Source: Deltaproteobacteria bacterium (GTDB lineage: Bacteria > Myxococcota_A > Polyangia > JAAYKL01). From it: DNA of 32,539 bases. Position numbers and translations under genes: made by a program. Location of the stretch: contig JAQTNF010000045.1 of NCBI GenBank assembly GCA_028713995.1, positions 1 through 32,539 on the forward strand. The letters run 5' to 3'. This document shows positions 1-32,539 of this stretch, one piece after another; the stretch's first letter is position 1, and every line of letters begins with the position of its first letter. The notes below the pieces were generated by a model, which searched no databases, had not been told where the DNA came from, and saw only the letters and a program-made list of their open reading frames with translations.

Positions 1-273
1 CTGGAACAGCCGCTCGTACCCGGCCGCGAGGAGCCGCTTCATGTGCAGCTCGGGCGAGGTGATGAGGAATCTGTCGCCGGACGGCTCGGGCTCGATGTGG
101 CGCTCGGGCGCCGGGTGCGGCGCGCGGACGGGAGTCTCCACCTCGAGGAAGCCCTGGCCCTCGAAGAATGCGCGCAGCGCCCGGAGGATCGCGGCCCTGG
201 CCTCAAGCCGCGGGCGCACCTCGGCGAGCCGCTCCCTGTCGTCGTCCGGGCCCATGTCGCGCGGGAAATCCAT
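1..273 (-). CDS. epmA: EF-P lysine ligase EpmA-like, partial (N-terminal 91 residues)
   Basis: Only the first 91 codons are inside the window; the rest lies beyond base 1. The translation shows the class II lysyl-tRNA-synthetase core start: RAAILRALRAFFEGQGFLEVETP at residues 26-48 (motif 1 region), then ITSPELHMKRLLAAGYERLFQ at 71-91. There is no N-terminal OB-fold anticodon-binding domain, and SPE.HMKRLL is typical of EpmA/GenX/PoxA rather than full-length LysRS. In the known family EpmA adenylates beta-lysine and attaches it to elongation factor P, which relieves ribosome stalling at polyproline. The ATG at 273 is preceded by AAGGAGTG about 8 bases upstream. It diverges from the TPR lipoprotein gene. 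A truncated class II LysRS of another function cannot be excluded. Confidence 0.82.
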   Translation of the reverse strand, partial: MDFPRDMGPDDDRERLAEVRPRLEARAAILRALRAFFEGQGFLEVETPVRAPHPAPERHIEPEPSGDRFLITSPELHMKRLLAAGYERLFQ

Positions 274-285
274 CGTGCCCACTCC

Positions 286-314
286 TTGCACGGGGACAGG
301 GAACCTCATACACT
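286..314 (+). promoter_or_regulatory. Candidate promoter for the TPR lipoprotein-lptE-lysK run
   Basis: TTGCAC at 286-291 and TACACT at 309-314 are separated by 17 bases in the 47-bp gap between two divergent genes. The match to the sigma-70 consensus is weak. Transcription from it would start about at the ATG at 321, giving a leaderless message or supporting the later ATG at 339. Confidence 0.25.
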
Positions 315-320
315 CCATGC

Positions 321-2522
321 ATGCCGGATCTCAACCGAATGCTGATCGCCGCGATATCGGTCGCGCTCCTCGCCGGTTGCGGCGCTTCCAAGCCGCGCGC
401 AGCCGCGCCCAAGGCGGAGCGGGCGAGCGCCACGGTCGCGCCCATCGAGCTCCCCAAGTCGATCGACGAGTCGACCCGCTTCGACTGGGAGCGCACCTTG
501 TATCTGCTCCCTTCCGGGCACCCGGACCGCCGCGCCCTGCGTGATCTCATCGTGGATTCGCTCGCGCGCTCGTTCGAGGCCTCGCCGGAAAAGGATGTGG
601 AGGGGCGGCTCGCGCTGTACGAGGAGGCCCTCAAGCTGCACGACCCCACGGACTTCGAGGCGGGCAACGTGGCCGCGCACGCCGTGCCCATGGCGCGTTG
701 GGCGGTGCGCACGTTCGAGCCGCGCGGCGACGAGGCGCTCGTGCTGGCCTCCTTGAGCTTTTTGCGCACGGCCGACCCGGCCGACACGGCCGCCAGGGAG
801 CGCTACCTCGCGCTCGCGGAATGGTCCGAGTCGGTGCGCAAGTCGATCGAAGATCCGGTCGAGCGGCTGGGCTCGCTCGTCGAGATCTCCCTGCGACTCG
901 TGTCCCTCGTGCCGGACAAGGCCGTGGTCGAGCACCTGGCCGAGCTCTACCTCGCGCGCCAGCGTGCCATCGTCGATCGCTTCCGGCAGGTCGAGGCGGC
1001 CGGCGCCGGCGGCGACATGTCTCCCTACGAGGCCCTCATGCAGGCGGGCAGCCTGCGCTCCATGCCGGGCGATCTCATCTACATCTTCAACCAGATCGGG
1101 AACCCGGCCGGCGCGCGCCCCTACATGGAGCAACTGCTCGGCGACGGCGGCGCCCGCCAGGACTTCGTCGACCTGCTCGACGACATCGCGAGGGGCAGGG
1201 ACGAGGCCGAGAACTATTTCACGATCGCCGACCTCGTGGGCGCGAGGGAGCCGCTCGCGGGCCTGCGCCTGTGCGTCCGGGCCAGGAACCTCGATCGCGC
1301 CAATCCGCGCTACCCCCTGTGCGTGGCGCGCTTCTTCGAGGAGATGAAGCACCCCGAGGGGGCCATCGACTTCTACGCCGAGGCCGCGGATCTGGAGGCC
1401 GAGGGGCTCTCGGCCGCGGCCAAGGGCGACGCGGGCGCCGGCGCAGACGAGGACAACCTGGCCCAGATCCTCGACCTCTACCGCCGGGCCATGTTCGGCG
1501 TTCACATGGCCGAGAAGACCCGGGACGCCCTGCGCGCCGTGGACACGGCCGATCGCTTGGCGCGCCGCGCGCTGGCCCTCGACCCAGGTCCCGAGAGCGA
1601 TCTCAGGATGGTCGTGGCCGCGCTCGTCTACTCGTGCGGCGAGGTGGAGTTCGACGACGGCCGCGTGGAGGCGGCCAAGGAGCACCTCCGGCGCTCGAGC
1701 GGGATCCTCGCGAACGTTCCGGCCCTGGCCAAGCTGTCGGAGGTCTACTACCTCGCCGGGGCATACGAGGACGCGGCCAAGACGATCGAGGAGGCCGTGG
1801 GCGTCATGCGCTCGGGCGCCGGTCCGACCCCGTTCTGGCGCGCCGTGCTCAAGGAGAAGCTGGCCGACTGCCGCGCGGCGCTCGGAGACAAGGACAAGGC
1901 CCGGGAGCTTTACAAGGATGCTCTCGCGGAGTGGGCGGGCGCGGATCTGTCCGCCGAGGAGGCGCCCGAGGCGGCCGTGCGGCGCGGCATCGTGCTCGAT
2001 CGGCTGGATGACCGGGCCGCTTCCCAGGAGGCGTTCCGGCAGGCGATCCGCATGGATCCGGACCGGCGCACCACCTACGCGGAGATCCTCTCGTTCCTCG
2101 CCGCCGGGAACCGCCTCGACGACGCCAAGGAGTTCTACGGCCTGGCCTACAACCAGGATCGCATCGAGGGCATGTGGAAGATCTACTACTCCCTGTGGGT
2201 CGAGGGGCTCTCGCGCCGCCTGGGCCGCGGCTCGGTCGATCAGGCCGTGGGGTACCTCACGAGCAGCAACGGCTCCACGTGGCAGGACAAGCTGGCCGGG
2301 CTCTTCACCGGCCGCGTCACCCTCGCGGATCTGCGGGCGGCGGCGGCGAACAAGGGACAGGCCGTGGAGGCGGAGTACTACGGCGCGATCCTGTCGCTCG
2401 CGGGCGGGCGCGCCGACGAGGCCAGGGCCATGCTCGACAAGGTGGTGGCTTCGGAGCTGATGGGGTTCTTCGAGTACCGCATGGCCAAGGCGATCCTCGC
2501 CGGGGAGCTTCGAGCAAAGTGA
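321..2522 (+). CDS. TPR-like repeat outer-membrane lipoprotein
   Basis: 733 residues. The N-terminus has a lipoprotein signal, MLIAAISVALLAGC, with lipobox Cys20 (counted from ATG 321; Cys14 if the in-frame ATG at 339 is used). The rest is helical, with repeated Ala/Leu-rich pairs resembling tetratricopeptide units, clearest around residues 430-620 (for example AKLSEVYYLAGAYEDAAKTI and ASQEAFRQAIRMDPDRRTTY). Such proteins act as periplasmic-side scaffolds; no enzymatic motif is visible. No strong ribosome-binding site precedes either start, which fits a leaderless message. Its stop overlaps the GTG start of the LptE-like gene (GTGA), so the two are probably translationally coupled. A role in envelope assembly is inferred only from this neighbour. 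Confidence 0.75.
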   Translation: MPDLNRMLIAAISVALLAGCGASKPRAAAPKAERASATVAPIELPKSIDESTRFDWERTLYLLPSGHPDRRALRDLIVDSLARSFEASPEKDVEGRLALYEEALKLHDPTDFEAGNVAAHAVPMARWAVRTFEPRGDEALVLASLSFLRTADPADTAARERYLALAEWSESVRKSIEDPVERLGSLVEISLRLVSLVPDKAVVEHLAELYLARQRAIVDRFRQVEAAGAGGDMSPYEALMQAGSLRSMPGDLIYIFNQIGNPAGARPYMEQLLGDGGARQDFVDLLDDIARGRDEAENYFTIADLVGAREPLAGLRLCVRARNLDRANPRYPLCVARFFEEMKHPEGAIDFYAEAADLEAEGLSAAAKGDAGAGADEDNLAQILDLYRRAMFGVHMAEKTRDALRAVDTADRLARRALALDPGPESDLRMVVAALVYSCGEVEFDDGRVEAAKEHLRRSSGILANVPALAKLSEVYYLAGAYEDAAKTIEEAVGVMRSGAGPTPFWRAVLKEKLADCRAALGDKDKARELYKDALAEWAGADLSAEEAPEAAVRRGIVLDRLDDRAASQEAFRQAIRMDPDRRTTYAEILSFLAAGNRLDDAKEFYGLAYNQDRIEGMWKIYYSLWVEGLSRRLGRGSVDQAVGYLTSSNGSTWQDKLAGLFTGRVTLADLRAAAANKGQAVEAEYYGAILSLAGGRADEARAMLDKVVASELMGFFEYRMAKAILAGELRAK

Positions 2523-3055
2523 GGCGCGCCGTCCTTTCGCTCGCGGCCGCATTGCTCGCCTGCGCGTGCGGCTACGCGCCCATGATGGGCCACGTTCCCG
2601 GCGGCGGGGATCGGGTCTCGATCCCGGTGGCCTCGAACCGCACTCCGTACGACGGGCTCGCCGGACCGCTCACCGCGGCGCTCAGGAGCAAGCTCGCGCT
2701 CCTCGGCGTGGAGGTCGTGTCCGCGGGAGGGAGCGCGCCCTCGCTCGAGGTCCGCATCCTGCGGGTCGATCTCTCGCCGGGCATGCTCGGCGTCTCGGAC
2801 GGGAGGCTCGTGCCCTTCGAGAACATCTCGCGCGTGGAGGCCGAGGCGCGCCTCGTGCGAAGCGACGGCGCCGTGCTGGCCGGTCCCGCGACGGTATCGG
2901 TCGAGGGTCGCAACCTCACGGGCGGGAGCGTGGGCGCCGAGGAGGCATTGGCCTCGCGCGGCAGGCTCTACCTCATGGACGCTCTGGCCGATGTTGTGGC
3001 GGGCGCGATATTTGCCCTTGACAGGCCCGGCCAGCCGTCCATGTTTCGTCCATGA
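2519..3055 (+). CDS. lptE: LptE-like LPS-assembly lipoprotein
   Basis: 178 residues from GTG 2519, overlapping the preceding stop by four bases (GTGA). The signal peptide RRAVLSLAAALLACAC carries a lipobox Cys at 15 or 17, followed by GYAP. The body has the LptE-family pattern: VSIPVASNRTPYDGLAGPLTAALRSKL near residues 34-60, then an alternating beta/alpha layout with VEVRILRVDL-like strands and a C-terminal helix (LYLMDALADVVAGAIF). LptE plugs the LptD beta-barrel during lipopolysaccharide export to the outer membrane. The family is poorly conserved, so the call rests on the lipobox, the length and this pattern. Its stop overlaps the ATG of the downstream lysyl-tRNA synthetase (ATGA). Confidence 0.72.
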   Translation: MRRAVLSLAAALLACACGYAPMMGHVPGGGDRVSIPVASNRTPYDGLAGPLTAALRSKLALLGVEVVSAGGSAPSLEVRILRVDLSPGMLGVSDGRLVPFENISRVEAEARLVRSDGAVLAGPATVSVEGRNLTGGSVGAEEALASRGRLYLMDALADVVAGAIFALDRPGQPSMFRP

Positions 3056-4644
3056 CGAACGAACAGAAGCGCTACAAGTCGTGGCCGTTCGAGGAGGCCG
3101 CGCGCATCGTGCGCGCCGGCAGGGGCAGATTGCCCGAGACCGCGGTCTTCGAGACCGGCTTCGGCCCGAGCGGGCTGCCGCACATCGGCACCTTCGCCGA
3201 GGTGGCCCGCACCACCTGGGTGCGCCGCGCATACGAGCACGTCACGGGCGGCAAGACGGCCCTCGTCGCGTTCAGCGACGACCTCGACGGGCTGCGCAAG
3301 GTGCCGGACAACATGCCGAACGCGGGCATGCTGCGCGAGCACCTGGGCAAGCCGCTCTCGGACATCCCCGATCCTTATGGCTGCTGCGCGTCGTACTCCG
3401 GGCACATGAACGGCCGGCTGCGCGAGTTCCTCGACGCGTTCGGGTTCGAGTGCTGTTTCCGCTCGTCGAGCGAGGCCTACCGCCGCGGCGACTTCAACGC
3501 GGGCATCAAGATCCTGCTCGACAACGTGGAGAAGGTGCTCGAGGTCATCCTGCCGACGCTGCAGGAAGAGAACCGCGAGCGCTGGTCCCCGTTCCTGCCC
3601 AAGTGCGAGCGGTGCGGCAAGGTGTACACCACGCGCGTCACGGCCCACCGCAAGGATGCGGACGCCGTGGACTACCGCTGCGACACGCCGTTCGGCGACG
3701 TGCCGGGCTGCGGGCACACCGGCACGGCCTCGATCTACAACGGCGGCGTCAAGATGGGCTGGAAGGTGGACTGGGCGCTGCGGTGGTACTGCTACGGCGT
3801 GAGCTACGAGATGTACGGCAAGGACCTCATCCCCTCGGCCGAGCTGTCGAGCCGCATCGTGGCGATCATGGGCGGCAAGGAGCCGTGCGGGTTCTTCTAC
3901 GAGCTCTTCCTCGACGAGGCGGGCGAGAAGATCTCCAAGTCGCGCGGCAACGGCGTATCGGTCGAGCAGTGGCTCGCCTACGCCCCGGTCGAGTCGCTCG
4001 CGCACTTCATCTACCGTGATCCGCGCCAGGCAAAGAAGCTCTACTTCGAGATGATCCCGCGCGCCATGGACGAGTACCTCGACCAGCTGCGCAGGTACCC
4101 CGAGATGGAGGAGGGCAAGCGCCCGGACTCGCCCCTGTGGCACATCCACCGCGCCGGCGCGAGCGTGCCGTCGTACGCGTCGTCCGTGAACTTCACCATG
4201 GTCAACAACCTGGTGGCGGCCCTCGGCACGAGCGATCGCGACCTCCTGCTCGGGTTTCTGCGGCGCTACGATCCGGCCGTGGAGAGGTTCCCCGAGATCC
4301 TCGGTCCGCTCGTGGACAAGGGCCTGCGCTACTACAACGACCACATCCTGCCCAACAAGAGGCACCGCGCGCCGTCCGACGCGGAGCGACCGCTCTTCCT
4401 CGCCCTGCGGTCCAAGCTCTCGGGGCCGGGGGTGGACGGGCTCGACGAGAAGGCCCTGCAGAGCCTCGTGTTCGACGTGGCGCGGGAGCACGGCATCGAG
4501 CCGCCCGAGTTCTTCGCCGCCATCTACCAGGTGCTGCTCGGCCAGGAGCGCGGGCCCAGGTTCGGCTCGTTCGCGAGGTTGGTGGGGATCGAGCGCGTCA
4601 TCGCGCTCATCGACGAGCACGCCGGGGTGTCCTCCTCTCCGTAG
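3052..4644 (+). CDS. lysK: Class I lysyl-tRNA synthetase (LysK type)
   Basis: 530 residues. It charges tRNA-Lys with lysine using ATP. Class I signature motifs are present: HIGTF at residues 44-48 in the HIGH position and KISKS at 293-297 in the KMSKS position. A Cys-rich insertion (PKCERCGK, then YRCDTPFGDVPGCGH) probably binds zinc. Length and layout match archaeal-type LysRS1, which also occurs in spirochaetes, some alphaproteobacteria and scattered other bacteria in place of the unrelated class II LysS. The ATG overlaps the lptE stop (ATGA), so it is probably co-transcribed. The class II-derived EpmA-like gene at the left edge modifies EF-P and would not substitute for it. No other LysRS is visible in the window. 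Confidence 0.95.
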   Translation: MTNEQKRYKSWPFEEAARIVRAGRGRLPETAVFETGFGPSGLPHIGTFAEVARTTWVRRAYEHVTGGKTALVAFSDDLDGLRKVPDNMPNAGMLREHLGKPLSDIPDPYGCCASYSGHMNGRLREFLDAFGFECCFRSSSEAYRRGDFNAGIKILLDNVEKVLEVILPTLQEENRERWSPFLPKCERCGKVYTTRVTAHRKDADAVDYRCDTPFGDVPGCGHTGTASIYNGGVKMGWKVDWALRWYCYGVSYEMYGKDLIPSAELSSRIVAIMGGKEPCGFFYELFLDEAGEKISKSRGNGVSVEQWLAYAPVESLAHFIYRDPRQAKKLYFEMIPRAMDEYLDQLRRYPEMEEGKRPDSPLWHIHRAGASVPSYASSVNFTMVNNLVAALGTSDRDLLLGFLRRYDPAVERFPEILGPLVDKGLRYYNDHILPNKRHRAPSDAERPLFLALRSKLSGPGVDGLDEKALQSLVFDVAREHGIEPPEFFAAIYQVLLGQERGPRFGSFARLVGIERVIALIDEHAGVSSSP

Positions 4645-4977
4645 GGCCTGAAAAGAGTCTTGTCGAAAAGGAAGAAACTTTTTCCGTGGCGCAAGGCTCC
4701 CGGGATCTCGGATCGCAATGTCGTCATGCCCCGAAAGACTCCGTTCGGCCGGCGCGAACATTGTCTTCCGGCCCGCAAGGGACTTGGAGCGCCGGCGCAG
4801 ATCTTCTCCCGAGGCAAAAGACTTCTTGAACGGCTTGCCCGGTTTGGGGAACGGCGCGCACGGCGATTTTCCGCCCAGGGCAGGAAGCCGACCGGGCGAA
4901 AAAGAGTCTTTCCCGCGAGGTCGAGCTTTGTCCTTCGGGGAAAGGGGGACTTTGAGGCGGTTCTCGGATGTGCCTTT
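4645..4977. other. Gene-poor stretch with degenerate purine-rich motifs
   Basis: No credible coding region lies here; open frames on both strands lack family-like sequence. AAAAGAGTCTT-like cores recur at 4651-4662, 4733-4741 (GAAAGACTC), 4816-4827 (AAAAGACTTCTT) and 4899-4910 (AAAAAGAGTCTT), most followed or preceded by GC-rich blocks. They may be remnants of a dispersed repeat. No clear intrinsic terminator for lysK was found. Confidence 0.4.
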
Positions 4978-5010
4978 CGCTGCTTGGGTTCCTGCTGGGC
5001 TGGGCGCGAC
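4978..5010 (-). repeat. Probable degenerate terminal CRISPR repeat
   Basis: The 33 bases ending at 5010 match the CRISPR repeat at 12 of the 14 positions nearest 5010 (ending GGGCGCGAC) and diverge over the rest. The next intact repeat starts at 5046, leaving 35 bases (5011-5045), exactly a spacer length in this array. In crRNA orientation the 5' part of the repeat is kept and the 3' part decayed, the usual pattern at the leader-distal end. Confidence 0.6.
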
Positions 5011-5045
5011 ATGCCCGCGCCGAGCGCGGCTGTGCGGTAGTTGAG

Positions 5046-7684
5046 GTTTCAATCCACGCGCCCCGTGCGGGGCGCGACCGAGTGGGTGGTTGTTGGGCTC
5101 TCCCCACTCCGGGTTTCAATCCACGCGCCCCGTGCGGGGCGCGACCTGCGCCGTACGCCGCAGCCATCATCCGGATCGGGTTTCAATCCACGCGCCCCGT
5201 GCGGGGCGCGACCGGCTGCGACAGGGCCTCGCGCACTCGCTTCGTGTTTCAATCCACGCGCCCCGTGCGGGGCGCGACCAGCGCAGCGGTTCTGATATTC
5301 CGATACAGATATGTTTCAATCCACGCGCCCCGTGCGGGGCGCGACGGCTACGCGCTGGACGCCGGCCCGTTCAAGATGTTTCAATCCACGCGCCCCGTGC
5401 GGGGCGCGACGGCGCTGTCCGCGCTACTTCGCGGGTTCGCGGATGTTTCAATCCACGCGCCCCGTGCGGGGCGCGACCACAGAGAACGGGTTGGAGATCC
5501 GGCCCGAGAATGTTTCAATCCACGCGCCCCGTGCGGGGCGCGACCCGAGCGTGTGGTCGTAGATGGCGCGGCCAGAGGTTTCAATCCACGCGCCCCGTGC
5601 GGGGCGCGACGGCAACCTGCCCGGAACTGGACCTCGACCTCGTGTTTCAATCCACGCGCCCCGTGCGGGGCGCGACGTAGCCTTGGCCAGTTCAATCGCG
5701 TTCGAGTTGTTTCAATCCACGCGCCCCGTGCGGGGCGCGACGACGGAGGGGCACGGCACGTGACATGCCCGTCGCCGTTTCAATCCACGCGCCCCGTGCG
5801 GGGCGCGACCCAAGGGTCACGGCTTTCGTGGCTTGTCGCAGATGTTTCAATCCACGCGCCCCGTGCGGGGCGCGACCGGGCTATTCGGAAGATCGCCCTT
5901 GTAGCAACCGGTTTCAATCCACGCGCCCCGTGCGGGGCGCGACCGCAATTACCCGCAGCGCCTCCACAAACCGCTCCATGTTTCAATCCACGCGCCCCGT
6001 GCGGGGCGCGACACCTCGTGTACGGGTTGATCAAGCCTGCGAGTAAGTTTCAATCCACGCGCCCCGTGCGGGGCGCGACAGGGACGGGGAGCATGAAAAA
6101 GATAACGAGACTGTTTCAATCCACGCGCCCCGTGCGGGGCGCGACGCCGCGGCCGGGATACCGATCCATCCCTCTGTCGAGTTTCAATCCACGCGCCCCG
6201 TGCGGGGCGCGACCTGCGGTTCCGAGGACATTCGCTCGGATGTTGTTGTTTCAATCCACGCGCCCCGTGCGGGGCGCGACAAGACACGGGGTTACTCGCC
6301 AACATGCAGCCGGAGTTTCAATCCACGCGCCCCGTGCGGGGCGCGACGAAGGAGATCATGGGTTCCACTGGTCCGAGATAGTTTCAATCCACGCGCCCCG
6401 TGCGGGGCGCGACAGGCGCTCAAGCGTGGAGAGCGATTCGCGATCCTGGTTTCAATCCACGCGCCCCGTGCGGGGCGCGACATCGACACCACGGCCTACC
6501 CGTGCGGCGACCAGTTTCAATCCACGCGCCCCGTGCGGGGCGCGACAGGCGCTCGAACTCGCATCGCGCGTCGAGTCCATGTTTCAATCCACGCGCCCCG
6601 TGCGGGGCGCGACGACTGTCCCTGAGACTGTCCCACGTCACATCGTGTTTCAATCCACGCGCCCCGTGCGGGGCGCGACCGGTCGTAGAGGGGGACGCCT
6701 CCCCGGACGTGTTGTTTCAATCCACGCGCCCCGTGCGGGGCGCGACGTTCAACCGCTCCACCCACATCGCTTGCGCCTCCGTTTCAATCCACGCGCCCCG
6801 TGCGGGGCGCGACGCTCGTCTATGTGCATCACGCCGTCCTTCCTGTAGTTTCAATCCACGCGCCCCGTGCGGGGCGCGACCCGGAACGGTCGTCGGCGTC
6901 CCCCGATGGGTCGGTTTCAATCCACGCGCCCCGTGCGGGGCGCGACGCCGACGCGCGGTATGTCCACAAGGTAATGAACGTTTCAATCCACGCGCCCCGT
7001 GCGGGGCGCGACCGTGACGGCGGTTGAGGCCGATAGCCTCATCGAGTTTCAATCCACGCGCCCCGTGCGGGGCGCGACGCGGTGCGGAATCTTCTTCCGC
7101 ATCCGGCACGGGTTTCAATCCACGCGCCCCGTGCGGGGCGCGACCGCATGCGGTTGCGCATCCGGTTCGTAGAATTCGGTTTCAATCCACGCGCCCCGTG
7201 CGGGGCGCGACGGGGATACCGATGCCGGGCCTGGAACCGAGGCGACTGTTTCAATCCACGCGCCCCGTGCGGGGCGCGACCTGCCAACCTCGTAGCGGTT
7301 CCCGAGAACATCTTGTTTCAATCCACGCGCCCCGTGCGGGGCGCGACGCGGGAACGAGACCGCCTTGCGTCGCGAAGATTTGGTTTCAATCCACGCGCCC
7401 CGTGCGGGGCGCGACAGCGAGACGTGGAAATCCCGGACGCTGGGCACGTGTTTCAATCCACGCGCCCCGTGCGGGGCGCGACCTCGAACCCGGAACTGCG
7501 ACTCATGCTCATCAGGGTTTCAATCCACGCGCCCCGTGCGGGGCGCGACATGCGTCGAATTGTCCGACTGTATCCACTGGCGTCGTTTCAATCCACGCGC
7601 CCCGTGCGGGGCGCGACGTTCTGGACGTGCGCTCATTGTGGGACGGTGCACGTTTCAATCCACGCGCCCCGTGCGGGGCGCGAC
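5046..7684 (-). CRISPR. Type I-C CRISPR array, 40 identical repeats and 39 spacers
   Basis: Counted by hand: 40 repeats of 33 bp, the first at 5046-5078 and the last at 7652-7684, all apparently identical, with 39 spacers of 32-36 bp (mostly 33-35). On the plus strand each repeat starts GTTTCAATCC and ends GGGGCGCGAC. CGCGCCCC and GGGGCGCG form an 8-bp stem with a 4-base loop. Read on the minus strand, the strand of the cas genes, 11 bases (TGGATTGAAAC) follow the stem, matching the 11-nt 5' handle described for Cas5d/Cas5c processing. The leader-proximal end is therefore at 7684, next to cas2. No two spacers looked identical by eye. The repeat family, spacer size and adjacent cas genes agree on subtype I-C. 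Confidence 0.98.
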
Positions 7685-7872
7685 AGCCTATATGATTTCC
7701 CCTATTATTACGCATGGTCAAGCTCTCGCTTCCGCGAACCTGCTTGCCGACAGCCGACCATGGATGCAACCTGCCCGCGTTGTCCTGAAATATGTTTTGG
7801 TTTTCAAAGAGATTCGGACAGCGCGAACCTCCCAGGGATCCCGTGATCGATCCGGGTTCGCGCGTCGCCGTG
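7685..7872 (-). promoter_or_regulatory. CRISPR leader
   Basis: This 188-bp non-coding stretch lies between the cas2 stop and the first (leader-proximal) repeat. It is richer in A and T than its surroundings, especially next to the array, where TAATAATA and CATATA occur on the minus strand within 30 bases of the repeat. A TTGACC at 7721-7716 could be a -35 box, but no good -10 lies at normal spacing, so the array promoter is not resolved. New spacers would be inserted at 7684/7685. Confidence 0.75.
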
Positions 7873-8163
7873 TCAGACCACCAGGGGGCCTTCTGGATCG
7901 TAGGAGGTCTTGCGCCCATGGTGTTCTACTTTGCGAGTCCAATTCGCACCCAGGAAGTAGAAGCGGACGCTGTCCTGTTCCCCGTCAATTGTCGCCGTTA
8001 ATCGATTTTTCAGGGCCGCCCACTGCGCGGGATCCACAAGGCACTCGAACACCGACTTCTGCACACGCTGGCCACGACTCTCGCACATCTTGGCCACGCG
8101 ACGCAGCCTCTTGCGGCCCTCCCGGGTCTCTGTGTTGACGTCATAGGTGACGAGCACCATCAT
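7873..8163 (-). CDS. cas2: CRISPR adaptation protein Cas2 (type I-C)
   Basis: 96 residues, the usual size. The ferredoxin-fold start MVLVTYDVNTE carries the conserved Asp8, followed by RKRLRRVAKMCESRGQRVQKSVFECLV, the typical Cas2 helix and strand pattern. Cas2 dimers bridge two Cas1 dimers in the spacer-integration complex. The ATG at 8163 lies three bases after the cas1 stop, and its ribosome-binding site (GGAGGTG) lies inside the 3' end of cas1. It is the last cas gene before the leader and array. Confidence 0.96.
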   Translation of the reverse strand: MMVLVTYDVNTETREGRKRLRRVAKMCESRGQRVQKSVFECLVDPAQWAALKNRLTATIDGEQDSVRFYFLGANWTRKVEHHGRKTSYDPEGPLVV

Positions 8164-8166
8164 GGC

Positions 8167-9198
8167 TCACCTCCAGAAGAACGGCGGATATGCGTCGAGG
8201 TCCCCGCGCAGGTGCCTGGCGAGCAGGAGGGCCTGCACGTGTGGGACCAGACCGAGCGGGATTTTTTCTTCGATGAAAGGGTGGACGATTTCATCCTGCT
8301 TGCGCTTCTGCCAGGAGACCAACACCTCTTTGCGCGTGTCGTCGTCCATTGACACGGCGCCGGTTTCTGAGACCGCGAACCCTTTGGCTCGAACCTGCTG
8401 GCGATTCACGAGAGACAGGACGAGCCTGTCGGCGAGGACCGGACGAAGCTCCTCCATGAGGTCGAGCGCCAATCCGGCCCGCCCCGGTCGATCCCTGTGC
8501 AGAAAACCGACGGAGGGATCGAGGCCCACTCCCTCAAGCGCGCTCTCCACATCATGGACCAGCAGCGTGTAGACGAAAGAAAGCAACGCGTTCAGGTTGT
8601 CGAGCGGCGGACGGCGGCTCCGACCCCGAAAGGAGAAGTCCTCCTTCTGTGCCACCACGAGGTTGTCGAACACGTTGAAGTAGAGGCTCGCCGCCTCGCC
8701 TTCGATCCCGCGCACAACGTCAAGCGACACCGCGGGTTCCAGGCGTGCGATAGAGCGCCCCATCTCGGTCGACGCCCTCTCGACTTCCTCTCGTCCCCCC
8801 ATGCTCTCGTGATCGCGAAGGGCTCGAAGGAGCACCGTACGTCCGTTCGCGATCTTTCCCGCCACAACCGACCGCGCAACGGCCGTCGAGTGCTTCTCGT
8901 TATCGGCCCTTCGATACTGCTCGCGTCGCAGGAGCACGTTCCCGGAGACGGGGCCCTCGACGCGCGCGAGGAATCGCCCGTGCGTGCTGAGGAACGAGAC
9001 ACCCACGGCCTTCTCGGCGCAAAGCGCCATGAGCGGCGGGCTCATCGATACCTGCCCGAAGCAGACGACGCCCGAAAGCGTGTGGATCGGCACGCGCAGC
9101 TTCGTCTCGTGTTCGATGCGCACCACGATGGTTTCTCCCTCGCGGGCGAGGTAGGCGCCTTGTGTGGTGACGTAGAGCGTGTTGAGGAGGTGCTTCAT
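8167..9198 (-). CDS. cas1: CRISPR-associated endonuclease Cas1 (type I-C)
   Basis: 343 residues from MKHLLNTLYVTTQGAYLAREGE, the classic type I-C Cas1 start. This ATG overlaps the cas4 stop (ATGA); the open frame runs further upstream but only into cas4. Metal-binding residues are visible: Glu166 in GIEGEAASLYF, His234 in GFLHRDRPGR, and the acidic group in LALDLMEELRP around 246-250. Cas1 is the integrase of spacer acquisition and inserts prespacers at the leader-repeat junction together with Cas2. No damage to the gene is seen, so adaptation is probably still possible. Confidence 0.97.
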   Translation of the reverse strand: MKHLLNTLYVTTQGAYLAREGETIVVRIEHETKLRVPIHTLSGVVCFGQVSMSPPLMALCAEKAVGVSFLSTHGRFLARVEGPVSGNVLLRREQYRRADNEKHSTAVARSVVAGKIANGRTVLLRALRDHESMGGREEVERASTEMGRSIARLEPAVSLDVVRGIEGEAASLYFNVFDNLVVAQKEDFSFRGRSRRPPLDNLNALLSFVYTLLVHDVESALEGVGLDPSVGFLHRDRPGRAGLALDLMEELRPVLADRLVLSLVNRQQVRAKGFAVSETGAVSMDDDTRKEVLVSWQKRKQDEIVHPFIEEKIPLGLVPHVQALLLARHLRGDLDAYPPFFWR

Positions 9199-9875
9199 GG
9201 ATCGGCCTTCGACGCGTCGCGCAAAGCGCGTACCAGGAACACCGAGGCCTTGCCGGCGCGGTCCGTACTGTCGGGCAGACAGAGGTCCTTCATGGAGCAT
9301 GGGCCGCACTTCGGGCCCGGCACCGGCGGGGGAGTTGAACCGGACCGAGCGATCTCGTGGATTCTTCGCGCGGCCTCTTCGGTGGACGCACGCAGATCGT
9401 CGGAGAACGGGACATCTTCACGACGATGGCTCTTGCCGTAGTAGACGGCGCCCGCCGGGATGACGGTTCCCATCATCTCTTCGAGCGCCATGGCCTGAGC
9501 GCAAAGCTGGACGGCGTATGCCTGCTCGTGCCGCAGCACGCCACGCTTGTACTCGACCGGAAACACGGACCACCGTCCCGACACACCGAGCAGGTTGATC
9601 CCCTCCGAGCTATCGTCGATTCGATGGAGCTCGACCACATCTGCCTTGCCCGACAAGCCGAGCCGAAGCGAGCGCAACCATAGGCCGCGTGCGATCGTCA
9701 CGTCGCCGCGGCTTTCACTCGACACTTCGTGAGCCCTCTCATGGATGTGCCGGCCGTCGACCGTCGCATTACTTTCGGCCCACAGGCACTCTACGTGCAC
9801 CAGAGCGAAACGGCGCTCGCAGTAGATCACGTGCTGCAAGCCAGACAACGGAAGCAGATCGTCCTCGTCAAACAT
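9195..9875 (-). CDS. cas4: CRISPR-associated exonuclease Cas4
   Basis: 226 residues. A RecB-like nuclease with an iron-sulfur cluster: the four Cys ligands are Cys19 (in HVIYCERRF), Cys190, Cys193 and Cys199 (KCGPCSMKDLC). Nuclease residues are Asp79 in GKADVVE, Glu108 and Lys110 in PVEYK, and Gln123 in AVQLCAQ. In type I-C systems Cas4 joins Cas1-Cas2 and trims prespacers so that PAM-bearing ends are inserted in the correct orientation. It starts 11 bases after the cas7c stop and overlaps cas1 by four bases. Confidence 0.95.
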   Translation of the reverse strand: MFDEDDLLPLSGLQHVIYCERRFALVHVECLWAESNATVDGRHIHERAHEVSSESRGDVTIARGLWLRSLRLGLSGKADVVELHRIDDSSEGINLLGVSGRWSVFPVEYKRGVLRHEQAYAVQLCAQAMALEEMMGTVIPAGAVYYGKSHRREDVPFSDDLRASTEEAARRIHEIARSGSTPPPVPGPKCGPCSMKDLCLPDSTDRAGKASVFLVRALRDASKADP

Positions 9876-9886
9876 GGTCCACGCTG

Positions 9887-10909
9887 TCAGTCGATGTGGA
9901 TTTCCGAATCAGCCGGCAGTTTTCCCCACATGATCGTCGGCAAGCCACCCGGGCCCGACGTCGCGAAGCCCACCTCCACGCCTGCGGGCACGCGGCTCTT
10001 GTGGAACGTCATGCTGTAGTCGGCGAACGAGCGAGGCGCTTCGACACCGTCGCGTTTCTTCACCTCAACGAGTTCGAACAGTTTATGGGCCGGGGCGCAG
10101 CCCAACTTGGCCTGCTGCTGACGTTGCCCATCGTCCTTGTCCGTACCCACGTGTTTGAAGATGATCAACGGTTCACGCACGGACATGAGCCCTTTGCTCG
10201 CCGAGCGGTCGTGCTCGTACATGCCGAGCATTGCCTGCCAGAACAACATGAGATCTTTGTCGGAGAACCCGGTTTCGGCAGCCAAGTGGGCGCTGATGAA
10301 GCCCTTCGCGAGGTAAAGGCCGTAGGGGATCAGCGCCTTGCGTCCCATGGTGCGGAGCTTGTCCTCGGGCTGGTCGGCTTCCCACTTCATGAAGTCTGCG
10401 CTCGATTTTGCTCCCTTCACGTTCTCGGCGACCGCCATGCGCGTAATCGAGATGTCAAGCGGCAACACGGGATCGAGCGAACGCGCGAAAGCAACCTGCA
10501 CGGGGCCGCGCACCTGCCCAGCGTTCGGTCCCGTGCTCATAACGGCGCCGAAGGTGCGGACGTCGTAGAAATTCTTGCACATCCACTGTTTCGCCAGCTC
10601 GACCTTGGCCTTGGGCGCCCCCTTGTCCGACGAAGCCAGACCGCCTTCGGTTTCCTCGTGCGCTCTCACGATGGGCGTGTTCAGGTTCGTTCCGTGCTCG
10701 ACGAATATTGCGTGAGGCATCGCGTTGCCCTTCGCCATCTGAACGTAGTTCCTGATGCGGCGCTTGAGAGCCACGTCTGAAACTAGACCATGCATGTCCT
10801 GCGGGTCGATGCGCGGCGCATTGCCGGCGTCGGGATCGCCGTTGGGGTTGCCGTTCTCACAGTCGAACAGGCACAGGAATTCGTAACGGTTCTTGATCTC
10901 CTCACGCAT
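9887..10909 (-). CDS. cas7c: Cascade backbone protein Cas7c (Csd2)
   Basis: 340 residues from [30 protein letters not shown], the Csd2/Csh2-family N-terminus with its NPNGDPD motif. A ribosome-binding site (GGAGGAAG) precedes ATG 10909, which overlaps the end of cas8c by eight bases. Other family-like segments are [19 protein letters not shown] and the conserved central [17 protein letters not shown]. In type I-C Cascade about seven copies polymerise along the crRNA spacer to form the backbone. At 340 residues it is somewhat longer than many Csd2 proteins, but the frame is intact. Confidence 0.96.
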
Positions 10910-11306
10910 GAGCTTCCTCCTTTTTCGCGGGTTCATCGGGCTTCTTGGTTCGCAAGTCGGCGAGCTGTTGATAATAGCCGAGCGCGAACAGACTTTGCTC
11001 CTCAAGGCCCAGGGTTCGTGGGGGGGCGTCGCCGATACGTCCCCAGACCGACGACAACTTTTCCTCGTACCAGTACACGAGCCCTGGCGCGTCGAGCTTG
11101 CCCAGGTGAAACTGGGCCGTGCGGACCAGTCGGCCCAGGACCAGAGCCGGGGTCGTGCTGGCCGCCGCATAGTAGCGTTGCACCACGCCAGCTCCGACAT
11201 CGCCCAACGCGGCTCGTTGGATCGCTGCGAGCACGGCCATCAGCCGCCCACAGTGATAGGCGGGCGCCGGATGTCCTTCGTTCAACATCGGTTTCAGATC
11301 ACTCAT
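10902..11306 (-). CDS. cas11c: Predicted internally initiated small subunit Cas11c
   Basis: An in-frame ATG at 11306 (cas8c codon 456) is preceded by AAGGAGG with 7 bases to the start, stronger than most ribosome-binding sites in this operon. It would produce the last 134 residues of Cas8c as a separate protein starting [19 protein letters not shown], mostly alpha-helical. In characterised type I-C systems the small subunit Cas11c is made this way from within cas8 and completes Cascade. The site and frame are seen directly; function is by analogy. Confidence 0.8.
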
Positions 11307-12671
11307 GTTGCTTCCTCCTTGGTTTCTAAAGTGAAAGGCCTTCATCAGGCCCATGCCTGCGTGGTTGGGAACATCGTCGCCGATGATCGAGATCACCGTT
11401 CTGCGCAAAGCGAGGGCGAGTGCGTTCTGGGGAAACGGCCCACCGCGAACCGCGGCCCGCCACATTGACGCGACGAAAGGTGGTGGGAGATCTTTTAACT
11501 CGCGCACCGTCGCTCCAAGGACGGCGAGGAACTTGGGCTCGGGAGCCAGCCGTCCTCCTTCCCGATGTACGATGGCAAGGTCGTCGAACCAAGCATTCAC
11601 ATTCGAAACCAGTTCCTCGAACGAACCCTCCATCCAGTCGCGCACCATGACACGGCCGCCGGCCCCCGAGAGGGTCATGGCGAAATACCTGTTCTCGGCG
11701 AGGTCGGGTCGTTTGCCAGAGCGCAAAGCCGACAACATTTCCGCTGCCCGTCTGTTGGCGTCGCGCTCCACTTGCTTTTCCGACTCCACTAGCCAGGCAA
11801 GCGGATCGTCCTCTACTGCGAGCTTGTCCTTGAACCAGTGGACGACCTTGGCCCCGGCGAGCGTTCTTGATTGGTGCTTCAGCAAGTGATTCAGAGCCGC
11901 GCGATAAGCATTGGCCGTTTCCTCTGACATGGGGGCGTTTGCCGATTGCTCCAGCCCGTACGACGTGAAGGCATCCTTGTCGAAGCCGACCAGCACCGTC
12001 CCCACGCCCGACCCGCCCACGTCTGACAGTCCTTCGATCTTGGGGTGCGTGGCGGCTGGCTCCACGCTGACACCGGTAACGAGGCACGGTGTGGTGCCTC
12101 TCGATGAAGATCGCTTGCTCGTCGAAAGCGTCCCCCGGAATGTCCGCCACCATTCGTGCCAAGCGTCGGACTCAACCACGAACGGACCACCAATCCCGAG
12201 TTGAAACGTGACCTTATCGGACGGAGCCGCCTTGTGTTCCGTCAGACAGACACAAAGCTGCGACAGATCCGATTCGGTCGCGAGGAATCTCGTGATCCCC
12301 TCCAATACGGGCAGGTCCCTTTCCGCGGCCTTCAGGCATTCGATAAAGAACGCGTGCTTCCCAAGGATCTTCTCCGTGCCGCCTGACCTCTCCAGGGTTT
12401 TCTTGTCATAGAGCAGTGCTACGACCTCTGCGGTCTCGATCAGAAAGTGGCAACGGGGCGAGTTTCCGCCGACAAGCTCGGCCTGCGCCAGATCAGGACA
12501 CTTGGCGAAGGCGCGACCCGGATTCTTTTTCGCTCCCACGTTGCCCATTTCGACGACATCGAGGAATTCGCCGGACTCCGAGAACACCGCGGCCCAGCGC
12601 ACCATCTTGGGCTTGAACCCTGGCTCGACGTCTTCGAGACGCTTCGCATATTCGACAAGATGGTTCAGCAT
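10902..12671 (-). CDS. cas8c: Cascade large subunit Cas8c (Csd1)
   Basis: 589 residues from [27 protein letters not shown]. The ATG at 12671 overlaps the cas5c stop (ATGCTGA). Csd1-like segments include [21 protein letters not shown] and [47 protein letters not shown] is also highly typical. Cas8c recognises the PAM and opens target DNA within the surveillance complex. The C-terminal 134 codons contain a strong internal ribosome-binding site and ATG at 11306, annotated separately as Cas11c. The gene is intact. Confidence 0.96.
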
Positions 12672-13387
12672 TCGGCCCTCCCGACGGCCTTGTGGACGGC
12701 GTCGCTCGCGTAGTCGGGCACATCGAGGATTCCGCCCTTGACCACAGCTTTGAAGACGCTCACGGCCGGTGGATCGGTGTTGGTTCCCGGCCGCGACAGA
12801 TCGAACACATCGTAGAGCATGAACCCCAGATCCATATTGACGGCGAACCTCGTGGCGGGTGGCGCGTCGACATCGACCAACTCGAAGTAGGCCGGGAACT
12901 CGCGGCAACCAAAGCAGGGCTGGTAAACGCACTTGCCGCCAGCGGCGCGCCGACGGAACTGCGCCTCAAGGCCCTGCAATCGATCCTCGAATCCCGGCCA
13001 CGGACGGATTTCGGCGTGCAAGTGGTATCGCACGTCGCGTAGCGCCATGGTTTGCCGTTGCGTGCGTCCCTTCTCGCCTTCAGTCCCATCGGCCATGATG
13101 GGCTCGGGTTCGCTGCGCCCTGCGGCCCAGGAACGAATCGTCTTCTCCGACGGCCCCTTGTCCTTGACCTCGTTCCGCCGGAGTGCGATGAACGCAGGAG
13201 GCTTCAGTACCTCGACGCGGGTCACCTGCCAGCGAAACTCCTTGGGCTTGACGTAAATTGCATCGTAGATGCCCCGGGCGGCCGAGGGTGTGATGACCGG
13301 ATAGCTGAATCGCTCGACCTTCAGCTCGGGTCTCGTGAAGCAGGCGAACTCGCCCCACACCTCCAACACTTGATCGCGCGGATTCAT
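12665..13387 (-). CDS. cas5c: Cas5c (Cas5d), crRNA-processing Cascade subunit
   Basis: 240 residues from MNPRDQVLEVWGEFACFTRPELKVERFSYPVITPSAARGIYDAI. ATG 13387 is chosen because GGAGGAG precedes it and because the family starts here; twelve more upstream codons are open but unlikely. The locus has no cas6, and in type I-C Cas5c cuts the pre-crRNA repeat and then stays on the 5' handle. The Tyr-bearing segment GIYDAIYVKPKEFRWQV and the basic/His stretches further on (KDKG, YHLHAEI) are where the catalytic residues of homologues map, though exact assignment needs an alignment. Overlaps cas8c by seven bases. Confidence 0.95.
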   Translation of the reverse strand: MNPRDQVLEVWGEFACFTRPELKVERFSYPVITPSAARGIYDAIYVKPKEFRWQVTRVEVLKPPAFIALRRNEVKDKGPSEKTIRSWAAGRSEPEPIMADGTEGEKGRTQRQTMALRDVRYHLHAEIRPWPGFEDRLQGLEAQFRRRAAGGKCVYQPCFGCREFPAYFELVDVDAPPATRFAVNMDLGFMLYDVFDLSRPGTNTDPPAVSVFKAVVKGGILDVPDYASDAVHKAVGRAEC

Positions 13388-13407
13388 TGACTCTCCTCCT
13401 CGGATTC

Positions 13408-15720
13408 CTATGCCATCCAGCAACCGTCGGCTTCTGGAGGTACGAGTCCGAGATCACGGTCGTAGTGTCCTTCGCCGACGTACACGAACCACTCGTCCGA
13501 CTTCTGTTTCCAGTTCACGGGAACGGGATCGAGGTAGTGCGCAACGGGGGCGTCGCCTCGCGGCCGAAATAGACTCACCGTGTACGGACGCGCGCGAGTC
13601 ATCCACGGCCTCGAAAGGAACGTCGTCTGCACCTCGTCCTTGAGCGTTTGCCAAACGTCGCGATCATAGGGCACCAGCACATTGATGGTGTCGCCGTCTA
13701 TGATCCGGTAGTTCCGGTCCACCTCCACAAAGTTCCGTTCCAGAATCGAGTTCATGAGTTCCGACTCGTCAGATGACCCCATGAGCCTGAACACCGCCCT
13801 ATAGTACTCATGGATGATCTCGGGATCGTGCAGGTCGAATCTTTCGGCCCCGTGCTGACGGAGCATCTGCGCGAGGACATCGGCAGCTTGTTGATAGGCT
13901 CCATCAGGATACTGGCTTCGCCGGCCCTCTTCTGTCTCGGGCACGAAGACACGCACTGTTCCGGCTTTGGCTCTTCCGTTGCGGTTGCAGCGTCCAGCCG
14001 CCTGGACGATGGCTTCGAGAGGGCCCCACGCGCGAAAGACGACAGGGAAATCGAGGTCGACGCCCGCTTCCACGCATTGAGTGGAGACCAAGCGGCAGGG
14101 CTGGCCAGCCAACAGGTGCGCGCGTACGTTGGCGAGGACTGTTTCGCGGTGCTTGGGGCACATGCTGGTCGACAAATGAAACAGCTCGCGGACACCTTTC
14201 TCGGCCAGAGACTGAAACACGCGTACCGCATGACGCTTCAAGTTGACGACGCAAAGAATTTGGTTCTCAGCCGCGAGGTCGTCGACCAGTCTCGACCATG
14301 GCGTCTCGTCGTCCGGCGCGTCAGGCCAGACGACATCGACGCGACGCGCTCTGCGGGCCAGAGCGAGACCCGCGGGGACGATCTCGGTCGGTCGCCACCC
14401 TGGCATACATAACTTGCGGACGTCCCGATCCATCTCGGTGAAGGCTGGCTGTGTCGCGGTAGCAAAGACCACGGTCGAGCCATAGCGTTCGGTGAGGCGT
14501 GCAAGTGTCGCGAGTGTCGGAACGGCCAGACGACGCGGAATCGTCTGCACCTCGTCGAAAAGGATCACGCTCCTTGCGAGGCGATGGAGCTTTCGGCATG
14601 GCGCCGGCCTGTTGGCGAAGAGCGACTCGAGCATCTGAACGCTGGTCGTCACGATGATCGGCGCATCCCAGTTTTCGGCCAGCAAGCGCGTCTGGCGCTG
14701 GCCTTCCGAGCCGTCTGTTCCGCCTAGCTTCTCGCGCGTTCCGGCCAAGCTGTGGTGCTCGAGGACATAGCGGCCGAGATCGTCTCCGGTATGCAGTTGC
14801 GAAAAAACCTGTCGATACACGTTGACCGTCTGGTCGATGATCGAAAGGTACGGAATCACGACTACAACGCGCCGCAGTCCGTGTTTGATGACGTGCCTCA
14901 ACGCGAACGCCAGCATCGCAAGGGTTTTGCCAGTGCCAGTGGGTGCCGTGAGCGTGTACACGCCCTGGTCGCAGTCGGCTGCCGAGATGCACGCTGCCAG
15001 TAGGTCGGCCCGCATGGAATTGACGTGGACCGCGGATGCGGACGCCTCAGCCAAATCGCGGAGGTATTCGGTCAAGGCGCCGACTGCACGGGCTGGAGCG
15101 AGGTGGAGCGGAGTTGGCCGAATGGATCCGCCCTCGAAATGAACCTCTGTTTCGATGAAGTCGGCGTCGACCAAGGTCGAAAAGAACATCCGGACGTCGA
15201 GCATCGCCGAGGCGTAGTCCGTCCGTGAAAGAGCGGCGTAGTGGCCGCTGTCGCCTGAAACCGGCTCGGGTCGCGGCCATCCGTCGCGGACGGCCCTGTC
15301 CAAGAGGCGATCCAAGTCTGCGTCCGAGACTCGGAGTCTTTGTGGTTCCTTGCCTCTCTTGGGATCCAGTCCTCGGAGGGAATCGCCACTGGCAATCTGA
15401 AGCCCGATGTGATGGCCTTGAACGGCGAGAGCCGTGGCGATGCTTCGGCACGCTTGGATGCCCGCCCATGCCCCAGGCGTCCAGTGGTCGATGCCATGCT
15501 CGAGTCCTTTGAGGCGCCGCTGAAACAGGTCGCCGTACTTTCCAATGTCATGTAGCAACCCCGCGAGATTGGCTTCCTCCTCAGCCCCGAACGTCGAGGC
15601 GAACTCGGCTGCCCGCTTCGCAACGTTGTTCAGATGGTCTCGCAGGAGTTCGCACTCGCCACGAACGTTCTCTGTGTGCGCCAAGTAAGGCCCCTCGAAC
15701 TTGACCGGAGATTCACTCAC
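13408..15720 (-). CDS. cas3: CRISPR-associated nuclease/helicase Cas3
   Basis: 770 residues from GTG 15720, with AAGGAAA about 8 bases upstream. The N-terminal HD nuclease domain shows His29, His57-Asp58 (LLHDIGK), His79 and His103-His104. The superfamily 2 helicase follows: Walker A APTGTGKT at 259-266, motif II DEVQ at 389-392, TAT at 421-423, and the late motifs STQCVEAGVDLDFPVVFRAW and QAAGRCNRNG. Cas3 is recruited to Cascade-bound target and degrades DNA processively. It is the first gene of the cas operon, 20 bases before cas5c, and looks fully functional. Confidence 0.97.
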   Translation of the reverse strand: MSESPVKFEGPYLAHTENVRGECELLRDHLNNVAKRAAEFASTFGAEEEANLAGLLHDIGKYGDLFQRRLKGLEHGIDHWTPGAWAGIQACRSIATALAVQGHHIGLQIASGDSLRGLDPKRGKEPQRLRVSDADLDRLLDRAVRDGWPRPEPVSGDSGHYAALSRTDYASAMLDVRMFFSTLVDADFIETEVHFEGGSIRPTPLHLAPARAVGALTEYLRDLAEASASAVHVNSMRADLLAACISAADCDQGVYTLTAPTGTGKTLAMLAFALRHVIKHGLRRVVVVIPYLSIIDQTVNVYRQVFSQLHTGDDLGRYVLEHHSLAGTREKLGGTDGSEGQRQTRLLAENWDAPIIVTTSVQMLESLFANRPAPCRKLHRLARSVILFDEVQTIPRRLAVPTLATLARLTERYGSTVVFATATQPAFTEMDRDVRKLCMPGWRPTEIVPAGLALARRARRVDVVWPDAPDDETPWSRLVDDLAAENQILCVVNLKRHAVRVFQSLAEKGVRELFHLSTSMCPKHRETVLANVRAHLLAGQPCRLVSTQCVEAGVDLDFPVVFRAWGPLEAIVQAAGRCNRNGRAKAGTVRVFVPETEEGRRSQYPDGAYQQAADVLAQMLRQHGAERFDLHDPEIIHEYYRAVFRLMGSSDESELMNSILERNFVEVDRNYRIIDGDTINVLVPYDRDVWQTLKDEVQTTFLSRPWMTRARPYTVSLFRPRGDAPVAHYLDPVPVNWKQKSDEWFVYVGEGHYDRDLGLVPPEADGCWMA

Positions 15721-15847
15721 TCGTGTTTTCCTTCGTCACTGGCCCACGCGGAACGTCCTCATGCCAACCCTCCCACACCCGCAGGACACTCCCTGTCCCA
15801 CCACCCCGGCCTTGAGCCGTTTCCCGTTCGACACGTGATCGCGGACG

Positions 15848-15876
15848 ATTATTCTGCCAGCGAAGGAAGAAAGCAA
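15848..15876 (-). promoter_or_regulatory. Candidate sigma-70 promoter of the cas operon
   Basis: On the minus strand TTGCTT (15876-15871) and AATAAT (15853-15848) are separated by 17 bases. AATAAT differs from TATAAT at one base. It is an AT-rich island in GC-rich surroundings and would give a leader of about 120 bases before the cas3 GTG. Confidence 0.5.
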
Positions 15877-16006
15877 TCGGCCCGGTCTGGAACGGCGAGG
15901 ACATGAAAGAAGCGCCCGTCAAAGCGTTCGCGCGCCCGAGACGGGGACGGCGCCTTGTGGGGATCGAGCGCGCGGGCCGAAGGGCGCGCGATCTGCGGTG
16001 GGACAA

Positions 16007-16025
16007 TCAGACGTGATCGGTCTGA
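16007..16025. promoter_or_regulatory. Inverted repeat, possible antitoxin operator
   Basis: TCAGAC (16007-16012) and GTCTGA (16020-16025) form a perfect 6-bp inverted repeat with a 7-base centre. It lies 22 bases before the antitoxin ATG and just ahead of an AT-rich CATATTTA that could be the -10 region. Phd/YefM antitoxins usually repress their own promoter at such palindromes. Confidence 0.4.
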
Positions 16026-16047
16026 CCATATTTAGGACACTCTCATC

Positions 16048-16329
16048 ATGGGCACGCAGAACGAGATGTCGGTGTACGAGGCCAAAGCGCGGCTCTCCGA
16101 GGTGTTGCGCAGGGTGCAGCGCAAAGAGCAGGTGGTGATCACGAGCCACGGAAGGCCGGTGGCGCGCGTCGTTCCCTACGGGGAAGGAGACGAGGAATCG
16201 CTCGAGTCGCGGCTTGCGGCCCTTGAGGAGCAGGGGCTCGTCTCGAAGGGGAACGGGACGCTCCGGGCCATCGCTCCCGTGGCCAAGCGGGAGGGGGCTC
16301 TCGAGCGTTTCCTTACGGAGCGCGAGTGA
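16048..16329 (+). CDS. Phd/YefM-family antitoxin
   Basis: 93 residues. The N-terminal half is the Phd/YefM DNA-binding fold: MSVYEAKARLSEVLRRVQRKEQVVITSHGRPVARVVPY at about residues 7-44. The C-terminal half is charged (EGDEESLESRLAALEEQG) and would be the toxin-binding tail. Such antitoxins neutralise a partner toxin and repress their operon. The start at 16048 has a weak AGGA upstream; ATG 16066 (the M of MSVYEAKARL) is an alternative that fits the family N-terminus well. Its stop overlaps the GTG of a PIN-toxin stub (GTGA), the standard antitoxin-toxin coupling, but the toxin is truncated. The gene is therefore an orphan antitoxin, or acts on toxins elsewhere. Confidence 0.85.
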   Translation: MGTQNEMSVYEAKARLSEVLRRVQRKEQVVITSHGRPVARVVPYGEGDEESLESRLAALEEQGLVSKGNGTLRAIAPVAKREGALERFLTERE

Positions 16330-16382
16330 CGAAGGTGCGCGCGGCCTATCTCGATACCTCGGTGCTCGTGGCCATCCCGTGA
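16326..16382 (+). pseudogene. Truncated VapC-like PIN-domain toxin (18 codons)
   Basis: Starting with GTG 16326, coupled to the antitoxin stop, the reading is VTKVRAAYLDTSVLVAIP and then TGA. YLDTSVLVA is the hallmark first strand of PIN-domain (VapC) ribonuclease toxins and includes the first catalytic Asp. A full toxin has roughly 130 residues. The rest is absent in all frames, since the opposing S9 peptidase gene ends only 28 bases later. The 3' portion appears deleted rather than frameshifted. Confidence 0.8.
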
Positions 16383-16411
16383 TGGCCGGTACACTGGAAC
16401 GGGGATTTTTT
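16374..16411 (+). terminator. Possible intrinsic terminator after the toxin stub
   Basis: ATCCCGT (16374-16380) can pair with ACGGGGAT (16399-16406, one bulged G) around an 18-base loop, followed by six T (16406-16411). It would end antitoxin transcription facing the S9 peptidase gene. The stem is short, so support is moderate. Confidence 0.35.
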
Positions 16412-18524
16412 ACGGGCCCGCGATCTTTTTGACCTGCGCCGCGGGCGCCGTCTTGCCGCGCTTGATCCCCGCGTGGTCCGCGAGCCAGTCGAGCACCGTG
16501 TTCCACCAGAGCCGCGCGTTCTGCGGCTTCTGCACGAAGTGGTTCTCATCCGGGAAGAAGAGGAGCTTCGACTCCACTCCCTGCCGTTGCAGCGCGGTGA
16601 AGAGCTGAAGGCCCTGGGTGTAGGGCACGCGGAAGTCCTGCTCGCCGTGCACGACGAGCGTTGGCGTCTTGAACTTGCCCGCGAACGCCGAGGGCGAGGA
16701 TTTCTCGTACGTCTCGGGGTTGCCCCACGGCGTGCCCTTCATCTCCCACTCCGGGAACCACAGCTCCTCGGTGGCGCCGTACATGCTGACCTGGTCGTAC
16801 ACGCCGTCGTGGGACACGAGCGACCGGAAGCGATCGGTGTGGCCCAGGATCCAGTTGATCATGAACCCGCCGTACGAGGCGCCGGCGGCCGAGACGTTTT
16901 TCCCGTCCGTGAAGGGGAACGCGGCGAGCACGTGGTCGAGGCCCTTCATGACGTCCTCGTAAGGCGCGCCGCCCCAGTCGCCGCTCACCGCGTCCGTGAA
17001 CGCCTGTCCGTAGCCCGTTGAGCCGTGGAAGTTGACGGACACGACCACGAAGCCGGGGCCGGCGAACATCTGCATGTTCCACCGCTGGTGGAAGTCGTCG
17101 CCGAAGCTCCCCTGCGGCCCGCCGTGCATCAGCATGAGCACCGGGTACTTCCTCTTCGGATCGAACCCGGGCGGCTTGAGCAGGAAGCCGTGCACCTTGT
17201 CTCCATGGGCGCCCTCAAACTCGAGCTCCTCGCCCGCACCCATCTCGATGCCGGCCACGACATCGTCGTTCACGTGCGAGATGCGCCGTTCCCCGCCGCC
17301 CGACATGGACATGGAGAAGACCTCGGTGGGCTCGGACATGGACTGTCCGATGAACACCACGCTTTTCCCGTCCGAGGTCACGACCGGCGACGAGGCCGTG
17401 TGCTCGGCCCGAACGCGGGTGACGATGGCCGACGGCACGGCCGCCTTGTAGAGCATGAGACGGCCGCGTTCCCACACGTTGAACACGATCTCGCGCGAGT
17501 CGGGCGACCAGGAGAACTCCTCGACCGACGCGTCGAGGGCTTTGGTGAGCGCCGTCGCCGCGCCACTCTTGCGCTCGACGATCGTGAGCACGCGGCTGTC
17601 GGACTCGAAGCCCGGGCGCTTCATGGCCAGGTACGCGAGGTACCTGCCGTCCGGCGAGTACCTGGGCTCCGCGTCGCACGCCTCGTTCTTCAGCGTGACG
17701 TTCACGGGCGCCTTGCCCGCGACCTTGACCGTGAACACGTCGTTGTTCGTGTTCCACGCGGGGTTCCGCGTGACGTTGGCCGCAAAGGCGACCTCGTCGC
17801 CCTCGGGCGAGATGTCGAGGTCCAGGTGCCCGCCCAGGTCGAACGGCGGCGTCTCGATGTCGCCGGGCGTGAGATCGCGCGGCTCCGTGCCGTCGAGGGC
17901 CACCCACAGCACGTGCGACCGGCGCTCGTCGCGCCAGTGATCCCAGACGCGGTAGAGCAGCCTGTCGTATGTGCGCGCCTTGACCGGATCGGCCTCGAGC
18001 TCCTTGGCCCGCTTCTCGTTGCACGCCATGTCCTTGCACGACGGGAAGACCTGGGCCTGCACGGCCAGGTGCCTGCCGTCCTTGGCCACGGCGAAGCCGC
18101 CCACGTCCATGGGCAGCTTCGTCAGCTGCACGGCCTCGCCGCCCGAAAGCGGGATGGCCCATACCTGGGACGAGCCCGAGCGCGTGGACAAAAACGCGAG
18201 CCGCTCGCCGTCGGGCATGAACCTGGGCGACGTGTCCGCCGCGGCCGCGGTCGTGAGCTGCCGCACCTTGCCGTCCGCCAGCGTCGAGAGGAACAGGTTC
18301 GTCGTGCCCTTGTTGGCCGCCATGTCGAAGCGCTTGACCGAGAAGGCCAGGAGCTTTCCGTCGGGCGAGACCGCCACCTCCTGCACGCGGCCGAGGCGGT
18401 AGAGGTCGTCCACCGTGAACGGGCGTTTGCCGGCTGCAAACGCGCCGGCGGGCAGGAGCGCGAGCACCGCAAGCAGGGCGGAAAGGACCGGGCGAACGAA
18501 ATGCGGCGTGATGTTGTTTGTCAT
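16410..18524 (-). CDS. Secreted S9-family (prolyl oligopeptidase-like) peptidase
   Basis: 704 residues from ATG 18524, with GGAGGCTG upstream. A signal peptide (VLSALLAVLALLPAGAFA, about residues 13-31) predicts export. The first ~400 residues form a beta-propeller with TolB/WD40-like blades (VSPDGKLLAFSVKR, YSPDGRYLAYLAM, WSPDSREIVFNVW). The C-terminal alpha/beta-hydrolase carries the catalytic triad Ser550 in GASYGGF, Asp630 in GEQDFRVPY and His662 in DENHFV. It most resembles the acylaminoacyl peptidase/DPP-5 branch, which releases acyl amino acids or dipeptides from short peptides. It likely works alone in the periplasm, since neighbours are on the other strand. The open frame extends 176 codons upstream, but that part is only the antisense of the Asp/Ser repeat gene. 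Confidence 0.93.
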   Translation of the reverse strand: MTNNITPHFVRPVLSALLAVLALLPAGAFAAGKRPFTVDDLYRLGRVQEVAVSPDGKLLAFSVKRFDMAANKGTTNLFLSTLADGKVRQLTTAAAADTSPRFMPDGERLAFLSTRSGSSQVWAIPLSGGEAVQLTKLPMDVGGFAVAKDGRHLAVQAQVFPSCKDMACNEKRAKELEADPVKARTYDRLLYRVWDHWRDERRSHVLWVALDGTEPRDLTPGDIETPPFDLGGHLDLDISPEGDEVAFAANVTRNPAWNTNNDVFTVKVAGKAPVNVTLKNEACDAEPRYSPDGRYLAYLAMKRPGFESDSRVLTIVERKSGAATALTKALDASVEEFSWSPDSREIVFNVWERGRLMLYKAAVPSAIVTRVRAEHTASSPVVTSDGKSVVFIGQSMSEPTEVFSMSMSGGGERRISHVNDDVVAGIEMGAGEELEFEGAHGDKVHGFLLKPPGFDPKRKYPVLMLMHGGPQGSFGDDFHQRWNMQMFAGPGFVVVSVNFHGSTGYGQAFTDAVSGDWGGAPYEDVMKGLDHVLAAFPFTDGKNVSAAGASYGGFMINWILGHTDRFRSLVSHDGVYDQVSMYGATEELWFPEWEMKGTPWGNPETYEKSSPSAFAGKFKTPTLVVHGEQDFRVPYTQGLQLFTALQRQGVESKLLFFPDENHFVQKPQNARLWWNTVLDWLADHAGIKRGKTAPAAQVKKIAGP

Positions 18525-18621
18525 GGGCAGCCTCCGGCCCGCGTTATAGCTGATGGTCCAGCTTTGTTGTAGGATCAAAAAAGATCCACATCGCCGCTTC
18601 GGCGGGAAGGTTGCACGAGCC

Positions 18622-19644
18622 ATGGCCACGAAAGACGCTCTTGCCCGGTACGTTTTCGCATCGGTTCTCGTCGTGCTCCTCGCGACTTCCTGCGCCACGA
18701 TGGAGGTCGTCGGGGACGACGACACCGTGACGGACGCGGGATGGGCAACGGATACGGGCACCGGCACCAGCGGTGCGGACGGCGACGCGGATTCCGATGC
18801 GGACTCCGACGCGGACGGGGATACGGATGGAGATGGCGATGCCGATGCGGGCTCAGACGCAGATGCAAACGGTGATTCGGACTCTGACTCTGATTCCGAT
18901 TCAGACTCTGATTCCGATTCTGACGCGGACTCGGATTCCGACACGGACACGGACACGAGCACAGCAGACTGCGCCACGGTCATCGCGGGCATGGCCTCGG
19001 ACTTCGAGGACATGAGTGGCGACTGGACCCACGGCATTCTGGACGGCCACACCTCGGGCTGGCCGAGCTGGACCTACGACCACTGGGAGCGCGGCAACGC
19101 CACGTCCGGTCCGGGCTCGTGCCACGGCGGCACGGGCTGCTGGGCCACGAACCTGGACGACAACTACATCCAGTGCCAGCGGGCATGGCTCAAGTCGACG
19201 AACCTCGACCTCTCGACTTGCGTGGACACGGACGTGAGCATCACATTCTGGCACTGGTTCGATTTCTGGACCGGCACCTACGGCTCCCAGCCCTGGTACG
19301 ACGGCGGGTTCGTGGAGCTGTCGGGCGACGGAGGGAGCAGCTGGCTCGCGGCCACGGGCGCGGGGTACAACGGCACGACCACGATCAACCCCAACATGGA
19401 GGGGGGATACGTCTGCTATAATCCGACCTCGTTCTACGTCGACGACAAGCCGGGCTACGTGGGATCGAGCGGCGGCTGGCTGCAGGTCACGATCCCGGTG
19501 CCGCAGGCTCTGCGCACGTCCACATTCGCGCTGCGCTTCGTGTACTCTACCGGCGTGAGCTATGCCACCACCAACCAGAACACATCCATGCAGCACGCGG
19601 CGCCGGGCTGGTACATCGACGATATGGCCGTGGTGAGCCCGTAG
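18622..19644 (+). CDS. Lipoprotein with Asp-rich SD/AD linker and MAM-like exported domain
   Basis: 340 residues. MATKDALARYVFASVLVVLLATSC is a lipoprotein signal with lipobox Cys24. Residues about 30-115 are a low-complexity linker of Ala-Asp, Ser-Asp and Thr-Asp dipeptides, encoded by repeated GATTCCGACTCT-like hexamers. The C-terminal ~220 residues form a predicted beta-sandwich with paired Cys, Trp-rich patches (HWFDFWTGTYGSQPWYDGGFVEL) and the ending APGWYIDDMAVVSP. That GWYIDD ending is typical of MAM/immune-inhibitor-A-like carbohydrate- or protein-binding domains. The function is unknown; a surface-displayed binding module on a flexible spacer is inferred. GGAAGG lies upstream of ATG 18622. 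It diverges from the S9 peptidase. Confidence 0.75.
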   Translation: MATKDALARYVFASVLVVLLATSCATMEVVGDDDTVTDAGWATDTGTGTSGADGDADSDADSDADGDTDGDGDADAGSDADANGDSDSDSDSDSDSDSDSDADSDSDTDTDTSTADCATVIAGMASDFEDMSGDWTHGILDGHTSGWPSWTYDHWERGNATSGPGSCHGGTGCWATNLDDNYIQCQRAWLKSTNLDLSTCVDTDVSITFWHWFDFWTGTYGSQPWYDGGFVELSGDGGSSWLAATGAGYNGTTTINPNMEGGYVCYNPTSFYVDDKPGYVGSSGGWLQVTIPVPQALRTSTFALRFVYSTGVSYATTNQNTSMQHAAPGWYIDDMAVVSP

Positions 19645-19689
19645 CTTGGGACAAGATCGCGAAGCGCATGGAGCGGAGCTAACCTGACC

Positions 19690-20163
19690 GTGGCAAAAGC
19701 GGGAAAGGCCGATCCCGGGCTCAAGGTGGTGTGCCGCAACAGGCGCGCGCGGCACGACTACCAGATAGAGGAGACCATGGAGGCGGGCATGGTGCTTACG
19801 GGCAGCGAGGTCAAGTCGCTGCGCGAGGGCCGCGCCGACCTCGTCGACTCCTACGCCACGGTGCGCGGCGGCGAGATCTTCCTCGTGGGGGCCCACATCG
19901 CCGTGTACGAGAAGGCCTCGCGCTTCGGCCACGCGCCCACGCAGGAGCGCAAGCTGCTGCTCGCGAAGAAGGCCATCGAGCGGCTGTCGATCAAGATCCG
20001 CGAGCGCGGCTTCACGCTCGTGCCGCTCGAGATCTACTTCAAGAACGGCTGGGCCAAGGTGCTGCTCGGCCTGGCCAAGGGCAAGAAGCAGTACGATCAC
20101 CGCGAGGCGATCCGCGAGCGCGACGAGCGCCGCGAGCTCGCGCGTTCGAGAAGCGACCGATGA
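19690..20163 (+). CDS. smpB: SsrA-binding protein SmpB
   Basis: 157 residues from GTG 19690. The SmpB signature is complete: VVCRNRRARHDYQIEETMEAGMVLTGSEVKSLREGRADL at the start, LLLAKKAIERL in the middle and KKQYDHREAIRERDERRE near the basic C-terminal tail. SmpB escorts tmRNA to ribosomes stalled on broken messages. No tmRNA gene was seen in the window. GGAGCGGAG lies upstream of the start. Its stop overlaps the next ATG (ATGA), so the PilZ-like gene is coupled to it. Confidence 0.96.
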   Translation: MAKAGKADPGLKVVCRNRRARHDYQIEETMEAGMVLTGSEVKSLREGRADLVDSYATVRGGEIFLVGAHIAVYEKASRFGHAPTQERKLLLAKKAIERLSIKIRERGFTLVPLEIYFKNGWAKVLLGLAKGKKQYDHREAIRERDERRELARSRSDR

Positions 20164-20423
20164 AGACCCTGCCCTCGGCCCGCCCCGTGTCCCTCGAGGG
20201 CGAGGTGCTCACCGTCGAGGCCGGCCTTGCCCTTCCTCCCGGCACGCGCGTCGCGCTCGAGCTCGCGGATCCCGCGGGCGGTGCAACCCTCTCGGTCGCT
20301 GGCAAGATCGTGGGCCTCGCCCGCTCCGTGGACGGTACGCTGCGGATCCGCGTGCGGTTGCACAACGTGGGCAAGGCGGACAAGGAATCTCTCGCGAGGT
20401 TGGTCGGGGCGAGCGGAGCGTAG
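20160..20423 (+). CDS. PilZ-like small beta-barrel protein
   Basis: 87 residues, overlapping the smpB stop by four bases. The sequence has the PilZ pattern: an N-terminal strand, LPPGTRVALELADPAGGATLSVAGKIVGLAR, then IRVRLHNVGKADKESLARLV with the usual C-terminal helix. The c-di-GMP-binding RxxxR and D/NxSxxG motifs are not evident, so it may be a non-binding PilZ relative that acts through protein contacts. Annotation as PilZ is by pattern only. It converges on the next lipoprotein gene with a 14-base gap. Confidence 0.55.
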   Translation: MKTLPSARPVSLEGEVLTVEAGLALPPGTRVALELADPAGGATLSVAGKIVGLARSVDGTLRIRVRLHNVGKADKESLARLVGASGA

Positions 20424-20437
20424 ATAGGGGAGGGCGA

Positions 20438-21055
20438 TCAGACCGTGGCGTCGCCTGCGTCGAGGCTGGCGTCGAGGCCGGCGTCGAGATCCTCGGTGCC
20501 GGTGCCCGTGTCCGTGCCGGTGCCCGTGTCCGTGCCGGTGCCCGTGTCCGTGTCGCCGGCGTCCGGGAACGGGTTCCGATCGCAGCACACCTTCAAGGAA
20601 CCGGTGCAGGCGAGGTCGAATCTGAGCCAGCCGCCTTCGCAGTTCTTGACGGAGCCATACACGTTTATGCACTCGTTGCCCGGGAACGAGATACAGGATT
20701 CAGGCGGACCAGCGTCCGCGTCAGGCGGCTCGCAGCAGGTCGTGAACGACGGGCATGGGTACTCGGTGTGGCCGATGCCCTTGCAGCCGTTCAATAGGCT
20801 CTTGCAGCCCCACTCGGTCGGGCACGACGGGCCCGCGTCCTCCGTGTCGGTGCCCGCGTCGGAATCCGAGTCCGAGTCCGTATCCGAGTCGGAATCCGTA
20901 TCCGAATCGCTGTCCGCGTCCGAATCCGTGCTGCTGTCGATCGAGGCGTCACCGCCGTCCGGAGACGCGTCCTTGTCGTTCTTGCTCTTGCCGCAGCCCA
21001 GGATCGTGCCGCCCGCCAACGCGAGCGCAACCAGCCAAACATGGAGACCTCTCAT
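20438..21055 (-). CDS. Cys-rich lipoprotein with SD and GT/DT linkers
   Basis: 205 residues from ATG 21055, with AGGAGAG upstream. The lipoprotein signal MRGLHVWLVALALAGGTILGC has its lipobox Cys at 21. A Ser-Asp/Thr-Asp linker spans about residues 38-75. A compact Cys-rich domain follows (CPTEWGCKSLLNGCKG, CPSFTTCCEP, CISFPGNEC, CTGSLKVCCDR; about a dozen Cys). A second linker ends the protein (DTDTGTGTDTGTGT). The Cys spacing suggests a disulfide-stabilised exported domain of unknown function. It resembles the gene at 18622 in architecture but not in the folded domain. Confidence 0.72.
   Translation of the reverse strand: MRGLHVWLVALALAGGTILGCGKSKNDKDASPDGGDASIDSSTDSDADSDSDTDSDSDTDSDSDSDAGTDTEDAGPSCPTEWGCKSLLNGCKGIGHTEYPCPSFTTCCEPPDADAGPPESCISFPGNECINVYGSVKNCEGGWLRFDLACTGSLKVCCDRNPFPDAGDTDTGTGTDTGTGTDTGTGTEDLDAGLDASLDAGDATV
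20496..20549. repeat. 18-bp minisatellite, three perfect copies
   Basis: GTGCCGGTGCCCGTGTCC occurs three times in tandem at 20496-20513, 20514-20531 and 20532-20549. Each copy adds six residues to the Gly-Thr/Asp-Thr tail of the Cys-rich lipoprotein. The unit length keeps the frame, so copy-number change would only alter linker length. Confidence 0.95.
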
Positions 21056-21116
21056 GGCTCTCTCCTTTTCTTTGGGGTCCCTTTCGACCCGTGTGCCAAA
21101 CGTCAAGGACGAAACT

Positions 21117-22238
21117 TTATAACAGATCTTGAGACGGCGAAGTCCACTCCTTTTTGAAGGCCGCGAAGCGCCTCGCGCGGATGGCCTCCCGGGCTTTGGC
21201 CATGAGGGTTCCGTAGTGGGTCAGGTTGTGCACCGTGAGGAGCCGCGCGGCCAGGATCTCCCCGGACTGGTAGAGGTGCCGCAGGTACCGGCGCTCGAAG
21301 CGGCGGCAGCACGGGCACGCGCACGAGGGGTCGAGCGGCGAGGGGTCCTCGGCGTAACGCGCCTGCTTGATGTTGACGCGGCCCCCGCGCACGAAGGCCT
21401 GGCCGTTGCGCGCGTTGCGGGTGGGCAGCACGCAGTCGAAGAGATCGATGCCGTGCGAGACGGCCTCGAGGATGTCGTCCGGCGTGCCCACGCCCATCAG
21501 GTAGCGCGGCTTGTCGGCCGGCAAGCAGGGCGCCACGGCGGCCACCACCCCGTACATGGCCGGCACGGGCTCGCCCACGGACAGCCCGCCCAGAGCGTAG
21601 CCGTCGAAGCCGAGCGGCGCGAGCTCGCCCAGGTGCGTGAGGCGAAGGGCCGGATCGACGCCGCCCTGGATAATGGCGAACAGTGCCTGGCCCTCGTTGC
21701 GCCTTGCCCGCAGGGAGCGTCGCGCCCATTCTGTGGTTCGCCGCACGGCGCGCGCCACATCCTCGGGGGCGGCCGTGCCCGAAGGGCACTCGTCGAGGAC
21801 CATGGCCACGGTGGAGCCGAGCGCGGCCTGGATCTCCACGACCCGCTCCGGGGTGACGGACACGCGCGCGCCGTCGATGTGGGACGAGAAGACCACGCCC
21901 TCGTCCGTGATCCTGACGCGCTCGCCCAGGCTGTAGACCTGGTAGCCGCCCGAGTCCGTCAGCACCGGCCCGTCCCAGCCCATGAAGCGCCCGACGCCGC
22001 CCGCGCGCCGCACGAGCTCCTCTCCGGGCCGCAGCATGAGGTGATATGTGTTGGCGAGGACCATGGACGCGCCGCTCGTGCGCACCTCGTCCGGGTCCAC
22101 GGCCTTGACCGCGGCGCGCGTGCCCACGGGCATGAAGGCAGGCGTAGGCACGTCCCCGCGCTGGGTCCTGAGCACGCCCGTGCGGGCCTCGCCGTCCGCG
22201 GCCGAGATGGAGAGCCCAAAGCGCCGGATGTCGATCAT
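21117..22238 (-). CDS. tgt: Queuine tRNA-ribosyltransferase Tgt
   Basis: 373 residues from MIDIRRFGLSISAADGEARTGVL. It exchanges guanine-34 for preQ1 in GUN-anticodon tRNAs. Asp95 in LTDSGGYQVYSL is the general base and Asp268 in FDCVLPTRNARNG the nucleophile. The zinc site is Cys306, Cys308, Cys311 and His337 (CACPCC and VHNLTHY). The GGLSVGE substrate-pocket motif is at 217-223. The ATG overlaps the queA stop (ATGA), so it is the last gene of the zinc-ribbon/kinase/queA/tgt operon. Length and motifs are those of a normal bacterial Tgt. Confidence 0.97.
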   Translation of the reverse strand: MIDIRRFGLSISAADGEARTGVLRTQRGDVPTPAFMPVGTRAAVKAVDPDEVRTSGASMVLANTYHLMLRPGEELVRRAGGVGRFMGWDGPVLTDSGGYQVYSLGERVRITDEGVVFSSHIDGARVSVTPERVVEIQAALGSTVAMVLDECPSGTAAPEDVARAVRRTTEWARRSLRARRNEGQALFAIIQGGVDPALRLTHLGELAPLGFDGYALGGLSVGEPVPAMYGVVAAVAPCLPADKPRYLMGVGTPDDILEAVSHGIDLFDCVLPTRNARNGQAFVRGGRVNIKQARYAEDPSPLDPSCACPCCRRFERRYLRHLYQSGEILAARLLTVHNLTHYGTLMAKAREAIRARRFAAFKKEWTSPSQDLL

Positions 22239-23284
22239 CGGGCCTCCGGCGGAACGAGCATGGCGTCCCCGTAGCTGTAGAAGCGGTAGCCTTCGCGTAC
22301 GGCCTGCGCGTATGCCTCGAGCATCCGTTCGCGCCCCACGAGCGCCGATACGAGCACGAGCAGGGTGGAGCGCGGCAGGTGGAAGTTCGTGATGAGGCCA
22401 TCCACCACGCGGAAACGAAAGCCCGGCCGGATGAAGAGGTCGGTCGGGCCGCTGAAGGTCGCGACGCGGCCGCGCGATGCGAACGCCCCCTCGAGCGCGC
22501 GCACTGCGGTCGTGCCCACGGCCACCACGGGGCGGCCTTCGGCCTTGGCCCGGCGGATCGCGGCGGCGGCGGCCTCGTTGATCTCGAGCTCCTCGGCGTC
22601 CATGCGGTGCGCGTCCATTTCGTCGGCGGTGATGGGGCGGAAGGTGCCGGGTCCCACGTGCAGCGTCACGAAGGCGCGCTCCACCCCTCGGCGCTCGAGC
22701 GCGGCGAGGAGATCCTCGCTGAAGTGCAGGCCGGCCGTGGGTGCGGCCACCGACCCGTCGCGCGCGGCGTACACGGTCTGGTAGCGCTCCGTGTCCGCGG
22801 CCACGGGCGCGCGCTTGATGTACGGCGGCAAAGGGACCTCCCCGTGGCCCGCGAGACGGGTGCGGACCGCGGCCTCGTCCGCTTCGAAGTCGAGCTCCAC
22901 TTCCCCCTGCCCGCCGCGCCCGGCCACCGTGGCCGCGAGCCCGGCGAGCTCGATCGCGTCGCAAGGCTTGAGCGGCCTGTTCGCCTTGGCGAGCGCGCTC
23001 CAGCGGGACCCCGCGCCGCGCGGACCCAGACAGCGCATGAGGAGGGCCTCCACGCGTCCGCCCGTGACCCGCACGCCCCGCAGCCGGGCCGGGATCACGC
23101 GCGTGTCGTTCGCCACGAGCAGGGTGCCCGGCGCGAGCAGCTCCGGCAGGTCGGTGACGCGTCCGTGTTCGAACGGCCGATCGCCGCGCGGCACGATCAT
23201 GAGCCGTCCGCTGTCGCGCCGCTCGGGCGGGTGCAGGGCGATGAGCCCCTCGGGCAACTCGTAGTCGAACAGGTCGGTCTTCAC
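22235..23284 (-). CDS. queA: S-adenosylmethionine:tRNA ribosyltransferase-isomerase QueA
   Basis: 349 residues from GTG 23284 (VKTDLFDYELPEGLIALHPPERRDSGRLM), overlapping the kinase stop by four bases. QueA transfers the ribosyl part of SAM to preQ1 in tRNA, giving epoxyqueuosine. Family signatures are VANDTRVIPARLRG, AAPTAGLHFSEDLL, FVTLHVGPGTFRP, AVGTTAVRALEG and LITNFHLPRSTLLVLVSA. It overlaps tgt, which supplies its substrate tRNA. The reading frame stays open far upstream across the kinase gene, but the family start and the coupled GTG fix the beginning here. Confidence 0.97.
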   Translation of the reverse strand: MKTDLFDYELPEGLIALHPPERRDSGRLMIVPRGDRPFEHGRVTDLPELLAPGTLLVANDTRVIPARLRGVRVTGGRVEALLMRCLGPRGAGSRWSALAKANRPLKPCDAIELAGLAATVAGRGGQGEVELDFEADEAAVRTRLAGHGEVPLPPYIKRAPVAADTERYQTVYAARDGSVAAPTAGLHFSEDLLAALERRGVERAFVTLHVGPGTFRPITADEMDAHRMDAEELEINEAAAAAIRRAKAEGRPVVAVGTTAVRALEGAFASRGRVATFSGPTDLFIRPGFRFRVVDGLITNFHLPRSTLLVLVSALVGRERMLEAYAQAVREGYRFYSYGDAMLVPPEAR

Positions 23285-25395
23285 TGGAAGGAGATCCGGT
23301 ATGGCGCATCCAGAGAAACGCCTCGGTCCTGCGGCGGCGGGCTCGCGAGCCTGACCGCCACGCAGACGGGACCGGTCCCGGCCGGCAGCGCCACCGCCGC
23401 GCCTCGGCCCTCGCCCGCGCTCGACGGTGCGCTCTCCGCGGCCCCGGGGGCGGACCTCAGGGCGAGACCCACGTCGAGCCCGGGTACGCCGCTCACCCGC
23501 GCCTGGGACGCCGCGGCGTCCGCGGGCAGGCAGTACCAGTCCACGTCGGAGAGCGTCGCGAGCGCGCCGGCCATCGTCGTCCCGGGCCGCGCAATGGTCG
23601 CCTTGTCCGGGGTGTCGTTCGGCTCGTTCTCGACGCTCGCCGCTTCGAGCGGCGTGAACGTGACCGTGTACGGCGCGCTCGGGAAATCGCCGGCCGAGGC
23701 GCCGGCCGGCTGCACCTCCTGCACCATGAGCAGGAGCTCCGGGACGTCGACCACGAGCGGTCCGATGCGCTCGCCTCCGCCGGGCCCGTTGCGGTTGGCT
23801 TCGGCGAGAGGCGTGGGCGAGGCGGGATCTCCGAGCCGCGCGCCCAGATCGAGGCCGGGTGCGCCCGTGACGGCTACCTCGACGGCCCACTTTCCGGCGG
23901 TCGGCCCGCGCAGCCGGTACCAGTCCACGTCGCCCTTCGGGAGCTCGCCCGAAATGAACGCCGTGAGCGGGACGTCCGGCCAGAGCGGATCGGCCTTCCC
24001 GGGGGCGTCGTTGGGCTCGGTCTCGCGCCCGGGATCGGGCGGCGCCTCGCGCGACGCGAGCAGGAACGCCGCCGCGGCCACGACGCCGGCCGCTCCCACC
24101 GCGGCGAGGAGGGCGATGGTGAAGATCTTGCGCTTCTTGATCCTGCGCTCGAACGAGAAGAAGTCGCTGCGCGTGCCGATGCCCACCTCGCGCGCGCCGA
24201 TGATGACCGACCGGCCCAGGGACGAGGCCGACGATCCGCGCGCAAAGGACGGAGGCACGCTCGCCGCAGCCTCCCCGGCCAGGACCGTGGCGCCGAGCGC
24301 CCCCATGTCCCAGCCGCCTGTGGGCGGGACCTCCACCTTGCCCATCTGCCACGTGCCGTCCGCGGCTTTCCCGGACGAAGGGCCGGGCCCGGTGCTCGCG
24401 GATGACGACAGGCGCAGCCGACCGCCGGGTGTGCTCATGCCGTCCAGGGCGTCGGCCAGCGCGCGGCGCATCTCGTCCGCCGAGGCGTAGCGGTCGGCCG
24501 GGCTCTTGGCCATGGCCTTCCTGACGATGCGGTCGGCCACGCGCGGGATGCCGAGCTCGGGGAAGCGCTCCGACGGCGCGGGCGGCTCTTCGGTGAGGTG
24601 CTTGGTGATGATGCCCATGGGCGTGCCGGCCGTGAAGGGCGGCTCGTCCGTGAGCAGCTTGTGCATCATCGCGCCCAGCGCGTAGACGTCCGTGCGCGCA
24701 TCCACGCCCTCGCCGCGGATGTGCTCGGGCGCCATGTAGTACGGCGTGCCAAGGAGCGAGCCCTGCACCGTGATGTACGTGCCGCCGCGCACGTTCTTGA
24801 GCTTGGCGAGCCCGAAGTCGAGCACCTTCACGAAGTCGCCCTGGTCGGGATCGGTCGAGACGATGATGTTTTCGGGTTTGAGATCGCGGTGCACGATGCC
24901 CTTGCCGTGGGCCTCGACGAGCGCGGAGCAGACCTGGATCAGGATGCCCGCCGCGCGGGCGAAGGGGATCGGTCCGGAAGCGCGCAGGATCTCGGCCAGG
25001 TCGCGGCCGTCGATGAATTCCATGACCAGGAACATCATGCCGTTGTGCGTGCCGAAGTCGAACACCGACACGGTGTTTATGTGGGTGAGCCGGCTCACGG
25101 TCTCGGCCTCGCGGCGAAAGCGGCGCACCAGATCCTGGTCCTGCGACAGCTCCCCGTGCAGGAGCTTGACGGCCATGATCTTGCCCATCTTGACGTGCTC
25201 GGCCCGGTATACGGCGCCCATGCCGCCGCGGCCGACGAGGTCGATGATGCGGTAGCGGCCGTCGATGACGAGCCCGACGAGCGGATCGGCCGGCGGGGCG
25301 ATCGCGGGGCACGCGCCGGGTAAACGTGTGCCGCACACGCCGCAGAACGTCACGTTCCCCTCGTAGCTTGTGCGACAGCGCGGGCAGTCGACCAA
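23281..25395 (-). CDS. Zinc-ribbon Ser/Thr protein kinase with periplasmic PPC-like repeats
   Basis: 704 residues from TTG 25395, with AGGAGG 8 bases upstream. Order: zinc ribbon (Cys4, Cys7, Cys18, Cys21); Hanks-type kinase domain with GRGGMGAVY 55-63, Lys77, HRDLKPEN from 169, DFG 193-195 and APE 222-224; a Ser/Gly-rich juxtamembrane segment; one membrane helix at about 423-447; then two repeats starting EPND (460 and 591) with DVDWY, the pattern of PPC (pre-peptidase C-terminal) domains. The kinase is cytoplasmic and the PPC-like part faces the periplasm, suggesting a sensor. All catalytic residues are present. It starts 15 bases after the zinc-ribbon protein gene and overlaps queA. Confidence 0.92.
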   Translation of the reverse strand: MVDCPRCRTSYEGNVTFCGVCGTRLPGACPAIAPPADPLVGLVIDGRYRIIDLVGRGGMGAVYRAEHVKMGKIMAVKLLHGELSQDQDLVRRFRREAETVSRLTHINTVSVFDFGTHNGMMFLVMEFIDGRDLAEILRASGPIPFARAAGILIQVCSALVEAHGKGIVHRDLKPENIIVSTDPDQGDFVKVLDFGLAKLKNVRGGTYITVQGSLLGTPYYMAPEHIRGEGVDARTDVYALGAMMHKLLTDEPPFTAGTPMGIITKHLTEEPPAPSERFPELGIPRVADRIVRKAMAKSPADRYASADEMRRALADALDGMSTPGGRLRLSSSASTGPGPSSGKAADGTWQMGKVEVPPTGGWDMGALGATVLAGEAAASVPPSFARGSSASSLGRSVIIGAREVGIGTRSDFFSFERRIKKRKIFTIALLAAVGAAGVVAAAAFLLASREAPPDPGRETEPNDAPGKADPLWPDVPLTAFISGELPKGDVDWYRLRGPTAGKWAVEVAVTGAPGLDLGARLGDPASPTPLAEANRNGPGGGERIGPLVVDVPELLLMVQEVQPAGASAGDFPSAPYTVTFTPLEAASVENEPNDTPDKATIARPGTTMAGALATLSDVDWYCLPADAAASQARVSGVPGLDVGLALRSAPGAAESAPSSAGEGRGAAVALPAGTGPVCVAVRLASPPPQDRGVSLDAPYRISFQ

Positions 25396-25410
25396 CGGTC
25401 CCCCTCCTCG

Positions 25411-27396
25411 CTAGCGGCGCTTGCCCTTCGCGGGCTCCTTGGCCTTTTCCACGAACTTGGCCTCCACCGCGGGCATGGTCTCCTTGGTCCCGCCGCGCAG
25501 ATCCACGTCGCGCGTGCCGCGCACCGTGCCGTACACGTCGACCGAGGATTGCAGGCCCGCGTCCGTCTCGCCGCGGAAGACCACGTACACCGCGCACCTC
25601 GCGCCGGCCGGGCAACCTTCGCCCACATACAGGAGGAAAGCGGTGACGCCCTTCTCGGTGCTGATGTTCACCACGCGGCCGCTCACCTTCAGCTTCTTGC
25701 CCACCTGCACCTTGGCGTCGCGCGCGAGCGTCGGGTAGTCGAGCTTCCTGTCGAGATCCTTGGACCAGGCGGCGACGGCGTCGTCGAGACTGGCGATGCG
25801 GGTGACCTTGATGGTGCTGGTGCGCGGCGCCTTGCCCGGGGCGCGCGCGACGATCGCGACGACGTGGTCGCCCATGGCCGGCAGCGGCACCGCCGCGCTG
25901 AATCCGCCCGCGGTCACGCCCGCGGCCCGGCCGTTGACCGTCACCTCGGCCCCCTCCTCGGTCACGCCGCTGCATGTCACCGTGTCGAACGGCACCACCG
26001 CGTCCGCGGCCGGGCGATCGATTTGAAGCTTCGTCACGGGGATCGTGACGAGGTGCTGGCCCTGCTCCGTGGCGCCGCCCGCCTCGGCGAGCTGGAACGG
26101 CAGCTTGTAGATCAGGTTGTCGCCCGCCACCTCGCCCACGGGCATGACCGACGCGAGCGCGACCCTTTGCGTGTAGCCGCCTTGCGAGGTGTCGACCGGC
26201 TTGCCGTCCACCGACAGCTGGATGCCGGGCGCCACGCGGAAGACCACGTCGAAGAACGGCTGCGCGGTGACGAGGCCCGTGAGATCCGTGGTCGACGAGT
26301 GCCGGAGCGCGATCTCGACCTTCTGGGCCTCGGGCTGCTTTCCGGGCTCCGCGTAGGTCACGAGGATCTCGTTCTCCCCGAGCCTGAGCTGGTTCACCGG
26401 CAGATCCATTCGCGCCTGTCCGGCCGCGATCGGCACGGCCACGCCGCCGATCTGCACCTGGGCGCCGGGAGGCGCGGACGGGTACGCGAGCACGACCGTG
26501 ATGCTGGCGCCGTCCGGGGACGGGAAGATCTGCGCCCGCACCGCGTTGTCGCCACGCCCGAGGAACAGGTACAGGATCACGACCACGCACCCGATGATGA
26601 GCACTCCCGCCGCGACAACCGCGATGAGCAGGCCCGGACTTCGCCCGCGCGGCGTCTTCTCCTCGTCCGGCCACTCGTCCACGTCGTCGCGCGCCGATCG
26701 CGACTGCGCGGGTCTCTCGGCGCGGTGATCGGGCTCGGCCGAGCTCGCGGTCGTTCGGGACGGCTCCGAGGCCGCTGCGATCGTCGCGGCCCGGGTCTCG
26801 GCCTGGTCGAGCTCCTTGTGTGCGGGCTTCACCTGCTCCGGGGCCGCGGCCGGCGGTGGGTTGGAGATGGGCGTCGCCGTCTGCATCCTCGCGGGCTCCG
26901 CCGTGACGGCCCGCATGCCGAGCACGGTGCGCTTGTCGAGGCCGGGCTTTGCGGCCGGGGCGGCGGGCGGCGGTGGGTTGGAGATGGGCTTCGCCATCTG
27001 CACCTGCGCGGGCTCCGCCGTGACGGCCCGCATGCCGAGCACGGTGCGCTTGTCGAGGCCGGGCTTTGCGGCCGGGGCGGCGGGCGGCGGCGGGGGGGTG
27101 GAGATGGGCTTCGCCATCTGCACCTGCGCGGGCTCCGCCGTGACGACCTGCATGCCGAGCGCGGTCTTGGCCAGTTCCATGCCGGGCCCCGCGGCATGCA
27201 CGGGTTGGGCGGGAGGCGCGACCGGGACCGGCTTGATGATCTGGGGCGCGACCCCGAAGAGCACGGTCTTGGCCGGCACGCTTTGCTTGGGAGCGTCGCG
27301 CCGGGGCTCGGCCTGGTCGCCGGACAGGGCGCTGCCGCAGGCGGAGCAGAACTGTATTCCTTCGATGTTGACGGTACCGCACACCTTGCAGATCAT
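25411..27396 (-). CDS. Zinc-ribbon single-pass membrane protein with KTxLGM repeats
   Basis: 661 residues from MICKVCGTVN, with GGAGG upstream. An N-terminal zinc ribbon (Cys3, Cys6, Cys17, Cys20) resembles that of the downstream kinase. A Pro/Ala-rich cytoplasmic region contains K/R-T-x-L motifs at 43-48 (KTVLFG), 77-82 (KTALGM), 117-122 and 156-161 (both RTVLGM), the last three within a tandem repeat. One membrane helix spans about 255-280. The remaining ~380 residues would be periplasmic, with beta-rich PEGA/Ig-like segments (VQLSVDGKPVD-like, GAEVTVNGRAAGV) and a C-terminal OB-like part (KKLKVSGRVVNISTEKGVTAF). The enzymatic function is unknown. As first gene of the kinase operon it is a likely substrate or partner of the kinase. 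Confidence 0.7.
   Translation of the reverse strand: MICKVCGTVNIEGIQFCSACGSALSGDQAEPRRDAPKQSVPAKTVLFGVAPQIIKPVPVAPPAQPVHAAGPGMELAKTALGMQVVTAEPAQVQMAKPISTPPPPPAAPAAKPGLDKRTVLGMRAVTAEPAQVQMAKPISNPPPPAAPAAKPGLDKRTVLGMRAVTAEPARMQTATPISNPPPAAAPEQVKPAHKELDQAETRAATIAAASEPSRTTASSAEPDHRAERPAQSRSARDDVDEWPDEEKTPRGRSPGLLIAVVAAGVLIIGCVVVILYLFLGRGDNAVRAQIFPSPDGASITVVLAYPSAPPGAQVQIGGVAVPIAAGQARMDLPVNQLRLGENEILVTYAEPGKQPEAQKVEIALRHSSTTDLTGLVTAQPFFDVVFRVAPGIQLSVDGKPVDTSQGGYTQRVALASVMPVGEVAGDNLIYKLPFQLAEAGGATEQGQHLVTIPVTKLQIDRPAADAVVPFDTVTCSGVTEEGAEVTVNGRAAGVTAGGFSAAVPLPAMGDHVVAIVARAPGKAPRTSTIKVTRIASLDDAVAAWSKDLDRKLDYPTLARDAKVQVGKKLKVSGRVVNISTEKGVTAFLLYVGEGCPAGARCAVYVVFRGETDAGLQSSVDVYGTVRGTRDVDLRGGTKETMPAVEAKFVEKAKEPAKGKRR
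26864..27160. repeat. Tandem repeat inside the zinc-ribbon protein gene
   Basis: The block starting GAGATGGGC recurs at 26864, 26981 and 27101, with periods of 117 and 120 bases. The two right-hand units are nearly identical and the left one is more diverged. Each unit encodes about 39-40 residues: Pro/Ala run, K/R-T-V/A-L-G-M, then VTAEPAQVQMAKPIS. The 3-bp difference keeps the frame. Confidence 0.9.
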
Positions 27397-27443
27397 CGCG
27401 CCCTCCGAGAGATTCCGTTCGCCTCCCACCGTGAGCAGGCCGG

Positions 27444-27472
27444 ATGATACCCAAGCTCGCGGCGAGATACAA
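27444..27472 (-). promoter_or_regulatory. Candidate promoter of the zinc-ribbon/kinase/queA/tgt operon
   Basis: On the minus strand TTGTAT (27472-27467) and TATCAT (27449-27444) are 17 bases apart. TATCAT matches TATAAT at five of six bases. Transcription would start near 27437, about 40 bases before the ATG at 27396. Confidence 0.5.
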
Positions 27473-27506
27473 ACCCGGCGCGAGGGCCACGGCGCGAGGG
27501 CCCGGG

Positions 27507-27534
27507 TTGACACGGAGCGGCCGAGCCATATAGT
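27507..27534 (+). promoter_or_regulatory. Near-consensus sigma-70 promoter for the DUF1844/htrA operon
   Basis: TTGACA at 27507-27512 is a perfect -35 box. TATAGT at 27529-27534 matches five of six -10 bases, with 16 bases between. Transcription would begin near 27541, about 20 bases before the TTG start at 27561. It is the strongest promoter seen in the window. Confidence 0.7.
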
Positions 27535-27560
27535 TCCTTCGCGTACACTGGAGGTGCAAC

Positions 27561-27746
27561 TTGGATCCTCGCGAATGGCTCTTCGACAAGCGTGTCATGA
27601 TGCGCAACCTGGACAAGGGTGTGTTCTCGGTCAAGGACTACGAGGAGTATCTCTCCACCTTGACGAACCTCGGCGACAGCCACGAGAGACTGAGCACCGC
27701 CGAAGAGCTGCGGGCCATGAGGCGCCCCGACGGCGCGGAGAAGTGA
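27561..27746 (+). CDS. Small conserved-looking protein, 61 aa
   Basis: 61 residues from TTG 27561, preceded by GGAGGT with about 6 bases spacing. The sequence is hydrophilic and helical (MDPREWLFDKRVMMRNLDKGVFSVKDYEEYLSTLTNLGDSHERLS), with no Cys, signal or membrane segment, so it should be cytoplasmic. I do not recognise a named domain. It is supported as a real gene by the strong promoter and ribosome-binding site and by codon use like its neighbours. It lies 10 bases before the DUF1844 gene, which suggests co-expression. Confidence 0.65.
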   Translation: MDPREWLFDKRVMMRNLDKGVFSVKDYEEYLSTLTNLGDSHERLSTAEELRAMRRPDGAEK

Positions 27747-27756
27747 GGCAGGAATC

Positions 27757-28080
27757 ATGGCGGACGATCCGACCACGAACCGCCCGCGGGCCGACGAGAA
27801 CGGCGTCGAACCCGGCTCCGACGAGCCGATCCCGGAGATCGACTTCACCACTTTCGTCCTGTCGCTGAGCTCGTCCGCCGCGTTCCATCTCGGCATCGCC
27901 GCCCATCCCGAGACCGGCAAGACCGAGATCAACCTGCCCATGGCCAAGCAGACCATCGACATCCTGGGCATCCTCCAGGACAAGACGCGCGGCAACCTGA
28001 CCGGCGCCGAGGAGAGGCTGCTCGGGGAGATCCTCTACAACCTCAGGATCGCGTTCGTCCGTGCCGCGCCCGCGAAATAG
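27757..28080 (+). CDS. DUF1844 domain protein
   Basis: 107 residues. After a charged, variable N-terminus, residues about 28-100 fit DUF1844: PEIDFTTFVLSLSSSAAFHLGIAAHPETGK, then INLPMAKQTIDILGILQDKTRGNLTGAEERLLGEILYNLRIAFV. The family is common in deltaproteobacteria and related phyla and has no assigned function; it looks cytoplasmic and all-helical. It is the middle gene of a three-gene operon. Its last 20 bases overlap the GTG start of the HtrA-like protease gene. Confidence 0.85.
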   Translation: MADDPTTNRPRADENGVEPGSDEPIPEIDFTTFVLSLSSSAAFHLGIAAHPETGKTEINLPMAKQTIDILGILQDKTRGNLTGAEERLLGEILYNLRIAFVRAAPAK

Positions 28081-29191
28081 CGCGTTTCTTGCCCTCGCGT
28101 GGACCCTCGCGCTCGCCGCGGTCTCATGCCGTCCCGCACAGGAGGAGCGTGGGGCCGCCCAGCCGTCCGCGGCTGCGCCGCAGCCCTCGCCCGAGGTCAA
28201 GGTCATCTACCCCAACGTGCCCGGCTCGTTCGTCAACGTGGTGAAGAGCGTGCGGCCATCGGTGGTGAACGTGTTCGCGGCGCAGATCGTGCGCAACGGA
28301 CCGCTCTTCGGCTGGCCCGGCTTCGAGGACATCCTGGGCATGCCGCGACAGGAGCGCATCCAGCGCTCATTGGGCTCGGGCTTCATCATCGACGGCCAGG
28401 GCTTCATCCTCACCAACTTCCACGTGGTGCGCGGCGCGAGCGAGATCCTGGTCCAGCTCGAGGACGGCCGCGAGGCGCCGGCCATGCCCGTCGGCGCGGA
28501 CAGCAACATCGACACTGCGCTCCTGCATGTGGAGGAGCGCAACCTCACGCCCGTGAAGCTCGGCGACTCGGACAAGCTCGAGGTGGGCGAGTGGGTGCTC
28601 GCCATCGGCAACCCGCTCGGTCTGTCGAACACGGTGACCGCCGGCATCGTGAGCGCCAAGGGGCGCGACTACGGCGACATGGGGATCGCGCGGCACGGGT
28701 TCCAGAGCTTCATCCAGACCGACGCGTCCATCAACCCGGGCAACTCGGGCGGCCCGCTCATGAACGTGGAGGGCGAGGTGGTGGGCATCAATACGGCCAT
28801 CGCGCCGCAGGGTCAGGGCATCGGGTTCGCGGTGCCCATCAACATGGTGAAGTCGATCCTGCCGCAGCTTCGGCGCACGGGCCACGTGGTTCCCGCGTGG
28901 CTGGGCGTGGCCATCCGCGATCTCTTGCCCGAGATCCGCGACAGGCTCGCCTCGCCGGACGGCGTGCTCGTCACGGCCGTCTACGAAAACGGCCCCGCCG
29001 TCTCTGCCGACCTGAAGCCAGGCGACGTCATCACCGGGTTCAACGGTTCCTCCGTGAGCGCCGCGTCGGAGCTCGGATGGCTCGCGACCACGGCCGGCGT
29101 GGGCAACGAGGCGAGGATCGCGGTCTTCCGCGGAGGCAAGACCTTCGAGACCAAGCTCGTGCTCGCGCCGAAACCCTACGGGGCGCCGTAG
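28061..29191 (+). CDS. HtrA/DegP-like serine protease, lipoprotein form, one PDZ
   Basis: 376 residues from GTG 28061, inside the end of the DUF1844 gene. The N-terminus looks like a lipoprotein signal (LALAWTLALAAVSC, Cys23), followed by a Pro/Ala linker. The trypsin-like domain has the triad His121 (TNFHVV), Asp151 (NIDTALLHV) and Ser229 (INPGNSGGPL). One PDZ domain follows (about 275-365: WLGVAIRDLLPEI and LKPGDVITGFNGSSV). HtrA proteases degrade or refold damaged envelope proteins. One PDZ is the DegS-like layout, but the lipid anchor replaces the DegS transmembrane helix. No stress-sigma promoter was recognised. Confidence 0.93.
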   Translation: MPRPRNSAFLALAWTLALAAVSCRPAQEERGAAQPSAAAPQPSPEVKVIYPNVPGSFVNVVKSVRPSVVNVFAAQIVRNGPLFGWPGFEDILGMPRQERIQRSLGSGFIIDGQGFILTNFHVVRGASEILVQLEDGREAPAMPVGADSNIDTALLHVEERNLTPVKLGDSDKLEVGEWVLAIGNPLGLSNTVTAGIVSAKGRDYGDMGIARHGFQSFIQTDASINPGNSGGPLMNVEGEVVGINTAIAPQGQGIGFAVPINMVKSILPQLRRTGHVVPAWLGVAIRDLLPEIRDRLASPDGVLVTAVYENGPAVSADLKPGDVITGFNGSSVSAASELGWLATTAGVGNEARIAVFRGGKTFETKLVLAPKPYGAP

Positions 29192-29218
29192 CGCGACCTG
29201 CCGCGCGGTTCAAATCGT

Positions 29219-30445
29219 TCACAGGCCCACGGGCGGGTCGGATCTCTCGCCCAGCAGCAGGCGGCGGGCCTCGGCCATCGTGAAGAGCGATCCGGTCACG
29301 AGCACGGTTCCCCTTGGCCCGGCGAGCGCCGCCGCGCGGGCGAGAGCGCCTTCCACGGTCGCGACGATCTCGTCGCCCGGCGCAAACAGGCCGGCCGGGT
29401 CGAGCGCCCTCGACAGGGGCGGCCGGGTGAGCACGACCCGCCCCACCACGGGCCGCAGGATGTCGAGCATGCGCGAGACCGGCTTGCCGCGCACGGCCCC
29501 GAACACCGCCGCGTCGGGCCGTTCCCCCTGGCCGACGAGCGTCTGTGCGAGCGCCGCGGCACCCTCGGCGTTGTGCGCCCCGTCGAGGATGTGCCGCGGG
29601 CGACCGTCCACGATCTCGTACCTTCCGGGCCATCGGGCTTCGGGCAGCGCGCGAGCGAACACGGAAGGCGCAAGCCGCGCGTCCGCGCGTCCGAGCACGG
29701 CGAATACCTTGAGCGCCACGGCCGCGTTCTCGCGCTGGTGGCGTCCGGGCCACGGTGGGGTGAGGTCTTCCGGCACGAAGAAGTCGCGGCCCATGGCCAG
29801 CACCGGCGCGCCGACCATCCGTGCGTGGGCATCGACCACGGTGAGGGCCTGCGGTGCGAGCGGGCCCACCACGATGGGCACGCCTGGTCTGGCGATTCCG
29901 GCCTTCTCATGCGCCACCTCGGCCACCGTCGAGCCGAGCAGATCCGGGTGGTCGAGCCCGATGGTGACGATCGCCGTGGCCTCGGCCGGCGCGATCGTGG
30001 TGGCGTCGAGCCGCCCGCCGAGCCCCACTTCGAGCACGGCCAGGTCCACGGCGGCCTCGGCGAATGCCGACAGCGCGGCGAGCGTGGCGATCTCGAAGAA
30101 CGTGAGCGGCAGCGCCGGCGCGTCCTCCATCACGTCGAACACGCGCGTGATGTGCCGGGCGAGCGTCGCCTCGTCGGCCTCGTCGCCGTTCACGCGGATG
30201 CGCTCCGCGAACCTGTGGAGGTGCGGCGAGGTGAACAGCCCCACCGTGAGCCCGGCCTCGCGCGCCGCGTGGGCCAGGAGGCACGAGACCGTACCCTTTC
30301 CGTTGGTGCCCGCGATCTGGACGCAGCGCAGCGCCCGCTCCGGGTTGCCGAGCCGCGCCGCCGCCTCGCTTACGGGCCCGAGGCCGAGCCGCATGCCGCG
30401 GGAGGAAAGGCCGTAGAGCCGCCCTAACGCCTGTTGATAGTCCAT
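29219..30445 (-). CDS. folC: Folylpolyglutamate synthase / dihydrofolate synthase
   Basis: 408 residues. FolC adds glutamate to dihydropteroate and extends the polyglutamate tail of folates using ATP. The Mur-ligase-type P-loop GTNGKGT is at 46-52, followed by LFTSPHLHRFAERIRVNG, FEIATLAALSAFAEAAVDLAVLEVGLGGRLDAT, IGLDHPDLLGSTVAEVAHEKAGI and HILDGAHNAEG, all typical of FolC. It starts 13 bases after the cyclic-nucleotide-binding regulator gene and probably shares its transcript. It converges on the htrA-like gene with a 27-base gap; no solid terminator is seen there. Confidence 0.95.
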   Translation of the reverse strand: MDYQQALGRLYGLSSRGMRLGLGPVSEAAARLGNPERALRCVQIAGTNGKGTVSCLLAHAAREAGLTVGLFTSPHLHRFAERIRVNGDEADEATLARHITRVFDVMEDAPALPLTFFEIATLAALSAFAEAAVDLAVLEVGLGGRLDATTIAPAEATAIVTIGLDHPDLLGSTVAEVAHEKAGIARPGVPIVVGPLAPQALTVVDAHARMVGAPVLAMGRDFFVPEDLTPPWPGRHQRENAAVALKVFAVLGRADARLAPSVFARALPEARWPGRYEIVDGRPRHILDGAHNAEGAAALAQTLVGQGERPDAAVFGAVRGKPVSRMLDILRPVVGRVVLTRPPLSRALDPAGLFAPGDEIVATVEGALARAAALAGPRGTVLVTGSLFTMAEARRLLLGERSDPPVGL

Positions 30446-30458
30446 GTGGGAAGCGCTC

Positions 30459-31097
30459 TTAGGCGAACTGTTCCTTGAGCTTGAGGAACTCCTGGAACTC
30501 GCCGAGGCGCTCGGGCTCCTTGATCACCCACGCGCCTCCCTCCTCGATCACCGCGCCGGCCCGCACCAGCCTGGAGAGGATGTCCTGCGCCTCGGCGAGC
30601 GCGAGGCCCACCTGCTCCGCCATGGCCGCGGTGTCCACGATGAGGCGCACCTCGCCGCCGTCGCTCTTGCCGTGCAGCTTGACGAGGCGCTTCAGGTTCT
30701 CGATGACCCGGTCGCCCGCGTCGCGGTGCAGGAGCACGGCGATGAGCGAATCGGCCGATTCGAGCCGCCTCGCCAGCTTGCGGATGAGGCGCAGGGCGAT
30801 CTCCGTGTTGTGGACGATCATCTCCTCGAGCACCCTCGCGCCGATGACGAGCAGCTCGGAGTCCTCCTCCGCAACGGCCGTGGCCGTGCGCGGCTGGTCG
30901 TTGAGGAGCGACATCTCGCCGACGAACTCCCCGGGGCCGAGCACGGCCAGGGTCTTGTCCACACCGTTCGAGGTCATGGACACGCGCACCGCGCCGGAGC
31001 GGACCACGAACATCTCGGCGCCCTTCTCGCCGGCCGAGAAGATGAGCTCGCCCGCCTTGACGTTCCTTCCGTATTTGACGAACAACGAATCGGTCAT
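30459..31097 (-). CDS. Crp/Fnr-type cyclic-nucleotide-binding regulator
   Basis: 212 residues from MTDSLFVKYGRNVKAGELIFSAGEKG, with GGAGGAA upstream of ATG 31097. Residues about 10-120 form a cyclic-nucleotide-binding barrel with the phosphate-binding-cassette-like GPGEFVGEMSLLNDQPRTATAVA. A long helix follows (IALRLIRKLARRLESADSLI), then a C-terminal winged-helix-like part (LIVDTAAMAEQVGLALAEAQDILSRLVRAGAVIEEGGAWVI). The glutamate and arginine of FVGEMSLL...PRTA fit cAMP or c-di-GMP binding, but the ligand is not certain. It is probably a DNA-binding regulator. The upstream open frame (to 31298) has no family similarity and is not included. Confidence 0.85.
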   Translation of the reverse strand: MTDSLFVKYGRNVKAGELIFSAGEKGAEMFVVRSGAVRVSMTSNGVDKTLAVLGPGEFVGEMSLLNDQPRTATAVAEEDSELLVIGARVLEEMIVHNTEIALRLIRKLARRLESADSLIAVLLHRDAGDRVIENLKRLVKLHGKSDGGEVRLIVDTAAMAEQVGLALAEAQDILSRLVRAGAVIEEGGAWVIKEPERLGEFQEFLKLKEQFA

Positions 31098-31460
31098 GGG
31101 TTCCTCCGAGGGGGATCTCCTGTCAGGGATTCTAGGACAGATCCGCCGGGCGCGTCCCACTTTTTTGTGCTTGAATGGGATGAGGTCGAGGAGGCTCCCA
31201 TGGACAATGGACAAACGAGCGGCCTTCGAGCCCCAAGGCCAGCCCGCGACAGTTGACGCAGCCTCGAATTGCGGTCGCCCCGCCTTCCCTTCGGTCAAGC
31301 AGATTTATCCATCGTGCCAACGATGAGCATTGTCACATTTGTTCGGCTTGACAGATCTTACGCATGTGGGAGACACTCATAATTGTACACGGAAAAGAAC
31401 AAGCGCTGGGAGGCAATGGACCTGTTCCCCCTCATGGGGAATCAAACCAAGGAGCGGGGC
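31098..31460. other. Intergenic region between divergent genes
   Basis: 363 bases without a supported gene. It contains a perfect 6-bp hairpin CATCGT-GCCA-ACGATG at 31310-31325 and a TTGACA at 31348-31353. The nearest AT-rich -10-like CATAAT (31378) is 24 bases away, too far for a standard promoter. The region is less GC-rich towards 31330-31390. No RNA gene was recognised. Confidence 0.5.
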
Positions 31461-32414
31461 ATGCGTCGCTATTCTCGACCGGTTGATCTGTGGGGTCTTG
31501 GGTGTTCGGCCGTCGTTAGCGCGCTTTTCGTCGCCACTTTCGCGATGCGAGCCGAAGCGCGGACGGTGCTCTTCTATAAGGATCACACTGACTACTCAGC
31601 CTGGATGGAGGCGCACGGCCACGAGATCTGGGCCGGGCCTGCGTCCTCGACCAACCCCGAGGACGGGACCTGGATCCGGATCGCCAGCAACACCCCTGCG
31701 GCGGGCGAGGTCGACATCAACGCGACCAACGACAGCATCATGTCGCGAGGTCCCATGGAGATCCCGGCAAGCCTCGGCTCTGAGGTGCGGCTCGCGTTCC
31801 GGTACAAGGGGTACAACGCGGACGCGTGGTGGCTCTACGAGTTGTGCGCGGCGGATACGGATGGGTCCGAGTACCCGGATTCCGCGGATTGTAACCGTTT
31901 CTTCGAGAGCTTCGGCACGGTCACCTATCCCGGGCTGCCGAGCGGATGGATGGTGCGGGACGGGACCGGAGACCAGAGTTCGGTGGATTGGAAGACGGGC
32001 GAATCGGAGTACTTCTATCCCACGGTGTTCCACGATTGGGACAGCACCCACAACGTGGTGCAGTTCCTGGTCACGCCGACTTTCAGCGCTGGAGTCGAGG
32101 CACAGTCGGTTTTCTACTACAGAGATCATACTGACTACTCTGACTGGATGGAGGCGCACGGCCACGAGATCTGGGTCGGCCCGGCGTCCTCGACGAATCC
32201 CGATGACGGGACCTGGATCCGGATCGCCAGCAACACCCCCGCGGCGGGTGAGGTCGACATCAACGCGACCAACGACAGCATCATGTCGCGAGGTCCCATG
32301 ACGATCCCAACAAGCCTCGGTTCCGAGGTGCGGCTCGCGTTTCGCTACAAGGGGTACAACGCGGACGCGTGGTGGATCTACGAGCTGTGCGCGCTCGACA
32401 CAAACGGGACCTAG
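31461..32414 (+). CDS. Exported protein with duplicated 181-residue domain, second copy truncated
   Basis: 317 residues from ATG 31461, with AAGGAG upstream; earlier in-frame starts lack a good site. A signal peptide is likely (LWGLGCSAVVSALFVATFAMRAEA, about residues 9-32). Residues 36-216 form one domain, rich in Trp, Tyr and Asp (HTDYSAWMEAHGHEIW, DGTWIRIASNTPAAGEVDINAT, GSEVRLAFRYKGYNADAWW). From about 217 the domain starts again, nearly identical, and ends in TAG after some 100 residues. The first copy continues past this point with YPDSADCNRFFESFG. The fold is unknown; an exported beta-sandwich is plausible. The stop coincides with a drop in GC content, so the 3' end is probably not native. 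Confidence 0.6.
   Translation: MRRYSRPVDLWGLGCSAVVSALFVATFAMRAEARTVLFYKDHTDYSAWMEAHGHEIWAGPASSTNPEDGTWIRIASNTPAAGEVDINATNDSIMSRGPMEIPASLGSEVRLAFRYKGYNADAWWLYELCAADTDGSEYPDSADCNRFFESFGTVTYPGLPSGWMVRDGTGDQSSVDWKTGESEYFYPTVFHDWDSTHNVVQFLVTPTFSAGVEAQSVFYYRDHTDYSDWMEAHGHEIWVGPASSTNPDDGTWIRIASNTPAAGEVDINATNDSIMSRGPMTIPTSLGSEVRLAFRYKGYNADAWWIYELCALDTNGT
31566..32410. repeat. 543-bp tandem duplication, second unit partial
   Basis: Unit 1 runs 31566-32108 and unit 2 starts at 32109; matched points (for example ACTACTC at 31591 and 32134) are 543 bases apart. The first ~300 bases of the units are nearly identical in DNA, with a few synonymous changes, which implies a recent duplication or gene conversion. 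Unit 2 loses similarity near 32400-32410. Confidence 0.9.
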
Positions 32415-32539
32415 TTTTATGAAGACCATTTTGCATCGGCTTTGCCGATTACGGAAGTGATTGGCATTGGTAAGCAAATTTATCCGCTGAGCAAGCAGTT
32501 TAAATTTGAGTCTAGCTCCCCTTCTATTTTTCCCGATGA
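32415..32539 (+). other. Low-GC tail, in-frame open sequence, possible foreign junction
   Basis: The last 125 bases are about 41% GC by hand count, against clearly GC-rich DNA before. Directly after the TAG at 32412-32414 the same frame stays open to the window end for 41 codons, with AT-rich codon choice, reading FYEDHFASALPITEVIGIGK and onwards. I do not recognise the family. It may be the inside of another gene joined here by insertion or by misassembly. Confidence 0.45.

Follow-up and report, generated by a model that had tools for sequence, protein, structure and literature searches.

Organisation of the locus and architecture of the zinc-ribbon protein

The analysed stretch of DNA (32,539 bp, hereafter the window) carries a gene for a zinc-ribbon membrane protein, ZNR, followed by a gene for a Hanks-type kinase; both are encoded on the reverse strand (Table 1). 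The ZNR reading frame starts with an ATG at position 27396 and encodes 661 amino acids, arranged as a zinc ribbon, a disordered linker bearing a repeated motif, one transmembrane (TM) helix and periplasmic Ig-like beta domains. The zinc ribbons of ZNR and of the neighbouring kinase match Zn_Ribbon_1 only under the Pfam cut-off, and the four cysteines are invariant in the alignment of 13 ZNR orthologues. The linker between the zinc ribbon and the TM helix is Pro/Ala-rich and about 225 residues long. In the AlphaFold model, residues 26-180 and 182-255 have pLDDT values below 50 and the periplasmic part is folded. The periplasmic part includes a Pfam match to Glucodextran_B at residues 456-532, and the Foldseek search with the ZNR model returned Ig, cadherin and similar beta domains with low TM-scores. 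The sequence search found no solved relative.

Table 1. Coordinates of the features described in the text. Positions refer to the window unless a locus (L) is named.
Feature	Position	Strand	Basis
ZNR gene	25411..27396	-	ORF, Pfam, orthologues, structure model
ZNR N-terminal zinc ribbon, residues 1-25	27322..27396	-	Zn_Ribbon_1, E=2e-4, under Pfam cut-off
Motif 1, KTVLFGV, residues 43-49 (Thr44)	27250..27270	-	translation
Motif 2, KTALGM, residues 77-82 (Thr78)	27151..27168	-	translation
Motif 3, RTVLGM, residues 117-122 (Thr118)	27031..27048	-	translation
Motif 4, RTVLGM, residues 156-161 (Thr157)	26914..26931	-	translation
DNA tandem array spanning motifs 2-4 (117-bp unit, 2.8 copies)	26838..27165		TRF
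WPDEE, acidic Trp patch N-terminal of the TM helix (second short element)	26659..26673	-	pattern count vs shuffles
ZNR TM helix, residues 256-279	26560..26631	-	hydropathy and model
ZNR periplasmic Ig/cadherin-like beta domains, residues 285-655	25432..26544	-	Pfam, model, Foldseek
Hanks kinase with zinc ribbon; TM candidate at about residues 425-446	23281..25395	-	PF00069, E=3e-46; hydropathy
Kinase activation segment TYITVQGSLLGTPYYMAPE (T-x-x-G)	24724..24780	-	translation
Motif-like RSVIIGA, kinase linker before TM	24193..24213	-	translation
Three-motif single-TM protein	L337:10298-11170	+
Stp1-type PP2C downstream of it	L337:11263-12030	+
Acidic Trp patch loci beyond the window	L485, L189, L126, L161, L162, L193

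Two further regions of the window were noted. Positions 4968-7846 are occupied by a long run of near-identical repeats through which open reading frames extend, and the genes beside it look, by eye, like CRISPR-Cas type I-C. A Ser/Asp-repeat coding stretch (18553-19644, forward strand) overlaps an S9 peptidase reading frame (16410-19052, reverse strand) in its N-terminal extension.

Motif copies in ZNR and their conservation among relatives

The disordered segment between the zinc ribbon and the TM helix contains four motifs with Thr44, Thr78, Thr118 and Thr157, as an earlier sequence-only reading of this DNA had described. Their assignment to a single KTxLxG type holds for motifs 2-4, which share T-x-L-G, but motif 1 is one residue longer (T-V-L-F-G). 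The recent tandem duplication proposed in the same reading was recovered by TRF as an array with 93% matches and 2% indels, and 105 of 118 nucleotides are identical around the two RTVLGM motifs. Among the 13 aligned orthologues, this duplication is seen in the present genome only. When the ZNR linker was shuffled 20,000 times, a single motif appeared in 13 shuffles, and two or more motifs appeared in none.

ZNR was matched in 19 of the 59 genomes searched, its own genome included. The family consists of 14 genomes, and an orthologue with the motif segment is present in 13 of them; that of G009 is divided between two contigs, while G006 has a 156-residue remnant frame from which the motif segment is gone. 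In the alignment of the 13 family sequences (36-53% identity to ZNR), invariance within the linker is confined to T44, G121, T157 and G160, and A42, T118, P133, P151, P182 and D240 are nearly invariant. In locus L006 a threonine aligns at T44, yet motif 1 is absent. As the four invariant linker residues are all motif residues, the motif appears to be more than a by-product of the repeat. A conserved pattern within variable sequence of low predicted order (pLDDT below 50) is what is expected of a short linear motif.

The usual layout of the orthologues is K-T-M-(M/L)-F-G near residue 46, followed by two [KR]-T-[MV]-[LM]-G sites. The motif is thus kept in all 13, but the copy number is not, ranging from one strict copy (L010, where the other two sites are degenerate, KTMLFN and GTMLGA) to four. 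Because of this variation, and because the tandem duplication belongs to this genome only, the suggested tuning of a signal by repeat number is speculation. ZNR relatives in the other-family genomes G026, G034, G042 and G056 carry two to four motifs each, and in the relative from G025 a single strict copy is accompanied by two that lack the basic residue. The ten relatives with names are Myxococcota or Deltaproteobacteria MAGs.

Search for the motif across the class and context controls

In the first search, restricted to the own genome, the pattern gave 21 sites against 32 in a codon-order control and was rejected as evidence of enrichment; beyond ZNR, one site in a PilZ-PEGA protein looked real. 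Since this pattern was not enriched, the analysis turned to the sequence context of the sites. The DNA pattern search of 59 genomes for x-T-[MV]-[LMIF]-G-[MV], with first codons for K/R and for other residues, yielded 179 sites against 55 in a backward control, an excess of little weight, since forward reading is favoured by codon bias. Patterns with GC-ending codons missed the kinase-PEGA motif of this genome, which was recovered by homology, and the pattern counts are therefore lower bounds.

Among the matches listed, 131 sites were read, each in its own frame, whether a gene or not. The context was called Pro/Ala-rich when Pro+Ala reached at least 0.35 over positions -22 to +30, a threshold chosen after the contexts were seen. 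By this measure 21 of 83 K/R-T sites among the matches listed lie in a Pro/Ala-rich context, compared with 0/48 sites with another first residue and 0/53 K/R-[S/P/A] sites (Fisher, 3e-5 and 1e-5, respectively). The non-Thr controls came from a sister search and comprised 40 K/R sites in the order listed, from nine genomes, together with automatic loci; 13 of the 53 are Ser by our own count, and 0/13 in a Pro/Ala-rich context is a small test. The result changed little when the ZNR loci were dropped (18/80 K/R-T sites; Fisher 1e-4 and 5e-5) or when only frames of at least 150 codons were counted (19/67, against 0/33 for another first residue and 0/39 for K/R-[S/P/A]). The 21 sites are not independent, as orthologues inflate the count; they represent about 15 protein families by eye, one of them a doubtful 29-codon frame. 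These comparisons support the view that both the threonine and the basic residue matter to the Pro/Ala-rich context, and that the acceptor position is not replaceable by Ala or Pro.

The sequences point to a class-wide short linear motif with the approximate consensus [KR]-T-[MV]-[LMFI](F)-G-[MVLAI], with Pro or Ala often next in sequence, which this class of Myxococcota places in predicted disordered linkers, mostly on the N-terminal side of a TM helix. Eighteen loci from other classes of the phylum were examined, one per genome, of which 11 have K/R (own count) and one, L409, looked real. In the literature searched, with most subscription journals outside its scope, no description of the motif was found, and the titles revealed no phosphoproteome of the class.

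Proteins carrying the motif

The motif occurs in several unrelated proteins, namely kinases, PilZ-PEGA proteins, ZNR, a phosphatase-linked TM protein and others. The Pfam scan covered 20 carriers, 15 in a Pro/Ala-rich context and five below the threshold that were picked by eye. A Pkinase domain was detected in eight of them (5/15 and 3/5), and the remaining carriers were PilZ-PEGA, PEGA, Hsp70-like, NuoE-like or zinc-ribbon proteins, or had no family. With ZNR included, a TM candidate was present in 17 of 21 carriers, and the motif precedes it in all 17. In the TM-bearing kinase and PilZ carriers the motif lies on the same side of the membrane as the kinase or PilZ domain; for carriers without either domain a cytoplasmic location is presumed. 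The NuoE-like and Hsp70-like proteins have a motif-bearing tail (L174:1657-2943 and L180:1266-3686, both on the reverse strand).

For the kinase-PEGA family, 16 chosen genomes were searched and a close orthologue was found in 14. The motif, with K, R or A before the threonine, is present in 10 of these 14, the copy on contig C58 of this genome included, and in 6/10 once four previously known genomes are left out; it is degenerate in G007 and G021 and absent in G002 and G029. The PilZ-PEGA orthologues carry the motif or a variant in 8/13 family genomes (four of them strict), and those of G003, G004, G006, G008 and G011 lack it. All five fall in genomes without a ZNR-linked kinase, a coincidence that shared ancestry could explain. 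In the PilZ-PEGA loci L436, L437 and L438, from three genomes of one genus, Gly replaces K/R (AKGTIIGM) and the Lys stands one residue earlier. The 14 own-genome kinase frames that were read, from 14 kinase regions representing a subset of the kinases of this genome, contain no motif.

The neighbouring zinc-ribbon kinase

The next gene encodes a Hanks kinase with an N-terminal zinc ribbon (CxxC-CxxC), in agreement with the sequence-only reading. Its score against the NCBIfam PknB_PASTA_kin model (PknB/Stk1 equivalog) was 324 bits, below the cut-off of 450 bits, and its AlphaFold model is of low confidence (pLDDT 54). The motif-like site in the linker of this kinase reads RSVIIGA, KSVIIGT, KSVMIGK or, in two relatives, STVQIGA among the f1 kinase orthologues; the orthologue comparison showed no such site in the kinases of G007 and of other families.

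The gene order ZNR-kinase is kept in 8/13 family genomes and in four other-family genomes. In G003, G004, G008, G011 and G013, ZNR adjoins queA with no kinase between them. Each family genome contains 23-79 matches (E up to 1e-20) to the window kinase, and the best ones in these five genomes (E 1e-74 to 5e-81) are at paralogue level, because they resemble the own-genome paralogue (5e-79), whereas orthologues give 5e-126 or better. Since other families possess this kinase, its loss from the five genomes is the simpler reading. Their ZNRs still hold motif sites, and therefore the neighbouring kinase is not the sole reason for the motif. The exclusive pairing of ZNR with the next kinase, implied by the sequence-only reading, is not supported by these genomes, and ZNR is unlikely to be a substrate of that kinase only. 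The wider part of the same model, in which the motif threonines are kinase substrates, agrees with the conservation of the motif, with the importance of the threonine and the basic residue, and with the association with Hanks kinases and PP2C.

A three-motif protein beside a PP2C phosphatase

Contig C59 of this genome encodes a 290-residue protein that starts with MAKTVFGVPG, continues with RTVFGM and ATVLGM and ends this series before a TM segment; a PP2C gene follows immediately downstream. The phosphatase of this genome, the only copy scored, reached 260 bits against the NCBIfam Stp1 cut-off of 230 bits. Of the 12 family loci with an orthologous PP2C, nine have a three-motif TM protein directly upstream, and those of G002, G005 and G007 do not; G012 gave a partial match only, and G008 has no close phosphatase. 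In all 17 other-family PP2C loci, checked over about 1.5 kb upstream, the three-motif protein is absent, and a relaxed rule gave one unrelated match in each of two of them. The invariant residues of the nine three-motif proteins are mostly M-x-K-T-x-F-G-x-P, T-x-F-G-M-P-A and A-T-x-(L/I)-G, with few others, just after motif 1. The gene following PP2C at L337 looks like ABC1, on a Pfam test made in the G003 locus L338 only.

The strongest hint that the motif threonine may be a phosphorylation site comes from these neighbours, because a kinase adjoins one multi-motif membrane protein and a phosphatase adjoins another.

FHA domains, activation segments and the acidic Trp patch

This genome encodes 26 FHA domains. 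None of the 26 FHA loci is linked to or carries a K/R-T motif, the only related match being ATLFGV at a Pro+Ala fraction of 0.28. FHA ligands do not usually have Gly at +3. A kinase frame is also present at three of the 26 loci (L387, L392 and L400).

The T-x-x-G spacing was found in 45 of 50 kinase activation segments from the fetched loci, some of which are nearly identical, and it is common in the activation loops of Hanks kinases. Of these 45 segments, 30 have Leu and two have Lys at -1, and 14 have Met and 13 have Ser at +4; the kinase-PEGA activation loops read KTQAGI. The motif and the activation segments therefore share their spacing but differ at -1.

A second short element, Trp with acidic residues after it, between the motif and the TM helix, occurs in 9/13 ZNR linkers (0.23 expected from shuffles) and in 5/16 other carriers (0.30 expected), four of these five being one kinase family; the pattern behind these counts was fixed after looking. 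The patch, in the forms WPDEE, WDDDEPPTNIY and WEDDD, is found in ZNR as well as in a kinase-PEGA family and in the phosphatase-linked protein.

Interpretation and comparison with known systems

Our preferred reading, to which we assign a probability of roughly 0.55, is that the motif threonine is a phosphorylation or docking tag of a Hanks kinase-PP2C network, with ZNR as a multi-site scaffold. Hanks-type kinases, probably several that target one another as well as common membrane proteins, partly in trans, would phosphorylate the threonine, and the Stp1/IreP-type PP2C would clear the phosphate. The phosphorylated tag would recruit or cluster partners at the membrane, with a putative reader and output, and ZNR would couple several such sites to a periplasmic sensor domain. 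Besides the conservation, the context controls and the kinase and phosphatase neighbours, the motif-like site in the linker of the neighbouring kinase and the T-x-x-G spacing of the activation segments favour this reading; the orthologues of kinase-PEGA and PilZ-PEGA without the motif, the PP2C loci without the three-motif protein and the kinases without the motif-like site count against it. A broader version, in which [KR]-T-[MV]-[LMF]-G-M would be a lineage-wide phospho-tag across Hanks kinases, the partner of the Stp1 phosphatase, PilZ-PEGA and zinc-ribbon proteins, with many kinases, a common code and a common reader, and the acidic Trp patch as second element, is more tentative and falls somewhat short of even odds.

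The serious rival is a docking motif that works without phosphate, in which a shared groove of a kinase, scaffold or other adaptor tethers the membrane proteins and the threonine is a contact residue; we consider it possible, at odds well below even. The hydrophobic residues at +1, +2 and +4, the fixed Gly and the basic -1 residue resemble a binding peptide, the Ser controls were all outside the Pro/Ala-rich context in the small test above, the Hsp70-like and NuoE-like proteins are among the carriers, and the motif survives without a neighbouring kinase. Against this stand the association of the motif with Hanks kinases and the PP2C gene, and the fact that Ser and Thr replace each other in the motif-like site that the neighbouring kinase carries.

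A model in which the adjacent kinase phosphorylates Thr44, Thr78, Thr118 and Thr157, FHA proteins act as readers and the number of repeats determines how strong the signal is, as the sequence-only reading proposed, is improbable. The adjoining zinc-ribbon kinase in eight family genomes and four of other families, the number of FHA domains and the PilZ-PEGA proteins without the motif in five assessable kinase-less genomes fit this proposal, although one clade could explain the absence of both motif and kinase; the motif sites retained in five genomes without the kinase, the FHA loci without a K/R-T motif and the Gly at +3 speak against it. Neutral expansion of a low-complexity linker, with a motif devoid of function, would suit the recent array confined to this genome but is hardly credible given that the motif is conserved in orthologues and in several families of unrelated proteins, and given the outcome of the two residue-specific controls.

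A sequence-defined motif that kinases share with candidate effectors and a phosphatase-linked protein provides a list of proteins for phosphorylation tests, and the motif peptide could be used as bait for its putative reader. To our knowledge, few substrates have been described for the many Hanks kinases of these genomes, and there is no general code that defines such substrates.

TcaA has a zinc ribbon, a TM helix and extracytoplasmic beta domains, an architecture that ZNR shares. ZNR differs in its motif linker and kinase neighbour, neither of which we know of in TcaA, and its match to TcaA_3rd_4th (E=5e-4, 20.3 bits) is below the 27-bit Pfam cut-off of that family. In other bacteria the Stp1/IreP PP2C pairs with a PASTA kinase of the PknB type; the phosphatase of this genome resembles it in exceeding the family cut-off but differs in adjoining a motif-bearing TM protein.

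A third parallel is the cytoplasmic juxtamembrane linker of StkP/PknB-type kinases, between kinase domain and TM helix, which is phosphorylated and whose threonines are proposed as docking sites; the seven juxtamembrane threonines of StkP do not fit the predicted substrate motif (PMC12077195). The likeness, as in the PknB juxtamembrane-FhaA case, lies in linker threonines as putative phospho-docking sites, and the difference from StkP is that here one motif, with putative phosphosites, recurs in kinases, in a phosphatase-linked protein and in others.
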